A stretch of DNA of 64,000 nt from Arthrobacter mangrovi (lineage in GTDB: Bacteria; Actinomycetota; Actinomycetes; Actinomycetales; Micrococcaceae). The stretch's first letter is position 1; each line of letters opens with the position of its first letter. The notes beneath the pieces were generated by a model. That model saw only the letters and a list, made by a program, of their open reading frames with translations. It searched no databases and was not told the origin of the DNA. The stretch lies in NCBI RefSeq assembly GCF_026011795.1, contig NZ_BRVS01000008.1, forward strand, positions 124,001 to 188,000, in the 5' to 3' direction. Both the position numbers and the translations under genes were made by a program. This document shows, one piece after another, positions 1-64,000 of this stretch.

Positions 1-384
1 GAAGGAGCCCTCAAGGTTGATGCCCGGAATGTCCAGGGCGGCGTCTTTGATAGCGCCGGTCGCGAAGATGATCGCGTCGTAGAAGTCCCGGAAGTCCTTC
101 AGCGTCAGGTCCCGGCCGTAGTTGACGTTGCCAAGGAAGCGGATGTCGCCGCGGTCCAGCACCTTGTGCAGCGCGGTGACGATTCCCTTGATGCGGGGAT
201 GGTCCGGGGCCACGCCGTAGCGGATCAGGCCGTAGGGCGCCGGGTACTGGTCGAACAAGTCGATGCTGACCTCGAAGTCGCGCTCGGCCTTGGTCAGGAT
301 GTCGGCAGCGTACACGCCTGCAGGGCCGGCTCCGATGATGGCCACCCGCAGGGGGCGCTGGCGGTCTGCGGCTGGATTAGACAC
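1..384 (-). CDS. fprA: Ferredoxin-NADP+ reductase, FprA type (3' end outside window)
   Basis: FAD-dependent oxidoreductase expected to move electrons between NADPH and a ferredoxin in the cytoplasm. Only the first 128 codons are present; the gene runs off the left edge. Residues 14-23 carry the dinucleotide-binding GAGPAG motif after a hydrophobic strand, and residues 50-66 carry PYGLIRYGVAPDHPRIK, typical of the adrenodoxin-reductase/FprA family. The start is GTG at 384, preceded by a GAAAGAAGGA ribosome-binding site. It is the last leftward gene and is probably unrelated to the secretion locus beside it. Glutamate synthase small-subunit relatives share the fold, but this signature favours FprA. 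Confidence 0.85.
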   Translation of the reverse strand, partial: MSNPAADRQRPLRVAIIGAGPAGVYAADILTKAERDFEVSIDLFDQYPAPYGLIRYGVAPDHPRIKGIVTALHKVLDRGDIRFLGNVNYGRDLTLKDFRDFYDAIIFATGAIKDAALDIPGINLEGSF

Positions 385-505
385 TGATCGTCCTTCTTTC
401 GGGGAAACCTGCTGCTCAATAGAGCACAGTTTCCTATTCTAAATGGCGCCGCGGCCTGCGTCCTAAAGCAGTGGCCGACGCCTCACGGCCTGCCTGGTTG
501 CCCAG

Positions 506-997
506 TCACCATCCGGCTTTGCGAAGCGCAGCGGCGAGATCGCGGTGCCGGACGAGCCGGAAATCCGTGAGCTCGGCAGCGGGCACGATTGCTTCGACGC
601 TGTCCCGTTCAGCCTGGCCGTGCCAGTGCCCCGACCGGTCGAGCAGGCCCACCAATCGTCCGCCGCTTAGCGATCTACCATCCGGCTCGCCAGCCCACCC
701 GGTCGCCCGCCCATCGGCACCGATGCGCATGAGGCCGAATTCGTAGCCGTGCCATTGAGCCTTGACGATGAACTCCTCGTAGGCCTCGAGCTCGGCAAAC
801 GGCACGGTGCGTGTGAAGCGCCGGCCCGCAGGGGAGCTTTCCGCGTTCTCCTCCCATCCCGGCCCGGGCGCCTCGGCGCCTTCATGGGACAACAGCATCA
901 GCTTCTCGTCATCGCTGTAGGTCCGGGCCTCGTACCAACCGCCCCGCCACAGCGCCCATTTGCCCGGGTACGGCACACCATAGGGTGAATCAACCAC
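506..997 (-). CDS. Hypothetical immunity-like protein in T7SS toxin cluster
   Basis: A 163-residue soluble protein with no signal peptide or membrane segment; family not recognised. It is rich in Trp and Tyr in its first 25 residues. Its central and C-terminal part (about residues 60-150) shares a spaced pattern with the C-terminal part of the next upstream gene: an aromatic/basic strand, E-(V/L) spacing, an Ala-x-x-x-Gly-x-x-Phe step, then a terminal (V/L)-x-D-x-R-x-V. It is the last gene of the leftward run that starts with the WXG100 genes and contains the nuclease toxin. That position suggests an extra immunity protein. The start is a GTG with only a weak GAGA ribosome-binding site. Confidence 0.5.
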   Translation of the reverse strand: MVDSPYGVPYPGKWALWRGGWYEARTYSDDEKLMLLSHEGAEAPGPGWEENAESSPAGRRFTRTVPFAELEAYEEFIVKAQWHGYEFGLMRIGADGRATGWAGEPDGRSLSGGRLVGLLDRSGHWHGQAERDSVEAIVPAAELTDFRLVRHRDLAAALRKAGW

Positions 998-1027
998 GCA
1001 GTCTCTTTTCCATCCGGCCCGGCTCCG

Positions 1028-1957
1028 TCAACGGGCGAACTGCGTCGGACGCAGCTGCACTTCCCTCACATCGGCGACTTCTGCCCGTGTTGCCGTGGCC
1101 CAGTACACGCCGGCGTCGGACTTGTGCAGGCCTGCTGCCTCCGCAGCGGCAGCATCGTGGCCAAGGTAATGGAGCTTGAAAATGTCCTGCCCCTGGTCGT
1201 CCCGCCCGAGACCCGTAATCCGGAAGTCCAAGCCGCGGAAGCTGGCCGTCCAAACCCCCTCGAACACGTCCGTGACTTCCCCGATATCGACCTTCTTCCG
1301 CCATAGACCGCGCGCGGTTTCGGTCCACGGCTCCCGGAACTCGTCCTCGTCCAGGTCACCGTCCTCAGGCTCCTCGTCATCGGGCTGGGCAAAGGCGCAC
1401 AGCACCACGGCCCCGCCGTCGTCCACAATGTCGGCGATGTACGGGTTGAAGTCCCATACAGCGACAGTGCCGAGCACGTCCTGCGGCGCCAGCATCTCGA
1501 ACGTACCCGGACCACCCCATTCAACCGGGACCCACCCTGAAGCGGCATCGGGGTACACGCCGAGTAGCGTCTCGGCGCCCTGTCCGGTGATCCGCCACAG
1601 CTCCGCTCCGGCCGGCACCCGCACAGGGTCCAGGTAGTAGAGCGGCACCGGCACGCCGCCATCCCAGCTGGCGAACCCGGTCCCGGTGAAGGGCGGATGA
1701 TCCCGAATCTCAGGGGCCACCGCATCATGGCAGAATTCCCGGGCCGGTGCCGGGAACCGCAGGACGTCGACGTATTCGGGGTCGGCCGGGAACGGCGAAC
1801 CAGCGAAGCCGAGACCGTGCACCATATGCAGTTGCGCGGGCGCCAGACCGGCGACCTGGGCAGCCGGAACCGCGTATCCTGCCAGTAGGTCCGCCGACCG
1901 TCCGAGGAACTGCTCCAGATCGAAGGCATGAACGGCCTTCTGCAAAATCGTTACCAC
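1028..1957 (-). CDS. Hypothetical protein with ADP-ribosyltransferase-like motif, T7SS toxin cluster
   Basis: About 309 residues, soluble, family not recognised. Around residues 65-135 it repeats, in order, a set of short motifs also found in the central part of the neighbouring 1052-residue toxin: VLRF, then GTGFASW, then AGAELWRI-G-G-ETLLGVY. In the toxin these read VYAVRF, GHGFTSS and KGAEMWEI-G-G-ETLTGVY. An acidic Asp/Glu stretch near residues 207-225 separates this part from a C-terminal domain that resembles the 163-residue protein encoded next. The chosen start is GTG at 1957, preceded by AAAGGG at good spacing; an ATG 11 codons upstream lacks a site. It may be an immunity protein or a degenerate effector. 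Confidence 0.5.
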   Translation of the reverse strand: MVTILQKAVHAFDLEQFLGRSADLLAGYAVPAAQVAGLAPAQLHMVHGLGFAGSPFPADPEYVDVLRFPAPAREFCHDAVAPEIRDHPPFTGTGFASWDGGVPVPLYYLDPVRVPAGAELWRITGQGAETLLGVYPDAASGWVPVEWGGPGTFEMLAPQDVLGTVAVWDFNPYIADIVDDGGAVVLCAFAQPDDEEPEDGDLDEDEFREPWTETARGLWRKKVDIGEVTDVFEGVWTASFRGLDFRITGLGRDDQGQDIFKLHYLGHDAAAAEAAGLHKSDAGVYWATATRAEVADVREVQLRPTQFAR

Positions 1958-2050
1958 ACGTTCCCTTTCCTGCCCGGCGATGGCCGGCATGCGCCTTCAT
2001 TCCATTCCGGAATGCCATTCCCCGCCGGATTCGTTTGCCGGCCGGGCCGG

Positions 2051-2476
2051 CTAGAGCCCGGCGTCTGCCTTCATCCAGTCCGGAATGTTCTCCGGCGAAC
2101 GGGGAAACCGTTCCAGTTCCTCCCCGTACAGGCCGGGCTCCACTTCCATTCCCCATGCCGGCGGCTCGTCGTAGTTGTAGTCGGCGTCCGCGCTGCCGTC
2201 CGCGCTGATGGAGATCCTTACACTGAGCCATGTTCCGGTGTCCGGACGGTACATGGCCTCCTTGAGCTCCTCGAAGAGATCGATAACCTCTTCCGGAGGA
2301 TCCGGCCAGGTCGTTTCCCCTCCGGCCACGACATCGACCGACGCAGATCCGAAGCCCGCGGCTTCGGCGTTCCAGATTTCGATCCGATCCCATCCCGGTT
2401 CCTGGCCAGCCACGACGAGGGCAACGATGCGGCTAACGATCTCTTGAGCAGCGATGCTGCCGTCCAGAAATGACAC
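2051..2476 (-). CDS. YezG-like immunity protein for the T7SS nuclease toxin
   Basis: A 141-residue acidic soluble protein encoded 15 bp downstream of the toxin gene. The C-terminal half has YNYDEPPAWG near residue 100 and ends with ERFPRSPENIPDWMK, a layout I associate with the YezG/EsaG-type immunity family (DUF600) that neutralises EssD-like nucleases. Family knowledge: these proteins bind and block the cognate DNase in the producing cell. Inference: it protects this cell from the 1052-residue toxin. The start is GTG at 2476 with a clear AGGAAGGA ribosome-binding site. The family assignment is from motif recall; the immunity role is supported mainly by position. Confidence 0.6.
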   Translation of the reverse strand: MSFLDGSIAAQEIVSRIVALVVAGQEPGWDRIEIWNAEAAGFGSASVDVVAGGETTWPDPPEEVIDLFEELKEAMYRPDTGTWLSVRISISADGSADADYNYDEPPAWGMEVEPGLYGEELERFPRSPENIPDWMKADAGL

Positions 2477-2491
2477 GGCTATCCTTCCTGC

Positions 2492-5400
2492 CTAAACCCG
2501 ATTGGTCAGGCGGAGCACTTTGGGCTTGGCCCCGTCGATACTGTACCGAACTGTGTATCGGTGCGGCACTTTCGATTCGCCCCGGAACAGGTTGCGCACA
2601 TCGAATTCTATGGAAGTACCCGGATTCGCCCGCAGGAGCGCCTCCAGTTCACGCTCCACCCGGAAGAACGACGCTATGCCCGTTCGTCCGCCGTTCAGGA
2701 TCTTGCTCATCGGCGTGTAGTTCAGCCACTCCCGGATGCCTCCGAAGGCCCTGCCCAGCCCGTGGCCGCCTTCGTACTTGGCCTGGTGCTGGTACTCCGA
2801 GTACGGGCGCTTCGTGCCGTTCTCGTCAAGGCGTATGTCCTTCCCGCCGTTGAGCTCCGCGTTACCGATGTGGCCGACTTCGGTCTGGTTCACCCGGTGC
2901 CGGCCGCCGTCTGCCAGCGAGAGTGCGTCGACGTGGGTATGGACCGTCCTGCCCAGGTCGTCGGTCTTGACGACCATGTAGTCGTTGACATGGTAGGTGG
3001 CATTCGGAAGCGGGTTCTGCAGGTCGGGATTCAGCCGGCCGAACCGCTTCGTGGAGGTCTCGACCAGGACGACCTTGCCGTCGCCGTCCGTGTAGAACTT
3101 TCCGCGGCCGCTGACGTCGTAGAGCGTGTTGGGTTCCAGGTCGGTCCGTGCGCTGAAGATTTCCGTCTTCCGCAGGCCCTCGACCGGAACCTCGCGGACG
3201 ATCTCGGGCCGTGCGGCGTCAATGAGCTGCTGGCCGGCACTGGGACCCGGAGTAGGTGTGCTTGGCGTGGAAGGGCCGGTACCGCCGTCGAACTCCGCCA
3301 CGCGGTCCCAAATCTTGCCGTTGTAGACCCCCGTGAGCGTCTCTTTGCCCGAGCCGTTGATCTCCCACATCTCGGCACCCTTTTGGTACTGCACCGCGCC
3401 GATGTCCCGGTGGGTGGCCTCTTCCGGGATCAGGTCGCCGTTCGAGGATGTGCTGCTGGTGAAACCGTGTCCGGTGTTCGGGCTCGCGTCCCGGTGGGGC
3501 GATGGAGTGCTGTAGTCGTCCGGGGCATCCGGCCGGGCATGCGGGGCATCCGGGCCGTGCAGGGCGTCCATCATGCGCCCATCGGGCACCCGAACGTTTC
3601 CGATGGAGTCGGCCGTCCCCTGGAACCTGACCGCGTAGACCGGCAGCGAATTATCGGGCCGGTACGGCGTGTTGTCGTAGTCCAGCCGGAGGCCGTCGTG
3701 GATGTCTGCCGGCGTCCGAAGCCCGGCGGTGTGCTCCGCCCGCGAGATGTAGCCCATCGCGCCGCCCCGGTACGGGTTCGACGCATCGAAGAGGGCATCG
3801 GCGCTGCCGCGGTCCATGACCTTCTGGAACACCGTCGAGGTATCCGGTGCCGGGATGGAACGGCGGATGTCGTGGAGCGCGGCGGCATCTTCCGGCGAGA
3901 GTTCTTCGACCTGGCGTCCGACGACGTCGCGGAGCCAGTCCTCGTCCTTGCCGCTGCGTTCCAGCGCCTCGCGGACGTCGTCCCAGGCGTCGGCCTGGCG
4001 CAGGTTGGACAGGTTCGTGGTCACCTTGTGCTCGGTGCCGTCCGGGAACCGCACGATGCTCGGGTTGCCGTCGGCATCGCGGATCAATTCGCCCGCGGCG
4101 GGTCTTCCCGAGGTATCGGTTCCGGGAACAGAGCCAGCCTGGCCGTCCGCCGGGGCACCGCGGCCTGCCGGAGCCTCCGCCTCCGGAGTAGCGGCGGCCG
4201 GAGTGCGGTTGTCCCCCGAATCCGGCACGTTGGAGGCGGCATCCGTATCCGCGGCCGGGCCGCTGGGCTCCCGGGCGGGTGCATCCGCGTCGGCGTGGCC
4301 GGCCGGGCCGCGGTTGGGGCCGGAGGGGCCTTCGGTATCGAAGCGGGTGATGAGGTTGTCGATCCGGGTGCTGACCGGACCCGGGCCGTGGCCCGCGCTG
4401 ACGCCGGCGTAGGCGGGACGCGGACCGGACAGCGTGTTGCCGACGTCGTTAAGGAAGTTGTCCACGCGGACCGCGGCGGGTGCCATCCGGCCGAGGGTTA
4501 CGCGGGCGCTGTCGGTGGCGAAGTTGATGGTGTTGACCTTGAGCGCAGACCCGAGGTCCAGGACCTTGGTCGTCAGGCCGGCCATGCGGGAGAGGCCGCT
4601 GACGTTGACCACCGAGCCGATCTTGCTGCCGGTCTGGCCGATGCGGGTGACGGCGGAGGCGACCGAGCCGGTCTTGGCGACGGCACCGCCGCCGGCGGTG
4701 AGCAGGATGGATGCCAAGTCGAAGGTGGTGGCACCGGCGGCATACGCCGGGTCCCGCTTCCAGTCGTCCCAGTGGATGGCGGCCTTGCCGACGGCCACCA
4801 GCCGCTCCCCCGCCCCATCGGCGATGCGGCCGTTGCCGGTGGCACGCAGGGCGACCTGGGCCACCGGGGAAGTCACGATGGCCACGTCCAGCGCGAGCTG
4901 TCCGATCCCCTTCCAGGTCGCCGAGAACGTGTCCATGTCCGTGAAGTTGACCATGTTCCACAGGCCGGTCACGGTGCCGGTGATGCCGCTCCAAACGCCC
5001 TTGCCGAACGAGACGACCCCGTCCCATGCGTCCCGGTACCAGGGTTTGTCCCATTCGGTCGGCTCGCCCCAGGGGATGTGGCCCTCGGCGGTGGCGGCGT
5101 CGAGCTGCTCCGAGGTGTAGCCGTAGGCGACCTGGTTGGCGCCGGGGCCGTCCTCGGTGGTCACCACGTAGGAAGGACCGCCGAACAGGCCGGAGATGGC
5201 GCTCGCGCAGGCGCGTTCGGCGGCCATGTGGTCCTCGACCAGGACGTTGGCGTCCTTCAGGATCTGGTTGTCGTCATTGACCAGGTCCTCGTTCTTGCGC
5301 CAGTCGTCGCCCTCGTCGGCGATGCGCGCCCGCACCGAGAGCCAGTCGCTGTACAGGGCGTCGTAGCGCCGCTTGGCTTCGCGCGCCCACTCGGCATAGG

Positions 5401-5650
5401 TATCGATGGCGTCCGCGACTGAATTCGAGTCCTCCAGCACCGTGTCCGCCTCGGTGAGGACCCGGTTGAACGCCGAATGGACCTGCCAGTCCCCCGGTCC
5501 CTTATAGGCAGTGGCCGTGCCCTGCCAGATGCTGTGCGATTCCGAAGCCGCGGACTGGATGCCCTCAGCCTTGGTCCGGAGCTTGCCCGCGTGCTGTTCG
5601 AGCACCTCGGCATCCGGCAGCGGGGGAAACTCAGACGGGTTCCAGCCCAT
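2492..5650 (-). CDS. T7SS polymorphic toxin: WXG head, ART-like middle, His-Asn nuclease tail
   Basis: A 1052-residue candidate secreted toxin. Residues 1-110 form a helical hairpin with a WQG at 42-44, fitting a WXG/LXG-type export domain. Residues about 190-400 are hydrophobic and glycine-rich (pre-toxin region); 440-540 is a Pro/Ala/Asp-rich linker. Residues about 590-790 contain VYAVRF (about 669), GFTSSTS (about 729) and KGAEMWEI (about 758), an order recalling Arg-Ser-Glu ADP-ribosyltransferases. The C-terminal 230 residues carry YEGGHGLGRAFGG (His near 963) and NYTPM (Asn near 978), as in DNA/RNA non-specific endonucleases of the Endonuclea_NS_2/EssD group. The ATG has an AGAAGG site. 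It lies between WXG100 genes and a putative immunity gene. Confidence 0.8.
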   Translation of the reverse strand: MGWNPSEFPPLPDAEVLEQHAGKLRTKAEGIQSAASESHSIWQGTATAYKGPGDWQVHSAFNRVLTEADTVLEDSNSVADAIDTYAEWAREAKRRYDALYSDWLSVRARIADEGDDWRKNEDLVNDDNQILKDANVLVEDHMAAERACASAISGLFGGPSYVVTTEDGPGANQVAYGYTSEQLDAATAEGHIPWGEPTEWDKPWYRDAWDGVVSFGKGVWSGITGTVTGLWNMVNFTDMDTFSATWKGIGQLALDVAIVTSPVAQVALRATGNGRIADGAGERLVAVGKAAIHWDDWKRDPAYAAGATTFDLASILLTAGGGAVAKTGSVASAVTRIGQTGSKIGSVVNVSGLSRMAGLTTKVLDLGSALKVNTINFATDSARVTLGRMAPAAVRVDNFLNDVGNTLSGPRPAYAGVSAGHGPGPVSTRIDNLITRFDTEGPSGPNRGPAGHADADAPAREPSGPAADTDAASNVPDSGDNRTPAAATPEAEAPAGRGAPADGQAGSVPGTDTSGRPAAGELIRDADGNPSIVRFPDGTEHKVTTNLSNLRQADAWDDVREALERSGKDEDWLRDVVGRQVEELSPEDAAALHDIRRSIPAPDTSTVFQKVMDRGSADALFDASNPYRGGAMGYISRAEHTAGLRTPADIHDGLRLDYDNTPYRPDNSLPVYAVRFQGTADSIGNVRVPDGRMMDALHGPDAPHARPDAPDDYSTPSPHRDASPNTGHGFTSSTSSNGDLIPEEATHRDIGAVQYQKGAEMWEINGSGKETLTGVYNGKIWDRVAEFDGGTGPSTPSTPTPGPSAGQQLIDAARPEIVREVPVEGLRKTEIFSARTDLEPNTLYDVSGRGKFYTDGDGKVVLVETSTKRFGRLNPDLQNPLPNATYHVNDYMVVKTDDLGRTVHTHVDALSLADGGRHRVNQTEVGHIGNAELNGGKDIRLDENGTKRPYSEYQHQAKYEGGHGLGRAFGGIREWLNYTPMSKILNGGRTGIASFFRVERELEALLRANPGTSIEFDVRNLFRGESKVPHRYTVRYSIDGAKPKVLRLTNRV

Positions 5651-5705
5651 GGGTCTTTACCTTCTTCTTCGTCTCAAGCTCAGGGGGTCTTCGGCGGTGC
5701 GTCGG

Positions 5706-6089
5706 CTACTGCATTTGCGGCTGCCGGCCGCGGGGAGGGGCCCCGGACGGCGCCGGCTCCGGGATGTATTCGTCGTTGGCCTTGTCCTGGGCGGCACGGA
5801 CCGACTGGGCCATGGTGGAATCCCCGGCGACGATGGCGTTCACGGCCTCGGTCGTCGAATTAAGGGCCTGCGCGCTGCGGCCCTGGACCTGCGTCATGGC
5901 GGCCTGCAGCTTCTCCTCGGACAGGCTGACAAGGGCCTCCCCGACAATCTGCGACTTGGACGCCTGGATCAGGGAGGAGACCTCCGCTCCGTAGTCCTCG
6001 AACAGCTGCGTGTACTTCTCCACCTGCGACTGCACCCTGGTCAGGATGCTGTTCAGGGAGCCGGTATCGAGATCCCAATCCGCTGCCAT
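5706..6089 (-). CDS. Helical T7SS-associated protein (DUF6507-like)
   Basis: A 127-residue, mostly alpha-helical protein with no membrane segment and a flexible Pro/Gly/Gln tail from about residue 105. It begins MAADWDLDTGSL, reminiscent of the short DUF6507-type proteins found beside actinobacterial WXG100 genes; that family name is from memory and tentative. It is encoded between a WXG100-like gene and the large toxin. A role as a co-secreted partner or chaperone for the toxin's helical head is plausible but inferred from position and helical content only. Confidence 0.6.
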   Translation of the reverse strand: MAADWDLDTGSLNSILTRVQSQVEKYTQLFEDYGAEVSSLIQASKSQIVGEALVSLSEEKLQAAMTQVQGRSAQALNSTTEAVNAIVAGDSTMAQSVRAAQDKANDEYIPEPAPSGAPPRGRQPQMQ

Positions 6090-6143
6090 CTTTACCTCCG
6101 GTCGTGACGGGGGCGGCTTCCGGGCCGCCCCCGGGGGTGCTTG

Positions 6144-6449
6144 CTAGCCGATGTTCTGCACGGCGGCGCGGGCACGGGCGCCGGTGTTGGCAGCGGTCTG
6201 GTCGTTCTGCTCCATGGTGCTGCGGACGAGGCGGATAATCTCCTTGACCTCGCCGGCTGCGTTCTTCCAGCGGTTTTCCACGTGCTGGTACTCCTCGGAG
6301 ACGCCGTCGGCCTGGTAGTCGGACATGGCGGCGGCAACGGCCTTCTCCCGGTCGGCGATGAGGCTCTCGAGGCGGCCGACGATGGACTGGATTTCGCCCT
6401 GGACCTGGGCGGAGACGTTGGTGTCGTACGTGAGGCGATCCTGGGACAT
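6144..6449 (-). CDS. WXG100-like (ESAT-6 family) protein
   Basis: About 101 residues predicted to form a two-helix hairpin, size and shape typical of ESX substrates. The turn region reads DYQADGVSEEY, so the usual Trp of the W-x-G turn appears replaced by an aromatic Tyr, with a Trp retained on the second helix (ENRWKNA). The start at 6449 is chosen because AAAGGA sits about five bases upstream; a longer reading frame from 6494 has no site. Likely secreted by the neighbouring EccC/EccD machine, perhaps as a heterodimer with the product of the next upstream gene. Confidence 0.75.
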   Translation of the reverse strand: MSQDRLTYDTNVSAQVQGEIQSIVGRLESLIADREKAVAAAMSDYQADGVSEEYQHVENRWKNAAGEVKEIIRLVRSTMEQNDQTAANTGARARAAVQNIG

Positions 6450-6525
6450 TGCTGTTCCTTTCAGAAGGCGGCGGTGCTCTTGGCCCGCCTGCAAAGCATG
6501 GGTGGAAGAGGTGCAGACAGCAGGG

Positions 6526-6861
6526 TCAGCGCGAGGAGCCGAAGTTGGCCGCGTCGAAGTTGGCGGAGCCCTGTGCCTGCGCGGCGTTGTCAGCGGACTC
6601 CTGGTCGCCGGTGTGGAAGGCGGTATCCATCTCGCTCTGGCCGGTCAGGATCGCGGCGAGGGCACCGTTGAGGTTATTGGCGATCTCGTCGGCCCGGGAC
6701 TTGAACTCGTCGAACTTCACACGGGCCTGGCCGTTGAACTTGCCCTCCAGCGGAGCGACTGCGTCGACGAGGTTGCGGACCAGCTGGCCCAGGTCCTCAT
6801 TGGATCCGCCGGTCTGCGAAGTCAGCTGCGACAGGGTCTGGGATCCCATATCGAATTTCAT
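6526..6861 (-). CDS. WXG100-like (ESAT-6 family) protein
   Basis: About 111 residues, two predicted helices joined by a turn reading KFNGQARVKF, in which the WXG tryptophan appears as Phe (F-N-G). The C-terminal tail is Ala/Gln/Asn-rich. ATG at 6861 is preferred over a GTG three codons earlier because AGGTGG lies at ideal distance from the ATG. It is the first gene of the leftward effector run and is divergent from the secretion-machinery genes. WXG100 proteins are small secreted dimers that accompany ESX effectors; pairing with the adjacent WXG100-like protein is inferred. Confidence 0.8.
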   Translation of the reverse strand: MKFDMGSQTLSQLTSQTGGSNEDLGQLVRNLVDAVAPLEGKFNGQARVKFDEFKSRADEIANNLNGALAAILTGQSEMDTAFHTGDQESADNAAQAQGSANFDAANFGSSR

Positions 6862-7153
6862 TGTTACCACCTTTGCGGGCGCACTGGCGCTCTAGTTTCG
6901 GTCTGGTTTATCGTTTCCAGAAGCTGCCCGCAGTTTGCCCTTCATCAAGCGGAGGGTCTGGGGCTGTCGGCCTCTTCAATGAAACCGCAAGCGCCCAAAT
7001 GTCTGCAAGGAAGGGCGATGGGGAGAACTACCCACCCGGCCCGCCGCGGCCCGATTGTGTCGGCCGGAGGTGACATGATGGAAAGCGCCGGCCCTCCTTG
7101 CCGCCGGCGAAACCTTTCCACATGCTGAATCAGCGACCAACGAGGAGTCCTGG
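6862..7153. promoter_or_regulatory. Divergent intergenic region of the T7SS locus
   Basis: About 290 bp separate the leftward effector genes from the rightward machinery genes and must contain both promoters. The stretch is locally less GC-rich near 6890-7010 than its flanks. I could not assign convincing -35/-10 pairs by eye. The rightward first gene has GAGGAG just upstream of its GTG. Confidence 0.5.
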
Positions 7154-7456
7154 GTGGCCAACGATTACGACAACCAGCTCATCGAGTCCGTCGTCGTCCG
7201 GCGCAACCGCATCACCTCCGCACTGCTGTACGGGGACAACCCGCATCAGCGCCGGTGGGTGGACAGCGTCAGGCTCTTCCTGTTCAGCATCGCCCTGGCC
7301 GCCCTGATCGCCGCTATCTGTGTCGGCTATTCCTTTATCAGCAATCTGCTGGCGCAGCAGCGCGCGGAACAGCAGCAGCGCCAGTCCGCGGCCGTAGAAC
7401 TGCAGCAATCCACTGGACCCGGGGCCGAGCCCCTCGAAATCATTCCGGGAGCCTGA
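7154..7456 (+). CDS. Single-pass membrane protein resembling the EccB N-terminus
   Basis: A 100-residue protein with a basic N-terminal segment (RRNRITSALLYGD, residues 16-28), one transmembrane helix (about 43-66) and a short Gln-rich outer tail. The pattern of a double-Arg, a short ALL-x-G-D step, a further Arg, and then a membrane helix is what the N-terminus of EccB looks like. Here the large periplasmic domain of EccB is missing. Start GTG 7154 has a GAGGAG ribosome-binding site. It is the first gene of the rightward T7SS operon, five bases before eccD. Inference: a minimal EccB substitute that anchors the EccC/EccD complex. It could instead be an unrelated small membrane protein. Confidence 0.6.
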   Translation: MANDYDNQLIESVVVRRNRITSALLYGDNPHQRRWVDSVRLFLFSIALAALIAAICVGYSFISNLLAQQRAEQQQRQSAAVELQQSTGPGAEPLEIIPGA

Positions 7457-7461
7457 CCGCA

Positions 7462-8784
7462 ATGCCCCTTGCCTTCACCCGCGTCACGCTGATCGGCGAT
7501 AGCCGTCATCTGGACCTGCTGCTCCCCTCCGAAGAGCCCGTCGGGACGCTCATGCCGCAGATCCTGGACATGCTGGCGGACTCCCCGCGGGACAATGTCG
7601 CCGCAAAGCTCCTGGTCCAGGCCTCCGGCGAACCGCTGGCGGAACAGCAGAGCCTGGCGGACCACGGGGTCACCGACGGCAGCAAGCTCACCCTGTTCAG
7701 CGCGTCCGACGCTCCTCCGCCCGCCGTGGTCTACGACGTCACGGACACCGTCGTGGAACAGACCGAGGCCGTGGCCGGCCGCTGGGACGAGCGCTGCCGC
7801 CACGCGGCCGCCGGCGTCTTCGCGGCAGCGGGCAGCTGGGCGGCGCTGGAGATCATGCTGGCCAGCTTTGCGGCGCCGCACGCCTGGTGGATCCTGCTGG
7901 CCCTCGCCGTCGTGCTGCTGGGCGCGTCCACGGGCTTCGGTGCCCGGCCCCGTCGAAGCATCGGCCTGACCCTGGCCGGGACCGGCTGGCTGTTCGGGCT
8001 GGGCACAGTGCTGCACCTGCCCGCGACGGCTGAGGTCAAGGTGCTGGTCCTGGCGGGCTTGTCCGCGGCTGCCTTGGCCGCCATCGGAATGGTGCTGGGA
8101 CGCTCCCGGGCACTCTTCGGCGCGGCCGGAACCCTGGTTGCGCTGACCGCGGTCTGGGCAGCCAGCGGGCTCGCCGGCACTGCCCCGCGCACGGCCGCGA
8201 TTGCCGGCATCCTGAGCATTGTCGGGCTGGGCCTGCTGCCCAAAACCGCCCTCTCCCTCTCCGGCCTGGCGACGCTGGATGACCAGCGTTCCCAGGGCCG
8301 CTCCATCCGCAGGACGGATGCGCTGGCCGCCATCGATGACGCACACCGCACCCTCGCCGTCGGAACCGTGCTCGTGGCGCTCTCGCTCGCCGCGGCGATG
8401 TGGCTCCTGGGCACGGACGCGGCGGACCCGGTCTGGACCCTGCCGCTGCTGGCGGCGCTGGTCCTCGCCACCGCGCTGCGCGCACGGTCCTTCCCCCTGG
8501 CCGTCGAGCGGCTGGCCCTCTACGCGGCCGCCTCGCTGGGCGTCGCCGCCCTGGCGCTGTCCGCGGCCCGGTACATGGCGGGCTCCGAATGGCTGGTGGG
8601 CCTGCTCCTGCTGGCGACCGCGCTGATCATCGGCTCGGCCCTCGCGCTGCGACTACCGGCACATTCGGCTGCAAGGCTCCGGTTGGCCGGCAACCGCCTC
8701 GAAACCATCGCCATCCTCGCCACCGTGCCGCTGGTGCTGGGGCTTTTCGGCCTCTTTGCCCAGCTGCTCGCCAGCTTCCCGTGA
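7462..8784 (+). CDS. eccD: EccD-type T7SS membrane channel subunit
   Basis: A 440-residue integral membrane protein. Residues about 1-90 form a ubiquitin/YukD-like cytosolic domain (strands around LAFTRVTLIG and KLLVQASGEPL). The rest contains about ten or eleven hydrophobic helices, from about residue 115 to the C-terminus. This architecture is diagnostic of EccD, which forms the core of the ESX inner-membrane channel. ATG 7462 is chosen because translation from it gives the YukD domain directly; it lies five bases after the preceding stop. It belongs to the operon that ends with eccC and the DUF6177-like gene. Confidence 0.85.
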   Translation: MPLAFTRVTLIGDSRHLDLLLPSEEPVGTLMPQILDMLADSPRDNVAAKLLVQASGEPLAEQQSLADHGVTDGSKLTLFSASDAPPPAVVYDVTDTVVEQTEAVAGRWDERCRHAAAGVFAAAGSWAALEIMLASFAAPHAWWILLALAVVLLGASTGFGARPRRSIGLTLAGTGWLFGLGTVLHLPATAEVKVLVLAGLSAAALAAIGMVLGRSRALFGAAGTLVALTAVWAASGLAGTAPRTAAIAGILSIVGLGLLPKTALSLSGLATLDDQRSQGRSIRRTDALAAIDDAHRTLAVGTVLVALSLAAAMWLLGTDAADPVWTLPLLAALVLATALRARSFPLAVERLALYAAASLGVAALALSAARYMAGSEWLVGLLLLATALIIGSALALRLPAHSAARLRLAGNRLETIAILATVPLVLGLFGLFAQLLASFP

Positions 8785-8836
8785 CCGCGATGCGCTCCGC
8801 CCGCCCCGTCCCACTCCGTCCGGAAGGATGCCCTCA

Positions 8837-9820
8837 GTGACCTACGATCCGTGGAGCCCGCAGCCCGGCCCGCAGACCCGGCGCCAGGCCCAGGCCCTCG
8901 CCGCGGCGGACGGCGGCGGTTTCGAATCCGCCTCGGAGGCGTCCCGCCGCCGGCTGCGCACGCGCCCCGGCATGCCTGCCGGCCGCCGGTTCCTGCGCCA
9001 GCTCAGCGGCCTCTTCCGTTCCGACGACTACTCGCAGCGGCTGATCGCGGCGGCAGCCGGGGTGCAGGACCCGGTCTCCACGGGCCGCAGGATCGCGGTC
9101 ATCAGTTCGCGCGGCGGGTCCGGCAAGACAACGACGACGGCGGTCCTCGCCTCGGTCTTCGCGTCCATGCGGCAGGATGCCGTGGCGGCCGTGGACAATG
9201 ACCCGGGCCTCGGCTCGCTCCCCCTTCGCCTGGGCCTCGATTCCGCTCCGTCCCTCGACCTGCTGGCCTCCGCCGTCGCTCAGAAGGCGCCGGAGACGCG
9301 CGATGAGCTTGCCGCCCGGATGGCCGCGGCGGACGGGAACCTCTTCGCGACCGGGGCACGGCTGTGGCATCCCCGGGCGGATGCGCAGGCGCTGGACCGC
9401 GCGGTGACCAGCCTCAGCCGCTTCTTCCCCATCACCCTGCTGGACTCCCCGACCGGGATCAGCCATCCGGACGCAGTCTGGGCGGTCAAGGCGGCGCACG
9501 CGGTACTGCTGGTGGTTCCGGCGACCGTCGCGGGAAGACAGGACGCGCTCGTCTACCACCAGGCGTGGCAGCAGGACCCGGCCACCCGCGAGGTCCCGCT
9601 GCTGGCCGTGGTAACCGGCACGGATGCCGGCGCCCCGCTGGACCCGGTACGCGAGGCCGTCCGGCTCAGCCGCGACGGGCTCGACGCCATGACCCTGCCC
9701 TACGACCGGCACCTGGCCGCCGGCGTGGAGATCGACCTGGCCCTGCTCGCGCCGCAGACCCGGCTGGACGCGACGGCGCTGGCCTCGCGGGTGCTGCTGG
9801 CTGCCAACGGGAACCGCTGA
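8837..9820 (+). CDS. MinD/ParA-like P-loop ATPase of the T7SS locus
   Basis: A 327-residue cytosolic ATPase. After an approximately 90-residue basic N-terminal segment there is a deviant Walker A loop reading SSRGGSGKTTTT. The usual ParA/MinD signature Lys before the glycines is replaced by Arg. A partner Asp motif (VDNDPGLG) and a switch-like LLDSPTG segment follow. GTG 8837 is preferred over ATG 8828 because GGAAGGA then sits at normal distance. MinD-like proteins (for example EspI) accompany several actinobacterial ESX systems and may couple energy state to export. The gene ends two bases before eccC, suggesting translational coupling. Confidence 0.75.
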   Translation: MTYDPWSPQPGPQTRRQAQALAAADGGGFESASEASRRRLRTRPGMPAGRRFLRQLSGLFRSDDYSQRLIAAAAGVQDPVSTGRRIAVISSRGGSGKTTTTAVLASVFASMRQDAVAAVDNDPGLGSLPLRLGLDSAPSLDLLASAVAQKAPETRDELAARMAAADGNLFATGARLWHPRADAQALDRAVTSLSRFFPITLLDSPTGISHPDAVWAVKAAHAVLLVVPATVAGRQDALVYHQAWQQDPATREVPLLAVVTGTDAGAPLDPVREAVRLSRDGLDAMTLPYDRHLAAGVEIDLALLAPQTRLDATALASRVLLAANGNR

Positions 9821-9822
9821 CC

Positions 9823-12800
9823 ATGGGCGTGACATTGATCCACCGCCCCGCCCGGACCACCGCCCCGGCCCGCAGCGCCGAGCCGTATGCCCTGGACGCG
9901 CCGCCGCCCGTCACCGACCGCCCGGGCGGAGTGAACATGATGTCGCTCGTCCCGCTGCTCGGTGCCGGCGCATCGATGACCGTAATGATGCTCTTCCGCG
10001 GTTCCTCGCTGGCGGCCGTCGGCGCGCTGATGATGATCGTGACCATCCTCGCCTCTATTGCCCTGATGATCAGCCAAAAGGGCAAGCAGGCCCGGCAGGG
10101 CCGCGAGCAGCGCGAGCGCTACCTGGAGTACCTGGAGCGCGCGCGGACCGAGCTGCGCAGCGACGAGCAGCAGGCGATCAGGGTCGCGCGCATTGCCAGC
10201 CCGCCGCCGTCGGCCTTGTTCGACATCATCCGCAATCCGAAACGGCTGTGGGAACGGCGGCGGCGCAATGAGGATTTCCTGCACGTCCGGCTGGGCAGCG
10301 GGGAACGGCGCAACCGCGACATCCGGGTCAATGATTCCTCCTCCAGCCTGCAGCAGAACGACACGTTCATGACCACCGAACTGGAGATCCTCCGGCAGCG
10401 GTTCGAGTCCTCTCCCGAGCTGCCGCTGACGGTGCCGCTGGATTCGGCCGGCAACGTCAGCGTGGTCGGCTCCCGGGAGTTCGCCCTAGCCGTCTGCCGC
10501 AACCTCCTGCTGGAGGCGGCCGCCTTCCATTCGCCCGAGGACCTGCACGTCGCACTCTCCGTCCCCGAAGACCGTTACGACGACTGGGCGTGGGCGACGT
10601 GGCTGCCGCACCTGGCCGACCAGTCCAAAACGCATGCCACCGGTCCGGTGCGGCGGCTCGCGCCGTCGCTGGAGGCGCTGGCGGACGTCCTGAAGGATGA
10701 CCTGCAGGGCCGCTCCACCAAGGCCGCGGCGGCGCGGCAGAACCACCTGGGCCGCAGCGCAGGCGGCGTCGGCAGCGGCATGCCGCGGCTGCTCGTCATC
10801 GCGGACACCTATGGCGAGGAACCGCAGGAGCTCGTGCTGCCGGAGAAGCATTCGAGCCCCGGACAGCTTGGCATCACCGTCATCTATCTGGCCGGGAACC
10901 GCGGCTCCGAGCCGGGCGAGGTCAGCATCCGGATCAGCGAGACCGGCACCGGCCCGGGCGCTTTCGCGAGCCAGAACTACCGGGAGGATCCGGTCGAGCC
11001 GCTGACCGAAGAGGGCACTCTGGACGAGCTCCCCGTGGCCACGGCGGAGGCGCTGGCCCGCGAGCTGGCACCGCTGCGGCTGTCCCCGGACTCGCTGGAA
11101 CACAACAGCACCGAGAGCTCGACGGACTACCTGGAGATGCTCGGGCTGTCGAAGCGGCTGGATGCCGAGGACGTCCGCAGGCTGTGGCGGCCGCGCGGCG
11201 AAATCGATTTCCTGCGGGTGCCGCTGGGGCCGGACGACCGCGGCAAGCCCGCGATGCTTGACCTCAAGGAGGCGGCCCAGTTCGGCATGGGCCCGCACGG
11301 CCTCTGTGTTGGCGCCACCGGCTCGGGCAAGTCCGAGATGCTGCGCAGCCTGGTGCTCGGCCTGCTCGCCACGCACTCCCCCGAGGTGCTGGCCATGGTG
11401 CTGGTGGACTTCAAGGGCGGCGCGACGTTCGCCCCGTTCGAGGGCGCACCGCAGGTCACCGGCATCATCACGAACCTCTCCGACGACCTGTCCCTGATCG
11501 AGCGCGTCTATGCCAGCCTGAATGGCGAAATCCTGCGCCGCCAGGAACTGCTGAAGGCCGCCGGCAACATCGCCAACATCACCGACTACCAGCTGCACCG
11601 CCAGGAACGGCTGGCCCGCGGGGAGCATATGGACCCGCTGCCCCACCTGGTGGTCATCATCGACGAGTTCGGCGAACTGCTGACCGCACGGCCGGACTTC
11701 ATCGAACTGTTCCTGTCCATCGGCCGCATCGGCCGCTCCATCGGCGTGCACCTGCTGCTCAGCAGCCAGCGCATCGAGGGCGGCAAGCTGCGCGGCCTGG
11801 ACACCTACCTGTCCTACCGGATCGGGCTGCGCACTCTCTCCGAGGCGGAAAGCCGCACTGTGCTGGACACCCCGGATGCCTTCCACCTGCCGCCGGCGCC
11901 GGGATTCGGCTACCTCAAGGTGGACACCACCACCTACACCCGTTTCAAGTCCGGCTACGTGTCCGGTCCGGTGGACGTGGAAGAGGACGACGACGAACCG
12001 CAGGCCGCCGAGCCTATGGTCCTCCGCGCCCCGCGCTATGCCGCCGTGCTGGAGGCGCCGCCGCCGTCGGCTGCCGGGAAGAAGTCGGGGCTGAAGACCA
12101 AGGCGTCCCAGCGCACCACCGGCCCGACGGTCATGTCCACCCTGATGGACACCCTGCGGACCTTCCCGCGCTCAGTGCAGCCGATCTGGCTGCCGCCGCT
12201 GCCCCGGGGCATCGCGCTGGACAAGGCCGCCGGTTCGGCCGCGGCGACCAGCCAGGGCATCCGGCTGGCCAAGGGCGGCAATCTGCGCGTGCCCATAGGG
12301 CTGCTGGATGATCCGGCCAAGCAGTGGCAGGGGCTGTGGGAGCTGGACCTGAACAACGCCGGCGGCAATGTCATCATCGTCGGCGGCCCGCAGTCGGGCA
12401 AAAGCACCGCGCTGCGCACCATCGTGGCGAGCCTGGCGCTGACCCACGGCCCCGCCGAGGTGGGCATCTACGCTGTCGACCTGCTGGGCAGTTCCCTGCT
12501 GCCGCTGGAGGGCCTGCCGCACGTGGGCGGCGTGGCCGTGCGCACCAACCGCGAGGTCGTGCGGCGGACGATCGAGGAGGTCGCGGCGATGCTGACGCTG
12601 CGCGAGCAGGTCTTCGAGCGGTACCAGATCGATTCCCTCCAGACGCTGCGGCGGATGTGCGCCAAGGGCATGGTCCCCGAGCTGGCCAGTGCGGACATTG
12701 TCCTGGTACTGGACGGTTACGGCCAGCTCAGCGACGAGTTCGACGACATCGAGAAGCAGGTGCATTCGATCATCTCGCGCGGGGGCGGCTACGGCATCCA

Positions 12801-13842
12801 CGTCATCGCGACCTCCGTCCGCACCAACGAAGTGCGGATCGCGCAGCAGAGCTTCTTCGGCAACCGCATCGAACTGCGGCTGGGCGACCCCGCCGAATCC
12901 GCATTCGGGCGGAAGCTCGCCGAAGGCATCAGCGCGGACCGGCCCGGCCGCGGCCTCATGGACCAGAAGCTGATCGGGCACATCGCGCTGCCGAGGATCG
13001 ACGGAAATCCGGATCCGGACAGCGCGGTCCAGGGCATGCGGGACCTGGTGGCCGCGGTGGCGGCCTCTACGGACGGGCGTGCCATGCAGGTCCGGGTGCT
13101 CCCGCCGCTGGTGGACGCCGCCACGGCCCGGATTCCCGCGCGGCAGGGCCGGATTCCGCTGGGCCTGCGCGAGACGGACCTGGGCGCCGAGTACCTGGAC
13201 ATGCACTCAAAGGACCGGCATCTTGTGGTGCTCGGCGACGAGGGCGCGGGAAAGTCCAACCTGATGCGCTCGGTGATCCGTTCCCTCTCCGCCCAGCACG
13301 GGCCCGAGGAGCTGGTCTTCGCGGTGTTCGATCCGCGCCGGGGGCTGGCCGACGAGGTGCCCGAGGCATACCTAGGCGGCTACGCCACGAGCCCGGCGCT
13401 GGCGGAGCAGCTGGCCGGCGCCGTCGCCACGGAACTGGACAAGCGGGTCAACGGCGACGGCGAAGCCGGCAACGGCGGGAAGCCGCCGCGCGTGGTCCTC
13501 CTGATCGATGATTACGACGTGCTCACCGCGGGCGGCTCCTCGCCGCTGAGCCGCCTGGTTCCCTACCTGCCGCTGGGACCCGAGATCGGCCTGCACGCCG
13601 TACTCACCCGCCGCGTGCGCGGGGCGAGCCGGGGCATGTACGAGTCCTTCTTCATGTCACTGCGGGATTCGGGCAGTACCGGCATCCTGATGTCCGGCGA
13701 CCGCGGCGAAGGCGCCCTGCTCAATGGGATCCGCGCGCGTGCGCTGCCGCCGGGCCGGGCCCAACTGGTGCAGGCGGGCAAGCCCGTCAATACGGTCCAG
13801 CTCTACTACCACAGCACGGAAGAGGAAACCGATGAGCTCTGA
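9823..13842 (+). CDS. eccC: EccC, FtsK/SpoIIIE-type T7SS motor ATPase (fused Ca-Cb)
   Basis: A 1339-residue motor that recognises and drives substrates through the ESX channel. The N-terminus has the RPAR...APPP pattern of EccC and two membrane helices at about residues 40-85. Three FtsK-like ATPase domains follow, with Walker A loops GATGSGKS (about 497), GGPQSGKS (about 855) and GDEGAGKS (about 1138). The first domain keeps a full Walker B with DEF (about residue 614); the second has LDGYG and the third IDDYD, so the later two may bind but not hydrolyse ATP well. In many mycobacterial systems this protein is split; here it is one chain. Its 3' end overlaps the next gene by 11 bases. Confidence 0.92.
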   Translation: MGVTLIHRPARTTAPARSAEPYALDAPPPVTDRPGGVNMMSLVPLLGAGASMTVMMLFRGSSLAAVGALMMIVTILASIALMISQKGKQARQGREQRERYLEYLERARTELRSDEQQAIRVARIASPPPSALFDIIRNPKRLWERRRRNEDFLHVRLGSGERRNRDIRVNDSSSSLQQNDTFMTTELEILRQRFESSPELPLTVPLDSAGNVSVVGSREFALAVCRNLLLEAAAFHSPEDLHVALSVPEDRYDDWAWATWLPHLADQSKTHATGPVRRLAPSLEALADVLKDDLQGRSTKAAAARQNHLGRSAGGVGSGMPRLLVIADTYGEEPQELVLPEKHSSPGQLGITVIYLAGNRGSEPGEVSIRISETGTGPGAFASQNYREDPVEPLTEEGTLDELPVATAEALARELAPLRLSPDSLEHNSTESSTDYLEMLGLSKRLDAEDVRRLWRPRGEIDFLRVPLGPDDRGKPAMLDLKEAAQFGMGPHGLCVGATGSGKSEMLRSLVLGLLATHSPEVLAMVLVDFKGGATFAPFEGAPQVTGIITNLSDDLSLIERVYASLNGEILRRQELLKAAGNIANITDYQLHRQERLARGEHMDPLPHLVVIIDEFGELLTARPDFIELFLSIGRIGRSIGVHLLLSSQRIEGGKLRGLDTYLSYRIGLRTLSEAESRTVLDTPDAFHLPPAPGFGYLKVDTTTYTRFKSGYVSGPVDVEEDDDEPQAAEPMVLRAPRYAAVLEAPPPSAAGKKSGLKTKASQRTTGPTVMSTLMDTLRTFPRSVQPIWLPPLPRGIALDKAAGSAAATSQGIRLAKGGNLRVPIGLLDDPAKQWQGLWELDLNNAGGNVIIVGGPQSGKSTALRTIVASLALTHGPAEVGIYAVDLLGSSLLPLEGLPHVGGVAVRTNREVVRRTIEEVAAMLTLREQVFERYQIDSLQTLRRMCAKGMVPELASADIVLVLDGYGQLSDEFDDIEKQVHSIISRGGGYGIHVIATSVRTNEVRIAQQSFFGNRIELRLGDPAESAFGRKLAEGISADRPGRGLMDQKLIGHIALPRIDGNPDPDSAVQGMRDLVAAVAASTDGRAMQVRVLPPLVDAATARIPARQGRIPLGLRETDLGAEYLDMHSKDRHLVVLGDEGAGKSNLMRSVIRSLSAQHGPEELVFAVFDPRRGLADEVPEAYLGGYATSPALAEQLAGAVATELDKRVNGDGEAGNGGKPPRVVLLIDDYDVLTAGGSSPLSRLVPYLPLGPEIGLHAVLTRRVRGASRGMYESFFMSLRDSGSTGILMSGDRGEGALLNGIRARALPPGRAQLVQAGKPVNTVQLYYHSTEEETDEL

Positions 13843-14251
13843 TTGGACCGTGGTCAGCCTCCGCGAGCCCGACCAGCTGACCCTGGTCGAGGCCATGGTG
13901 GCGGCCGTGCCGGACCTGAACGTCCGCCAGGCTGCGGGCGATTCCCTGCTCGAGCTGCTTGATGATGCAGGCGAGCTCCAGCTGGCCATCGAGCTGCCCC
14001 GGCTCGTCCGGGTGCCGCAGGAAGCGACGCGGCTGCTTGCCGGGGCCGAGATCTCGGCCGTGCCCGGCACGCCTGTTCCGGCCATCTTCAGCCCGGGCAG
14101 CGGGAATCCGGCAGACCAGCCGCTGTGGTGGCAGGAAATCCACGTCCGCGACGGCGCACCAAAGGCAACCGTCCGGGCGGAATCCCTCTGCCACGAAATT
14201 GCCCGCCGATGCGACGGCGTCGTGGCCCTGCCGCAGGTTGCCGGCGCATGA
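13832..14251 (+). CDS. Hypothetical T7SS-associated protein
   Basis: A 139-residue soluble acidic protein with no recognised domain, signal or membrane segment. Predicted alternating strands and helices include LQLAIELPRLVRVP (residues about 50-63) and a hydrophobic ending. Its ATG lies inside the last codons of eccC and its stop overlaps the next start by ATGA, so it is translationally coupled on both sides. Such coupling suggests a stoichiometric partner of EccC or the next protein. No function can be assigned from sequence. Confidence 0.65.
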   Translation: MSSDWTVVSLREPDQLTLVEAMVAAVPDLNVRQAAGDSLLELLDDAGELQLAIELPRLVRVPQEATRLLAGAEISAVPGTPVPAIFSPGSGNPADQPLWWQEIHVRDGAPKATVRAESLCHEIARRCDGVVALPQVAGA

Positions 14252-15258
14252 GCCACGAATCCGCCTTCGACTTCCGCAGCGCCGGCACCGGCGTGGTGTT
14301 CCAGAACAAGCCGCTGGCCACCCTCTCGCCGTGGCTGGCCAAGTCGCGCGCCGCCGCGGCCGCGGACGCCATGCAGTTCGTGCTGGTCACGCCGAGCTCC
14401 ACCGCCATCAGCCTGCCGTTGTCGGCGCTGCTCGCGGAACCGGGCTGCCAATGGCTGGCGACCACGGAGGACGGCACCTTCTTCGACGGATTCACCGGCC
14501 GCGTGCACGCCTGGGACGGCGCGGCCTTCCGGCCCCTGGAAGAGATCGGAGAGGACTTCCTGCTCACACCGGCGCTGCCCGGCGGGCTGGTCCACGTTCG
14601 GGCGGAAACCATGCATCCGGCCAGCCACTCCACCCGGATCGGCGGCTTTACCGAGCAGCTGTTCATCGAACTTACCGGTGCCGCCCCCACCGGCTGGGGC
14701 GTGGCCGAACCCGTCAGCGAGCCGTGGGACGAAGCCGCCGTCACCGCGCACTGCTTCGATCTCGCCCCGGAGACAGCGTTGCTGGTGGTGGTGGGGCACG
14801 CCCGGGTCGGAACCGCGTCACCGGCCATCGCCGTCGTCACGGTGGAACGCTCTGCCGCCGGCGTCCACGAAAGCGTCGAACTACTGGTGGAGAGCCCGGA
14901 ACCGCTCGATGCCGCGGCGCTTGATTCCTTCAGCGCGCGCATGCACCGGATCCATGCCCGCACCGCCGTGCTGGGGCACGCCCTCGCCTTCGACGGCCTT
15001 GCCCGGCCCGCCCGATTCACGGGAGTATCAGTGCCGGCCTGTGCGGTCTTCGGTCCGGAGGCCCTGCGGGATTACGGTGCCAATGCCGCCCTGGCCGCGG
15101 CCGGACCCCGCGCCAGGCTGATCGGCGTGGCCCCCGCCCAGTCGCTGGCGGTCCAGTACCAGCAGGAGCCGGACGGGGAACGCCACCCGCTGGAGGCATG
15201 GGCCATGCTCTGTGCGCGGCTGTCCGGAGAACCGGGACCGGCGGACGGGCTGGAATAG
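14248..15258 (+). CDS. DUF6177-like T7SS-associated protein
   Basis: A 336-residue soluble protein that I recall as resembling the DUF6177 family found at actinobacterial type VII loci; that assignment is from memory. The N-terminal third is a helical and strand-rich segment (FVLVTPSSTAISLPLSALL). The C-terminal half reads like an alpha/beta domain with hydrophobic strands (ALLVVVGHARVG, PAIAVVTVERSA). No signal peptide or catalytic motif was recognised. It is the terminal gene of the machinery operon, coupled by an ATGA overlap to the 139-residue protein. The function of the family is not known to me. Confidence 0.65.
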   Translation: MSHESAFDFRSAGTGVVFQNKPLATLSPWLAKSRAAAAADAMQFVLVTPSSTAISLPLSALLAEPGCQWLATTEDGTFFDGFTGRVHAWDGAAFRPLEEIGEDFLLTPALPGGLVHVRAETMHPASHSTRIGGFTEQLFIELTGAAPTGWGVAEPVSEPWDEAAVTAHCFDLAPETALLVVVGHARVGTASPAIAVVTVERSAAGVHESVELLVESPEPLDAAALDSFSARMHRIHARTAVLGHALAFDGLARPARFTGVSVPACAVFGPEALRDYGANAALAAAGPRARLIGVAPAQSLAVQYQQEPDGERHPLEAWAMLCARLSGEPGPADGLE

Positions 15259-15277
15259 CTCCGCGGGAGGTGATGTT

Positions 15278-16381
15278 ATGAGCCTTGTGCCCCATAACGA
15301 CGGCGTCAGCGCCTCCCTGCCAGATCCCTCCGTGACCGCTGCTGCGTCAGTGCCTGGCGGCACCGTCGGTGCGGACGCGGGACCGGCAGGCACAGTGCCG
15401 GGCGGCACCGGTCCGGCAGCGGCACGGCCTTTGGCATCCCGACCCGGCCCTGCCGGCCGTGGCAAGGGCCGCCGCCCGCGCAGCGAGGGCAGCGTGGGCC
15501 TGGCCTTCGGACTCGCCGCCTACGGCATCTGGGGCATCCTGCCGCTGTACTTCGCCACGCTCGATCCCGCCGGTCCGCTGGAAATCGTGGCCAACCGGAT
15601 CGTCTGGTCCCTGCTCTTCTGCGTGCTGCTGATGACGGCGATGCGCAGCTGGCGCCCCTTCCTCGCGGCGGTGCGCAACCGCCGCATCCTGGGGATTCTC
15701 TCGCTCGCGGCACTGCTCATCGCCATCAACTGGTTCACCTACACGGTGGCCGTGCTGAGCGAGCGCACCGTCGAGGCCTCGCTGGGCTATTTCATCAACC
15801 CGCTGGTGTCCGTGCTGCTGGGCGTCCTGTTGTTGAAGGAAAAGCTGCGCCGGGCCCAGTGGGCCGCGCTCATCGTCGCCTTCGTCGCGGTCCTGGTGCT
15901 GGCCTTCGGCTACGGCAACGTCCCCTGGCTTTCGCTGGTGCTGGCGCTGAGTTTCGGTTTCTACGGGCTGGTCAAGAAGAATGTCGGCACCAGGGTGGAT
16001 GCGGTCTCCAGCCTGAGCGTCGAGACGCTGGTCCTGACGCCGGTCTCCGCCGTGATCATGGGCGTGCTGATGGTGCAGGGGCAGGCCACGCTGTTGGCCA
16101 ACGGCCCGGGGCACTTCTGGCTGATGGCCGCCGGCGGCCTGATCACCGCCCTGCCGCTGCTGTTCTTCGGCGCGGCCGCCCGGAGGCTGCCGCTGAGCAC
16201 CGTGGGCCTGCTGCAATACCTGGCGCCCCTGCTGCAGTTCATCACCGCGCTGTTGGTCTTCCACGAACCGATGCCTCCGGAGCGCTGGGCCGGCTTCGCC
16301 CTCGTCTGGCTCTCGCTGGTCATCCTGACGGCGGACATGGTCGTGTCCTACCGCAAGGCGCCCCGCCCCGTCGCCGCGTGA
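15278..16381 (+). CDS. rarD: EamA-family permease, RarD type
   Basis: A 367-residue inner-membrane protein of the drug/metabolite transporter superfamily. An unusually long Gly/Ala/Pro/Arg-rich N-terminal extension of about 70 residues precedes the first helix. The core begins with the RarD-like pattern GLAFGLAAYGIWGILPLYF and contains the family's EIVANRIVWS step, then about ten hydrophobic helices in two repeats. RarD homologues are linked to chloramphenicol sensitivity, but the substrate is uncertain. ATG 15278 is chosen for its strong GGGAGGTGATG ribosome-binding site. It follows the T7SS operon by 19 bases and may be read through from it, though functional linkage is unlikely. Confidence 0.85.
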   Translation: MSLVPHNDGVSASLPDPSVTAAASVPGGTVGADAGPAGTVPGGTGPAAARPLASRPGPAGRGKGRRPRSEGSVGLAFGLAAYGIWGILPLYFATLDPAGPLEIVANRIVWSLLFCVLLMTAMRSWRPFLAAVRNRRILGILSLAALLIAINWFTYTVAVLSERTVEASLGYFINPLVSVLLGVLLLKEKLRRAQWAALIVAFVAVLVLAFGYGNVPWLSLVLALSFGFYGLVKKNVGTRVDAVSSLSVETLVLTPVSAVIMGVLMVQGQATLLANGPGHFWLMAAGGLITALPLLFFGAAARRLPLSTVGLLQYLAPLLQFITALLVFHEPMPPERWAGFALVWLSLVILTADMVVSYRKAPRPVAA

Positions 16382-16451
16382 CCGCCGTCGTATCCTAGCG
16401 CCGCCCCCGCGCGGCCGCCGTCGTCCCCCTACGGAGACCTCGAGGACACCG

Positions 16452-17336
16452 TCAGACGTGCGGCACCCGCCGCTCCCCCGCCCCGTGATCGTGGGGACGC
16501 GGCACGACGACCATCGGCACCGGGAGCGCCCGCAGCACCTTCAGCGCCGTGCTTCCCAGGAACAAGCGGTTGTGCTGGGCGAGCCGGCCGGAGCCGATGA
16601 TGACCAGTTCGCCGTCCTCCCAGTCCAGCGAATCGATGGCCTGCTCGATGCTCCGTCCGTGCGCCACCGTCACCGTGGCCGTCCCTTCCAGCAGCTTGGA
16701 GGCCGCCTCGGCCAGCACCGAATTGGCGTGCAGGTGGGCCTGGTGGATGGCCTCGCCGGAGTCCGAGTGCTCATGGGTGTCGAGCGCGACCAGGGAGACC
16801 AGGCGCAGCGGCAGCCCGCGGCGGGAAGCGGCGGACACCGCGACGTCCCGAGCCGCCTGCGCGCCGGGCCGGTCACCGATGAAGGCCGTGAGCCGCGTCA
16901 GAGGTCCCTGGTTCTGGTAGCCGCGCGGGGCAAGTGCCACCGGCACGGGCGAGGCGTGCAGCAGCGCGTTGGCCACGCTGCCGATGGTGAAGCGCTTGAA
17001 GACCCCGGAGGATGCGGCGCCGATGACGATCAGCGCGGCTTCGTCCTCCTGGGCGGTCTTGATCAGGCCCTCGGAGAAGGAGTCGGCGTCCACCACGCGG
17101 AAATCAGCCTCGACGTCGGACGGCACGAGCTTCAGCGCCTGCCGCCGGGCGTTCGTTATCTCCTGTTCGCCGGCCCGGATCCGGCGGCCGCGCGGCTGGA
17201 CCGAGACAAAGGGCGCGTTCTCCGGGACCACGTAGACGATGTCCAGCCCCACTCCCTGGGCGCGGGCGATGGCGACCCCCAGGGCGACGGCATCAGCCCC
17301 GCGCTCATCCGGCTGGTATCCGACGACATAACGCAT
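16452..17336 (-). CDS. Universal stress protein, tandem UspA domains
   Basis: A 294-residue cytoplasmic protein made of two Usp domains (about 1-142 and 150-285). Each has the family's nucleotide-binding ending: a Gly-rich step followed by a conserved Val-Pro-Val, seen as GSVANALLHASPVPVALAP and LGSTALKVLRALPVPMVVVP. Tandem Usp proteins in actinobacteria bind ATP and respond to hypoxia or growth arrest. The C-terminal tail is His/Arg-rich. The ATG has a GAGGGGAG ribosome-binding site. The gene stands alone between rarD (convergent) and gabT. Confidence 0.88.
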   Translation of the reverse strand: MRYVVGYQPDERGADAVALGVAIARAQGVGLDIVYVVPENAPFVSVQPRGRRIRAGEQEITNARRQALKLVPSDVEADFRVVDADSFSEGLIKTAQEDEAALIVIGAASSGVFKRFTIGSVANALLHASPVPVALAPRGYQNQGPLTRLTAFIGDRPGAQAARDVAVSAASRRGLPLRLVSLVALDTHEHSDSGEAIHQAHLHANSVLAEAASKLLEGTATVTVAHGRSIEQAIDSLDWEDGELVIIGSGRLAQHNRLFLGSTALKVLRALPVPMVVVPRPHDHGAGERRVPHV

Positions 17337-17419
17337 GAGTCACTCCCCCTCGCGGCATCTGGTGGAACAGACTCTACCGTCAGGCTGCCGACAAATCATC
17401 AGGTCAGCGGGCAGCCGAA

Positions 17420-17456
17420 AGGGGCAGGCGCACCACGAATCGGTGCCCCTGCCCCT
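17420..17456 (-). terminator. Hairpin downstream of gabT
   Basis: A 15-bp inverted repeat with one mismatch and a seven-base loop (17420-17434 pairing with 17442-17456). It lies just past the gabT stop on the leftward strand and ahead of the stress-protein promoter, so it likely ends gabT transcription. Confidence 0.7.
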
Positions 17457-17507
17457 CGCTATCGCTGCGGTGGACGGTCCGGATCGGGCCGTCCTGCGAA
17501 CCGCCCC

Positions 17508-18893
17508 TTACGCCGCTTCGCGGATGGCCGCCTCCAGCACGTCCAGCGCGTCGGCCAGAAGCTCGTCGCTGATGACCAGCGGCGGGAGCAGCCGGATGAC
17601 GTTTCCGTAGGTGCCGCAGGTCAGGATCACGACGCCGGCCTTCAGGCACGCGTCGGCGATCGCCTTGGTCGCGGCGGGGTTGGGCTCCTTGGTGGTGGCG
17701 GCGGTGCCGGCCTGGACAAACTCCAGGGCCAGCATGGCGCCGCGGCCGCGCACCTCGCCGATGATGCTGTTCGCGCCCAGCTCCTCGGCGAGCCTGCGCA
17801 GCCGGCCCATGACCTGCTCCTCGATGGACCGGGCGCGGGCGTTCAGGTCCTGCTGCTCCATGGACTCGATCGCGGCCAGTGCGGCCGCGCAGGCCACCGG
17901 GTTGCCGCCGTAGGTGCCGCCGAGGCCGCCGGGGTGGACAGCGTCGAGCAGGTCGGCGCGGCCGGTGATCGCGGACAGCGGCATGCCGCCCGCGATGCCC
18001 TTCGCCATCGTGATGATGTCCGGAACGATGCCCTCATGGTCGGAAGCGAACCAGGCGCCGGTGCGGCAGAAGCCCGCCTGGACCTCGTCCGCGATGAAGA
18101 CGACGCCCTTCTCCTTGGCCCAGGCCGCCAGCGCCGGCAGGAAGCCCTCGGCCGGGACGATGAAGCCGCCCTCGCCCTGGATCGGCTCGATCAGGATGGC
18201 AGCGACGTTCTCGGCGCCGATCTGCTTCTCGATCATGGTGATGGCGCGGCGGGCGGCGTCCTCGCCCTTCAGCTCCGCCTCTTCCCGGAACGGGTAGCTC
18301 ATCGGAACCCGGTAGATCTCCGGGGCGAAGGGGCCGAAGCTGCCGGCCGGGCTGGACTTGTAGGGGTTGGCCTTGGCGGTTAGCCCCATGGTCAGGTTGG
18401 TCCGGCCGTGGTAGGCGTGGTCGAAAGCAACGACGGCGGTGCGGCCCGTGGCCACGCGGGCCACCTTCACCGCGTTCTCCACCGCTTCCGCGCCCGAGTT
18501 GAACAGCACCGAACGCTTCTCGTGGTCGCCCGGCGTCAGCTGGGCGAGCTTTTCGGCGACGGCGATGTAGCCCTCGTATGGGCTGACCATGAAGCAGGTG
18601 TGCGTGAAGTGCCCGACCTGCTCCCTGACGGCCTCCGCCACGGCCGGGTCGGAGGCACCGACGCTGGTCACGGCGATGCCGGAACCGAGGTCGATGAAGG
18701 AGTTGCCGTCGACGTCCACGATGATGCCGCCGTCGGCGTCCGCCACGTACACCGGAACGCTGGAGGCCACGCCGCCGGCCACAACCTTCGCCCGGCGGGC
18801 CGCGAGTTCCGCCGACTTCGGGCCCGGGAACTCGCCGGTGATCCTGCGCTTCTGTTCCAGCCGGTAGGTCCGCTGGGTGGTCTGCGTCGTCAT
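17508..18893 (-). CDS. gabT: 4-aminobutyrate-2-oxoglutarate transaminase
   Basis: A 461-residue class III PLP aminotransferase that converts 4-aminobutyrate plus 2-oxoglutarate to succinic semialdehyde plus glutamate. The catalytic Lys lies in TMAKGIAGGMPL near residue 298. Also visible are NSGAEAVENAVKVAR (PLP phosphate binding), FDHAYHGRT, and the IADEVQAGFCRTG strand holding the cofactor-binding Asp. The length fits GabT. ATG 18893 has AAAGG at proper distance; a longer frame upstream is unsupported. Neighbours are an NSS amino-acid transporter with its small subunit and a PucR regulator, so a GABA uptake and catabolism unit is likely. No gabD is present in the window. Confidence 0.9.
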   Translation of the reverse strand: MTTQTTQRTYRLEQKRRITGEFPGPKSAELAARRAKVVAGGVASSVPVYVADADGGIIVDVDGNSFIDLGSGIAVTSVGASDPAVAEAVREQVGHFTHTCFMVSPYEGYIAVAEKLAQLTPGDHEKRSVLFNSGAEAVENAVKVARVATGRTAVVAFDHAYHGRTNLTMGLTAKANPYKSSPAGSFGPFAPEIYRVPMSYPFREEAELKGEDAARRAITMIEKQIGAENVAAILIEPIQGEGGFIVPAEGFLPALAAWAKEKGVVFIADEVQAGFCRTGAWFASDHEGIVPDIITMAKGIAGGMPLSAITGRADLLDAVHPGGLGGTYGGNPVACAAALAAIESMEQQDLNARARSIEEQVMGRLRRLAEELGANSIIGEVRGRGAMLALEFVQAGTAATTKEPNPAATKAIADACLKAGVVILTCGTYGNVIRLLPPLVISDELLADALDVLEAAIREAA

Positions 18894-19101
18894 CAGAGTG
18901 CCTTTCATGCGAGGTTCGGGGTGTATCCGGATGTATCGGCGCACAGCAGGCGGCCGGCGGTGCGGAGACACTGCCGACCTTATGCCCCGGCTCCGGCGCC
19001 GGGCCATGGCCCCTTGCACACAGCCTCACCCGATCCTTGGTGCATTTGTCCAGCGGGCCTTGGTACCGTCCGCGGCACCGGCCGCGGCACCGGCGCCGTG
19101 G

Positions 19102-19239
19102 CTAGAGTTCGGGAGCGTGGTCTTCCGGCATCATCGTGTCGTCTTCGGGGTGGCGCTGCAGGTTCAGCAGGGCGAGCGCCAGCCCGCCCCAGACGGTCAG
19201 GATGGCGATGATCAGCATGATGATCGAGGCTGTGCTCAT
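19102..19239 (-). CDS. metS: MetS-type small subunit of NSS transporter
   Basis: A 45-residue protein consisting of one membrane helix (residues 5-26) and a charged tail, matching the methionine/alanine importer small-subunit family. In Corynebacterium MetPS the small protein is needed for activity of its NSS partner. Its ATG overlaps the stop of the large-subunit gene (ATGA), so the two are translationally coupled. The substrate may not be methionine here, given the gabT neighbour. Confidence 0.85.
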   Translation of the reverse strand: MSTASIIMLIIAILTVWGGLALALLNLQRHPEDDTMMPEDHAPEL

Positions 19240-20813
19240 CGGGCGGCCTCCTTCCGGGTGTTGGCGTCCGCGTCGAGGACGGGATGGTTTGCTGCGGAAC
19301 GTCTGCTCCACGGGATCAGCGACAGGATGAACGCCACCACGATGAGGGCGCCGGCCATGCCCCAGCCGAAGACGCCCACGAACCAGGCAGGCATATCGTT
19401 GTAGCCTTCCTGGATCCTGGCGATCAGCTCGTTGACCAGGATGTAGCCCAGGACAATGGGGGCGACCACGCCTGCCATGATGCGCCATCCGAGGCCCAGC
19501 TTGATCGAGGACGTCTCGTTGACGTGGCCGCCCAGCATGGGCAGGGCACGGAAGCCGTAGGCGAGCATCAGCACTGCAACCAGCGCCGCAGCCATGATGC
19601 CGAAATTGTTGACGAAGGCGTCGGTGACGTCGAGCAGGTTCAGCCCGGTCGTCGTCGGGAACAGCAGAATGGAGAGCACGGCCAGCGGCAGGCCCACGGC
19701 CATGGTCGCCGGCACCCGCTGCAGGCCCAGCTTGTCCTGGACGGCGGCAATGATGACTTCGACGATGCTGATCAGGGAGGTCAGCCCGGCGAACACGAGC
19801 GAACCGAAGAACAGCACGCCCAGCAGGGTCCCCAGCGGGGCCTCGGAAATGATGGTCGGGAAGGCGATGAAGGCCAGGCCGATGCCGCCGGAGCCGGCCA
19901 CCTCGCCAACCGGCGCGCCGGCCGAGTGCGCCATGAAGCCCACGGCCGCAAAAACGCCGATGCCGGCCAGGATTTCGAATCCGGAGTTGGAGAACGCCAC
20001 CACGTAGCCTGAGCCGGTCAGGTCGGTCTTGCGCTTCAGGTAGGAGGCGTAGGTGACCATGATGCCGAACGCCACCGAGAGCGAGAAGAAGATCTGGCCG
20101 AACGCGGCGGCCCAGACCCCGGTGTCCGCCAGCGCGGCCCAGTCCGGCCGGAACAGGGCATCCAGCCCCTCGCCCGCGCCGGGCAGGAACAGCGCCTGCA
20201 CCACCAGCAGCAGGAACATCACCAGCAGCAGCGGCAGGAAGATGATGTTGGCCCGGCCGATGCCCTTCTGCACCCCGGCGGCCAGCACGAACAACACCAC
20301 GGCCCAGACCAGGACGAGCGGGATCAGCACACCGGGGACGAAGTCGAAGCCGATGTTCACGTTCCCGCTCACCTGCAGGAACTCGCCCAGGAAGAAGCCT
20401 TCCGGGTCGTCGCCCCAGGCCTCGGTGACGGAGAAGATCATGTACATCGCGGCCCAGGCGATGATGACCGCGTAATACACGGCGATGACGAAGCAGATGG
20501 CGACCTGCCACCAGCCCAGTCCCTCCGCCCGGGGGTGCAGCCTCCGGTAGGCCAGGGGCGCCGAGCCGCGGAACTTGTGCCCGACCGCGTAGTCAAGGAA
20601 CAGCAGCGGAATACCGGCGGTCAGCAGCGCGACCAGATAGGGGATGATGAAGGCGCCGCCGCCGTTCTCATAGGCGACGTAGGGAAAGCGCCAGATATTG
20701 CCCAGGCCGACGGCGGAACCAATCGCCGCGAGGATGAAGACTTTGCGGGTGGACCAGGTTTCCCTCTTGGGACCGGCCTCGGGCGTCGCTTGGGGGGACG
20801 CGGTGTTACTCAT
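19236..20813 (-). CDS. metP: Sodium-dependent NSS-family amino-acid transporter
   Basis: A 525-residue membrane protein of the neurotransmitter:sodium symporter family. The hallmark first helix, GSAVGLGNIWRFPYVAYENGGG, spans residues about 32-53 and contains the sodium- and substrate-binding backbone. About twelve helices follow. The family imports amino acids with Na+. The MetS-like partner downstream supports a MetP-type two-component transporter. Position beside gabT and a PucR regulator raises GABA as an alternative substrate. ATG 20813 is chosen because it gives the short cytoplasmic N-terminus usual for the family; translation further upstream is unsupported. Confidence 0.88.
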   Translation of the reverse strand: MSNTASPQATPEAGPKRETWSTRKVFILAAIGSAVGLGNIWRFPYVAYENGGGAFIIPYLVALLTAGIPLLFLDYAVGHKFRGSAPLAYRRLHPRAEGLGWWQVAICFVIAVYYAVIIAWAAMYMIFSVTEAWGDDPEGFFLGEFLQVSGNVNIGFDFVPGVLIPLVLVWAVVLFVLAAGVQKGIGRANIIFLPLLLVMFLLLVVQALFLPGAGEGLDALFRPDWAALADTGVWAAAFGQIFFSLSVAFGIMVTYASYLKRKTDLTGSGYVVAFSNSGFEILAGIGVFAAVGFMAHSAGAPVGEVAGSGGIGLAFIAFPTIISEAPLGTLLGVLFFGSLVFAGLTSLISIVEVIIAAVQDKLGLQRVPATMAVGLPLAVLSILLFPTTTGLNLLDVTDAFVNNFGIMAAALVAVLMLAYGFRALPMLGGHVNETSSIKLGLGWRIMAGVVAPIVLGYILVNELIARIQEGYNDMPAWFVGVFGWGMAGALIVVAFILSLIPWSRRSAANHPVLDADANTRKEAAR

Positions 20814-20913
20814 CGGAACCTCATAGTGTTGTCCGCGGGTGATCCCGACCATCTTAGTCAGGCGCCTTACGTCTCCCTTGCACGGCGCAGTGCGGATGCA
20901 CAAAGCCGCCCCG

Positions 20914-20919
20914 TATAGT
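20914..20919 (+). promoter_or_regulatory. -10 element of pucR-family gene, leaderless start
   Basis: TATAGT lies exactly six bases before the ATG, so transcription would begin at or within one base of the start codon. No Shine-Dalgarno sequence is visible. Confidence 0.6.
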
Positions 20920-20925
20920 GGCCTC

Positions 20926-22353
20926 ATGGCTGTCACTCTCGCCAATCTCCTGGCCAGTAAGTCGCTCCACCTGCGGGTTGCCGGCCGAGCCTCCGGCAAC
21001 CCCGACGCCGTCGTAACCTGGGTGGCCACCACCGAGCTGGAGGACCCGCTGCCCTTCCTCAGCGGGGGCGAAGTCGTCCTGACCACCGGCCTGCGGCAGA
21101 AATCCGCCGCGGCGCAGCGCCGCTTCATCACCCGCGTGCACGAGGCCGGCGTGGTCGCCGTCGGCTTTGCCCTGGGCCTGAGCCACAGCAAGATCCCTCC
21201 GGCGGTCCTTGCCGAAGCCGACCGGCTCGACCTGCCGGTCTTCGAGGTCCCCTACGAGACGCCCTTCGTCGCGATCAGCCGGATGGTGGCAGACGCGATT
21301 TCGGCGGACCACTATGGCAAGCTCGAACAGTTGCTGAAGGACCACCAGGCCCTGGCTTCGGCGCTGCTTGGGGGCGGCGGACTTCCAGCCCTATTGCGCA
21401 CACTCGCCACCACGCTGCGCACCGACGTCGTGCTTTCCCAGTACGGCACCCGGGTCTTCGCCTCCTCCAAGAAGCAGCACGCAGGCTGGCACGAGGTGCC
21501 CATCTCCACAGGGATGAAGGACCGCTGCACGCTGGCCCTCGCCGAGCCGTTCGAACGCAACGCGATTGTCGACTACGCGCAGAGCCTGATCAGCCTGGAA
21601 CTGAACAACCAGGCCAAGCACCGCGAACGCGAACGACGGACCAACGGACAGATCCTGCAGGACGTGGTGCGCGGAACCCTGCAGGGCCAGGACGCTGCCC
21701 TGCGGCTGGACAACATCGGCGTCGACACCTCGCTGCGGCAGCAGCTCATCGTGGTGCAGGCCTCCGCGAACCACCGGCGGGCGCTCCGTACGCTGCCGCT
21801 TCCGGCCGGCCTGGAGGGCACCATAACCGGGCTGCTCGAGGACCGGCTGGTCCTCATCCTGCAGGACGCCGAGTCCGCGGAGGAACCCGGCCGCCGGCTC
21901 AGCGAGTACTTCCGCGAGGCGGGCCTGTCCGCCACCGTGGGTGTCGGCGGCGGCTACGCCCAGGCAAACGGCCTGCGCTGGAGCTACTTCGAGGCCAAGG
22001 AGGCGCTCAGCCACGGCCGGCCGCTCAACGTGCCGCAGCGGCTCTCGCTGACCTCGCTGCTGCTGGCCTCCGAGGACGTCCCGCTGGCCGACCTGGCCGC
22101 CGAGGCCCTGGACCCCCTGGTCGCCTTCGACGCCGCGCACGCCGGCCAGCTGATGTCCACGCTGGAGGCCTACCTCGACCTCAACGGCTCCGTCGCCGCG
22201 GTCGCCGATTCCCTTGGCCTGCACCGCAACTCGGTGCGCTACCGGCTGGGCCAGATCGTCGACCTGACCGGCTACGACCCGGCCATCACCGCGGACCGCG
22301 TGCACCTCTGGCTCGCCCTGACCGTTCGGCGGCTGGAGTCCGAAGCCGGCTAA
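20926..22353 (+). CDS. PucR-family transcriptional regulator
   Basis: A 475-residue regulator with an N-terminal PucR ligand-sensing domain (about residues 1-125), a middle GGDEF-like fold (about 280-390) and a C-terminal helix-turn-helix (about 415-475). The latter reads AAVADSLGLHRNSVRYRLGQI, the hallmark of the family. PucR proteins are usually activators of purine or amino-acid catabolic genes; Corynebacterium GabR, a PucR member, activates the GABA genes. This gene diverges from the transporter-metS-gabT set, whose genes it probably controls in response to GABA or a related amino acid. ATG 20926 is supported by a leaderless -10 element. Confidence 0.85.
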   Translation: MAVTLANLLASKSLHLRVAGRASGNPDAVVTWVATTELEDPLPFLSGGEVVLTTGLRQKSAAAQRRFITRVHEAGVVAVGFALGLSHSKIPPAVLAEADRLDLPVFEVPYETPFVAISRMVADAISADHYGKLEQLLKDHQALASALLGGGGLPALLRTLATTLRTDVVLSQYGTRVFASSKKQHAGWHEVPISTGMKDRCTLALAEPFERNAIVDYAQSLISLELNNQAKHRERERRTNGQILQDVVRGTLQGQDAALRLDNIGVDTSLRQQLIVVQASANHRRALRTLPLPAGLEGTITGLLEDRLVLILQDAESAEEPGRRLSEYFREAGLSATVGVGGGYAQANGLRWSYFEAKEALSHGRPLNVPQRLSLTSLLLASEDVPLADLAAEALDPLVAFDAAHAGQLMSTLEAYLDLNGSVAAVADSLGLHRNSVRYRLGQIVDLTGYDPAITADRVHLWLALTVRRLESEAG

Positions 22354-22391
22354 CCCTTGCCATGCGCGCGCCGAGGCACAAGGCTGTGACC

Positions 22392-23012
22392 ATGCACGAA
22401 ACCCACGAATCCCGGACGCATGCCTGGCTCGGCGAGGACGACCCGAAGCGGGCGGACACCGCCACCATCAACCTCGAACCCGAGCGCCTCACCGCGCACG
22501 GCGCAACCCGCACGGCCGGCTACGCCGCCAGCTGGGCCCTGCGCTGTGGCGAGAACTGGATCACCGAGCATTTCGAGATTTCCGTCCACGGCCAAGGCTT
22601 CAGCCGGCACCTGTGGCTGGACCGCGCACCCAACGGAACCTGGAGCGTGCAGACCAAGCAATCAGGCACCGCCGACCTGCCCGAGCCAGGCCTCGCGGAC
22701 CCGCATGTCCTCGACCTCGCCCTCGACTGCGACCTTGAGGCCTGTCCCGCGACCAACACCATGCCGATCCTGCGGCTGGGCGCCGTGCACAACCCGGACG
22801 CCCAGCACACCTTCACCATGGCCATGGTCCACCTGCCCAGCCTGCAGGTCACCGCCTCGGAACAGAACTACAGCAGCGTCCGCACGTACGACGACGACTC
22901 CCGCACCGCCGTCGTCAACTATTCTTCCAACGGGTTCAGCGCGGACCTTGTGGTGGACGCGGATGGCATCGTGATCGATTACCCCGGCCTGGCGAAGCGC
23001 CGCCGCAGCTGA
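22392..23012 (+). CDS. Putative glycolipid-binding family protein (DUF1089)
   Basis: A 206-residue soluble protein. It ends with FSADLVVDADGIVIDYPGLAKR, the characteristic C-terminal strand pair of the putative glycolipid-binding family (PF06475). A central VHLPSLQVTASEQNY segment also fits. The biochemical role of the family is not established beyond structural similarity to lipoprotein-carrier folds. The ATG at 22392 is chosen because an AAGG site precedes it; an in-frame ATG at 22362 would add ten residues. It follows the PucR gene on the same strand but is probably independent of it. Confidence 0.75.
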   Translation: MHETHESRTHAWLGEDDPKRADTATINLEPERLTAHGATRTAGYAASWALRCGENWITEHFEISVHGQGFSRHLWLDRAPNGTWSVQTKQSGTADLPEPGLADPHVLDLALDCDLEACPATNTMPILRLGAVHNPDAQHTFTMAMVHLPSLQVTASEQNYSSVRTYDDDSRTAVVNYSSNGFSADLVVDADGIVIDYPGLAKRRRS

Positions 23013-23179
23013 GCCTCCACGGCCCGCATCGGGGCGGCGCTGACCGGGGCGAGGCGGCCAGGGGGCGGGCACATATGGCTGCTCAGCGGGACACACGCGC
23101 GCCGACGCGTAGGATGGTCTCGGACCTCCAGCCCGCCCTTTTACCGTCCCCTTCTCCCGCCAGCCAAGGAAGCAGCAGC

Positions 23180-23611
23180 ATGCCTGAAATGTTCGTCGAC
23201 AAGTTCCGTTCCCTCGTGCCGAAGTACCTCGGCCGGAAATGGTCCGAAGAGGACGGCATCTCCTACGACGACCTCGAGGGGTTGCTTGGCGAGCACAAGT
23301 TCCCGGTCCCGCAGGCCCTGGTCGAGTTCTACCACGCACTCGGCGGCTGCGAGGACCTCATGGAGGCCCACGACTTCTTCTGGGACCCGGACGAGCTGGA
23401 GATCGAGGACGGCTACCTGCTGTTCCTCGACGAGATGGACGAAGAAGCCAACTGGGGCTTCCGCGAGGAGCACCTGGCGGTGCCGGACCCCATCGTCTGG
23501 ATCCGGACCAACACGAGCAACCAGGGCTGGCAGAGCGAAGACGCCACGTTCAGCGAGTTCGTCTTCGACATGTTCGACTGGGTCTTCAGCGACGAAGAAG
23601 ACGACGACTAA
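23180..23611 (+). CDS. SUKH/SMI1-KNR4-like protein
   Basis: A 143-residue strongly acidic protein. The order of features fits the SMI1/KNR4 (SUKH) fold: a helix with PVPQALVEFYHALGG, then FFWDPDELEIEDGYLLFLDE, then a WGF and DPIVWIR pair. SUKH proteins often act as immunity proteins against secreted nucleases and deaminases, and others are general scaffolds. No toxin lies beside it. The C-terminus is an Asp/Glu run. The ATG at 23180 has AAGGA at suitable spacing. It may be an orphan immunity gene. Confidence 0.6.
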   Translation: MPEMFVDKFRSLVPKYLGRKWSEEDGISYDDLEGLLGEHKFPVPQALVEFYHALGGCEDLMEAHDFFWDPDELEIEDGYLLFLDEMDEEANWGFREEHLAVPDPIVWIRTNTSNQGWQSEDATFSEFVFDMFDWVFSDEEDDD

Positions 23612-24025
23612 GCCGGCCGCGGCATCCCCCTCGGCCGCCGCAGGAGCCGGAGTCCCTGGGTTCCGGGGTGCGGTAGTCGCCTCATCGCCTCGCCCCCGGC
23701 GAACCGATTGGCACGGGGTCTAGCGTCCTGACACCGCGCCGGAATCTGACAGATTTTGGCGCGAACGTGCGGGTTTTCAGCAGCCTCCCCTTGCGCTGAC
23801 CTGCCGTTTCGTCGAACGCACCTGCAGAAAGCCTGCAGTTATCCGCCGCCCGTCTTGGGCGGCTGGCTGAACCTGCCTTTGTCAGCCGGGCCGGCGCGGC
23901 CGGCCGCAGGAGGGGCACCGACCTCATCGGGCCAACACCGTCTGGTCTCTCCTCCACAAGCTGGTCGACCGGCTAGTCGTCCCCACACCGGTCACTCGGG
24001 CAAGCTCACCAGCATTGTCCAGGGC
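23612..24025. other. Non-coding gap, no feature recognised
   Basis: About 410 bp between the SUKH-like gene and the DUF559-type gene. Base composition is uneven, with a lower-GC patch near 23740-23860. No reading frame here has convincing codon use or protein features, and I see no tRNA, repeat array or clear terminator. It probably contains the promoter of the following gene. Confidence 0.5.
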
Positions 24026-24868
24026 ATGGTGTTTGGCATGGAACTGGTTGCGCTGCTTCACTCGTTCGGGGATTCGGCGAGGGTCAAAGACCTGTTGGCG
24101 TCGGGGGTCTCGGAGCGCCAACTGCGCTCGGCATTGGACGCGCAGGTGTTGCTGAGGCCGCGTCGGGGAATCGTTGCGTTGCCCGGGGCCAGACAAGATT
24201 TTCTGGCAGCGAGGATAGCTGGCGGTGTGCTCACCTGCACGTCTGCGGCGCTCCATCACGGGCTCTGGCAGCTCAGACCAGACGAACACGTTCATCTTGC
24301 CTCGGTCCGGAACTGCCGCGAGCGGGAAGTCAGCCACGGGACTATATCTGTCCCTCCAATGCAGCGGCTGCCAGTAGCCGGACTGGTCGATGTCGTGATC
24401 CATGCGCTGCGCTGCCTGCCCGAGGATGACGCTCTGGTCATCGCCGAATCAGCCCTGAAGTCCGGCAACGTGGCACTGGAGGTGCTGAAGCTCCGCCTTC
24501 AGGGGCCACGGAACGGAACCGGCCGCCGGCGGCTTGAGCTCGCGGATGCACGTGCGGATTCGGCTCCGGAGGTCGTTGTCCGTGGAATGCTTCGGCGCGC
24601 GGGACTGGAGTTCAGACACAGAGTCTGGGTGAAGGGCATCGGCGAAGTAGACTTCCTCGTTGATGGCTGGCTGATCATCGAGTTCGACGGCGCGGCCTTC
24701 CATATGGACCGCAAGTCATTCCGGCGCGACCTCCGCCGCAATAATGCTGGCGTGGTCCGCAGCTACGCCACGCTGCGCTTCGTATATGAAGACGTGTTCG
24801 GAAACCCGGCGGGAATGCTCCGGGATATCCAGCAGGCGTTGCAGCGCCGCCCCAGGGGCGTGGCGTGA
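24026..24868 (+). CDS. AbiEi-like N-terminus fused to DUF559 nuclease-fold domain
   Basis: A 280-residue protein. The N-terminal 90 residues include a winged-helix pattern (SGVSERQLRSALDAQVLLRPRRGIVALPG) like the AbiEi antitoxin-type domain. The C-terminal 110 residues carry GIGEVDFLVDGWLIIEFDG, then FHMDRKSFRRDLRRNN. This is the Asp, Glu-x-Asp-Gly and His/Arg-Asp layout of DUF559/Vsr-like PD-(D/E)XK endonuclease folds. Such fusions are frequent in actinobacterial genomes but lack a demonstrated function. Codon use is slightly less GC-biased than neighbours. The start is uncertain: ATG 24026 or 24038, both with poor ribosome-binding sites. Confidence 0.7.
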   Translation: MVFGMELVALLHSFGDSARVKDLLASGVSERQLRSALDAQVLLRPRRGIVALPGARQDFLAARIAGGVLTCTSAALHHGLWQLRPDEHVHLASVRNCREREVSHGTISVPPMQRLPVAGLVDVVIHALRCLPEDDALVIAESALKSGNVALEVLKLRLQGPRNGTGRRRLELADARADSAPEVVVRGMLRRAGLEFRHRVWVKGIGEVDFLVDGWLIIEFDGAAFHMDRKSFRRDLRRNNAGVVRSYATLRFVYEDVFGNPAGMLRDIQQALQRRPRGVA

Positions 24869-25011
24869 GGGCGACGGAAAACAGCATGGTTTCGACGCCG
24901 CCCCCAAAGAACGTGCAGGTCAACGCATTGGGCGCCTGGATAAAGCGCGTCGGTTTCCGCCAAAGTCTGCAGCTTTCCGACGCCGTGCCGCCGCTGGGCG
25001 GTCGTCGGCGG

Positions 25012-26109
25012 CTAGACGTCGCGGTCGACGACGGCTTCGGCGAACGCGGCCAAGGCGAACTTGACGGTGCTCTCCGGCAACGGATCCAGGGCAGCCTTGG
25101 CAGCGTCGGCCCATTCACGGGCCGTGTCCCAGGACTGCTGGGTGACGGGGTGCTCGCGCAGGGCCTCGACGGCCTTGGCCAGGGCCTCGTCGGAGGTCAG
25201 GTCGGCATCCACCAGCTCCAGCACGTCCGCGGCGGAAGCATCTCCGGCGGCTGCCGCCTTGCGGAGCAGCAGCACGGGCAGGGTGGGCACGCCCTCGCGC
25301 AGGTCGGTGCCCGGGGACTTGCCGGACTTGGCCTTGAGGCCGGTCACGTCGATGACGTCGTCGGCCAGCTGGAAGGCCACGCCAACGCGTTCGCCGTACT
25401 CGACCATCACGTCGACCACGTCCTGCCCGGCCCCGGCGAACATGGCGCCGAGCTGGCCGGCCGTGGCAATCAGCGAACCGGTCTTCCCGCCGATGACGGA
25501 CAGGTAGTGCTCCACCGGGTCCTCGCCGTCGCGCGGGCCCACGGTCTCCTGCAGCTGCCCCAGCACCAGGCGTTCGAAGGTGCGGGCCTGGATCAGCACC
25601 GCCTCCGGCCCCAGTTCAGACACCAGGATGGAGGCCCGGGCGAAGATCAGGTCGCCGGCGAGGATGGCCACCTGGTTGCCCCAGACCTCGTGGGCGGTGG
25701 GAGCACCGCGGCGGTAAGGCGCCGAGTCCATCACGTCGTCGTGGTAGAGCGTGGCCAGATGCGTCAGCTCCACGACCACCGCGGCCTGCAGCACCTCGGC
25801 CACCGGGCCCTTGCCCAGCTGCGACGCCAGGATGGTCAGCAGCGGCCGGACCCGCTTGCCGCCGGCCTCCACCAGGTGCCGGCTGGTCGCGTCCGCGAGC
25901 GGGTCCGAATGCGCGATCGCCACCCGAAGCTGCTTCTCCACGCGCGCGAGGGCGGTGGAAACAGCCGGTCCGAGGTCAGGATCCTGGGCCACCAGGCCGA
26001 AGCCTGCCGGGAGGTTCAGGCTTGAGGCGATGGCGGCAGTAGCCGTGTCCAGCTCCAGGGAATCCGGAACGTGGCCGGCAGGAGTCCAGCTCGGGTTTGC
26101 GTCAGTCAC
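25012..26109 (-). CDS. Polyprenyl diphosphate synthase (menaquinone side chain)
   Basis: A 365-residue trans-isoprenyl diphosphate synthase. The two Asp-rich metal-binding motifs are DDVMD (124-128) and DDVID (250-254), and GGKRVRP (83-89) is the conserved basic loop. The small residues upstream of the first motif suggest a long product. The gene is third after menG and menJ, so it most likely makes the octa- or nona-prenyl chain of menaquinone. It starts with GTG directly downstream of a -10-like element and has no ribosome-binding site. Geranylgeranyl synthase for carotenoids is the alternative. Confidence 0.88.
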   Translation of the reverse strand: MTDANPSWTPAGHVPDSLELDTATAAIASSLNLPAGFGLVAQDPDLGPAVSTALARVEKQLRVAIAHSDPLADATSRHLVEAGGKRVRPLLTILASQLGKGPVAEVLQAAVVVELTHLATLYHDDVMDSAPYRRGAPTAHEVWGNQVAILAGDLIFARASILVSELGPEAVLIQARTFERLVLGQLQETVGPRDGEDPVEHYLSVIGGKTGSLIATAGQLGAMFAGAGQDVVDVMVEYGERVGVAFQLADDVIDVTGLKAKSGKSPGTDLREGVPTLPVLLLRKAAAAGDASAADVLELVDADLTSDEALAKAVEALREHPVTQQSWDTAREWADAAKAALDPLPESTVKFALAAFAEAVVDRDV

Positions 26110-26115
26110 GGTTCA

Positions 26116-26121
26116 ACACTA
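26116..26121 (-). promoter_or_regulatory. -10 element of polyprenyl synthase gene, leaderless start
   Basis: TAGTGT on the leftward strand ends six bases before the GTG start. It overlaps the stop of menJ and would provide an internal, leaderless promoter. Confidence 0.5.
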
Positions 26122-27432
26122 ACTAATCGTCGGGACGGTTGGTCTGCGGTCAACGGTTACGCCGCCGGTCTGGTTGGAAGCCTGCGGCGTGATTTTCTCC
26201 AGCAAGTGAATAACTCTATCCTCAAAGCCCGCGCCGTTCGCGTCCGTCAGGTTGGCCAGCATGCGCACCACGAAGCGCATCAGCGGCGGGACGGGCATGC
26301 CGGTGCGCAGCGCCAGCTTCATGATCGCCGGCTGGCCGATCAGGCCGGCAAAGACCCTCCCGAGCGTGAAGTGGCTGCCCCACTGGTTGCGGATGATTTC
26401 CGGGTAGCGGGTTAGGACCTGCTCATCCAGCTCTCCGGCCCCGGACTGCGCGTCGATGATGAGCTCCGCCGCGTACCGGGCCGACTCCATCGCGTAGGAG
26501 ATGCCCTCGCCATTGAACGGGCTGACCATGCCGCCCGCGTCGCCCAGCAGCAACAGGCCCGGAGAGTAGTGCGGGGTGCGGTTGAACCCCATGGGCAGGG
26601 CCGCGCCCCGCACCTGCCCCACCTGGTTCTCCTCGGTGAAGCCCCACTCCTCGGGCATTCCGGCGGTCCAGTCCCGCAGCACCTGCCGGTAATCGAGCTT
26701 GCCGAAGGACTTCGACGAGTTCAGGATGCCTAGGCCCACGTTGGAGGTGCCGTCGCCGACGCCGAAGACCCAGCCGTAGCCCGGCAGCGGGTTCCCTTGG
26801 GCGTCCGGCAGTTCCAGCCAGCCCTCCATCCAGTCGTCCTCGTGCCGCGGGCTGGTGAAGTACGTCCGTACGGCCACGCCGAGCGGCCGGTCGTCCCGCT
26901 TTTCGATACCGAGGCTGAGCGCGGTGCGGGCGGAGTTGCCGTCAGCGGCCAGCACGACGTCGGCAGTAAAGTCCCGCGTCTCGCCCGTCTTGCGGCCGCG
27001 ATCGTCCAGGACGCTGGCACGCACTCCGGTGACCCGACCGGCGTCGTCGCGCAGCGCCTCGGACACCGAGTGCCGTTCCAGCACCCGCGCTCCGGCCGCC
27101 TCGGCGTGCCGGGCCAGCTCCTCATCGAATCCCAGCCGGGTGCGGATCAGGCCGTAGTCCGGGAAGTCGGACAGCTCGGGCCAGGGCAGCTCCAGGCGGC
27201 GGCCGCCGGCGATCAGGCGCAGCCCGCGGTTCCGCCGCCAGCCGGCGGCTTCCTCGTGCGGCAGGCCCAGCAGCTGGATTTCGCGGACGGCGCGCGGCGT
27301 CAGCCCGTCGCCGCAGACCTTCTCGCGCGGGAATGATGTCTTCTCCAGCACCGTCACTTCGATGCCGGCCTTGGCCAGATAGTAGGCAGCGGTCGACCCG
27401 GCAGGTCCTGCCCCGACAATCAGTACGGACAC
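26119..27432 (-). CDS. menJ: Geranylgeranyl reductase family protein, menaquinone reductase MenJ type
   Basis: A 437-residue FAD-dependent enzyme. The N-terminal GAGPAGSTAAYYLAKAG (residues 7-23) binds the dinucleotide, followed by the family motif PREKVCGDGLTPRA (about 40-53), and a second FAD contact GDAGGMVSPFNGEG near residue 298. MenJ partially saturates the menaquinone isoprenoid chain in actinobacteria, giving dihydro-menaquinones. The gene is one base from menG, and the polyprenyl synthase follows, supporting a quinone role over an archaeal-lipid-like one. Confidence 0.85.
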   Translation of the reverse strand: MSVLIVGAGPAGSTAAYYLAKAGIEVTVLEKTSFPREKVCGDGLTPRAVREIQLLGLPHEEAAGWRRNRGLRLIAGGRRLELPWPELSDFPDYGLIRTRLGFDEELARHAEAAGARVLERHSVSEALRDDAGRVTGVRASVLDDRGRKTGETRDFTADVVLAADGNSARTALSLGIEKRDDRPLGVAVRTYFTSPRHEDDWMEGWLELPDAQGNPLPGYGWVFGVGDGTSNVGLGILNSSKSFGKLDYRQVLRDWTAGMPEEWGFTEENQVGQVRGAALPMGFNRTPHYSPGLLLLGDAGGMVSPFNGEGISYAMESARYAAELIIDAQSGAGELDEQVLTRYPEIIRNQWGSHFTLGRVFAGLIGQPAIMKLALRTGMPVPPLMRFVVRMLANLTDANGAGFEDRVIHLLEKITPQASNQTGGVTVDRRPTVPTIS

Positions 27433-27433
27433 G

Positions 27434-28195
27434 TCAGCCGGCGGTCCTGGAGCTCCGGCGGCGCAGCGCGGTCTGGGAGTCCGCGTTGGAGGCGTCGGCG
27501 CGGCCCGGCTTTTCCGCCCGGTGGACGGCTACGATGCCGCCGCTGAGGTTGCGGTAGGCGACGTTCTGCCAGCCCTCTTCCCTGATCCAGGCGGCGAGGC
27601 CGTGCTGGTCCGGCCACGCGCGGATGGACTCCGCCAGGTAGACGTAGGAGGCCGGGTTGGAGGAGATCTTGCTGGCGATCGCGGGCAGCGCCCGCATCAG
27701 GTACTCGGTGTAGATGGTCCGCCAGACCGGCAGGGCCGGCGAGGAGAACTCGGCGATCACCAGCCGCGCGCCGGGCTTGGCCACCCGCAGCATCTCCCGC
27801 AGGGCCACCCGCGGCTCATTCACGTTGCGCAGGCCGAAGGAGATGGTCACGGCGTCGAAGGAGTTGTCCGCGAAGGGCAGGTTGGTGGCGTCTCCGGCGA
27901 CGAAGTCGATATCCGGCCGGCGGCGCTTGCCCACCTCGAGCATGCCGAGGGAGAAGTCGCAGGCGACGACCTCGATCCCGGCGTCCGCGTACGGTTCGCT
28001 GGAAGTTCCGGTCCCGGCCGCCAGGTCCAGGACCCGCTGGCCCGGCTTGGCGCCCACGGCCTCGACCACCACACGGCGCCAGCGGCGGGTCTGGCCCATG
28101 GAAAGGACATCGTTGACCAGGTCGTATTTGGGGGCGACGTCGTCGAACATGGCGGCGACTTCGTCGGGGCGCTTCTCCAGGGATGCTCGGTTCAC
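27434..28195 (-). CDS. menG: Demethylmenaquinone methyltransferase
   Basis: A 253-residue SAM-dependent methyltransferase of the UbiE/MenG family, carrying out the last ring methylation of menaquinone. It has the family opening ([20 protein letters not shown], residues 13-32), the SAM loop LDLAAGTGT (about 56-64) and the SFGLRNV motif (about 118-124). The C-terminal 25 residues form a basic Ser/Arg tail not usually present. It heads the leftward menG-menJ-polyprenyl synthase set and diverges from menF. The start is GTG with no ribosome-binding site. Confidence 0.92.
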
Positions 28196-28201
28196 GGCAT
28201 C

Positions 28202-28207
28202 ATTCTC
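28202..28207 (-). promoter_or_regulatory. Possible -10 element of menG, leaderless start
   Basis: GAGAAT on the leftward strand sits six bases from the menG GTG, matching the spacing seen at several other starts in the window. The first position departs from consensus. Confidence 0.4.
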
Positions 28208-28299
28208 TCAAAGTTTGTCCCGGCGGCCGAACCCGTCGTCCCGGCGCCGGGAGGCCGGTGGCGCCGCGGGTTCCGCCGAAGGGTACCCTTGAATCCATC

Positions 28300-29604
28300 A
28301 TGACCTCCCTGCGCTCCGTCACCGTCGACCTCGGCGGGCTCTCCTCTTCCACCGGCATTCTGGATTACCTGGTGCGTGACGACGCGCACTGCTGGATCCG
28401 CCACGGGGCAGGGCTGGTGGCCTTCGGCGAGGCGGCCAGGTTCACGTCCTCCGGCCCGGACCGGTTCAGCGACGCCGCCGAATGGTGGCGCCGGACAGCC
28501 CGGGCGGCCGAGGTGGACAACCCGCTCAGCGCTCCCGGCACGGGCCTGGTGGCCTTCGGCTCGTTCGCTTTCTCCAAGACGTCGGCCTACGAATCCCGCC
28601 TGATCGTTCCGCGAATCGTCGTGGGAGCAGACGAGTCCGGTGCGTGGCTGACCCTGATCTCGGACGACGGCGGGGCCGAGCTGACGGCCGATGCCGCCCG
28701 GGCCGAGCTGGCCGGATGGCTGGAGGAGGTCTCGCCCGAACACGGTCCGGACGGCGCCGATACCCTGCACCCCGGCCAGGTGTCCGAGGAAGCCTACATG
28801 GCTGCCGTCGCGGCCGGCGTCGAGCGCATTGCCGGCGGCGGCCTGACCAAACTGGTGCTTGCCCGCGACCTGGTGGCGGACCTGTCCTCCCCCATCGCCA
28901 CCGCCCAGGTGCTCCGCGAGCTGGCCGCGCGCTACCACGACTGCTGGACCTACAGCGTGGACGGGCTGATCGGTTCCACGCCCGAGATGCTGATCAAGGT
29001 GGAGGACAACGTGGCGCGGGCACGGGTGCTCGCGGGGACCCTGGACCGGGCCAACACGCACAAGATCGAGGGCGAGTCGGATGCGGCCTACGCCGAGCGC
29101 GTGCTGGCCGGCTCGGAGAAGCAGCAGCACGAACACGAGATCGCGATCGACTCGCTCACGCGCAAGCTCCAGCCCTACACCTCCGCCATGACCTCGCACA
29201 GCGAGCCGTTCGTGCTGGAACTGCCCAACGTCTGGCATCTGGCCTCGGACGTCTCGGCCGATCTCGCACTCGACGGCGGAAGGACGCCGTCGTCCCTGGA
29301 ACTCGCCGAGGCGGTGCATCCCACCGCGGCAGTGTGCGGCAGCCCCACGGAGGCCGCCGGCGACCTCATCCGCGAGCTCGAGCAGATGGACCGCGGACCT
29401 TACGCCGGCCCGGTCGGCTGGACGGACGGCGCTGGCAACGGCGAGTGGGGCATTGCCCTGCGCGGGGCCGTCGTCGAGACGCCCACCCGCGTGCGGCTCT
29501 ACGCCGGCTGCGGGATCGTGGAGGCCTCGACACCGGAGGCGGAGCTGGCGGAGACCTGGGCGAAGTTCCGGCCGATGATCGAATCCCTCGGACTGCGCCG
29601 CTGA
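28300..29604 (+). CDS. menF: Isochorismate synthase
   Basis: A 434-residue chorismate-utilising enzyme that converts chorismate to isochorismate, the first committed step of menaquinone synthesis. The C-terminal half has the family core: LTKLVLARDLV, the substrate-binding PEMLIKVEDN, and LAGTLDRAN, followed by HEHEIAIDSL and the HPTAAVCGSP signature. The final Mg-binding region is YAGPVGWTDGAGNGEW. EntC-type siderophore synthases are similar, but the flanking men genes indicate MenF. TACCCT ten bases upstream is a possible -10 element giving a very short leader. Confidence 0.88.
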   Translation: MTSLRSVTVDLGGLSSSTGILDYLVRDDAHCWIRHGAGLVAFGEAARFTSSGPDRFSDAAEWWRRTARAAEVDNPLSAPGTGLVAFGSFAFSKTSAYESRLIVPRIVVGADESGAWLTLISDDGGAELTADAARAELAGWLEEVSPEHGPDGADTLHPGQVSEEAYMAAVAAGVERIAGGGLTKLVLARDLVADLSSPIATAQVLRELAARYHDCWTYSVDGLIGSTPEMLIKVEDNVARARVLAGTLDRANTHKIEGESDAAYAERVLAGSEKQQHEHEIAIDSLTRKLQPYTSAMTSHSEPFVLELPNVWHLASDVSADLALDGGRTPSSLELAEAVHPTAAVCGSPTEAAGDLIRELEQMDRGPYAGPVGWTDGAGNGEWGIALRGAVVETPTRVRLYAGCGIVEASTPEAELAETWAKFRPMIESLGLRR

Positions 29605-29744
29605 GCCGAGGCCTGCTTCCCGCCCCTGCCGCTGGTTACTCATAGGCAAAACCTGTAGCCTGTGGGGCAAGTCATACTGTGACGCTAGAATTACGTTTGT
29701 TTTGCCAGCTCTGCTAGATCGCTTCAAGTAAAGGATTGCCCACC

Positions 29745-30551
29745 ATGCGGCTAACCATCTCCAAGTCCTCGCGGGTTGCTGTCCTGTTGGCAGCCTCCGC
29801 CCTGGCCCTGACAGCCTGCGGCAGCGGCTCGTCCTCCGACGGCGGCAGCCAGGCCGCGGACAACGAGCTCGGGCTCGTGACTCCCGGAACCCTGACGGTC
29901 TGCTCGGACATTCCCTACCCGCCGTTCGAATTCGAAAAGGACGGCCAGTACACCGGCTTCGACATGGACATGGTGGGGGAGATCGCCAAGGGCCTCGACC
30001 TGGAGCTGAAGGTCCAGGACGTCGGCTTCGACGGCCTCCAGAGCGGCGTGGTGCTGAACGCCGGCCAGTGCGACATGGGTGCCAGCGCCATCACCATCAC
30101 CGAAGAGCGCAAGAAGAACCTGGCCTTCACCGAGCCCTACTACGACTCGCTGCAGTCGCTGCTCGTGCCGGCGGGCTCCGACATCAAGACCATCGATGAC
30201 CTCTCGGGCAAGTCCGTGGGCGTCCAGCAGGGCACCACCGGCGAGAAATACACCCGCGAGAATGCACCGTCCGACGCGGAAATCCGCGCCTACCCGTCCG
30301 ACGGCGAGCTCTTCCCGGCCCTGCAGTCCGGCGGTGTCGACGCCGTGCTTCAGGATCTCCCGGTCAACCTTGGCCACCTGGAGAACGGCAAGTACGAAGT
30401 GGTGCAGGAGTTCAAGACGGACGAACAGTACGGCTTCGCCATGAAGAAGGAAGGCACCGAAGCCCTGCTCAAGGCCGTCGACGGCCAGCTGAAGGACCTG
30501 CGCGACAGCGGCAAGTACCAGGAAATCTACGACAAGTACTTCAAGCAGTAG
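29745..30551 (+). CDS. Amino-acid ABC transporter substrate-binding lipoprotein
   Basis: A 268-residue extracellular solute-binding protein. It has an N-terminal signal peptide with lipobox LTAC (Cys 25), so it is anchored to the outer face of the membrane. The mature part has family-3 features: PYPPFEF, YTGFDMDMVGEIAKGL, and the ITEERKKNLAFTEPYYDS signature. The family binds polar amino acids. ATG 29745 is chosen since AAAGGA lies nine bases upstream. The permease and ATPase genes follow, separated by a strong hairpin that would reduce their expression relative to this protein. Confidence 0.9.
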   Translation: MRLTISKSSRVAVLLAASALALTACGSGSSSDGGSQAADNELGLVTPGTLTVCSDIPYPPFEFEKDGQYTGFDMDMVGEIAKGLDLELKVQDVGFDGLQSGVVLNAGQCDMGASAITITEERKKNLAFTEPYYDSLQSLLVPAGSDIKTIDDLSGKSVGVQQGTTGEKYTRENAPSDAEIRAYPSDGELFPALQSGGVDAVLQDLPVNLGHLENGKYEVVQEFKTDEQYGFAMKKEGTEALLKAVDGQLKDLRDSGKYQEIYDKYFKQ

Positions 30552-30558
30552 CAGTCTC

Positions 30559-30595
30559 GGCTCCGCCCCGGACCATCAGCGTCCGGGGCGGAGCC
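30559..30595 (+). terminator. Intercistronic hairpin between binding protein and permease
   Basis: A perfect 15-bp inverted repeat (30559-30573 with 30581-30595) and a seven-base loop begins eight bases after the binding-protein stop. It can act as a partial terminator or as a 3' stabilising structure, giving excess binding protein over permease. Confidence 0.75.
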
Positions 30596-30623
30596 CGTTC
30601 CCTGACCTTTGGAAGGCCACCTT

Positions 30624-31409
30624 GTGAAACCATCTGCCCGCCGGCGCCTCTTCCGCGGCGTGCTGTACGCCGTCTTCGTCATCGTCCTCGCCGCCGTGCT
30701 CTTCGCCGCGGACTGGGAGGCGATCCAGACCAACTTCTTCAACCCGGAGGTCGCGGCCGCCACCTTCCCCGACGTGATCGTCGTCGCGGCGAAGAACACG
30801 ATCATCTACACGGCCATCGCCTTCGTCGGCGGCCTGGTCCTGGGCCTCATCCTGGCCTTGATGAAACTCTCCCCGGTCGCACCGTACCGCTGGGTGGCCA
30901 CCGCCTACGTGGAACTCTTCCGCGGCCTGCCCGCGCTGCTGGTCATCTTCGGGTTCGCCTTCGCCGTGCCGATCGCCTTCGATTGGCGGCCGCCGGGCGG
31001 CAGCGCCGGCGCGGGGCTGATCGCCCTGATCATCGTCTCCGGCGCGTACATCGCCGAGACCCTGCGGGCCGGCATCGAGGCCGTTCCCGCCGGCCAGCGC
31101 GAGGCCGCCCGGTCGCTCGGCATGAATCCGAGCTGGACCATGGTTTCCGTTGTGCTGCCGCAGGCCTTCCGCATCGTGACCCCGCCGCTGACCAACGAAC
31201 TGGTCATCCTGATCAAGGACACCTCGCTGCTGTTCATCGCCGGCATGGCCCTGAACGAGCGGGAGCTCACCACCTTCGCGCGCGACTCGGTCTCCCAGTC
31301 GGCCAACGCCACGCCGCTGGTGATCGCCGCGCTGATGTACCTGATCATCACCCTGCCGCTGACCCAGCTTGTCGCCAGGCTCGAACGACACAACAAGAGA
31401 GGCCGGTAA
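30624..31409 (+). CDS. Amino-acid ABC transporter permease
   Basis: A 261-residue inner-membrane permease of the His/Glu/Gln/Arg family. About five helices are visible. The cytoplasmic EAA loop that contacts the ATPase reads IEAVPAGQREAARSLGMNPSWTM near residues 149-170. GTG 30624 is chosen because GGAAGG lies seven bases before it; a TTG five codons earlier lacks a site. It appears to be the only permease gene, so the transporter would use a homodimeric channel. It lies between the binding-protein gene and the ATPase gene. Confidence 0.9.
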   Translation: MKPSARRRLFRGVLYAVFVIVLAAVLFAADWEAIQTNFFNPEVAAATFPDVIVVAAKNTIIYTAIAFVGGLVLGLILALMKLSPVAPYRWVATAYVELFRGLPALLVIFGFAFAVPIAFDWRPPGGSAGAGLIALIIVSGAYIAETLRAGIEAVPAGQREAARSLGMNPSWTMVSVVLPQAFRIVTPPLTNELVILIKDTSLLFIAGMALNERELTTFARDSVSQSANATPLVIAALMYLIITLPLTQLVARLERHNKRGR

Positions 31410-31412
31410 GCG

Positions 31413-32168
31413 ATGGCCACCAATAGTCCGCAGAAGGACCGTCCCGCGATCGAGGTCCGGGATCTCTGCAAGAACTTCGGTGACAACGAGGTCCTCAAGG
31501 GCATCGATTTCCACGTCGACCAGGGCGAGGTGGTCTGCGTGATCGGGCCGTCCGGCTCCGGAAAGTCCACCCTGCTCCGCTGCGTCAACCGGCTCGAGGA
31601 GCCCACGAGCGGCACGGTGCTGGTCGAGGGCGTCGACATCACGGACCCGGAGACGGACCTCGACAAGATCCGTACCCGGATTGGGATGGTGTTCCAGCAG
31701 TTCAACCTCTTCCCGCACCTGAGCGTGCTGCGGAACCTGACCCTCGCCCAGCAGCGCGCCAAGCGGCGCCCGAAGGCCGAGGCCGTCGAGATTGCGCGGA
31801 AGAACCTGGCGAAGGTCGGACTGGCCAACCGCGAGGATGCCTACCCGTCCCAGCTTTCCGGCGGGCAGCAGCAGCGGGTGGCTATCGCCCGTGCCCTGTC
31901 CATGAACCCGGACATGATGCTTTTCGACGAGCCCACCAGCGCGCTGGACCCCGAACTGGTCGGCGACGTGCTCGGCGTGATGCGCCAGCTCGCGGACGAG
32001 GGCATGACCATGATGGTGGTGACCCATGAGATGGGCTTCGCCCGCGAGGTCGGCGACCGCGTCGTCTTCATGGACGGCGGCGTCGTCGTGGAACAGGGTG
32101 ACCCCAAGGAAGTGCTCGGCAACCCGCAGCACGCCCGGACCCAGGCCTTCCTCTCCAAGGTCCTCTAA
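31413..32168 (+). CDS. Amino-acid ABC transporter ATP-binding protein
   Basis: A 251-residue ABC ATPase that powers uptake by the preceding permease. Walker [10 protein letters not shown] is near residue 45, the Q-loop follows in [13 protein letters not shown], the signature is [15 protein letters not shown] near 149, and Walker B is [14 protein letters not shown] near 170, with the H-loop in VVTHEMGF. It matches the GlnQ/GluA-type polar amino-acid ATPases. It starts three bases after the permease stop and is followed at once by a strong terminator. Confidence 0.92.
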
Positions 32169-32193
32169 GGCCCCGGGGCCCTGCCCCGGGGCC
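32169..32193 (+). terminator. Rho-independent-like terminator after ABC transporter operon
   Basis: A perfect 11-bp GC stem with a three-base loop starts immediately after the ATPase stop (32169-32179 pairing with 32183-32193). It also lies just beyond the menD stop on the other strand and may serve both directions. The following T-tract is very short. Confidence 0.75.
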
Positions 32194-32221
32194 CTTCCCC
32201 GAGGCAGCGGCACCCGGACGG

Positions 32222-34066
32222 TCAGGCCTGCTGCGGGACCAGCGGGGCGGCGGCGCCGCTGACCGCCGCGGCAATCCGGGCGTGCAGGTCCCGCAGCCGG
32301 GAGCGGTCCGTCCGGACCTCCAGCAGGCTGCGCCCGACGATGGGCTCCCGCAGCGCGGCCTCCAGCCCGCTTTCGTCCTCGACCAGCCGGTAGCGCACGC
32401 CGTACGCGGCCGCCACGGCCGACAGGTCCACCCGGTGCGGCGTCCCGAAGAGGCGTTCGACGGCGGCGGTGTAGTTTGCCTCAAGGCCCACTTTCCCGTG
32501 CTCCAGCAGGGTGAAGATCCCGCCGCCGCCATCGTTGAGCACCACGATCTGCAGCGCCGGCTCCGGTTCACCCGCACCGAGGAAGAGGCCGCCCGCATCA
32601 TGCAGGAAGGTCAGGTCGCCCAGCAGCACCCGGGTGGGTTCCTGCGCCGCCAGCGCGACCCCGGTCGCAGTGGAGACCGTGCCGTCGATCCCGGCGAGCC
32701 CGCGGTTGGCGTGCACGAAGGCGGCCGGTTCCGTTGCGGCCGGGCCGAGAAGATCCACGTCGCGGATGGGGTTGGACGAGCCGAGCACCAGCCTGCCCGC
32801 GGTGTGGCGCCACACGGCCGCACCGACCCGCAGTCCGGTCAGCCCGGGTTCGGCCGCCAGCACCTCGGCCGCGGCCGCGGCTCCCGCCTCGCCCGCCTGC
32901 TGCCAGCGCTCCAGCCAGCCCTCCGGCCCCAGCCCGGAGAAGAGAGACAGGTCGGCGGGTTCGTCGATGAGCCGCTCCCGGCGCCGCCCCGCATCGAACC
33001 AGGCCACGGGCTCGGGCATGAAGAGCGCCGACTGGACGTCCTCGCGGCCCAGCAGGGCGGCCACCGGCCGCGACAGGGTCGGCCGCCCGAAGACCACCAC
33101 GCGCTCCACCGCGGCACCCAACTGGGCCAGCAGCATCCGGTAGACGGCCACGGCGTTGGGCCCGAAGCGGGCGTTGGACGACGGCTCGGCGAGCAGCGGC
33201 AGGCGGTGCGCGCGGGCAAAGGCTTCGGCATACGCGCCGGCCCCGTGGCCCGCGACGACGACGGTGCGCCGCTCCTCGGCGGTTTCCACAGTCGGCACCG
33301 GCGCCCGCTTCGGCGCCTTCAAGGGTGCGGGCACTTCCAAGACCGCTGGCGACGCCTCGTTTCCGTCGACTGGAACAGCGCCGCTGCCCACGGCGACAGG
33401 CTCCCCCAGCCCCGCAGCCGGACCGCCGCCGTCGCCAATCAACGGCACCAGCGGATCCCGCAGCGCCAGGTTGATGTGCACCGGCCCCACCGCTCCTCGG
33501 TGACGGTCCGGTTCCGCGGCCGCGGCACCCGGCGACGGGGTGGCCGCGAGGCCGTGGGTGTCCGCACCCTGGCCGGACTCCGGCAGCGGAATGCCCTTGG
33601 CCGCGAGCAGGCCGACGGCCACCGGTTCGGCCGGGTCGGCACCGGCTGCCACATCGACGGCATAGCGGACGTGGCTGCCGAAAATCCCGGGCTGCACCGT
33701 GGTCTGGTTGGCGCCGGTTCCGCGCAGTTCCTCGGGACGGTCGGCGCTGAGCACCACGAGTTCGACGCCGGCGTGATTGGCTTCCATCACCGCCGGCAGC
33801 AGTTCGCCCACAGCCGTGCCGGAGGTCGTCACCACCGGGACCGGGCGCAGCGAGCCGAGCGAGAGCCCCAGCGCGGTGAATCCCGCCGCACGCTCGTCGA
33901 TGCGCACGTGCAGCCGCAGTCCCCCGCGGCCCTCCTCCTCGGCCAGCGCGTAGGCCAGCGGGGCGCTGCGGGATCCGGGCGCGACGACGACGTCCCGCAC
34001 CCCGCCCTCGAGCAGTGCGCGGACGGCGGAGCGGGCGGCATCGATGGCGTTGAGCGCGGCAGTCAC
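32222..34066 (-). CDS. menD: SEPHCHC synthase, menaquinone biosynthesis
   Basis: A 614-residue ThDP-dependent enzyme that joins isochorismate with 2-oxoglutarate-derived succinyl semialdehyde. It has the N-terminal VAPGSRSAPLAYAL and HVRIDERAAGFTALG segment with the catalytic Glu, the GTGANQTTVQPGIFG loop, and the ThDP/Mg site LNDGGGGIFTLLEH near residue 518. A Pro/Ala/Gly-rich insert of about 60 residues near 215-270 makes it longer than Escherichia coli MenD. It starts with a GTG that has a -10-like element six bases upstream and no ribosome-binding site. Confidence 0.9.
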   Translation of the reverse strand: MTAALNAIDAARSAVRALLEGGVRDVVVAPGSRSAPLAYALAEEEGRGGLRLHVRIDERAAGFTALGLSLGSLRPVPVVTTSGTAVGELLPAVMEANHAGVELVVLSADRPEELRGTGANQTTVQPGIFGSHVRYAVDVAAGADPAEPVAVGLLAAKGIPLPESGQGADTHGLAATPSPGAAAAEPDRHRGAVGPVHINLALRDPLVPLIGDGGGPAAGLGEPVAVGSGAVPVDGNEASPAVLEVPAPLKAPKRAPVPTVETAEERRTVVVAGHGAGAYAEAFARAHRLPLLAEPSSNARFGPNAVAVYRMLLAQLGAAVERVVVFGRPTLSRPVAALLGREDVQSALFMPEPVAWFDAGRRRERLIDEPADLSLFSGLGPEGWLERWQQAGEAGAAAAAEVLAAEPGLTGLRVGAAVWRHTAGRLVLGSSNPIRDVDLLGPAATEPAAFVHANRGLAGIDGTVSTATGVALAAQEPTRVLLGDLTFLHDAGGLFLGAGEPEPALQIVVLNDGGGGIFTLLEHGKVGLEANYTAAVERLFGTPHRVDLSAVAAAYGVRYRLVEDESGLEAALREPIVGRSLLEVRTDRSRLRDLHARIAAAVSGAAAPLVPQQA

Positions 34067-34072
34067 GGTTCC

Positions 34073-34078
34073 ATCCTA
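34073..34078 (-). promoter_or_regulatory. -10 element of menD, leaderless start
   Basis: TAGGAT on the leftward strand is six bases from the menD GTG start, so the transcript would begin at the start codon. Confidence 0.5.
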
Positions 34079-34127
34079 GGCAGACGCACCGGCCGGCCGG
34101 CCCAACACCAAGTACGAAGCCCAAGCA

Positions 34128-34165
34128 CGAAGGCCGCGCCCACCCTTCGGTGGACGCGGCCTTCG
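34128..34165 (-). terminator. Terminator hairpin downstream of phoX
   Basis: A 16-bp stem with a single mismatch and six-base loop (34128-34143 with 34150-34165), located between the phoX stop and menD. It probably ends phoX transcription. Confidence 0.75.
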
Positions 34166-34218
34166 CGCGGAGCGTGGCAGCGGCCGGACCCCTTGGCGGG
34201 ACCGGCCGCCGGCGCGGA

Positions 34219-36276
34219 CTAGAATCCGGTCTTGCCCTTGTACATCTGGATCACGGACGGGCGGGGCAAACCGCCCTTGCCCGACGGCGTGCCGGCCGGC
34301 AGGTAGTCCGGGAACAGCGAGTTCTGCTTCTCCCAGGAGCCGTCCTCGCCGGGGTGCTGGACGGCCACGTAGACCATCCCGTCCTGGTCGTCGATGACCG
34401 GGCCGCAGGTTTCGGCATCGACCGGCACGGCCATGAACTGCTCGACCTTGCCGCGCTCCGGCCCCTCCAGCGTGACGCGGTACAGGGCGTCGTTGCGCTG
34501 GATGGTGCCCGGCTGGCCATCGGTGGAGATCCAGAGATTGCCGACGGAGTCGAAGGCGACGTTGTCCGGGCAGGAGATCGGCTGGACCTTGTCCGCCGGG
34601 TAGCCGCCGAAGTAGGCGCTCTCGTCCACGGCCGGATCACCGGCGACGAGGAGGAGGTTCCAGCTGAACTCAGTGGAGGCCTGGTCGCCCGTCTCGGACA
34701 GCTCCACGATGTGGCCGTGCTTGTTGTTGGCGCGCGGATTGGCCTCATCGGCCTGGGCCGCGGTGCGCTTGGTGTTATTCGTGCAGGCCACGTAGACCTT
34801 GCCGGTCAAGGGGTTGACCTCGACGTCCTCCGGGCGGTCCATCTTGGTGGCGCCCATCTTGTCCGCGGCCAGGCGGGTGTACACGAGGACCTGGTCGATC
34901 TCCATACCCGGAACCATGGAGTTGCCGTCCTTGGTGAGCTGGATCCAGTGTCCGACGCCGTCGAAGGCACCGTCTGACGGCAGCACGCCGGCGCCGTCGA
35001 TCTGGTTCGCCGGGGAGTTGCCCGTGAAGCTGGCCACGAAGAGGTCGCCCTCGGTCAGCAGGGTCATGTTGTGCTTCTTGTCGCCCTCGACGTACTTGCC
35101 CTTCGAGACGAACTTGTACAGGTAGTCGAAGCGCTCGTCGTCGCCCGAGTAGGAAACCACGTGGCCGGACTTGGCGATGGTGACGTTGGCGCCCTCGTGC
35201 TTGAAGCGGCCCAGCGCGGTGTGCTTGCGGGGCGTGGAGGTCGGGTCGAACGGGTCGACCTCGACGATCCAGCCGAAGCGGTTGTCCTCGTTCTTGCCTT
35301 CCGGCAGGTCGGTGTCGAAGCGGGTTTCCTCGAGGTGCCAGCCGCGGCTCGGGTTGGGGTCGGTCAGGCCGTAGCGGCGCTGCTCAGCGGTCGGGTTGGC
35401 GACCTTGAAGTACTGGTTGAAGTTCTCCTCGCCGGAGAGGATGGTTCCCCACGGGGTGGTGCCGCCGGCGCAGTTGTTCTGGGTGCCCAGCACCTTCCGA
35501 CCCGTCGGATCCGCCTTGGTCTGCAGCAGCTTGGAGCCGGCAGCCGGGCCGGTCAGTTCGTACTCGGTGTCGAACAGGAAGCGGCGGTTCAGCTTGGCTC
35601 CGCGCACGTATTCCCAGGGCTGGCCCTTGCCCTTGCGGCGCAGCTCGACGACGCTCAGCCCGTGGGCGGCCATGGCAGTGCGGCGCACGTCGGAGGCCGA
35701 CATGGTCGGCGGGAACATGATCGCTTCATTGGTGTACTCGTGGTTGGAGAACAGCACCGCGCGCTTGCCGTTAGTGCCCGGGATCTCGAGGATGTCCAGG
35801 TAGTCGTTGTTGTAGCCGAACTGGCCGGCCTGCGATTCCGGAGTCTGGTTCTCAGGGTCGAACTCGGCGGAATCGGCGAACAGCGGGTCACCCCAGCGGA
35901 TGACGGGCTTCCAGTTGTACCCCTTAGGCACCGTGACATTGTCAACGGTCGCCTCGACGCCGTCGATGCCCGTGAACTTCAGCTTGCTGCCGGCGCCGGA
36001 GGCCACCTTGGCGGCCGGCGACAGGCCCGAGGCGGAGGTTGCGCTGGCTGCGGCGCTGCCGCCAAAGACCAGGGCGAGCACGCCCGCGCTGCTGACGCCG
36101 AGCATGTTGCGGCGCGAGAACTCGGCGGACACGACATCCCGGAAGTAGTTGTTGGAGGAGGTATTGCAGACGCCCTGCGCACAGGCATTGCCGCACTTGA
36201 GAGCGCAGGTCACGGCGCTGCGCTTGCCCGAAACATGCCCCAGCATGGGCAGCAGACGCTTCTTGAGATCAGACAC
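34219..36276 (-). CDS. phoX: PhoX-family alkaline phosphatase, Tat-exported
   Basis: A 685-residue secreted phosphatase (DUF839/PhoX) that releases phosphate from organic esters outside the cell using Ca/Fe cofactors. The N-terminus has the actinobacterial four-Cys pattern (C24, C28, C32, C37). A twin-arginine signal follows: SRRNMLG with Arg 55-56, then a hydrophobic stretch to about residue 80. Downstream are NHEYTNEA, NNCAGGTTPWGTILSGEEN, RFGWIVEVDPFDP and KHTALGRFKHEGA, all typical of PhoX. GTG 36276 is chosen for spacing from GGAAGG. A single PHO-box-like half site lies upstream. Confidence 0.9.
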   Translation of the reverse strand: MSDLKKRLLPMLGHVSGKRSAVTCALKCGNACAQGVCNTSSNNYFRDVVSAEFSRRNMLGVSSAGVLALVFGGSAAASATSASGLSPAAKVASGAGSKLKFTGIDGVEATVDNVTVPKGYNWKPVIRWGDPLFADSAEFDPENQTPESQAGQFGYNNDYLDILEIPGTNGKRAVLFSNHEYTNEAIMFPPTMSASDVRRTAMAAHGLSVVELRRKGKGQPWEYVRGAKLNRRFLFDTEYELTGPAAGSKLLQTKADPTGRKVLGTQNNCAGGTTPWGTILSGEENFNQYFKVANPTAEQRRYGLTDPNPSRGWHLEETRFDTDLPEGKNEDNRFGWIVEVDPFDPTSTPRKHTALGRFKHEGANVTIAKSGHVVSYSGDDERFDYLYKFVSKGKYVEGDKKHNMTLLTEGDLFVASFTGNSPANQIDGAGVLPSDGAFDGVGHWIQLTKDGNSMVPGMEIDQVLVYTRLAADKMGATKMDRPEDVEVNPLTGKVYVACTNNTKRTAAQADEANPRANNKHGHIVELSETGDQASTEFSWNLLLVAGDPAVDESAYFGGYPADKVQPISCPDNVAFDSVGNLWISTDGQPGTIQRNDALYRVTLEGPERGKVEQFMAVPVDAETCGPVIDDQDGMVYVAVQHPGEDGSWEKQNSLFPDYLPAGTPSGKGGLPRPSVIQMYKGKTGF

Positions 36277-36353
36277 TTCAGGAGGCCTTCCAGGTTTTGA
36301 ACGATTAAGCAACGCCTCCCAAGTTTCCAGCCGAATCCGACCTTGAAGCCGAG

Positions 36354-36364
36354 TACAGGTGAAC
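36354..36364 (-). promoter_or_regulatory. Possible PhoP half-site upstream of phoX
   Basis: On the leftward strand this reads GTTCACCTGTA, which matches most positions of the 11-nt PHO-box repeat known from Streptomyces. Only one copy is evident where two or more tandem copies are normal, so the call is weak. Confidence 0.3.
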
Positions 36365-36398
36365 GCGGGGCAAACAACTTACGACGACGGGGCGAACC

Positions 36399-37421
36399 TT
36401 ATCGCTGCGGGGTTGCCAAACACCGGTAGGTGCGGGACAGCCTCCCCGCCCACCACGCTTCCCTATCCGGTGCGGCCCGGTACCGCCCGAGCAGCTCAGG
36501 ATCCGCTGCAGCCGCGCGCACCGGCAGCGACCCGTCCACCGGCACCAGCCGGTCCCGGACTACGTCCCCGTCCATCAGGGCCACCGTGCCCAGGCCGCAC
36601 GCGTACGGCAGATCCGGCAGGGCAGCCGCGAGCGCGACGCCGGCGCTGATCCCGACCGACGAATCCAGGGCGGAGCTCACGACCGCGGGCAGGCCGGCCT
36701 CGGCGACGATCTTCAGTGCCCGCCGGACCCCGCCCAGCGGCTGGACCTTCACCACGATCAGGTCCGCGGCGTCCTGGCGCGCCACCAGCAGCGGATCGGA
36801 CTCCTTGCGCACGCTTTCGTCGGCCGCCACCGGCACCGCGAGGCCCCGGCGGCGCAGTTCCTGCCGGACCCGGCGCAGGCCTGCGATGTCCGGGGCGGGC
36901 TGCTCCGCGTACTGCAGGCCGAAGGGGGCCAGCCGGGCCAGGACTCCGACGGCGGTGTCCGGGTCCCAGCCGCCGTTGGCGTCGACCCGCAGCGCCGCGT
37001 CCGGTAGCACGTCGCGGACCGCCGCCACCCGGAGCACGTCCTCGTCCGCGGTCTGGCCGGCCTCCGCCACCTTAACCTTCACGGTCCGCGGGCGGTCGTA
37101 CCGGGCGAGCACGGCCGGCACGTCCTCGGGGCCCACCGCCGGCACCGTGGCATTGACCGGCACGCTTGTGCGCAGCGGCGCTGGGAACCCGTGCCACCCC
37201 GCCTCGATCGCCGCGCCGAGCCACGAAGCCGCTTCGGCGTCGTCGTACTCCAGGAACGGCGAGAATTCCGCCCACCCCGCGGGCCCTTCGAAGAGCATGA
37301 GCTCGCGCCGCAGCACCCCGCGGAACGTCACCCGCATGGGCAGCGAGACCACGCGCGCCGCCGCCTGGAGCTCCTCGAGCGAAGGCAGCGGAAAACCGGT
37401 CTCGGGCTGGGGCGTCGTCAC
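36399..37421 (-). CDS. menC: o-Succinylbenzoate synthase
   Basis: A 340-residue enolase-superfamily enzyme that dehydrates SHCHC to o-succinylbenzoate in menaquinone synthesis. The catalytic set is visible in order: KVKV (Lys pair, about residue 118), RVDANGGWD (Asp), QYAEQP (Glu), VAADES (Asp) and LIVVKVQPLGG (Lys, about 236). The length fits actinobacterial MenC. GTG 37421 is chosen since translation then starts just before the capping domain and a -10-like element lies six bases upstream. It follows PhoX's promoter region on the same strand and diverges from the PAP2 gene. Confidence 0.88.
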   Translation of the reverse strand: MTTPQPETGFPLPSLEELQAAARVVSLPMRVTFRGVLRRELMLFEGPAGWAEFSPFLEYDDAEAASWLGAAIEAGWHGFPAPLRTSVPVNATVPAVGPEDVPAVLARYDRPRTVKVKVAEAGQTADEDVLRVAAVRDVLPDAALRVDANGGWDPDTAVGVLARLAPFGLQYAEQPAPDIAGLRRVRQELRRRGLAVPVAADESVRKESDPLLVARQDAADLIVVKVQPLGGVRRALKIVAEAGLPAVVSSALDSSVGISAGVALAAALPDLPYACGLGTVALMDGDVVRDRLVPVDGSLPVRAAAADPELLGRYRAAPDREAWWAGRLSRTYRCLATPQR

Positions 37422-37427
37422 GGCTCC

Positions 37428-37433
37428 ACTGTA
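37428..37433 (-). promoter_or_regulatory. -10 element of menC, leaderless start
   Basis: TACAGT on the leftward strand is six bases from the menC GTG. The intervening bases GGAGCC could also mimic a ribosome-binding site, so leaderless initiation is likely but not certain. Confidence 0.45.
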
Positions 37434-37533
37434 CGCCGTGCGCCCGCCTGCCCCTGCCGCGGCCGCCCGTCCGGCCGCCGGCCCGCGGAACGGAATGGGC
37501 CTTCGCCCGGCCTGGTGTGGCAACCTTGAGTCG

Positions 37534-38442
37534 ATGAACAATCGGCAGAAGCAGCAGACCCGGCCCGCACCACGCCGCCGTCCGGGGCACAGTCCGTACT
37601 TGTTCTGGCTCGGCGCCGGCCTGTGCGCGGCTGCGTTCGCCTTCAACTATTACGCGCTGGTCCGGACCACCACCGGGCAGTTCGCCGACGAGTCCGCGTG
37701 GGCCGAAGCCGAAGCCGGCTGGAGCTTCGGACGGGGCGTCTTCCTCGACTTCCTGGACCTGCTGCCCGACGTGTCGGCGGCGGTCGCGGCCGTGGTGCTG
37801 GTCGTCGTCGCGCTGGTGCGGCGCCGGTGGAAAGCCGCCGGAATCGCGGTCGGGGTAGTCCTCGCCTCGGCGGCGACGACGTGGATCCTCAAGAACCTCA
37901 TCCTCGACCGCCCCGACCGCGGCGTTCCCACATTGGAGCACAACTCCCTGCCGTCGGGCCACACCACCATCGCCGCCGCGGCGGCGCTGGCGGTGTTCCT
38001 GGTGGTCTCGCCCCGCTGGCGGCCGTTCGCGGCCGCGGCCGGCGGGGCCTACGCTGTGCTCGCGGGATCGGCCACGCTGATCAACGGCTGGCACCGGCCG
38101 TCCGACGTGGTGGCCGCGTTCCTGGTCGCCGGCTTCTGGGCGCTGCTGGCCGGGCCCGCGGTCCTGCGCTCGGGCGATGCCTGGAACGACTTCCGCGGCT
38201 ACGGCAGCCACTGGTCCTCGTCCCCGGTCTGGCCGCGGCTCTGCTGGCTGCTCGCGCTGCTGGGACTGGCCCTCGCCGCCGGCCTGTACTGGGTCGTCCA
38301 GCAGGTGGGCGCCGCCCCGGTCCCTGGCTCGGGCCGGCTGCCGCTGTTCTTCTGGGCCGGCATGGCGCTGATCCTCGGCTGCGGCATGCTGATGAGCGCG
38401 CTGCTCACCTGGCTGTTCAGCTCGCAGACCCGGCGGCGCTGA
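37534..38442 (+). CDS. PAP2-family membrane phosphatase
   Basis: A 302-residue integral membrane protein of the phosphatidic-acid phosphatase type 2 superfamily. All three catalytic motifs are present: K-x5-RP (Lys 120, Arg 126), PSGH (140-143) and GWHRPSD with His 187, Arg 188 and Asp 191. About six to eight helices are predicted. The active site should face outward, acting on lipid phosphates or undecaprenyl diphosphate. A final two-helix extension of about 90 residues follows the catalytic domain. Specificity cannot be read from sequence. Confidence 0.85.
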   Translation: MNNRQKQQTRPAPRRRPGHSPYLFWLGAGLCAAAFAFNYYALVRTTTGQFADESAWAEAEAGWSFGRGVFLDFLDLLPDVSAAVAAVVLVVVALVRRRWKAAGIAVGVVLASAATTWILKNLILDRPDRGVPTLEHNSLPSGHTTIAAAAALAVFLVVSPRWRPFAAAAGGAYAVLAGSATLINGWHRPSDVVAAFLVAGFWALLAGPAVLRSGDAWNDFRGYGSHWSSSPVWPRLCWLLALLGLALAAGLYWVVQQVGAAPVPGSGRLPLFFWAGMALILGCGMLMSALLTWLFSSQTRRR

Positions 38443-38516
38443 CCGCGTCCCGGGGACGAATCACCGCCCGCGGAACGGATCCCCGCACCTCGGGGCGGCC
38501 CCTCAGGTAGCGGCCC

Positions 38517-39350
38517 TTAGCGCGGCGGCGTCTGCAGCCGCTTCAGCAGGGCCCTGGACTGCAGCGGCCCGTAGGGCAGGATCGGAATCGCCTTGGTGGA
38601 ATCCCCCGGCGTCTCGCGGCTGGCCTGCTCCGCCTGCCGCACGGCCATGTTCATCGTCTCCCACATGCTCCGCACGAAGGCGTCGGACACGGTCTGGCCG
38701 TGCCCCGGCACCAGCACGTCGTACTCGTGGCGCAGGCTGGACACCCGCCGCAGGGTTTCCACCCAATCGCGCGGGTAGGAGTCCTCGAAGGCGGGCGGCG
38801 CGCCCTGCTCCACGAGATCGCCCGCGAACAGGGTGGACGGCGTGCCCACCAGCAGATCGCCGTCGGTGTGGCCGCGGCCCAGGTAGAACAGCTTGACCGG
38901 CATGTCCCCCAGGTTGACCGTCAACTCCTGGTCCACCGGCTTGGTGGGGACCTTGATCCCCGTGTGCGGGCCGTTCCCGGCCGCCATCTCGGGCTCCGTG
39001 TCCGCCACCATTCCGCGCTGGAGCTTCGCCGTCTCGGCCATGTCGTGGGCGCAGTTGCGCTGCGCGTAGAAATCGTGGACACCATTGTCCGCGAAGTAGG
39101 CGTTGCCGAAAATGTGGTCGAAGTGCGAGTGCGTATTGACCACGACCAGCGGCAGCTTGGTCAGCGAGCGGACGGTCCGGTAGATGAGGCTGGCCTGGCG
39201 CGGACCGGCGCCGGTGTCGATCACCATGGCCTTGGTCCGCCCCACCACCAGGCCCGAGTTCAGCGAGTAGTTCCCGGTGCGGATGACATAGTTCCCGGGT
39301 GCGACCTGGACGTACTCGGCCATGTCCTTGGTCTGCACGGTTTCGCTCAT
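38517..39350 (-). CDS. MBL-fold metallo-hydrolase
   Basis: A 277-residue metallo-beta-lactamase-fold protein. The zinc motif HSHFDH lies in VVVNTHSHFDHIFGNAYF near residue 96-101. Further ligands are likely His in LGRGHTDGDLLV, Asp in LFAGDLVEQGAPP, and His in VPGHGQTVSD. No signal peptide is evident. The family covers hydrolases of varied esters and thioesters; the substrate is unknown. ATG 39350 is chosen for GGAGGT nine bases upstream. Neighbour genes give no clear link. Confidence 0.85.
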   Translation of the reverse strand: MSETVQTKDMAEYVQVAPGNYVIRTGNYSLNSGLVVGRTKAMVIDTGAGPRQASLIYRTVRSLTKLPLVVVNTHSHFDHIFGNAYFADNGVHDFYAQRNCAHDMAETAKLQRGMVADTEPEMAAGNGPHTGIKVPTKPVDQELTVNLGDMPVKLFYLGRGHTDGDLLVGTPSTLFAGDLVEQGAPPAFEDSYPRDWVETLRRVSSLRHEYDVLVPGHGQTVSDAFVRSMWETMNMAVRQAEQASRETPGDSTKAIPILPYGPLQSRALLKRLQTPPR

Positions 39351-39500
39351 GCTTCGCGGTACCTCCGTTGGCGCCATTCCTGAGGCCGCCTCGGCGCGGC
39401 CTTCCCCCTTACCGTACCCCGCCCGGCCTCAGCCGCCGCCCCGCCCTGCGCTGCCAACCGGCGGCGCACGGCCTTCAGCCAGTCGCCGTCGGGCAGCGCA

Positions 39501-39707
39501 TCAATCCCAGATGTAGCCTTCGTGGATCTGGCCGAACGGCACACGTTCATCCACCACGGCCTGGACGTGCTGGGATCCCGCTCCGCGGACCAGGACGCCG
39601 TGGTCCCCCTCGGCCACGGACTCCATGAACACGGGACGCAGGGCATCCGCTTCGGCAGGGCTCAACTTGGCCAGGTAGCTCTGGTAGGCCTCCGGAAGTG
39701 CTTTCAT
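39501..39707 (-). CDS. Small hypothetical protein
   Basis: A 68-residue acidic protein, family not recognised. The sequence has plausible protein character: an N-terminal helix (LPEAYQSYLAKLSPAEADALRPVF), then a short hydrophobic strand (HGVLVRG) and a conserved-looking C-terminus ending IHEGYIWD. Only 68 bp separate it from the end of the bkd E2 gene, so it could be read through from that operon. No recognisable ribosome-binding site; it may be misannotated. Confidence 0.5.
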   Translation of the reverse strand: MKALPEAYQSYLAKLSPAEADALRPVFMESVAEGDHGVLVRGAGSQHVQAVVDERVPFGQIHEGYIWD

Positions 39708-39775
39708 GGCACAAGGGTAGACCTGCGGCTGCGGGCGGTACAGAGCCGATGGGCCGCCCGCGGCCGCGGGTCCCG

Positions 39776-41296
39776 CTAAAGCTCGGCGAGGATGCCGGCA
39801 GGGTTCTCGACCGCGTCCGCCACGAACCGCAGGAAGCCTCCGGCTGTGGCGCCGTCGCAGACCCGGTGGTCGAAGGACAGCGTCAGCTCGGTGACGCTGC
39901 GGACGACGAGGGCGCCATCCACCACCCACGGCCGCTCAATGATCCGGCCGACGCCCAGGATGGCCACCTCCGGGTAGTTGATGATGGCGGCGCTGCCGTC
40001 CACGCCGAACACGCCGTAGTTGTTCAGCGTGAAGGTTCCGCGCGTCAGCTCCTCAGGTGTCGCCTTTCCGGAACGTACGACGGCGGTGAGCCGGCGGATC
40101 TCCGCGTCCAGCGAGCGGGCGTTGAGCTTTCCGGCGTCGCGGACGCTCGGCACCATCAGGCCGCGGTCCGTCTGGGCCGCAAAGCCCAGGTTGACGCCGT
40201 CGAAGCGCACGATGTCCTCGCCCTCAACACGCGAATTGAGCTCCGGGTACTTGCGCAGCCCGGCCGTGACGAACCGGCCGATAAAGGCGAGCAGGCCGGG
40301 GGTGCCGTCCGGGTCCTTCCGCTTCAAGGCCGCGCGGAGCTCGAGCAGCGCGGTGGCGTCCACGTCCACCCACACCGTGGCCTCCGGAATCTCGCGCCGG
40401 CTGCGCGCCATGGCGGCAGCGACGGTCTTCCGCACGCCGCGCATCGGGGTGCGCCCGGCGATGGCCAGCCCGCTCCGGGCGTCCATCTCCGGCGCTCCCG
40501 CGGCAGCCTCGGAGACCTGCTCCCCCGGGTAGCCCGGCGCTGCGGCTTCGCCGGGCGGAAGTCCGCCGCCGGCCAGCGCGGCCTCGACGTCCCTGCGCAG
40601 GACCAGCCCGCCGGCCCCGGAACCGTCAATGTCGGCCAGCCGGAGGCCCGCGTCCCGCGCCAGCTTGCGGACCAGCGGCGAGATCACCAGCGGAGCCTGT
40701 TTCGGCGCCGTCGGCCGGTCCATGAGCCCGGACGGCGCCGAGGCCTCGGCCCGGGCAACGGGACCGGAAGCGCCGGGGCCGGCGCTGGCTGCCCCGACAT
40801 GCGCGGAGCCCGACGCGCCCGCGGGCCCCGGGCGGACATTGCCGGCCGCCCTCGCGCGCGGCCTCCGGGTCCGCTTCGCCGGGCCGTGCCCGCCGCGCGT
40901 CCCGTAGCCGATCAGCACGTTTCCGGAGCCGCTCTCGGCGGCCACCTCGGGGGCGGGCGCGGCAGCCGCCGCGGGCTCCGCGCCGGCGCGCTCTTCCTGG
41001 CGGTAGGCCACGGCCGCGGGATGCTCACCGCCGGCAGGCCCCTGGCTGCGTTGTCCGCCGGCCTCGACGGAGATCAGCGGCTTGCCGACGTCGATAGTGT
41101 CCCCGGCCTTCCCGTGCAGTTCCGCAACGGTCCCGGCGAACGGGCTCGGCACCTCCACCATCGACTTGGCGGTTTCCACTTCCGCGATGGGCTGGTCCAC
41201 CCGGACCTCGTCGCCGACGCCGACCAGCCAATTGACCAGCTCGGCCTCGGTCAGGCCCTCGCCGAGATCCGGCAGCATGAATGTCTGTCGGGCCAT
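39776..41296 (-). CDS. bkdC: Dihydrolipoamide acyltransferase E2 of branched-chain 2-oxoacid dehydrogenase
   Basis: A 506-residue core enzyme. The lipoyl domain (residues 1-77) carries the lipoylated Lys 44 in ETAKS. An Ala/Pro/basic linker follows, then the peripheral subunit-binding domain (about 198-235, PLVRKLARDAGLRLADIDGSG). The catalytic domain ends with the active-site His-Asp motif FDHRVCDGA near residue 477. It transfers branched acyl groups from E1 to CoA. ATG 41296 lies two bases after the E1-beta stop. E3 is not encoded nearby. Confidence 0.9.
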   Translation of the reverse strand: MARQTFMLPDLGEGLTEAELVNWLVGVGDEVRVDQPIAEVETAKSMVEVPSPFAGTVAELHGKAGDTIDVGKPLISVEAGGQRSQGPAGGEHPAAVAYRQEERAGAEPAAAAAPAPEVAAESGSGNVLIGYGTRGGHGPAKRTRRPRARAAGNVRPGPAGASGSAHVGAASAGPGASGPVARAEASAPSGLMDRPTAPKQAPLVISPLVRKLARDAGLRLADIDGSGAGGLVLRRDVEAALAGGGLPPGEAAAPGYPGEQVSEAAAGAPEMDARSGLAIAGRTPMRGVRKTVAAAMARSRREIPEATVWVDVDATALLELRAALKRKDPDGTPGLLAFIGRFVTAGLRKYPELNSRVEGEDIVRFDGVNLGFAAQTDRGLMVPSVRDAGKLNARSLDAEIRRLTAVVRSGKATPEELTRGTFTLNNYGVFGVDGSAAIINYPEVAILGVGRIIERPWVVDGALVVRSVTELTLSFDHRVCDGATAGGFLRFVADAVENPAGILAEL

Positions 41297-41298
41297 GG

Positions 41299-42291
41299 TC
41301 ACGCGTCCTCCCACTGGAGCTCATCGACGGCGTCGAGGATCCGGTCCACGCTGGGCAGGTAGAAGTGCTCCAGCTTCGGCGCCGGGTATGGAATGTCGAA
41401 GCCCGTCACCCGCAGGACGGGCGCGGCAAGCGAGTGGAAGCAGCGTTCCTGCACGCGGGCCACGATTTCCGAGGCCACCGAGGCGAAGCCGGGGGCTTCG
41501 GCGATGACGACGGCGCGTCCGGTCTTCCGCACGGACGCGGACACCGTCTCATCGTCGAACGGCACGATCGAGCGCACGTCGACCACCTCGAGCGAACGGC
41601 CCTCCTCGGCCGCGGCGGCAGCCGCGTTGAGCGCGGTGGAGACGGACGGGCCGTAGGTAATCAGCGTTGCGTCCGTCCCCTCGCGCGCCACCACGGCCCG
41701 CCCGAAGGAGCCGGCCGAGGACCGCAGCGCCTCCAGCTCAAGGTCTTCCTTGGACCAGTACAGCTTCTTCGGCTCCAGGAACACCACGGGGTCCGGATGG
41801 CGGATCGCCTCGCGCAGCATTGTGTAGGCGTCCGGCACCGTCGCGGGCGACACCACGGTCAGGCCCGGGGTGTGGGCGTAGTAGGACTCCGACGAGTCGC
41901 AGTGGTGCTCCACGCCGCCGATCCCGCCGGCGTAGGGAATCCGGATGACGAGCGGCAGCTTGACCTTGCCGCGCGTCCGGTTGGGCATCTTGGCCACGTG
42001 CGAGACCACCTGCTCGAAAGCGGGGTAGGCGAACGCGTCGAACTGCATCTCCACCACGGGCCGCAGGCCGTTCATCGCCATCCCGACGGCCATGCCCATG
42101 ATGCCGGATTCCGCCAGCGGCGTGTCGAAGCAGCGCTCCTCGCCGAAGCGCGCCGTCAGGCCGTCGGTGATGCGGAAGACTCCGCCCAGGGCACCCACGT
42201 CTTCGCCGAAAACAACGACGGTGGGGTCTGCTTCCATTTCGTCGGCCAGCGCGGTGTTCAGCGCCTTGGCAAACGTCAGTGTCGTGCCCAC
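41299..42291 (-). CDS. bkdB: Branched-chain 2-oxoacid dehydrogenase E1 beta subunit
   Basis: A 330-residue subunit that completes the ThDP-dependent E1. Typical segments are VVVFGEDVGALGGVFRIT, the ThDP-activating Glu region FDTPLAESGIMGMAVGMA, and YAGGIGGVEHHCDSSESYYAHTPGL with the conserved His. The C-terminal transketolase domain ends with VIAEAPGFASVASEI and a conserved FYLPSVDRI. Together with E1 alpha it decarboxylates valine-, leucine- and isoleucine-derived oxoacids to feed branched fatty-acid primers. It sits three bases from E1 alpha and two from E2. Confidence 0.92.
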   Translation of the reverse strand: MGTTLTFAKALNTALADEMEADPTVVVFGEDVGALGGVFRITDGLTARFGEERCFDTPLAESGIMGMAVGMAMNGLRPVVEMQFDAFAYPAFEQVVSHVAKMPNRTRGKVKLPLVIRIPYAGGIGGVEHHCDSSESYYAHTPGLTVVSPATVPDAYTMLREAIRHPDPVVFLEPKKLYWSKEDLELEALRSSAGSFGRAVVAREGTDATLITYGPSVSTALNAAAAAAEEGRSLEVVDVRSIVPFDDETVSASVRKTGRAVVIAEAPGFASVASEIVARVQERCFHSLAAPVLRVTGFDIPYPAPKLEHFYLPSVDRILDAVDELQWEDA

Positions 42292-42294
42292 CGG

Positions 42295-43476
42295 CTACGC
42301 CCCGCTTCCGTGCGCCGAGGGTTCCTCGCGGGAGAGCTCCTCGCGCAGCTTCGCCGCCTGCTCGCGCAGCTGGCTGGTCTGTTCGCTGAAGACGTGGCGG
42401 AACAGGTCCTCGGGGTCCACCTGGGTTTCCGCGTTCAGCCCGTCCCGCAGCGCCGTGGCCACGCGCTCGGCCTCGCCTGCGATGTCCTCCTCGACAGCGC
42501 CGTCGAGCAGCTTCAGCTCCGACAGGTAGGTCCGCATCCGCTGGAGCGGATCCCGGGGCACCCACTGCGCGACTTCGTCGTCCGTGCGGTAGCGCGTCGC
42601 GTCGTCGGCGTTGGTGTGCGACTGCATCCGGTAGGTGTGGGCCTCTACCAGGGCCGGGCCGCCGCCGTCGCGCGCCCGGTCCACGGCTTTGCCGAGGACG
42701 GCCAGCAGGGCCGCCAGGTCGTTGCCGTCCACGCGCTCCCCCGGCATTCCGTAGCCGACCGCTTTGTGGGCCAGCGACGGCGCTACGCTCTGCCGGCTCA
42801 GCGGCACCGAGATGGCGTACTGGTTGTTCTGCACGAAGAACACCACCGGCAGGTGGAAGACCGCGGCGAAATTCAGCGCCTCGTGGAAGTCGCCCTCGCT
42901 GGTGGCGCCGTCGCCGCACATGGCCAGGACCACCGTGTTCTCGCCCCTGAGTTTGGCCGCGTGGGCCACGCCGACGGCATGCAGCAGCTGGGTGGCCAGC
43001 GGAGTGGCCTGGATGGAAACGTTGTGCTCGTAGGGGTCGTACCCGCTGTGCCAGTCGCCGCGGAGGAGGGTCAGGGCCTGGATCGGGTCCACGCCGCGGG
43101 CCAGCACGGCCACGGTGTCCCGGTAGGTCGGGAAGAGCCAGTCGCCGGCTCCGAGGCATAGGGCTGCGGCTACCTGGCAGGCCTCCTGCCCGTGCGACGA
43201 GGGATACACTGCCATGCGGCCCTGCCGGACCAGGGCGTTGGCCTGGTCGTTCACGCGCCGGCCGACCACCAGCTCCCGGTAGGCGGACAGGAGGGCGCCG
43301 CCGTCCGGCAGCGGGTAGGTGTCGTTATGGACGTGGCGGCCCTCCGGATCCACCAGCCGGACCGGCTCCGCCGAGGGCAGCATGTAGGCCTCGACGGCAC
43401 GCCGGGCGTCGAGGTCCGCGCCGCCCGCGGGTTCCTGCATGGAGCCGTGCCACGGACTTCCCGTTGAAATGGTCAT
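42295..43476 (-). CDS. bkdA: Branched-chain 2-oxoacid dehydrogenase E1 alpha subunit
   Basis: A 393-residue ThDP-binding subunit. The cofactor motif GDGATSEGDFHEALNFAAVF...FFVQNN spans about residues 194-224. The conserved region SHGQEACQVAAA and the phosphorylation-loop-like RYRTDDEVAQW (after SHTNADD) are present. The N-terminal 40 residues are variable. ATG 43476 is favoured because GGAG lies six bases upstream; ATG 43482 overlaps the site. It is the first gene of the operon and faces an AT-rich region shared with a divergent Lrp/AsnC regulator. Confidence 0.92.
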   Translation of the reverse strand: MTISTGSPWHGSMQEPAGGADLDARRAVEAYMLPSAEPVRLVDPEGRHVHNDTYPLPDGGALLSAYRELVVGRRVNDQANALVRQGRMAVYPSSHGQEACQVAAALCLGAGDWLFPTYRDTVAVLARGVDPIQALTLLRGDWHSGYDPYEHNVSIQATPLATQLLHAVGVAHAAKLRGENTVVLAMCGDGATSEGDFHEALNFAAVFHLPVVFFVQNNQYAISVPLSRQSVAPSLAHKAVGYGMPGERVDGNDLAALLAVLGKAVDRARDGGGPALVEAHTYRMQSHTNADDATRYRTDDEVAQWVPRDPLQRMRTYLSELKLLDGAVEEDIAGEAERVATALRDGLNAETQVDPEDLFRHVFSEQTSQLREQAAKLREELSREEPSAHGSGA

Positions 43477-43482
43477 GGGCAT

Positions 43483-43649
43483 CTCCTCTGCCGAGCCGTT
43501 CTGGTGTGGAAACTGTGTGGCTTCAGTATGCGATTCGGTGACTTTTCGTATCCACTTAGCAGGAAAACAGTGGAAGAAGTTGGTTTAGATCCGTATTGTG
43601 GAAGACAAATCGCCATTGTGAACTGGATTACTTATCGAGGTGTAGACGA
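43483..43649. promoter_or_regulatory. AT-rich divergent control region of bkd operon and Lrp-type gene
   Basis: This 167-bp stretch is distinctly less GC-rich than the rest of the window. It contains the direct repeat ATTGTG at 43595-43600 and 43615-43620, spaced 20 bp (about two helical turns), and TGGAAGA at 43571-43577 and 43599-43605. Repeats on one DNA face are usual for Lrp/AsnC binding. It must hold both promoters; exact hexamers were not assigned. Confidence 0.55.
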
Positions 43650-44105
43650 ATGCCAGAGTCTCCTCCAGGCGCCAAGCTGGACGACATCGACCGCCGGATC
43701 CTGGCCGAACTGACCAGGGACGGCAGGCTCTCGGTCACGGCGGTCGCGGAGAACGTACACATCTCGCGCGCGCACGCCTATTCGCGCATCGCGCGGCTCA
43801 CCGAAGCAGGGGTGCTGACCAAGTTCACCGCACTGGTGGACCCGATCAAGGCAGGCTTGAAGGCGTCGGCCTACGTCACGCTGAAGCTGCGCCAGCACTC
43901 CTGGCGGGAATTGAGGGAGGCCCTGAGGGCCATCCCGGAGGTGCACCACATAGCCCTGGTAGGCGGCAACTTCGATGTCATCCTGCTGGTGCGTGCCGTG
44001 GACAACGTGGACCTGCGCCGTGTCATTTTCGACCAGATCCAGTCCATGCCCGGCATCCTGGATACCCAGACCTTCCTGGTGTTCGAGGACCTCGATACCA
44101 GATGA
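43650..44105 (+). CDS. Lrp/AsnC-family transcriptional regulator
   Basis: A 151-residue regulator. Residues about 10-60 form the DNA-binding helix-turn-helix (DDIDRRILAELTRDGRLS, then VAENVHISRAHAYSRIARLTEAG). Residues about 70-145 form the RAM ligand-binding domain with the HIALVGGNFDVILLVRA core. Members sense amino acids and oligomerise. Divergence from the branched-chain oxoacid dehydrogenase operon suggests it controls that operon, as BkdR does in other bacteria. ATG 43650 has GAGGTG upstream. A strong terminator follows the stop. Confidence 0.88.
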   Translation: MPESPPGAKLDDIDRRILAELTRDGRLSVTAVAENVHISRAHAYSRIARLTEAGVLTKFTALVDPIKAGLKASAYVTLKLRQHSWRELREALRAIPEVHHIALVGGNFDVILLVRAVDNVDLRRVIFDQIQSMPGILDTQTFLVFEDLDTR

Positions 44106-44151
44106 ACCCACGGTGACCGCAGGCCGGGGCGCGGCAGCCGCGACCGGCGGG

Positions 44152-44194
44152 AAACTGAAACGCCGCCGGGCGTGGACCGGCGGCGTTTCGGTTT
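44152..44194 (+). terminator. Terminator after Lrp/AsnC regulator gene
   Basis: An 18-bp inverted repeat with one mismatch and a seven-base loop (44152-44169 with 44177-44194), 46 bp past the stop codon, ending in a short T-run. One of the strongest hairpins in the window. Confidence 0.85.
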
Positions 44195-44308
44195 CGGCTC
44201 CCCCTCGACAGCACCTGCTGGAGGCGGAACGGCATGGCGCTTTCCGCCTTCCCCCATGAGGCCTCAGGTACTGCCTGGACTACCGATATTCAGTTGGCGG
44301 GCCGGCCC

Positions 44309-44328
44309 GACCCGGATTTCCCCGGGTC
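44309..44328 (-). terminator. Possible terminator of the paaABCDE operon
   Basis: A perfect 7-bp stem with six-base loop lies about 65 bp beyond the stop of the last gene of the leftward paa operon. The stem is short, so this is tentative. Confidence 0.4.
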
Positions 44329-44391
44329 CGCAAATTTGTTGAATCGATTCTGCGCCGGACCCGGAGGGCTGTCAATAGGCCGGTGAACGGT

Positions 44392-45195
44392 TCAATCCGG
44401 GAGGGCAGAATTCCCGCGGAATACCGGCTTGCGCTTCTCCTGGAAGGCCTTGAACCCTTCGGAGTAGTCCTCGCTCTTGCAGAGCCGCCCCTGGGCGGCG
44501 TTCTCTTCCTCCACCGACGCCCACAGCCCCAGGCGCTGGTCGCGGATGGCGGCGACGAGCTCCTTCGAGGCGGTGAACGCGCCGGTGGCCCCTTCGGCCA
44601 CCTTCGCCACGGTCACCCTCGTGCGCTCGAGCAGTTCTTCGACCGGCAGGGCCCGGCTGAACAGGCCCGAGGCCACCGCTTCCGAACCGCTCATCAGTTC
44701 GGCCGTGTAGATCAGGTCGAGGGTGCGGTGCGCGCCCAGCCGCTCAGTGAAGAGCCAGTGCCCGCCCGAGTCCAGCGTGGCGCCCAGGTTGGCGAACGGC
44801 GAACCGATCTTGGCGTTGTCCGCCACGTACACCACGTCCGTGGCAATCAGCAGGCCCAGTCCGACGCCGAGGCAGGCACCCTGCGCGGCGGCGAAGGTAG
44901 GTGCCGGGAAGGCGGACATCTTCCTCAGCAGCGGCGTCACGAGGTCGCCGAGGTAACCGTAGGCGTCGTCCGTCTCCGGAACGACGGCGGAAATGTCGCG
45001 GCCGGCGCAGAAGCCGCGGCCTTCGCCGCGCAGCAGGAGCGCCCTGACCTGGCCCTCGGCTGCGGCGGCAGCGGCCTCGTCATACGCCTGCCCCAGCTCG
45101 GCCAACGCCTCTTCGTTGAGCGCGTTCATCTTCTGCGGCGCGTTGAGCACCACCTCGGCTACGTTGTTCCCGATCGACAGCTCGATCATGCCCAT
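44392..45195 (-). CDS. paaG: Enoyl-CoA hydratase/isomerase of paa operon (PaaG-like)
   Basis: A 267-residue crotonase-fold protein. The oxyanion-hole segments are GFCAGRDIS (about residues 61-69) and ACLGVGLGLLIATD (about 107-120); the catalytic acid region reads KIGSPFANLGATLDSGGHW. The operon position after paaE suggests the isomerase step (ring-1,2-epoxyphenylacetyl-CoA to oxepin-CoA), catalysed by PaaG. PaaF hydratase is the other possibility, but a separate hydratase is encoded with paaJ and paaH. ATG 45195 has a perfect AAGGAGA site. Confidence 0.8.
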   Translation of the reverse strand: MGMIELSIGNNVAEVVLNAPQKMNALNEEALAELGQAYDEAAAAAAEGQVRALLLRGEGRGFCAGRDISAVVPETDDAYGYLGDLVTPLLRKMSAFPAPTFAAAQGACLGVGLGLLIATDVVYVADNAKIGSPFANLGATLDSGGHWLFTERLGAHRTLDLIYTAELMSGSEAVASGLFSRALPVEELLERTRVTVAKVAEGATGAFTASKELVAAIRDQRLGLWASVEEENAAQGRLCKSEDYSEGFKAFQEKRKPVFRGNSALPD

Positions 45196-45224
45196 GCTGT
45201 TCTCCTTTGCAGGCGGCGGCCTTG

Positions 45225-46409
45225 TCAGGCGTCGTAGTCGACCGTCAGTTCGTCGCTGGTGGGTCGGGTCTGGCAGGTCAGGACGTAGCCGCGCTCGATC
45301 TCTTCCGGTTCCAGCGCGTAGTTCTCGTCCATTTCGAACGTTCCGGAAACCACCTTGGCCCGGCAGGTGCCGCAGACGCCGCCGGCGCAGGCGAAGGGCA
45401 CGTCGGGGCGGACCCGGAGCGCCGCGTTCAGCACGGACTCGCGGGCGTGTTTGGGGCTGGCCACCTTGCCGGAAAGCCCGTCCAGGCGGAAGTTGATTTC
45501 GAAGTTGTCCGCGTTCGGATCGACGTCGACCGGGCGGCCGATGTTTCCCTGCGGCTTCGTCGGCTCGCCGGTGGTGAACAGTTCGAAGCGGATCTTCTCC
45601 GCGGGAACGCCGCGGGCCGCGAGGGTGTCGCGGCACAGCTGGACCAGTTCGAACGGGCCGCAGAGGAACCACTCGTCCACGTCGTCGGTGCGCAGCACAT
45701 TGTCGAAGAGGCTGGTGAGCTTCTCCGCATCGATGCGGCCGGACAGCAGCGGCGAGATGCGCTGCTCGCGGGAGAGGACGTGGTGCAGCGCGAAGCGGGA
45801 CGGGTACTTGTCCTTCAGGTCCGCCAGCTCCTCGACGAACATCACGTCCATGGCGGCCTTGTTGGCGTAGACCAGGTCGAAACGGACCGAGGGATCGGCG
45901 GCCAGCACCGTCCGGGCGATCGAGATGACCGGGGTGATGCCCGATCCGGCAGCGAAGGCGACGAAGACATTCTCCGCGGAGGTATCGATGTTCTCGGGGT
46001 GGTTCATCTCCGTCATCGTGTGCTTGGAGATGAACGCACCGGTGGGGCTCATGACGTCCAGGACGTCGCCGGCTCTCAGATTGTCGTTGGCCCAATTGGA
46101 GAACAGGCCGCCAATATCGCGCTTGATGGCCACGCGGATCTCGCCCGGCTTCGGCTCGGCGCAGATCGAGTAGCTGCGGCGGACCTCCTGGCCCTCCATC
46201 TGCGTCCGCAGCGCCACGTACTGGCCCGGGACGTAGTCGTACTGGCCCTGCAGTTCGCCGGGAACGGCGAAGGTGACCTCGATGGCCTCGTCGGTGAGGC
46301 GGCGGACCTCGGAGACCGCCAGCGGGTGGAAGGTGCCGCGGCGCTTGCCGGTGTCGGCGCCGTCGGCCTGGTTCCGGGCCGCGTCGGCCTCGGGAATGGA
46401 AGTAGTCAT
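45225..46409 (-). CDS. paaE: Phenylacetyl-CoA epoxidase reductase subunit
   Basis: A 394-residue electron-transfer protein. The N-terminal part is a ferredoxin-NADP reductase-like flavoprotein, with RRSYSIC near residue 74 for FAD and GSGITPVISIARTVL for NADPH. The C-terminal 95 residues form a plant-type 2Fe-2S ferredoxin with cysteines in CAGGVCGTC and a fourth Cys in LTCQTRP. It passes electrons from NADPH to the PaaABCD oxygenase that epoxidises phenylacetyl-CoA. Its ATG abuts the paaD stop with no gap. Confidence 0.93.
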   Translation of the reverse strand: MTTSIPEADAARNQADGADTGKRRGTFHPLAVSEVRRLTDEAIEVTFAVPGELQGQYDYVPGQYVALRTQMEGQEVRRSYSICAEPKPGEIRVAIKRDIGGLFSNWANDNLRAGDVLDVMSPTGAFISKHTMTEMNHPENIDTSAENVFVAFAAGSGITPVISIARTVLAADPSVRFDLVYANKAAMDVMFVEELADLKDKYPSRFALHHVLSREQRISPLLSGRIDAEKLTSLFDNVLRTDDVDEWFLCGPFELVQLCRDTLAARGVPAEKIRFELFTTGEPTKPQGNIGRPVDVDPNADNFEINFRLDGLSGKVASPKHARESVLNAALRVRPDVPFACAGGVCGTCRAKVVSGTFEMDENYALEPEEIERGYVLTCQTRPTSDELTVDYDA

Positions 46410-46949
46410 CTAGAGCACCTTGAAGTAATCGAAGGGTTCCTTGCACTCATTGCATTGGTAGAGCGCCTTGCAGGAGGTCGACCCGAAGCGGGTCAGTTCA
46501 CGCGTATTCAGTGAGTTGCAGCGGGGGCACTTCACGCTCAGGCCCAGGCTGACGGGACCGGTCCGCACGCCGGCCAGGCCGGTGGGCGGCGCGATGCCGT
46601 ACTCGTTGAGCTTGGCCTTGCCCTCGGCCGTCATCCAGTCGGTGGTCCAGGCCGGTGCCAGCACCAGCTTGACCCGGACGTCGCCGTAGCCGTTCGCCGC
46701 GAGGGCGGCCACCACGTCGTCCCTAATGGCATCCATCGCGGGGCACCCCGAGTAGGTGGGCGTGATGGTGACTTCGACCGCCGGGTTGCCGGCGCCGTCG
46801 TACTCCCCCTCGATGGTGCGGACGCTGCGGAGGATACCGAGTTCCGCGATGTTGATGACCGGGATCTCCGGGTCGCACACCGTGGCGGCAATGTCCCAGG
46901 CCTTGGCGGCCTCGGCGTCGGCCGGACGGACTGCAGTGTTCGTGGACAT
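46410..46949 (-). CDS. paaD: Phenylacetyl-CoA epoxidase assembly subunit
   Basis: A 179-residue protein. The N-terminal part is a DUF59/MIP18-type domain with CDPEIPVINIAELGI (residues 25-39) and the conserved TPTYSGCPAMD. The C-terminal part is a zinc-ribbon-like or metal-binding segment with CPRCNS and CNECKEP pairs. PaaD is needed for epoxidase maturation, probably delivering iron or iron-sulfur clusters. It lies five bases after paaC and directly before paaE. Confidence 0.92.
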   Translation of the reverse strand: MSTNTAVRPADAEAAKAWDIAATVCDPEIPVINIAELGILRSVRTIEGEYDGAGNPAVEVTITPTYSGCPAMDAIRDDVVAALAANGYGDVRVKLVLAPAWTTDWMTAEGKAKLNEYGIAPPTGLAGVRTGPVSLGLSVKCPRCNSLNTRELTRFGSTSCKALYQCNECKEPFDYFKVL

Positions 46950-46954
46950 GGCCG

Positions 46955-47782
46955 TTACCAGGTGGCGCCCGGATGTTCGCGTGCCAGCACCTGCATCTCG
47001 GCGAGCAGGTAGCCCAGGTGTTCGCTGTGCCGGCGCCGGGACTTGTCCGTCATGGCGTTGGGCACCTGCGGCACTTCGAGACCTGCCTCGGCGAGCACCG
47101 CGGCAATGTAGGCGTCGAACGGTTCGCGCAGTTCCGAGGGACGGACCGCGACGCCATCAAGCCGTTCGATCAGCTCGTCGTCCTGGAACAGCTGGTCGAC
47201 GTACGGCCAGACCGAGACCAGGCCGGCCGTGATGCGGCGGTTCGATTCCTCCGTGCCGTCACCGAGCCGCAGGGTCCACTGTTTGGCGTGGTCGCGGTGG
47301 TAGTCCACTTCCTTCAGCGCCTTGGCGGCGACGGCTGCCAGCGTGGCATCCGTGGAGGCGACCAGGCGCGAGTAGAGCTCGTGCTGGTAGACGGAGATCA
47401 CCAGCTGGCGGGCGATGGTCTTGCCGAAGTCGCCGTTGGGCTGCTCGACCAGGTAGCTGGAGCGGAAGCCGTCCTCGCCGCGGAAGTAGGCCAGGTCGTC
47501 TTCGCTCTTGCCCCAGGCCGCGCCGGCGTAGGTCAGGAAGGACCGGGCATGGCCGATCTGGTCCAGCGCGATGTTGCCCAGCGCGATGTCCTCTTCCAGC
47601 TCCGGGGCCCGGGAGATCCACCAGCCGAGCCGCTGCGCGAGGATCAGGGCGTCGTCGCCGAGGCGCAGCGCGTATTCGGCCACATCCTCGCCGACCTGCA
47701 GGCCCTGCGCCACCTGTGCGGCGACGTCCTCGGGACGGAAGGCGTTGCCCGGGGTGATCCGGGTTGCGCTTTCTCCGCTCAC
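46955..47782 (-). CDS. paaC: Phenylacetyl-CoA epoxidase structural subunit
   Basis: A 275-residue ferritin-like helical protein. It forms a scaffold heterodimer with PaaA in the multicomponent epoxidase. Visible family features are LGNIALDQIGHARSFL (about residues 56-71) and LKEVDYHRDHAKQWTLRLGDGTEES (about 145-170). GTG 47782 overlaps the paaB stop by GTGA, showing translational coupling. A longer reading frame upstream is the shadow of paaB and is not used. Confidence 0.92.
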   Translation of the reverse strand: MSGESATRITPGNAFRPEDVAAQVAQGLQVGEDVAEYALRLGDDALILAQRLGWWISRAPELEEDIALGNIALDQIGHARSFLTYAGAAWGKSEDDLAYFRGEDGFRSSYLVEQPNGDFGKTIARQLVISVYQHELYSRLVASTDATLAAVAAKALKEVDYHRDHAKQWTLRLGDGTEESNRRITAGLVSVWPYVDQLFQDDELIERLDGVAVRPSELREPFDAYIAAVLAEAGLEVPQVPNAMTDKSRRRHSEHLGYLLAEMQVLAREHPGATW

Positions 47783-48135
47783 AGGTGCTTCACCCCTTCG
47801 CTCTTGGTGTAGTACGTCGCATGCCGGTAGTCCTTGCCCTTGGGGGACTCGAAGAACTCGTCCTTGGCGTCCGGGTCGCTGGCCACAATGGCCGACGCCG
47901 GGACCACCCAGAGCGAGACGCCTTCGTTCCGCCGGGTGTACAGGTCGCGGGCGTTGCGCACGGCCATCTCGGCGTCGGGCGCATGCAGGGACCCTGCGTG
48001 GACGTGGGAAAGCCCGCGGGAGGAGCGGACAAAGACTTCCCAGAGCGGCCAGGTCTGCTTGCCATGGCCTTCCGCAGCGGGCGTCTCCACCGTCTCGACC
48101 GGCTTGGCCATTGCTGTCTGGTCTCCTGTTGCCAT
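47779..48135 (-). CDS. paaB: Phenylacetyl-CoA epoxidase small subunit
   Basis: A 118-residue protein with the PaaB core WPLWEVFVRSSRGLSHVHAGSLHAPD (residues about 29-54), followed by ARDLYTRRNEGVSLWVVP and a C-terminal KGKDYRHATYY. PaaB bridges PaaAC dimers in the epoxidase complex. The ATG lies immediately after the paaA stop and AGGTGG is well placed before it. Its stop overlaps the paaC start. Confidence 0.93.
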   Translation of the reverse strand: MATGDQTAMAKPVETVETPAAEGHGKQTWPLWEVFVRSSRGLSHVHAGSLHAPDAEMAVRNARDLYTRRNEGVSLWVVPASAIVASDPDAKDEFFESPKGKDYRHATYYTKSEGVKHL

Positions 48136-49119
48136 CTAGGCCACCTGTGCTTTCTGTGCCTTCTTCTCTGCGTAGGCTGCGGCGGCTTCGCGCACCCACG
48201 CACCGTTCTCATGTGCTTCGCGGCGGCGTTCCATCCGCTGGGCGTTGCAGGGGCCGCGGCCGGCGAGCACTTCGTGGAATTCGTCCCAGTCGAGCTCGCC
48301 GTGCTCCCACATGCCGGTCTCTTCGTTGTAGCGGATCTTGTCGTCCGGCAGCGTGAGGCCCAGGACCTTGACCTGCTCCTGGATCATGCCGACGAAACGC
48401 GAGCGCAGCTCGTCATTGGAGAAGCGCTTGATGTTCCACGCCATGGACTGCTGCGAGTTGGGCGAATCCGTGTCCGTCGGGCCGAACATCATCAGCGCCG
48501 GCGCGTAGAAGCGGTTGACCGCATCCTGGGCCATCTGCTTCTGGGCGGGGGTGCCGTTGGACAGCTCCAGCAGGATCTCGAAGCCCTGCCGCTGGTGGAA
48601 CGACTCTTCCTTGCAGATGCGCACCATGGCACGGCCGTAGGGGCCGTACGACGCGCGGCAGAGCGGCACCTGGTTGGCGATGGCCGCGCCGTCCACGAGC
48701 CAGCCGATGGCGCCCATGTCCGCCCAGCTGTTGGCCGGGTAGTTGAAGATCGACGAGTATTTGGCCTTGCCTTCCAGCAGCTGCTGGTTGAGCACGTCGC
48801 GCGGGGTGCCCAGCGTTTCCGTCGCCGAGTAGAGGTAGAGACCGTGTCCGGCCTCGTCCTGCACCTTGGCCATCAGGATTGCCTTGCGCTTCAGCGAGGG
48901 CGCGCGGGTAATCCAGTTCGCCTCCGGCTGCATGCCGATGATCTCCGAGTGGGCATGCTGCGACATCTGGCGGACCAGCGTCTTGCGGTACTTTTCCGGC
49001 ATCCAGTCAGCCGGTTCGATCCGGGAGTCCTCGGCGATGATCTTGTCGAAGTAGGCCTGCCCTGCTTCGTCTTCTGCCGACGGAACAGCCTGCAGCGTTG
49101 CCTGCGTCTGCACTGCCAT
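48136..49119 (-). CDS. paaA: Phenylacetyl-CoA epoxidase catalytic subunit
   Basis: A 327-residue non-haem di-iron oxygenase subunit. Iron-ligand motifs are visible as [18 protein letters not shown] (about residues 88-105) and [17 protein letters not shown] (about 167-183). It inserts one oxygen atom into the aromatic ring of phenylacetyl-CoA, the key step of aerobic phenylacetate breakdown. ATG 49119 is selected for GAGGTG upstream. It is the first gene of the leftward operon, and a promoter overlapped by an inverted repeat lies 40-90 bp upstream. Confidence 0.95.
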
Positions 49120-49159
49120 TGGTGTCACCTCACTGTGGGGAAAGTCTGGGCGCAAATAT

Positions 49160-49181
49160 TTACCGACCGTTCGTTCAGAAT
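49160..49181 (-). promoter_or_regulatory. Candidate PaaR operator at paaA promoter
   Basis: Imperfect inverted repeat TTACCGACCG-TT-CGTTCAGAAT. It overlaps the predicted -10 hexamer and start of the paaA transcript, as expected for a repressor site. Related sequences precede paaI, paaZ and paaJ. Confidence 0.65.
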
Positions 49182-49205
49182 ATAGCGTCGCCCACGGGCC
49201 GTCAA
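49177..49205 (-). promoter_or_regulatory. paaA promoter
   Basis: On the leftward strand TTGACG (49200-49205) and TATTCT (49177-49182) are separated by 17 bp, close to the housekeeping sigma consensus. Transcription would start near 49170, giving a leader of about 50 bases. Confidence 0.65.
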
Positions 49206-49336
49206 GACGTTCGCGGGACTGAGCCGGGCCGGCCGGACCGGCTCAGCCAGCCCGGGCAGCCGGGCCCCTTGGCTTGCCGGCCATCGGCACGGTTCCGCTG
49301 GCCGCGATAGCCATACAGGCGGCCGGGCGCCGTCTA

Positions 49337-49342
49337 TATATT
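49337..49342 (+). promoter_or_regulatory. -10 element of oligopeptidase gene, leaderless start
   Basis: TATATT lies six bases before the ATG of the peptidase gene. No ribosome-binding site is present between them. Confidence 0.6.
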
Positions 49343-49348
49343 GGTGCC

Positions 49349-51553
49349 ATGACGCACACCCCCGCCGAAACAGCTCATCCCGCCGCACCGGGCACCGCAC
49401 CGGGCACCGTGCCGCAGCCGCCCCAGGCGCGGAAAGTTCCCGTCGAGCGCGCGCACCACGGCGATGTCTTCGTCGATGACTACGAGTGGCTCCGCGAGAA
49501 GGACAACCCGGAGGTGGTGGCCCATCTCGAAGCCGAGAACGACTACACCAACGCCGTAACCGCAGGACAGCAACCGCTTCGCGAAGCGATCTTCAACGAG
49601 ATCAAGAAGCGCACGCAGGAGACGGATCTCTCCGTTCCGGTGCGCAAGGACGGCTGGTGGTACTACGGGCGGATGGAGGAAGGCAAGCAGTACGGCATCC
49701 AGTGCCGGACCAGGGCGTCGGACACCGGCGACCCGGCAGCGGACTGGACGCCGCCCGCTGTGGAGCCGGGGACGCCGGTGCCGGGCGAGCAGATCCTGCT
49801 GGACGGCAATGCGGAGGCCGAGGGCAAGCCCTTCTTCTCCCTCGGCGGCGCGGCGGTCACCAAGGACGGCCATCTTTACGCCTACGCGGAGGACAATGCC
49901 GGCGACGAACGGTTCACCCTGCGGATAAAGGACCTGCGGACCGGCGAACTCCTGCCGGACGTGGTGGAAAACGTGTTCTACTCCCTGGCCTTCTCGCCCG
50001 ACGGGACCCGGGTCTTCTACACCGTCGTGGATGAGTCCTGGCGGCCGTACCAGATCAAGGCCCACACGCTCGGCACCGAGGTGACGGACGACGTCGTTGT
50101 CTTCCAGGAGGACGATCCTGTCATGTGGACCGGATTCGACCTCTCCGCAGACCGGCGGCACTTGGTAGTGGGCATCGGATGCTCCGAGTACAGCGAGACG
50201 CGGCTGCTGGACTTCGAGCGTCCCGACGAGGGGCTGCAGGTGCTCGTCCCGCGCAGCGAGCGGCTGCTCTACGACGCCGAGCCCTTCATGCTGGACGGCG
50301 TGCAGAAGGTACTCCTCACGCACAACAAGGACGCGGTCAACTCGATGGTCTCGCTGGCGGACCTCGCCGAATTCGGCAAGCCGCTGGCAGAGCAGCGCTG
50401 GGCCACCGTGCTGCCGCACGACGACGCCGTCCGGGTCAACGGCGCAGGCGTCACGGCCACGCACGCCGTGGTGTCGGTCCGCAAGGACACGATCGAGCGC
50501 GTCCAGGTCATCCCGCTGGAAGGGCTCGGCACCCCGGATCAGGCCCCTGCGGCCGAGCCCGACTTCGACGAGGAGCTCTACACGGCCGGCATGGGAGGCT
50601 CCGACTATGAGGCGCCGCTTATCCGGCTGACCTACACGTCCTACTTCACGCCGCCGCGGATCTACGACTACGAGCTTGCCACCGGCCGGCTCTTCCTCCG
50701 CAAGGAGACGCCGGTGCTGGGCGGCTACGACCCCTCGGACTACGTCGCCGAACGCGCCTGGGCCACGGCAGGGGACGGAACCCGGATCCCGCTCTCCGTC
50801 CTGCGCAAGGCCACCCTGGAGCGGGACGGCGCGAACCCGGGCCTCGTCTACGGCTACGGCAGCTACGAGGTCAGCATGGATCCGGGCTTCAACACCGCCC
50901 GGCTCTCGCTGCTGGACCGCGGCGTGGTGTACGTGGTGGCCCACGTGCGCGGCGGCGGCGAGGTCGGCCGCAAGTGGTACGACGACGGCAAGAAGCTGCA
51001 GAAGAAGAACACCTTCACCGACTTCGTCGCCGCCACCGACTGGCTGGCGGCCTCCGGCTGGACAGACCCGGCGCGGATCGCCGCGATGGGCGGCTCGGCC
51101 GGCGGCCTGCTAATGGGCGCCGTGGCCAACCTGGCGCCGGAGAAGTACGCCGCCATCCTCGCGCAGGTGCCGTTTGTCGACGCGCTCACCTCCATCCTCG
51201 ATCCCGACCTGCCCCTCTCCGCGCTGGAATGGGAAGAGTGGGGCAACCCGATCAAGGACGCCGAGGTTTACGCGTACATGAAGTCCTACTCCCCCTACGA
51301 AAACGTCCGCCCCGCCAACTACCCCCGCATCGCGGCCGTGACCAGCTTCAACGACACGCGCGTGCTGTACGTGGAACCGGCCAAGTGGGTCGCCAAGCTG
51401 CGCGAGGCCAATACCGGGACCGAGCCGATCGTGCTCAAGATCGAGATGGCGGCCGGCCACGGCGGCGCTTCCGGCCGCTACGAGGGCTGGAAGGACCGGG
51501 CCTGGGACTACGCGTTCGTACTCGACGCCCTGGGGGCCCGGGAACTGCTGTAG
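49349..51553 (+). CDS. ptrB: S9-family peptidase, oligopeptidase B type
   Basis: A 734-residue cytoplasmic serine peptidase of the prolyl oligopeptidase clan, cleaving short peptides, probably after basic residues. The N-terminal two-thirds form a beta-propeller; the C-terminal third is the alpha/beta-hydrolase domain. The nucleophile lies in GGSAGG (Ser near residue 583) and the catalytic His in AGHGGASGRYEGWKD (near 704). The length fits PtrB. The first 30 residues are a Pro/Ala-rich extension. ATG 49349 is supported by a leaderless -10 element. Its position between two paa transcription units seems incidental. Confidence 0.88.
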   Translation: MTHTPAETAHPAAPGTAPGTVPQPPQARKVPVERAHHGDVFVDDYEWLREKDNPEVVAHLEAENDYTNAVTAGQQPLREAIFNEIKKRTQETDLSVPVRKDGWWYYGRMEEGKQYGIQCRTRASDTGDPAADWTPPAVEPGTPVPGEQILLDGNAEAEGKPFFSLGGAAVTKDGHLYAYAEDNAGDERFTLRIKDLRTGELLPDVVENVFYSLAFSPDGTRVFYTVVDESWRPYQIKAHTLGTEVTDDVVVFQEDDPVMWTGFDLSADRRHLVVGIGCSEYSETRLLDFERPDEGLQVLVPRSERLLYDAEPFMLDGVQKVLLTHNKDAVNSMVSLADLAEFGKPLAEQRWATVLPHDDAVRVNGAGVTATHAVVSVRKDTIERVQVIPLEGLGTPDQAPAAEPDFDEELYTAGMGGSDYEAPLIRLTYTSYFTPPRIYDYELATGRLFLRKETPVLGGYDPSDYVAERAWATAGDGTRIPLSVLRKATLERDGANPGLVYGYGSYEVSMDPGFNTARLSLLDRGVVYVVAHVRGGGEVGRKWYDDGKKLQKKNTFTDFVAATDWLAASGWTDPARIAAMGGSAGGLLMGAVANLAPEKYAAILAQVPFVDALTSILDPDLPLSALEWEEWGNPIKDAEVYAYMKSYSPYENVRPANYPRIAAVTSFNDTRVLYVEPAKWVAKLREANTGTEPIVLKIEMAAGHGGASGRYEGWKDRAWDYAFVLDALGARELL

Positions 51554-51577
51554 CCGCGCCCCGGGAAGGGGAAGTAC

Positions 51578-51619
51578 GACGGCGCCGCGCGGCAGTGCGC
51601 GGCGGTGCGCGGCGCCGTC
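51578..51619 (+). terminator. Terminator hairpin after oligopeptidase gene
   Basis: A perfect 13-bp GC-rich inverted repeat (51578-51590 with 51607-51619) with a 16-base loop begins 24 bp after the stop codon. It insulates the peptidase gene from the paaI promoter. Confidence 0.7.
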
Positions 51620-51652
51620 CAAGCCGGACTTGACTTGAATCACAAATCAGGA

Positions 51653-51674
51653 TTACCTAATGAACATTCGGTAA
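51653..51674 (+). promoter_or_regulatory. Candidate PaaR operator and promoter of paaI-paaK-paaR
   Basis: The best copy of the repeat: TTACCTAATG-AA-CATTCGGTAA, two 10-bp arms with a single mismatch. A TTGACT at 51630-51635 and a TACCTA about 18 bp downstream, inside the left arm, make a plausible promoter. Repressor binding here would block transcription of the paaI operon. Confidence 0.7.
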
Positions 51675-51694
51675 ATACCACTGAGAGGGCTCAC

Positions 51695-52189
51695 ATGACG
51701 GACATCGAGGTCGGTCCGGTGGCCGGACCCGCCCCGGCCGGGTCCCCGGACTCCGGGAATCCGCCGGTCCACCCCGCCTTCGTGAACGATCGTGCCGCCG
51801 AGTGGCTGGGCGTGGAGGTTCTCAAGGCCGAGTTCGGCGACGTGCTGATCCGCATGCAACTGCGCGAAGAGATGCTCAACGGGTTCGGTATGGCACAGGG
51901 CGGCATGGTGTTCGCCTTCGCCGACGTGGCCTTCGCCCTCGCCTGCAACGACCCCCGCGGCGACGGAAGCACCGTGACGGTAGCGTCCGGCGTCGACGTC
52001 AACTTCATGAATCCCGGCCGTGCCGGACGGACCCTCACCGCCAGCGCCACCCTGGTCAACCAAACCGGCCGCAGCGGTCTCTTCGACATCCGTGTAACCC
52101 AGGAGACGCCCGATGGCGGCGAAGAGATCATTGCCGAACTGCGCGGCCGCTCCCGCACTATCCCCAATCCCGCTGCCCGCAATGATTAG
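51695..52189 (+). CDS. paaI: Hotdog-fold phenylacetyl-CoA thioesterase
   Basis: A 164-residue hotdog thioesterase. The family core NGFGMAQGGMVFAFADVAFALACN (about residues 63-86) contains the catalytic Asp region, and VASGVDVNFMNPGRAG is the facing strand. PaaI hydrolyses CoA esters of hydroxylated phenylacetates, relieving CoA trapping. The first 35 residues are a Pro/Gly-rich extension. GAGAGGG lies six bases before the ATG. It heads a rightward operon with paaK and the TetR gene. Confidence 0.9.
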   Translation: MTDIEVGPVAGPAPAGSPDSGNPPVHPAFVNDRAAEWLGVEVLKAEFGDVLIRMQLREEMLNGFGMAQGGMVFAFADVAFALACNDPRGDGSTVTVASGVDVNFMNPGRAGRTLTASATLVNQTGRSGLFDIRVTQETPDGGEEIIAELRGRSRTIPNPAARND

Positions 52190-52202
52190 CAAGGACCGTT
52201 CA

Positions 52203-53543
52203 ATGACCATCACCACGGGAACCAAAGCCCGCAAGTCCACTCCAGCCGAGCCCGAGACCCTGGATCCCGAGGAGCTGATGAGCCGCGACGAGATCGAGGC
52301 CCTCCAGCTCAGCCGACTGAAGCACACCGTGGCGTATGCCTATGAGCGCGTGCCGATGTACAAGAAGAAGTTCGATGATGCGGGGGTCCGGCCCGAGGAC
52401 CTGAAGGAACTGGCCGACCTCAAGAACTTCCCCTACACCGACAAAGAAGACCTGCGCCAGGCCTACCCGTTCGGCATGTTCGCCGTCCCGCAGAACGAGG
52501 TCGCGCGGATCCATGCTTCCTCCGGCACCACCGGGCGGGCCACCGTCGTCGGCTACACGAAGGGCGACCTGGAGCGCTGGGAAACCCTCTTTGCCCGCTC
52601 GCTGAAGGCCTCCGGAGTCAAGCGCGGCTGGAAGGTCCACAACGCCTACGGCTACGGCCTGTTCACCGGCGGCCTGGGCGCCCACTACGGCGCGGAGCGG
52701 CTCGGCTGCACCGTGATCCCGATGTCCGGCGGCCAGACGGAAAAGCAGATCCAGCTGATCCAGGACTTCGAGCCGGACGCCATCCTCTGCACGCCGACGT
52801 ACCTGCTGACCATCGTCGACGCCATGGAAAAGTCCGGGATCGATCCCGCCAAGACCTCGCTGAAGGTCGCCGTCCTCGGCGCGGAGCCGTGGACCGAGGA
52901 GATGCGGCACGAGCTCGAGACGAAGCTGGACATCGACGCCTGCGATATCTACGGCCTGTCCGAAGTCATGGGCCCCGGCGTGGCCGGCGAATGCATCGAC
53001 TACAAGGACGGCTCGACGATCTGGGAGGACCATTTCCGCCCGGAGATCATCGACCCGCTGACCGACGAGGTCATGCGCGACGGCGAGCACGGCGAGCTGG
53101 TCTTCACCTCGCTGACCAAGGAAGCCATGCCGGTCATCCGGTACCGCACCCATGACCTGACCCGCCTGCTGCCCGGAACCGGCCGGCCGAACATGCGGCG
53201 CATCGGGCGCATCACCGGCCGCAGCGACGACATGATCATCCTGCGCGGCGTGAACCTCTTCCCCACCCAGATCGAGGAAATCGCCCTGCGGATCCCCGGC
53301 CTGAGCCCCCACTTCATCCTGGAGATCACCCGGCCCAACCGGATGGACGAACTGACGGTGAAGATCGAACGCCGCGAGGACTGCTCCGCCGAGACTGCCG
53401 CCGCCGCCGCCAAGGACCTGCAGAAGCAGATCAAGATCCACGTCGGCTCCAGCTGCCGGATCGATATCGCCGAGCCGGGCAGCCTGGCCCGTTCCAGCGG
53501 CAAGCTGCGCCGGATCTATGATTTGCGCAACCTCAACGGATAG
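52203..53543 (+). CDS. paaK: Phenylacetate-CoA ligase
   Basis: A 446-residue adenylate-forming enzyme that activates phenylacetate to phenylacetyl-CoA, the first pathway step. The ATP loop is IHASSGTTGRATVVGYTKGDL (about residues 101-121), the aromatic pocket region is YGYGLFTGGLGAHYGAERLG, and YGLSEVMGPGVAGEC holds the adenosine contact. The catalytic Lys is in the C-terminal SSGKLRRIYDL. ATG 52203 has AAGGA eight bases upstream; an in-frame ATG at 52182 would overlap the paaI stop. Confidence 0.95.
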   Translation: MTITTGTKARKSTPAEPETLDPEELMSRDEIEALQLSRLKHTVAYAYERVPMYKKKFDDAGVRPEDLKELADLKNFPYTDKEDLRQAYPFGMFAVPQNEVARIHASSGTTGRATVVGYTKGDLERWETLFARSLKASGVKRGWKVHNAYGYGLFTGGLGAHYGAERLGCTVIPMSGGQTEKQIQLIQDFEPDAILCTPTYLLTIVDAMEKSGIDPAKTSLKVAVLGAEPWTEEMRHELETKLDIDACDIYGLSEVMGPGVAGECIDYKDGSTIWEDHFRPEIIDPLTDEVMRDGEHGELVFTSLTKEAMPVIRYRTHDLTRLLPGTGRPNMRRIGRITGRSDDMIILRGVNLFPTQIEEIALRIPGLSPHFILEITRPNRMDELTVKIERREDCSAETAAAAAKDLQKQIKIHVGSSCRIDIAEPGSLARSSGKLRRIYDLRNLNG

Positions 53544-53584
53544 TTTGCCCGCCCACGCAAGAACGCTCTGGAAAGATTAGGACC

Positions 53585-54214
53585 ATGGTGAAGATGAACG
53601 GCCAGGAACCGGCCCGTCGGGGACGGCCAGGCTACGACCAGCAGTCAGTGCTCAATGTTGCGGTCGAAGTCTTCAACAAGCATGGCTACGAGGCCACCTC
53701 CATGGGAATCCTCGCGGAGAACCTCGGCATTTCCAAGAGCGCCATCTACCACCACGTTCCGTCCAAGGGCGACCTCCTCAGGCTCGCCCTGGAGGAAGCG
53801 CTGGGCTCGCTGGAAGCGATTCTGGACGAGCCCGGCGCCTCTTCCGGCCGGGCGGACGACCGGCTGGAGTATGTGGTCCGCCGCACCGTCGAGGTCCTGA
53901 CCAGCAAGCTGCCCTACGTCACCCTGCTGCTGCGCCTGCGCGGCAACACGGAGATCGAACGCAGCGCCCTTGAGCGCCGCCGGCAGTTCGACCACAAGGT
54001 CGCGGGCCTGGTCGACGCGGCGCGCGCGGAGGGCAGCCTGCGCGGCGACATCGACCCGCGCACCACCACCCGGCTGCTCTTCGGCACGATCAACTCGATC
54101 GTGGAATGGTACAAGCCGGGCGGCAAGCTCACGGGCAAGAAGCTCGCCGACGACCTGATCTCGATGATTTTCGACGGCCTGCACCTGCCTGCAGCGGCCC
54201 GCATCATCGCCTAG
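53585..54214 (+). CDS. paaR: TetR-family regulator of phenylacetate genes (PaaR-like)
   Basis: A 209-residue repressor. The N-terminal TetR domain spans about residues 15-65, with the recognition region ILAENLGISKSAIYHHVPSKGDLL. The C-terminal domain is helical and ligand-binding, with hydrophobic LPYVTLLLRLRGN and FGTINSIVEWYKPGGKL. In several bacteria PaaR represses paa genes and is released by phenylacetyl-CoA. Co-transcription with paaI and paaK and the shared inverted repeats at four paa promoters support that role here. No repeat was seen directly before this gene. Confidence 0.85.
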   Translation: MVKMNGQEPARRGRPGYDQQSVLNVAVEVFNKHGYEATSMGILAENLGISKSAIYHHVPSKGDLLRLALEEALGSLEAILDEPGASSGRADDRLEYVVRRTVEVLTSKLPYVTLLLRLRGNTEIERSALERRRQFDHKVAGLVDAARAEGSLRGDIDPRTTTRLLFGTINSIVEWYKPGGKLTGKKLADDLISMIFDGLHLPAAARIIA

Positions 54215-54315
54215 GAATTTCCCCGCTTCGCCGGCCCCTGGCCTCCTTCCCCCCTGTCCGCGTGCCGGACCGGCTGCTAACCTAGCCTCAACCACTTCAC
54301 GTCAGGGGGGACGTC

Positions 54316-54963
54316 ATGGAATGGTTTGGGGACTCTTCCGCCGGGACCGATGCGCTGCTATGGCTGACGGTCATTGTCTCCGTGCTCACCGTCGCGGGCA
54401 TCGCGCTGTTCGCCTTCCGGAACCGCTGGGCCTGGCTGCCGCCGGCCGCCGGCTTCCTGCACTTCCTTGTCCTAAACTCCGCCTCGGGACCGGCACAGCT
54501 GGGCTTCGGCGACCTCTTGCTGCCCGCCGTCTGCGTCTACGGCTTCCTGCGCTGGCAGCACGACCGGGCCGCCAACGAAGGCGTGCTGCCGCTCCGGCGC
54601 GCCACCCCGGAGGAATGGGGAATCGGCGCCGGCCTGCTCGTCCTCTTCGCCCTGATCAAGGGGTTCTCCGGCCTTGAGCTGCTGGCTGTTATCGGCCCCG
54701 AGCTCATCCTCAACGCCGTACTGTCGTCCCTGCCGCTGGTGGTCTACCTTGGCCTGGCCCACGGCATCGCCGACGCCTGGACCGCAGGCGTGGCCTTCGG
54801 CCTGCTCAACCTCGGGAATGCCACCGCAGCGGGAACGCCGCGCATCGCCCTGGTGTATGCCGCCGCGGCGGTCGGGCTGTACGTCCTAGGACTGATTAAA
54901 TGGCGGACGGCCCTGGAAGCCCAGGACCGTCCGCGCGAGTTGGCCTCTACGGCCAGCCGGTAA
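54316..54963 (+). CDS. PnuC-like integral membrane protein
   Basis: A 215-residue protein with about six or seven hydrophobic helices. The first helix pair ends in AFRNRWAWLPPAAGFLHF and is followed by YGFLRWQHDRA and LPLRRATPEEW. The C-terminus ends with a helix and KWRTAL. This order resembles the PnuC vitamin transporters (Arg-Asn-x-x-x-Trp-Pro, then Tyr-Gly-Trp-x-x-Trp, then a final helix with Trp-Arg). PnuC proteins facilitate nicotinamide riboside entry. Similarity is by eye only, so an unrelated membrane protein remains possible. The ATG has a strong purine-rich site (AGGGGGGA). Confidence 0.5.
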   Translation: MEWFGDSSAGTDALLWLTVIVSVLTVAGIALFAFRNRWAWLPPAAGFLHFLVLNSASGPAQLGFGDLLLPAVCVYGFLRWQHDRAANEGVLPLRRATPEEWGIGAGLLVLFALIKGFSGLELLAVIGPELILNAVLSSLPLVVYLGLAHGIADAWTAGVAFGLLNLGNATAAGTPRIALVYAAAAVGLYVLGLIKWRTALEAQDRPRELASTASR

Positions 54964-54986
54964 ACCGGCTTGTTCGGTGAACAGGC

Positions 54987-57059
54987 CTACTTTTCGACCA
55001 GCGTCAGTACATCGTAGGTGGCCACGATCTCGTCGTTCTGGTTGGTCAGCACCGCGTCCCAGGCCACCTCGCCGTACTCGTCGGTCTCGCGCGGGGTGAT
55101 CTTCTTGGCGGTCAGCGTGACGCGGATGGAATCCCCCGCGGCCACCGGAGTCACGAAGCGCCCGTTGTCGAGGCCGTAGTTGGCCAGCACCGGCCCCGGA
55201 GCCGGCTCGACGAAGAGTCCGGCGCCCCAAGCCAGCAGCAGGTAGCCGTGCGCCACGATGCCCGGGAAGAACGGGTTGGCTTCCGCCGCGGCCTGGTTGG
55301 TGTGCGCGTAGAAGGTGTCCCCGGTGGAGTTGGCGAACTCGGTGATGTCTTCCAGCGTGACCTGGCGCAGATCGGAGCGGATGGCGTCGCCGATCTTCAG
55401 TTCGGCCAGGCTCTTCCGGAACGGATGCACGTCACCGAAGTTGCGGTCCGCGCCGGTGTGCCAGACGCCGGTGATGGCGGTCAGCATGTTCGGGGAACCC
55501 TGGATGGCCGTGCGCTGCATGTGGTGCAGCACGGACCGGATGCCGCCGAGCTCCTCGCCGCCGCCGGCCCGGCCCGGGCCGCCGTGGACGAGGTGCGGGA
55601 CGGGCGAACCGTGCCCCGTCGACGTGCGTGCGTCCTCGCGGTTGAGGACCAGCACGCGGCCGTGGTGGGCGGCGATACCGGTCACCAGCCGGCGGGCGGC
55701 TTCGGGATCGTTGGTCGCCACGGTGGCCACGAGCGAGCCGGAGCCCATCGCGGCGAGCCGAATGGCGTCGTCGACGTCCTCGTAGCCGATCACGGACGAA
55801 ACGGGGCCGAAGGCCTCGCGTGAGTGCACGGCCTCGGCCTCGGCGTCCGCCCAGGTGAGGAGGACCGGGGACATGAACGCGCCGCCGTCGGCCACGCCCA
55901 CGCTGCCGTCCTGGCGGGTGACCTTCGGCGCGTCCAGCGAGCCATAGGCGAGCTCGCCGCCCGCGTCCAGCATGTCCTGCACCGCGGTCCGGACGTCCGC
56001 CAGCTGCTCCAGCGACGCCAGCGCACCCATCGTCACGCCCTCGGCCCGCGGATCGCCGACCACGACCCGTTCGTCGATGCGCGCCTGGACGGCGGCGACC
56101 ACGTCCTGCACCCGGTCCTTCGGCACGATGGTGCGGCGGATGGAGGTGCACTTCTGGCCCGCCTTGGCCGTCATCTCCGTGACCAGGGACTTGATGAAGG
56201 CATCGAACTCGGGCGTTCCCGGGGCGGCATCCGGCCCGAGGATCGCGGCATTGAGCGAGTCGGCCTCGGCGGTGAAGCGGATGCCGCCCTGGGCCACGTT
56301 CGGGTGCGACTTGAGCTTGTTGGCGGTCGCGGCGGAGCCGGTGAAGGCCACGGCGTCGCGGTAGTCGAGATGGTCCAGCAGGTCGCGGGCCGACCCGGAG
56401 ATCAGCTGCAGCGAACCGGCGGGCAGGATGTTCGATTCGATGATCAGCTTGACCGCGGCAGCCGCGACGTAGCCCGTGGGCGTCGCCGGCTTGACGATGG
56501 TCGGAACGCCGGCGATGAAGGCCGGAGCGAACTTCTCCAGCATGCCCCAGACCGGGAAGTTGAAGGCGTTGATCTGCACCGCGACGCCTGGGATGCGGGT
56601 GTAGATGTGCTCGCCGATGAACGAGCCGTCCTTGGACAGGACCTCGGCGGGGCCGTCGATGACGACCTGCGAGTTCGGCAGCTCGCGGCGGCCCTTGGAG
56701 CCGAAGGTGAAGAGCACGCCGATGCCGCCGTCGACGTCGATCATGTTGTCGATCTTCGTGGCGCCCGAGCGGTGCGAGATCTCGTACAGCGCCTCGCGGT
56801 GGCCGTTGAGGATCTGGGCCAGCTCCTTCAGCTTCAGGGCCCGCTGGTGGAACGTGAGCTTTCCGAGTTCGGACTGGCCCACGGTCCGGCCGTAATTGAC
56901 GACGGCGGCCAGGTCCAGCCCTTCGGTGCTGACCTGGGCCAGGGCCTCGCCCGTGCTGGCGTCGCGGACCTCGGCTCCGGTTGTTGCGGTCTCCGGCGTC
57001 CACCAGGCGTCCTGGACAAAACTCGGTACGAAATCAAGGCCAACAGTGGTTGAGGTCAT
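54987..57059 (-). CDS. paaZ: Bifunctional oxepin-CoA hydrolase / 3-oxo-5,6-dehydrosuberyl-CoA semialdehyde dehydrogenase
   Basis: A 690-residue fusion. Residues 1 to about 525 form an aldehyde dehydrogenase, with the general base in RFTAEADSLNA (about 268) and the catalytic Cys in GQKCTSIRR (about 302). Residues about 545-690 form a MaoC/hotdog hydratase with the STGDTFYAH and FPGIVAHGYLLLA motifs holding catalytic Asp and His. PaaZ opens the oxepin ring and oxidises the resulting aldehyde. An inverted repeat related to the other paa operators lies about 60 bp upstream. Confidence 0.94.
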   Translation of the reverse strand: MTSTTVGLDFVPSFVQDAWWTPETATTGAEVRDASTGEALAQVSTEGLDLAAVVNYGRTVGQSELGKLTFHQRALKLKELAQILNGHREALYEISHRSGATKIDNMIDVDGGIGVLFTFGSKGRRELPNSQVVIDGPAEVLSKDGSFIGEHIYTRIPGVAVQINAFNFPVWGMLEKFAPAFIAGVPTIVKPATPTGYVAAAAVKLIIESNILPAGSLQLISGSARDLLDHLDYRDAVAFTGSAATANKLKSHPNVAQGGIRFTAEADSLNAAILGPDAAPGTPEFDAFIKSLVTEMTAKAGQKCTSIRRTIVPKDRVQDVVAAVQARIDERVVVGDPRAEGVTMGALASLEQLADVRTAVQDMLDAGGELAYGSLDAPKVTRQDGSVGVADGGAFMSPVLLTWADAEAEAVHSREAFGPVSSVIGYEDVDDAIRLAAMGSGSLVATVATNDPEAARRLVTGIAAHHGRVLVLNREDARTSTGHGSPVPHLVHGGPGRAGGGEELGGIRSVLHHMQRTAIQGSPNMLTAITGVWHTGADRNFGDVHPFRKSLAELKIGDAIRSDLRQVTLEDITEFANSTGDTFYAHTNQAAAEANPFFPGIVAHGYLLLAWGAGLFVEPAPGPVLANYGLDNGRFVTPVAAGDSIRVTLTAKKITPRETDEYGEVAWDAVLTNQNDEIVATYDVLTLVEK

Positions 57060-57116
57060 CGTTGACTGCCTTTCCCCTCCCGCGGAGCTGGCCGGCGTCC
57101 GACGGAAGTCATAAAC

Positions 57117-57138
57117 AAACTGAACGGTCGTTCGGTAA
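57117..57138 (-). promoter_or_regulatory. Candidate PaaR operator upstream of paaZ
   Basis: On the paaZ strand: TTACCGAACG-AC-CGTTCAGTTT, seven of ten arm positions complementary and nearly the same arms as at paaA. A clear -35/-10 pair could not be assigned. Confidence 0.6.
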
Positions 57139-57268
57139 CGTGTCTAGCCTACAGGAAGAAGCGCCGCAGCGCAGGGGCGGTTTTGGCGGATGGCAGCCCG
57201 GCCGGAGCCGCACGGACCTGCAGATGCCGCCCGCGCCCATGCGTTCGGCCCGCTTAGCTCCAACGCGG

Positions 57269-57976
57269 TTACTGCAGGCGGCGGCGCAGCCGCTTGAGTT
57301 CGTCCTGTTCCAGTCCGTGCTCGATGAGGTAGCGCTCGGCGTCCAGCTCCGCGACCAGGTCCAGCAGCGCGCCGCGGGTGTCCTCCACCCTTGCGGCCAA
57401 GTCCGGGCCCGAGATGTAGCGCTCCACCGGATGGCGGTAGGGGCTGATCCGGTGCCATTCGTTGATGCCGCGAAGGCCGAACTCGTAGTGGTCCGCGATC
57501 GTTTCCGCGGACTCTCCGCGAAGCTGCAGGAGCAGCGTGGCTACCAGCCCGGTCCGGTCCCGGCCGGCGGAGCAGTGGACGACGACGGCCCCCTCGGCCT
57601 GCGCCAGGACCCGCGCGATGGCGACAATGTTGCCGGGGAACAGGCGCAGGTTGTCCGGATACTGCCGCGGATGCGACATGTACGGCCCGGCCAGCCTGCG
57701 GAACTCCTCGTGGTCGGGCTCCTCCGTGGGGCAGTTCAGCAGCGTGAAGAGCGAACGGGCCTCCGGCGGCACGTCCGGATCCGTCTCGCGGCGCGTCCGT
57801 TCGCCGTCGTTGCGCAGATCGACGATGGTGCGCACCCCGTCGTCGTACATTTGCCGCCAGCCCGCCTCGGTCAGCCATTCGGCGCGGCCCATGCCGTAGA
57901 TGTCCCCGGCGATCCGGCGGGCGTTGACCGCCCCTTCCCAAGACGCCCGCTTGACCGAGTCCGGCCCGGCGCTCAT
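57269..57976 (-). CDS. Tyrosine-protein phosphatase (Y_phosphatase3 type)
   Basis: A 235-residue cysteine-dependent phosphatase. The P-loop is HCSAGRDRTG with catalytic Cys 135, preceded by a VVV strand. The N-terminal NARRIAGDIYGMGR and IVDLRNDGER are typical of the PtpB-like/Y_phosphatase3 family, which in mycobacteria includes PtpB acting on phosphotyrosine or phosphoinositides. No signal peptide is present. The gene is coupled by an ATGA overlap to the preceding GNAT gene, so the two are likely co-expressed. Confidence 0.88.
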   Translation of the reverse strand: MSAGPDSVKRASWEGAVNARRIAGDIYGMGRAEWLTEAGWRQMYDDGVRTIVDLRNDGERTRRETDPDVPPEARSLFTLLNCPTEEPDHEEFRRLAGPYMSHPRQYPDNLRLFPGNIVAIARVLAQAEGAVVVHCSAGRDRTGLVATLLLQLRGESAETIADHYEFGLRGINEWHRISPYRHPVERYISGPDLAARVEDTRGALLDLVAELDAERYLIEHGLEQDELKRLRRRLQ

Positions 57977-58608
57977 GAGGCCTGGCTCCCGGCGCCGGCC
58001 CGCGGCGTGCCGGACGGACGGGCCTTTTCCAGCCGCGCCTGCAGACCCCGCCGGACGATGGGCCATTCGCTGTCCAGCACGGAGTAGACCACGGTGTCCC
58101 GCAGGGTGCCGTCCGGCATCCGGGTGTGGTTGCGCAGCACGCCATCCTGCTTGGCGCCGAGGCGTTCGATCGCCGCGCGCGACTGGTGGTTCATCCAATG
58201 CGTGCGGAACTCCACTGCGCGGCAGCCCAGCGTTTCGAACGCGTGCGTCATGAGGAGCAGCTTGCTGTCGGGATTGGTCCCGCTGCCCTGGGTGCTGGCG
58301 CGGTTCCAGGTGTAGCCGATTTCCGCCCGGGGCGTCGCGGCGTCGATGTTGCAGAAGGTCGTCATGCCCAGGACGACGTCGTCGGCCAGGCGCCGGACGG
58401 TGAACGGCAGCATAGTGCCCTGTTCCTGCTTCTCGAGGCGCTGCCGGATCTCCAGCTCCATGGTCTCCGGGGACGGCACCCGCGTGTACCAGAGATTCCA
58501 GAGTTCCCCGTCGCGGACGGCGTCTTCGAGCTCGGGCATGTGGCTCATTCGCAGCGGCTGCAGCCGGACGTACTTGCCGACCAGGGACAGCGGTTCAAAC
58601 AGGGGCAT
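57973..58608 (-). CDS. GNAT-family acetyltransferase (RimJ/RimL type)
   Basis: An approximately 211-residue GNAT protein. Features run in order: GKYVRLQPLRMSHMPEL, a VVLGMTTFCNIDAA strand, AEIGYTWNRASTQGSGTNPDSKLLLMTHAFE (acetyl-CoA region) and EFRTHWMNHQSRAAIERLGAKQDGVLRNH. The last is typical of RimL-like acetyltransferases acting on N-terminal amines or small molecules. The C-terminal 25 residues are a basic tail. ATG 58608 is chosen because a -10-like element lies six bases upstream; a start seven codons earlier is possible. Confidence 0.82.
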   Translation of the reverse strand: MPLFEPLSLVGKYVRLQPLRMSHMPELEDAVRDGELWNLWYTRVPSPETMELEIRQRLEKQEQGTMLPFTVRRLADDVVLGMTTFCNIDAATPRAEIGYTWNRASTQGSGTNPDSKLLLMTHAFETLGCRAVEFRTHWMNHQSRAAIERLGAKQDGVLRNHTRMPDGTLRDTVVYSVLDSEWPIVRRGLQARLEKARPSGTPRAGAGSQAS

Positions 58609-58614
58609 GGATTC

Positions 58615-58620
58615 ATCGTA
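58615..58620 (-). promoter_or_regulatory. -10 element of GNAT gene, leaderless start
   Basis: TACGAT on the leftward strand, six bases from the ATG at 58608, with no ribosome-binding site between. Confidence 0.5.
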
Positions 58621-58651
58621 GACAACCATTCCGCCCAGGGCGCCGATCGTC

Positions 58652-58657
58652 TAGCGT
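58652..58657 (+). promoter_or_regulatory. -10 element of SGNH hydrolase gene, leaderless start
   Basis: TAGCGT is six bases before the ATG at 58664. No ribosome-binding site is visible. Confidence 0.5.
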
Positions 58658-58663
58658 AAAGCC

Positions 58664-59533
58664 ATGGTTCCTGAAGTGGATAACCGCACCGGCAAGTCCT
58701 TCCGTACGGCCGTGCTGGCGGCCTTGTCTGCGGTCGCGCTGGCCGGTGCCGCGGCGTCGCCCGCAGCCGCGGAACCCAAGACCCTCGACCTCGTGGCGCT
58801 GGGCGATTCCTACTCAGCGGGAGTGGGTGCGGGCCCCCTGCAGGAAAGTCCGCTGGCGCCAGGCAGCGGATGCCTGGTCGCCGCGCCGGGCTATGTGGAG
58901 GCGCTCGGCCAATTGCCCGCCGTGGGCACCGCGGTTGCCGCCGCATGTTCCGGTGCGACCAGCAGCCAGGTTGCGCAGCAGGTATCGGGCGCCCGGGAGC
59001 TGGGTATCCTCGGCCGGCAGACCGAGCTCATCACGGTCACCGCCGGCGCCAACGACATCCATTACGAAGGCGTCATCGCGGCCTGCGCCGTGGGCACTGT
59101 CGCCTTCTGCCGGACTGTGGTCAATGCGGCGGTGGCGGCGGCGCGCAGCGAGGTAGCACCCCGGCTCGCGGCCGGCTACCGGCTGATCCACCGGTCCGCA
59201 CCTCGGGCCGACATCGCCGCGATCGGGTATCCGCATCTGTTTGCCGACGGCGGCGCCGGGCCGGTAATGAGTGCGGACGCGGCCGCCGTGCTCAATGACG
59301 GGGTGGATCGGCTCAACCGCATTATTGAACGTGCCGCCCGGACGTCGCCGCGTACCGTGTTCGTGGATGTAGTGGACGACTTCGAGGGCCACGGGATCGG
59401 CTCGGCGGACCCGTGGATCAACCTGGGTTCCTACCCGGCGGCCGACGGCACCGACTTCCATCCCACGGCCGAAGGTTATGCCGAGGGCTACGCCGCTGCC
59501 GTGGCCGCCGAGGTGAAGTCCCTCAGCCGCTAG
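58664..59533 (+). CDS. Secreted SGNH/GDSL-type lipase or esterase
   Basis: A 289-residue exported hydrolase. An N-terminal Sec signal peptide (basic residues 8-14, hydrophobic 15-30) ends with an AAA cleavage site near residue 36. SGNH blocks are present: VALGDSYSAG (nucleophile Ser 49), TVTAGANDIHY (oxyanion Asn) and DFHPTAEGY (catalytic Asp-x-x-His, near 264-267). Paired cysteines suggest disulfides. The family includes actinobacterial phospholipases and esterases. The gene ends directly against the convergent paaH stop. Confidence 0.85.
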   Translation: MVPEVDNRTGKSFRTAVLAALSAVALAGAAASPAAAEPKTLDLVALGDSYSAGVGAGPLQESPLAPGSGCLVAAPGYVEALGQLPAVGTAVAAACSGATSSQVAQQVSGARELGILGRQTELITVTAGANDIHYEGVIAACAVGTVAFCRTVVNAAVAAARSEVAPRLAAGYRLIHRSAPRADIAAIGYPHLFADGGAGPVMSADAAAVLNDGVDRLNRIIERAARTSPRTVFVDVVDDFEGHGIGSADPWINLGSYPAADGTDFHPTAEGYAEGYAAAVAAEVKSLSR

Positions 59534-60397
59534 TCAGCTGTCCCAGCTGAAGAAGCCCTTGCCGGTCTTGCGGCCGAGCTCGCCCTTGGCCACCTTGTCC
59601 CGCAGGATTTGGGGCGGCGCGAACCGGTCGCCCAGCGTGGTGTGCAAGTACTCCGCGATGCCCAGCCGGACGTCCAGTCCCACGATGTCCGTGGTCTTGA
59701 GCGGGCCGACGGGGTGCTTGTACCCGAGGACCATGGCGGCGTCGATGTCTTCGGCGGAGGCCACGCCTTCCTCGACCATCCGCATGGCCTCCAATGCGAT
59801 GGCCACGCCGAGGCGGGAGGAGGCGAAACCGGGGGCATCGTGGACTACGACGGCGGTCTTCGCCAGGGCTTCGACCCATGCCTTGGAGGCGGCGGCCAGC
59901 TCGGTGGAGGTCTGCGGCGCCAGGACGACCTCGACCAGCTGCGAGGCCGGAACCGGATTGAAGAAGTGCAGGCCGCAGAAGCTGCCCGGGCGCTGGAGCT
60001 GTTCGGCGAGCTTGCCGATGGACAGCGACGAGGTGTTGGTGGCCAGCCACGCCGTCGGCTCCAGCTGCGCCTCGACGGCCTTCAGTGCCGTCGACTTCAG
60101 CTCGAAGTCTTCCGGTACGGCCTCGACCACGAGGCCGCAGGAGCCGAAAGCGGCGTAGTCGACGGAAACGGCCAGCCGCTTCACCAGTGCGTCGATGGTT
60201 TCCGTGGTGGTGCCGCGCTCCACGCTCTTGAGCAGCGCATCAGTCACGCGGCGGCGGGCGCCTTCGGCCGCGTCCTCGTCGCGTTCAACGACGACGACGC
60301 CGGCGCCGGCCGTCAGGAAGGCATGCGCGATGCCGGCTCCCATCCGGCCGCCTCCGAGCACGCCGACTTTTTCCGGTACTGATTGCACTGCGTTCAT
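59534..60397 (-). CDS. paaH: 3-Hydroxyacyl-CoA dehydrogenase
   Basis: A 287-residue NAD-dependent dehydrogenase. The Rossmann loop GVLGGGRMGAGIAHAFL is at residues 12-28. NTSSLSI (about 120-126) and the catalytic GLHFFNPVP (about 141-149, with the His) identify the family. The C-terminal domain has VGPLKTTDIVGLDVRLGI. It oxidises 3-hydroxyadipyl-CoA to 3-oxoadipyl-CoA in the lower phenylacetate pathway. The start overlaps the preceding hydratase stop by ATGA. It is the last gene of the paaJ-paaF-paaH operon. Confidence 0.9.
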   Translation of the reverse strand: MNAVQSVPEKVGVLGGGRMGAGIAHAFLTAGAGVVVVERDEDAAEGARRRVTDALLKSVERGTTTETIDALVKRLAVSVDYAAFGSCGLVVEAVPEDFELKSTALKAVEAQLEPTAWLATNTSSLSIGKLAEQLQRPGSFCGLHFFNPVPASQLVEVVLAPQTSTELAAASKAWVEALAKTAVVVHDAPGFASSRLGVAIALEAMRMVEEGVASAEDIDAAMVLGYKHPVGPLKTTDIVGLDVRLGIAEYLHTTLGDRFAPPQILRDKVAKGELGRKTGKGFFSWDS

Positions 60398-61170
60398 TTC
60401 TTCTTGTCTTTCTTCTTGTCCAGGAAGGCCTGCATGCGGTCGAACTTCGCCTCGGATTCAAACAGGATCCCCTGGGCGATCGTGTCGATCACGGGATGGA
60501 CCTCGCGCGGCGTATGGAAAACGCTCTTCGTGATGCGCACGGCAAGGGGGTCCTGGGCCCCGATGCGGTCCGCCAGCGCGTGGGCCGCGCCGATGAGCTG
60601 CCCGGCCGGATGGACCTCCGTAACCAGCCTCGCGGCCAGGGCCTCCTCGGCATTGAGGATCCGGCCGGCGAGCAGGATCTCCTTGGCCAGCGGCTCCCCC
60701 ACCAGTTCCTTCAGCCGCCAGGTGGCCCCGGCGGCCGCCATGATGCCGAGGTTCGTCTCCGGCTGGCCGATCCTGACGGACTCCGTCGCGATGCGGAAGT
60801 CGGCGGCGTAGGCCAGTTCGGCCCCGCCGCCCAGCGCGAAGCCGTCCAGCGCGGCGATGACCGGCATGGGCAGCTGGGCAATCCGGTTGAAAATCGTGGA
60901 GTTGATGCCCGCGAGCGCGTCCTCGCGGCGCCGCTCGCGCAACTGCCCGATGTCCGCCCCGGAGGCGAAGATGCCCTTGCCGTTGACCTCGGTGCCGGAC
61001 ATGATCAGGATCCGCGGCTCGCGCTCGAGGACCGAGCAGACGGCGTGCAGCTCGTCGACCATGGTCTGGTCGATCGCGTTCCGGACCTCGGGACGGTTCA
61101 GCTTCAGGTGGACGCGGTCGTCGCGCTCATCGACCAGCAGCGTCTTGAATTCATGGGAGGCGAAGAGCAT
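60394..61170 (-). CDS. paaF: Enoyl-CoA hydratase (PaaF-like)
   Basis: A 258-residue crotonase-family hydratase. Oxyanion-hole segments are KGIFASGADIGQL (about residues 64-76) and LDGFALGGGAELAYAADF (about 108-125), with the second catalytic Glu in IGQPETNLGIMAAAG. It likely hydrates 2,3-dehydroadipyl-CoA. The C-terminus is an unusual Lys-rich tail (DKKKDKKK). It overlaps paaJ by one base at its start and paaH by four at its end, so the three are a coupled operon. Confidence 0.85.
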   Translation of the reverse strand: MLFASHEFKTLLVDERDDRVHLKLNRPEVRNAIDQTMVDELHAVCSVLEREPRILIMSGTEVNGKGIFASGADIGQLRERRREDALAGINSTIFNRIAQLPMPVIAALDGFALGGGAELAYAADFRIATESVRIGQPETNLGIMAAAGATWRLKELVGEPLAKEILLAGRILNAEEALAARLVTEVHPAGQLIGAAHALADRIGAQDPLAVRITKSVFHTPREVHPVIDTIAQGILFESEAKFDRMQAFLDKKKDKKK

Positions 61171-62384
61171 CAGACCCGCTCAACGATCATCGAGGTGCCT
61201 TGGCCGACGCCGACGCACATCGTGGCGAGGCCGCGGCGGGCGTCCTCCCGCTCCATGCGGCCCAGCAGGGTGACCACCAGGCGCGAGCCGCTGGAACCCA
61301 GCGGGTGCCCCAAAGCGATCGCTCCGCCGTCGTTGTTCACGATTCCCTGGTCCAGCTTCAGCTCGCGCAGCACCGCCAACGACTGGGTGGCGAAAGCCTC
61401 GTTCAGCTCGACGGCGCCGAGATCGTCGATGCTCCAGCCGGCGCGCTCCAGCACCTTGCGGGTGGCCGGGACGGGACCGACGCCCATGATCTCGGGGGCG
61501 ACGCCGGCGGAGGCGCCGTCGACGATCCGCGCCCGCGGCGTGAGGCCGAACTTCTGCACCGCGGCTTCGGAGGCGACGACGATGGCGGAGGCGCCGTCGT
61601 TAAGCGAGCTGGAGTTGCCCGCGGTCACGACGCCGCCGGGCTTGATGATGGACTTCAGGCCGGCGAGGACCTCCATGCTGGTGCCCGGGCGGGGGCCTTC
61701 GTCCGTCTCCACCATGGTGGTGGCGCCCTTGCGCCCGTGGACCGCGACGGGGACGATCTCGTCCTTGAGCCGGCCGCCCTCGATCGCCGCAATGGCGCGC
61801 TCGTGCGACTGCACGGCGAAGGCGTCCGCGTCCTCGCGGGAAATGTTGTAGACCTCGGCGACTTCCTCGGCCGTTTCCGGCATGGAGTACGTCATCTTGC
61901 CGCCGCGCGACAGGTCGCCGTGGGTGAAGTGGTGGTTCACGAAGCGCCAGCCGATCGACGTGTCGAACTGCTCGCCCGGCTTGGCGAAGGCCTTCGTCGG
62001 CTTCTCCTGCACCCAGGGTGCCCGGCTCATCGATTCCACACCGCCGGCGACGACGACATCCGCCGCTCCGGCCTTGATCATGTGTGAGGCCATGATGATG
62101 GCGCTGAGGCCGGAGGCGCACAGGCGGTTCACGGTGATTCCGGGTACATGGTCCGCATAGCCGGCGAGCAGCCAGGCCATCCGCGCGACGTTGCGGTTCT
62201 CCTCGCCGGCGCCGTTGGCGTTGCCGAAGATGACTTCGTCCACCGCGTCCGGATCGACGCCCGCCCGCTGGACGGCTTCCTTGACCACCAGCGCGGCCAG
62301 GTCATCCGGCCGGACCGAGGACAAGGCCCCTCCGTAGCGGCCCACCGGGGTACGGGCCCCGCCAATCAGGAATGCTTCAGCCAT
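61170..62384 (-). CDS. paaJ: 3-Oxoadipyl-CoA / acetyl-CoA thiolase
   Basis: A 404-residue thiolase. The nucleophilic Cys is in VNRLCASGLSAI (near residue 90), the His in NEAFATQ/GGAIALGHPLGSSGSR (near 358) and the second Cys in ATMCVGVGQG (near 390). It splits 3-oxoadipyl-CoA into succinyl-CoA and acetyl-CoA, ending the phenylacetate pathway, and may also serve beta-ketoadipate breakdown (PcaF). ATG 62384 has GAGGGA upstream. An inverted repeat of the PaaR type lies about 70 bp before it. Confidence 0.92.
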   Translation of the reverse strand: MAEAFLIGGARTPVGRYGGALSSVRPDDLAALVVKEAVQRAGVDPDAVDEVIFGNANGAGEENRNVARMAWLLAGYADHVPGITVNRLCASGLSAIIMASHMIKAGAADVVVAGGVESMSRAPWVQEKPTKAFAKPGEQFDTSIGWRFVNHHFTHGDLSRGGKMTYSMPETAEEVAEVYNISREDADAFAVQSHERAIAAIEGGRLKDEIVPVAVHGRKGATTMVETDEGPRPGTSMEVLAGLKSIIKPGGVVTAGNSSSLNDGASAIVVASEAAVQKFGLTPRARIVDGASAGVAPEIMGVGPVPATRKVLERAGWSIDDLGAVELNEAFATQSLAVLRELKLDQGIVNNDGGAIALGHPLGSSGSRLVVTLLGRMEREDARRGLATMCVGVGQGTSMIVERV

Positions 62385-62454
62385 TGAAAGTCCCTCGACT
62401 CTGTGTTCTGTGGGTTCCGTCAGCCGGTTCGCGCGGGAGCAGCCCGGGCAGAAA

Positions 62455-62476
62455 TTACCGACCGACCGTTCTATAA
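62455..62476 (-). promoter_or_regulatory. Candidate PaaR operator upstream of paaJ-paaF-paaH
   Basis: TTACCGACCG-AC-CGTTCTATAA, seven of ten arm positions complementary. A TATAGA on the leftward strand inside the repeat could be the -10 hexamer. Confidence 0.6.
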
Positions 62477-62578
62477 AGAATCCCATGCAGGGTTGCGGCG
62501 GTCAACTGCGCCGAAAGGACGGCGCAACAATCCTGCGCCGGTTCGGCGCGGAACCGGCCGCCGCACCGGGGCCGTTGG

Positions 62579-63067
62579 CTAGTCCAGCGTCCGCTCGTAA
62601 AATTCGACCAGTTCGGGAATCGGGGTCTGCGGGACCGGCTCCGCGTCCTCGCCGGAGAGCATGGCGGCGAGCTGTTCGAAACAGCTGTGCCAGCCGGCGG
62701 CAACTTTGGCACTGGTCTGCGGATCCTGCAGCGTGTTGGTCATCATGAGCCGGCACCCCTCCCCGTCCGGGTGCAGCTGCCAGCGCAGGACTTCCTCGTC
62801 CCAGGTGAAGGCCAGCCGGCTCTCGGACTCGTACTCCAGTACCTCGCCCTGGACGGGCTCCTCGCCGGGAAACAGGAATTCGATCCGCCCGCCGGCGCGT
62901 TCCTCGAGCCGCACCTGGCAGGGGAACCAAGCGGACACCTGCTCGTCCACTGTCAGGGCCTGCCACACCCGGGACAGGCTCTGGCCGAACCGGCAGCGGA
63001 ACCGCAGCAGGGAGCCGCCGTCGATAGTGCTGTCGAGGCTCACGTGGATCCGGAAGGCGTCATTCAT
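62579..63067 (-). CDS. SRPBCC/AHSA1-like protein
   Basis: A 162-residue soluble protein of the START/Bet v1 superfamily. It has the AHSA1-type pattern: FGQSLSRVWQALTVDEQVSAWFPCQV near the N-terminus, GGRIEFLFPGEEPVQGEVLEYE in the middle, and a C-terminal helix with GWHSCFEQLAAML. The family binds hydrophobic ligands or stimulates partner proteins; no enzyme residues are evident. Its start lies inside the end of the previous SRPBCC gene (8-base overlap), so the pair is coupled. Confidence 0.75.
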   Translation of the reverse strand: MNDAFRIHVSLDSTIDGGSLLRFRCRFGQSLSRVWQALTVDEQVSAWFPCQVRLEERAGGRIEFLFPGEEPVQGEVLEYESESRLAFTWDEEVLRWQLHPDGEGCRLMMTNTLQDPQTSAKVAAGWHSCFEQLAAMLSGEDAEPVPQTPIPELVEFYERTLD

Positions 63068-63536
63068 GCGAGGCCTCCCGCCGGGCCTCCGCCGCGGCCG
63101 CGATGTCGTACAAGTCCTGGTTGATGGCCTTCCGGGCGGCGTGCATTCCCAGCTTGCCAAACAGCGCCATCGCCAGCCGGTGCTGCCAGCCGGGGTCCTG
63201 CGCCTCGGCTTCGAAGGACAACCGCAGCTTGGTGCCTTCCCCTGCCGGTGTGAGCGTGAACCTCGTCGTGTAGTCGGTGCCACCGGACGCCGCCTTAACC
63301 GTGGTCGAATGAGGAGCGTCCACGTCCGCGACCCACATTTCCTCGGTGGCTTCCTTGCCCAGCATCCGGCGGGTCTCGCGCCAGCGGAAGCCGTCCCGGT
63401 AGGCGCCCGGGGTCAGGACCTCGACGCCGGTCACTCCGGAGAGGGTCGACGGGGACCGGCCGATGTCGGTCAGCACGTTCCACACGACGTCGGCGGGCGC
63501 GTCAATATAGCGGTCCAGTTCCAGCCCATAGGTCAT
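63060..63536 (-). CDS. SRPBCC-family (polyketide cyclase/dehydrase-like) protein
   Basis: A 158-residue protein. The N-terminus LELDRYIDAPADVVWNVLTDIGRSPSTLSGV is the classical SRPBCC opening, followed by beta strands (FRWRETRRMLGKEATEEMWVAD) and a long C-terminal helix. It is predicted to enclose a hydrophobic cavity and bind a lipid-like ligand. It is encoded just ahead of a second SRPBCC protein, suggesting a functional pair. No substrate can be inferred. Confidence 0.78.
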   Translation of the reverse strand: MTYGLELDRYIDAPADVVWNVLTDIGRSPSTLSGVTGVEVLTPGAYRDGFRWRETRRMLGKEATEEMWVADVDAPHSTTVKAASGGTDYTTRFTLTPAGEGTKLRLSFEAEAQDPGWQHRLAMALFGKLGMHAARKAINQDLYDIAAAAEARREASHE

Positions 63537-63689
63537 CGGCTTACCTCCCCCTCATCGCGGCGTTGCTTGCCATCACAGTAGCGGATGCCCCGCGGAGGGG
63601 CGGGTATGGCCACGGCGCGGTGGACAAGAAGACCCCGCAAAAGGACCGATTCTGTCCGGTATGCCCTGTCGCCGGAGGGCGCTCGCTCC

Positions 63690-63695
63690 TAGAGT
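63690..63695 (+). promoter_or_regulatory. -10 element of VOC-family gene, leaderless start
   Basis: TAGAGT lies six bases before the ATG at 63702; no ribosome-binding site is seen. Confidence 0.5.
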
Positions 63696-63701
63696 CGGTG
63701 C

Positions 63702-64000
63702 ATGACCTTCAACATCCAGGTAGCCGTAGACAGCGCCGATCCGCACAAGCAGGCCGACTGGTGGGCGGAAACCCTGGGCTGGATCGTGGAGCCGACGGAC
63801 CAGGAGTTCGTCTCGGACATGATCGCCAGGGGCTATGCCACCGATGAGGACACGATCATCCACAACGGTGTCCGGGTCTGGAAACCCGGGGCGGCGATCT
63901 GCCCCGCCGGCGAGTCCGGCGTGCGCGGCCGCCGGCGCATCCTCTTCCAGGCCGTGCCGGAGCCCAAAACAACCAAGAACCGCGTGCACTGGGACGTGGA
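63702..64000 (+). CDS. VOC-family (glyoxalase-like) protein, truncated by window end
   Basis: Only the first 99 codons are present. The segment VDSADPHKQADWWAETLGWIVE (about residues 9-30) is the usual opening of glyoxalase_6-type VOC proteins, and KNRVHWDV near the edge is a typical metal-ligand strand with His. The full protein is probably 120-250 residues, acting as a small metal-dependent isomerase, dioxygenase or resistance protein; which one cannot be judged. The start has a -10-like element six bases upstream. Confidence 0.75.
   Translation, partial: MTFNIQVAVDSADPHKQADWWAETLGWIVEPTDQEFVSDMIARGYATDEDTIIHNGVRVWKPGAAICPAGESGVRGRRRILFQAVPEPKTTKNRVHWDV

Follow-up and report, generated by a model that had tools for sequence, protein, structure and literature searches.

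The locus at positions 7154-15258 of the window (the whole 64,000-nucleotide stretch of Arthrobacter mangrovi DNA analysed here) raises the question of whether a T7SS can be built with only the N-terminal tail, linker and membrane helix of EccB, and without EccE or a mycosin of its own. All six machinery genes listed for this locus by a first-pass annotation are present, judging by coordinates and domain profile matches, and all are on the forward strand. The first, which we call mini-EccB (7154..7456), has a GTG start and encodes 100 aa, with a cytoplasmic tail and linker, one membrane helix and a Q/A-rich tail of about 36 residues; its single strongly hydrophobic stretch (best 19-residue window from residue 39) has five Lys/Arg before it and two after. 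It is followed by EccD (7462..8784), with a ubiquitin-like domain and a multi-helix membrane domain (PF08817 52.9 bits, PF19053 59.7 bits and TIGR03920 128.8 bits, all above cut-off), by a MinD/ParA-like ATPase of uncertain start codon (8828..9820; PF01656 31.2 bits, above cut-off), whose gene is also flanked by those of EccD and EccC at related loci, and by EccC (9823..13842), which carries all ATPase domains on a single chain (TIGR03924 755.8 bits and TIGR03925 635.1 bits, both above cut-off). By their coordinates the last two genes overlap their upstream neighbours: P139 (13832..14251), a soluble 139-aa protein with homologues in related loci and no match in Pfam or NCBIfam at E 1, overlaps eccC, and is in turn overlapped by the gene of a DUF6177 protein (14248..15258; PF19674 217.1 bits, above cut-off). 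The DUF6177 protein and a toxin homologue are both present at 11 and both absent at 9 of 20 family loci.

Divergent from this operon, on the reverse strand, is a WXG100-like protein (6526..6870) in which FNG, by eye, replaces WXG, and which stays below the cut-offs of PF06013 (25.1 bits, cut-off 27.3) and TIGR03930 (29.6 bits, cut-off 44.85). The same strand encodes a second ESAT-6-like protein (6144..6494), which matches NF035935 above cut-off over residues 19-116 (158.6 bits) and whose true start probably lies inside the ORF, then a DUF6507 protein (5706..6089; PF20117 52.4 bits, above cut-off), perhaps the partner of a large substrate, and a likely substrate of 1052 aa (2492..5650). The latter has a C-terminal DNA/RNA nuclease domain at residues 952-1040 (PF13930 45 bits, above cut-off) and an N-terminal WXG100-like match below significance (E 0.29 in Pfam, 0.089 in NCBIfam). 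The neighbours of the locus are presumably fprA on the left and rarD.

The absence of EccB and EccE, claimed earlier for the locus, extends to the bacterium's own genome (99.99% complete), in which profile searches at E 0.001 found neither EccB (PF05108 and TIGR03919) nor EccE. A genome-wide check for full-length eccB, eccE or mycP genes belonging to the system, set beforehand as the finding that would overturn the claim, likewise found none. The same EccB search gave matches above cut-off in 14 of 246 genomes of the phylum and in all four control genomes; the EccE search did so in two of the four controls and gave no match in the EccB-bearing G280 and G409. EccE is absent from some ESX-4 systems. 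In the family and order together, 66 of the 67 genomes with a mini-EccB have no EccB match. In another family (f5), a full EccB is found elsewhere in the genome in three of the four mini-EccB genomes, and help from EccB in trans is therefore possible there. In a search of 34 mini-EccB loci, none of the 14 largest clusters supplied a replacement for the periplasmic part that is conserved across the majority of loci. The two largest of these clusters are an RDD-FHA ORF (13 loci) and a toxin-adjoining ORF (8 loci).

The likeness of the small protein to the N-terminal and membrane module of EccB, which the first-pass annotation had noticed, is supported by profile comparison, and with it the homology of the two. 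Two hhalign comparisons of mini-EccB with EccB gave 95.2% and 96.3%; none of 92 control windows exceeded 23%, and the highest of 60 shuffles reached 75%. When the mini-EccB profile was compared with 8651 ORFs, the top nine non-mini matches, with E from 3e-5 to 0.5, came from five genes, all of them EccB, and the EccBs of G508, G001 and G323 ranked 49, 63 and 74 among the non-mini matches, which is noise level. Profile positions 8-57 and 7-55 fall on residues 6-56 and 5-54, respectively, of two EccBs, and R19 of mini-EccB is aligned with R17 of EccB, an Arg in 41 of 42 and 20 of 20 rows. The likeness to the EccB family thus covers about 55 N-terminal residues (tail, linker and membrane helix), in register and by profiles only; mini-EccB differs in having no periplasmic domain and in that single sequences gave no significant EccB match in Pfam, NCBIfam or PDB. 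The window's own mini-EccB had no EccB match in Pfam or NCBIfam and did not reach the PF05108 and TIGR03919 cut-offs, PDB searches with mini-EccB returned no EccB, and PF05108 matched two of 27 mini-EccBs (best E 0.006), unrelated membrane families matching better or more members.

Mini-EccB is one of the conserved components of the system. Among 197 genomes of the family, mini-EccB occurs in 51, EccC above cut-off in 51 and both in 50, and each of the four genomes with two mini-EccBs has two EccCs. The exceptions are G001, where a full EccB and a neighbouring S8 protease accompany EccC in place of mini-EccB, and G065, whose mini-EccB is accompanied by an EccC match covering part of the model only (485.4 bits). 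Mini-EccB is conserved in 17 of the 32 genera of the family, and related loci occur in other families of Micrococcales, in Micromonosporaceae and in one further large-genome family. A survey of gene order, as the first-pass annotation had proposed, found mini-EccB, EccD, MinD and EccC with a divergent Esx pair at 18 of 20 family loci; at the other two, MinD was seen only by profile (L069) or the Esx pair is some 6 kb distant (L072). Outside this main set, MinD was undetected between EccD and EccC at two of 20 loci (L127 and L145). No mini-EccB match was found in 72,556 plasmid records at E 0.01, and the plasmid EccC matches (68 records) were all below 60% identity.

In the EccC tree, with the proteins L203-L206 as outgroup, 54 rows from mini-EccB loci group together (SH-aLRT 96), as do seven EccB-type rows (100), and the mini-type clade stands beside the EccB-bearing clade, not inside it. 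Because the two clades are sisters, the tree gives no preference to loss of the EccB periplasmic domain over gain of it, and does not bear out the earlier description of the architecture as stripped-down. A profile of mini-type EccC separates the two kinds, with at least 1394 bits for unsplit mini-type rows and at most 1136 for the others, although it was trained on one side only and the split EccC of L163 scores below. The TIGR03924 score was rejected as a separator, since five mini-less genomes of the order (G496, G522, G445, G595 and G657) fall within or below the mini range; four of them carry a full EccB in the part fetched, and the fifth is cut short by the end of its contig. At 15 further fetched loci EccB was in the stretch in six and not seen in nine, where the stretches may not reach it, and none of these 20 fetched loci contained a mini-EccB.

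Three other explanations have to be weighed against these data. The small protein could be an unrelated single-helix subunit in a similar place, given that a short membrane helix holds little information and that single-sequence matches are weak. T7SSd/e are indeed described, in PMC11217815, with small single-helix subunits, and TsdH and TseK may fill such a place, their likeness to mini-EccB being by description only. We find this rather unlikely, since the profile-profile controls, the first rank of EccB among the 8651 ORFs and the in-register alignment with its invariant Arg all favour homology to EccB. The whole locus could also be left over from a canonical ESX locus that is decaying or no longer works, as might be suspected because the EccB periplasmic domain, EccE and any linked mycosin are all missing and EccC is split at a few loci such as L163. 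However, the system is kept across more than half of the family's genera and in other families, its EccCs form one clade and its mini-EccB has near-invariant residues, so that decay appears highly improbable.

Finally, no mycosin is linked to the system, in line with what the first-pass annotation stated for the locus, but a mycosin-like subtilase does exist elsewhere in the genome (G000:C1:119766-120917). With 241.7 bits it is below the mycosin cut-off of 278.75, as were all subtilases found in the search of this genome for a dedicated mycosin, of which it is the best; it has an S8 domain (158.4 bits), a C-terminal hydrophobic stretch and, by eye, a signal peptide, and it sits at the housekeeping locus eno-ppx-S8-ndh2. 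If the system employed this protease in trans, a mycosin would be present after all, and both its mycosin layout and a score near those of subtilases adjoining EccB (261.4 and 255.8 bits in G280 and G409) would fit. We nevertheless regard this as improbable, given that a match at E 1e-50 or better occurs in 42 of 51 mini-EccB genomes and in 124 of the remaining 146 family genomes (p 0.66), and that the order ndh2-S8-ppx-eno is complete at 15 of 16 fetched loci in genomes with and without the system. In addition, a FastTree of 19 rows separates 10 eno-locus from 9 ESX-locus subtilases (99), and G001 carries both kinds.

Our data thus make it fairly probable that the locus represents a T7SS lineage distinct from canonical T7SSa, in which mini-EccB is only the tail, linker and membrane helix of EccB and an EccC/EccD ring works without a chamber. 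Its core would comprise mini-EccB, EccD, the MinD-like ATPase (at nearly all loci), EccC and a nearby Esx pair, divergent here. In ESX-3, the tail, linker and helix of EccB contact EccC and EccD, according to PMC6986878; by analogy, we infer that the mini-EccB helix may anchor the complex. Mini-EccB would touch the EccC stalk, the EccD linker and the last EccD helix, clamping adjacent protomers from the cytoplasmic and membrane side, and could thereby assemble the ring without a periplasmic EccB-MycP chamber. Folded Esx-type substrates would then pass the single membrane directly, with P139 and the DUF6177 protein probably serving the large substrate with the nuclease domain as adaptors. ESX-5 mutants from which eccB5, eccE5 or mycP5 had been deleted no longer secreted EsxN and PPE18 (PMC10597459), and a system without these genes might therefore be impaired or need further parts.

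We see an even chance that this is a T7SS subtype not yet described, which is common in Micrococcales, also occurs in Micromonosporaceae and a large-genome family, and exports without a periplasmic chamber. If so, the universal job of EccB would be that of a cytoplasmic and membrane clamp, and its periplasmic domain, together with mycosin, may have been added in the canonical lineage instead of belonging to the ancestral machine. In ESX-5 the EccB-MycP chamber is regarded as a central secretion conduit (PMC8131196). A natural system with an anchor-only EccB would uncouple the step at the inner membrane from this chamber. It would also give structural biologists a smaller machine to study and allow the role of EccB to be tested in soil bacteria.

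Literature searches found no description of this system. An EccC/EssC-type ATPase and an ESAT-6-family protein at the locus (NF035935 above cut-off) place it among the T7SS. Of the traits of T7SSa, it has EccD with ubiquitin-like and membrane domains, whereas profile searches of its own genome found no full-length EccB, dedicated mycosin or EccE. It resembles T7SSa/ESX systems (ESX-3, ESX-5, ESX-4-like) in EccC, EccD, the Esx proteins and the EccB N-terminal/membrane module. It differs from them in that the locus is without the EccB periplasmic domain, EccE and a linked mycosin, in an EccC of a separate clade and in the MinD-like gene inside the machinery operon. ESX-1 also has a MinD/ParA-like protein, EspI, and the two systems are alike in having a MinD-like ATPase gene beside eccD. 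With T7SSd of Olsenella and Bifidobacterium it shares, according to PMC11217815, an actinobacterial host and a small single-helix subunit. T7SSd is described there with an FHA-bearing ATPase, a kinase and TsdI, and with no ubiquitin-like protein. No FHA domain was among the 25 top Pfam matches of EccC, and the ten window proteins scanned gave no kinase match in Pfam; in contrast to T7SSd as described in that source, the system studied here carries a ubiquitin-like domain on its EccD.

The gene layout given by the first-pass annotation for the operon at 7154-15258 proved correct in its coordinates and under domain scans. The gene for a 100-aa protein, here called mini-EccB (7154-7456, plus strand), is followed by those for EccD, a MinD-like ATPase, EccC, P139 (139 aa, unassigned family) and a DUF6177 protein. 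Mini-EccB has one membrane helix, and following the positive-inside rule its N-terminus probably lies inside. Divergently oriented genes upstream encode two Esx-like proteins, a DUF6507 protein and a 1052-aa nuclease-bearing protein (2492-5650, minus), which are probable substrates. Three small ORFs adjoin the nuclease gene (506-2476, minus strand) and are perhaps immunity or orphan genes; one (2051-2476, minus) gave a YezG-like match below threshold (E 0.015), and the other two had no match at E 0.1.

Single mini sequences did not reach significance against EccB, and profile comparison with hhalign gave 95.2% for 27 minis against 20 EccB N-termini and 96.3% for a profile of 42 minis. None of 92 control windows from other locus proteins, 24 with a membrane-like stretch, scored above 23%, and the true EccB profile outscored all 60 block-shuffled versions, the best of which attained 75%. 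Among the 8651 ORFs of the compared loci, the top nine non-mini hits were EccBs throughout (E 2.9e-5 to 0.52), or five genes after removing repeats (genomes G653, G409, G280, G399 and G233), and the mini profile aligned in register with EccB (8-57 on residues 6-56, 7-55 on 5-54; G409, G280). Counter-evidence comes from the single-sequence results and from the EccBs of G508, G001 and G323, which rank 49th, 63rd and 74th. Beyond the helix, the 27 aligned family minis carry tails of 7-80 residues, family tails being by eye Q-rich or otherwise of low complexity, and six of 20 loci of other groups (L120, L127, L129, L145, L147, L148) have longer minis (167-169 aa) whose tails carry DPxTG-like repeats.

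In the Micrococcaceae, mini-EccB is present in 51 of 197 genomes and 17 of 32 genera, EccC passes the cut-off likewise in 51 genomes, and both occur together in 50 (Fisher p about 1e-44, kinship ignored). All four double-mini genomes have two EccCs. Genome G001 has EccC, no mini, and a full EccB with a neighbouring S8 protease, and the EccC match of mini-bearing G065 covers only part of the model. Paired mini-type systems were observed within single genomes (loci L067/L068 and L078/L079), and in G134 one system has DUF6177 and the toxin homologue and the other lacks both.

In regards to EccB, EccE and mycosin elsewhere, we searched 72 genomes, comprising 68 with a mini-profile match and four controls. 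EccB was matched in six: the controls, G653, where the mini-profile match is the full EccB itself, and G508, the only one of the 67 mini genomes with a match (120.8 bits, under cut-off, at a separate locus). Profile searches found no EccB in any of the 51 family mini genomes. Outside this set, three of four mini genomes of f5, a further family with large genomes, do encode a full EccB elsewhere (G302, G323, G388). Across the 72, EccE and mycosin exceeded their cut-offs only in controls G399 and G233, with partial EccE matches of 19-21 bits in three mini genomes. Subtilases matching the mycosin model were found in 70 of the 72, the best in our genome (G000:C1:119766-120917; L110:9171-10616) lying between ppx and ndh2 near eno and having a C-terminal hydrophobic stretch. 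The ndh2-S8-ppx-eno order is intact in 15 of 16 compared loci, in genomes with and without a mini-type system, and subtilase matches at E 1e-50 or better occur in 42/51 mini genomes versus 124/146 others. In a FastTree analysis of the 19 rows whose aligned part exceeded 200 residues (two of identical sequence), 10 eno-locus rows separate from nine ESX-locus rows with support 99. This subtilase is independent of the T7SS; because it sits at a conserved locus, equally with and without the system, and apart in the tree, the description "no mycosin" suits the secretion system and not the genome.

The order mini-EccD-MinD-EccC with an adjoining divergent Esx pair recurs in 18 of 20 family loci, the exceptions being L069, where MinD is detectable only by profile, and L072, where the Esx pair is about 6 kb off. 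In 18 of 20 loci from f5 and other families, MinD was matched between EccD and EccC, sometimes weakly (19-37 bits), with no such match in L127 and L145; the four f5 loci have Esx genes on the machinery strand. Across the 20 family loci, 11 encode DUF6177 together with the toxin homologue and the remaining nine encode neither (p 6e-6, kinship ignored). Of 20 other loci, 14 have both and three neither, L122 having the toxin homologue alone and two that lie close to a contig end, L146 and L149, having DUF6177 alone. Since these genes co-occur and P139 and DUF6177 are joined in one ORF in four f5 loci, a substrate-adaptor role is suggested for P139/DUF6177. Loci of other Micrococcales (L120, L122, L124-L129, L147) and L069 also have, 0.6-2.0 kb ahead of mini-EccB and on its strand, an ORF with a C-terminal FHA domain; the two scanned (L125, L127) have FHA over and RDD under cut-off.

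Beyond the family, the mini profile matched 20 of 248 order genomes, 19 being minis and one the full-length EccB of G653 (TIGR03919 155.4 bits, same place), with EccC over cut-off in 59, and five of 246 phylum genomes, namely our own and four of f5 (8-10 Mb). A scan built on family-member patterns, and thus biased towards the family, gave 39 named loci, all with short minis (84-153 aa): 34 from Micrococcaceae (including Arthrobacter, Paenarthrobacter, Kocuria, Zhihengliuella, Tersicoccus, Micrococcus and Citricoccus), four from Micromonosporaceae (Virgisporangium, Actinoplanes, two Micromonospora) and one from a bin labelled Acidobacteria (L173), whose Micrococcaceae-like copy probably reflects mis-binning. 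The Micromonospora lupini genome report (PMC4182475) names an eccC (40438) that stands outside its three clusters; from the numbering, our guess is that it is the mini-type EccC of L189.

An EccC tree of 65 of 90 rows (the 25 left out, from 24 named loci, were mostly near-duplicates), set against an outgroup of four lower-scoring EccC-like proteins and made by a quick method with SH-aLRT supports only and some long branches, placed 54 mini-type rows in one group (96) and seven EccB-type rows in another (100), with no nesting between them. One lineage may have lost the EccB periplasmic domain or the other may have gained it, the two histories fitting equally well, so the proposed "stripped-down" architecture is not demonstrated. 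The outgroup (L203-L206) belongs to a second EccC-like class, also seen in many family genomes, with about 280-371 bits to TIGR03924 and, among the matches listed, mostly open frames of 1435-1690 aa.

Abstract-level literature searches, with subscription literature mostly outside, returned no apparent description of a helix-only EccB T7SS. Garrett et al. (2024; PMC11217815) describe T7SSa to T7SSj, an account in which we found no such type; a word search of its main text for Micrococc, Arthrobacter, Streptomyces and Micromonospora gave none. In the ESX-3 structure, as reported in PMC6986878, the EccB N-terminal tail contacts EccB, EccC and both EccD copies across protomers, the linker helix contacts EccC as well as EccD, and EccD helix 11 and, via lipid, EccC helix 2 are contacted by the membrane helix; its authors also consider the periplasmic domain essential for oligomerisation. 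Mini-EccB retains the part making these contacts, and this part alone may suffice for export. In ESX-5, periplasmic EccB parts form a chamber capped and stabilised by MycP5 (PMC8131196), a part that mini-EccB lacks, and the lack of a linked mycosin fits the missing docking surface. Since ESX-5 secretion is abolished on loss of eccB5, eccE5 or mycP5 (PMC10597459), the mini-type system must work differently from ESX-5.
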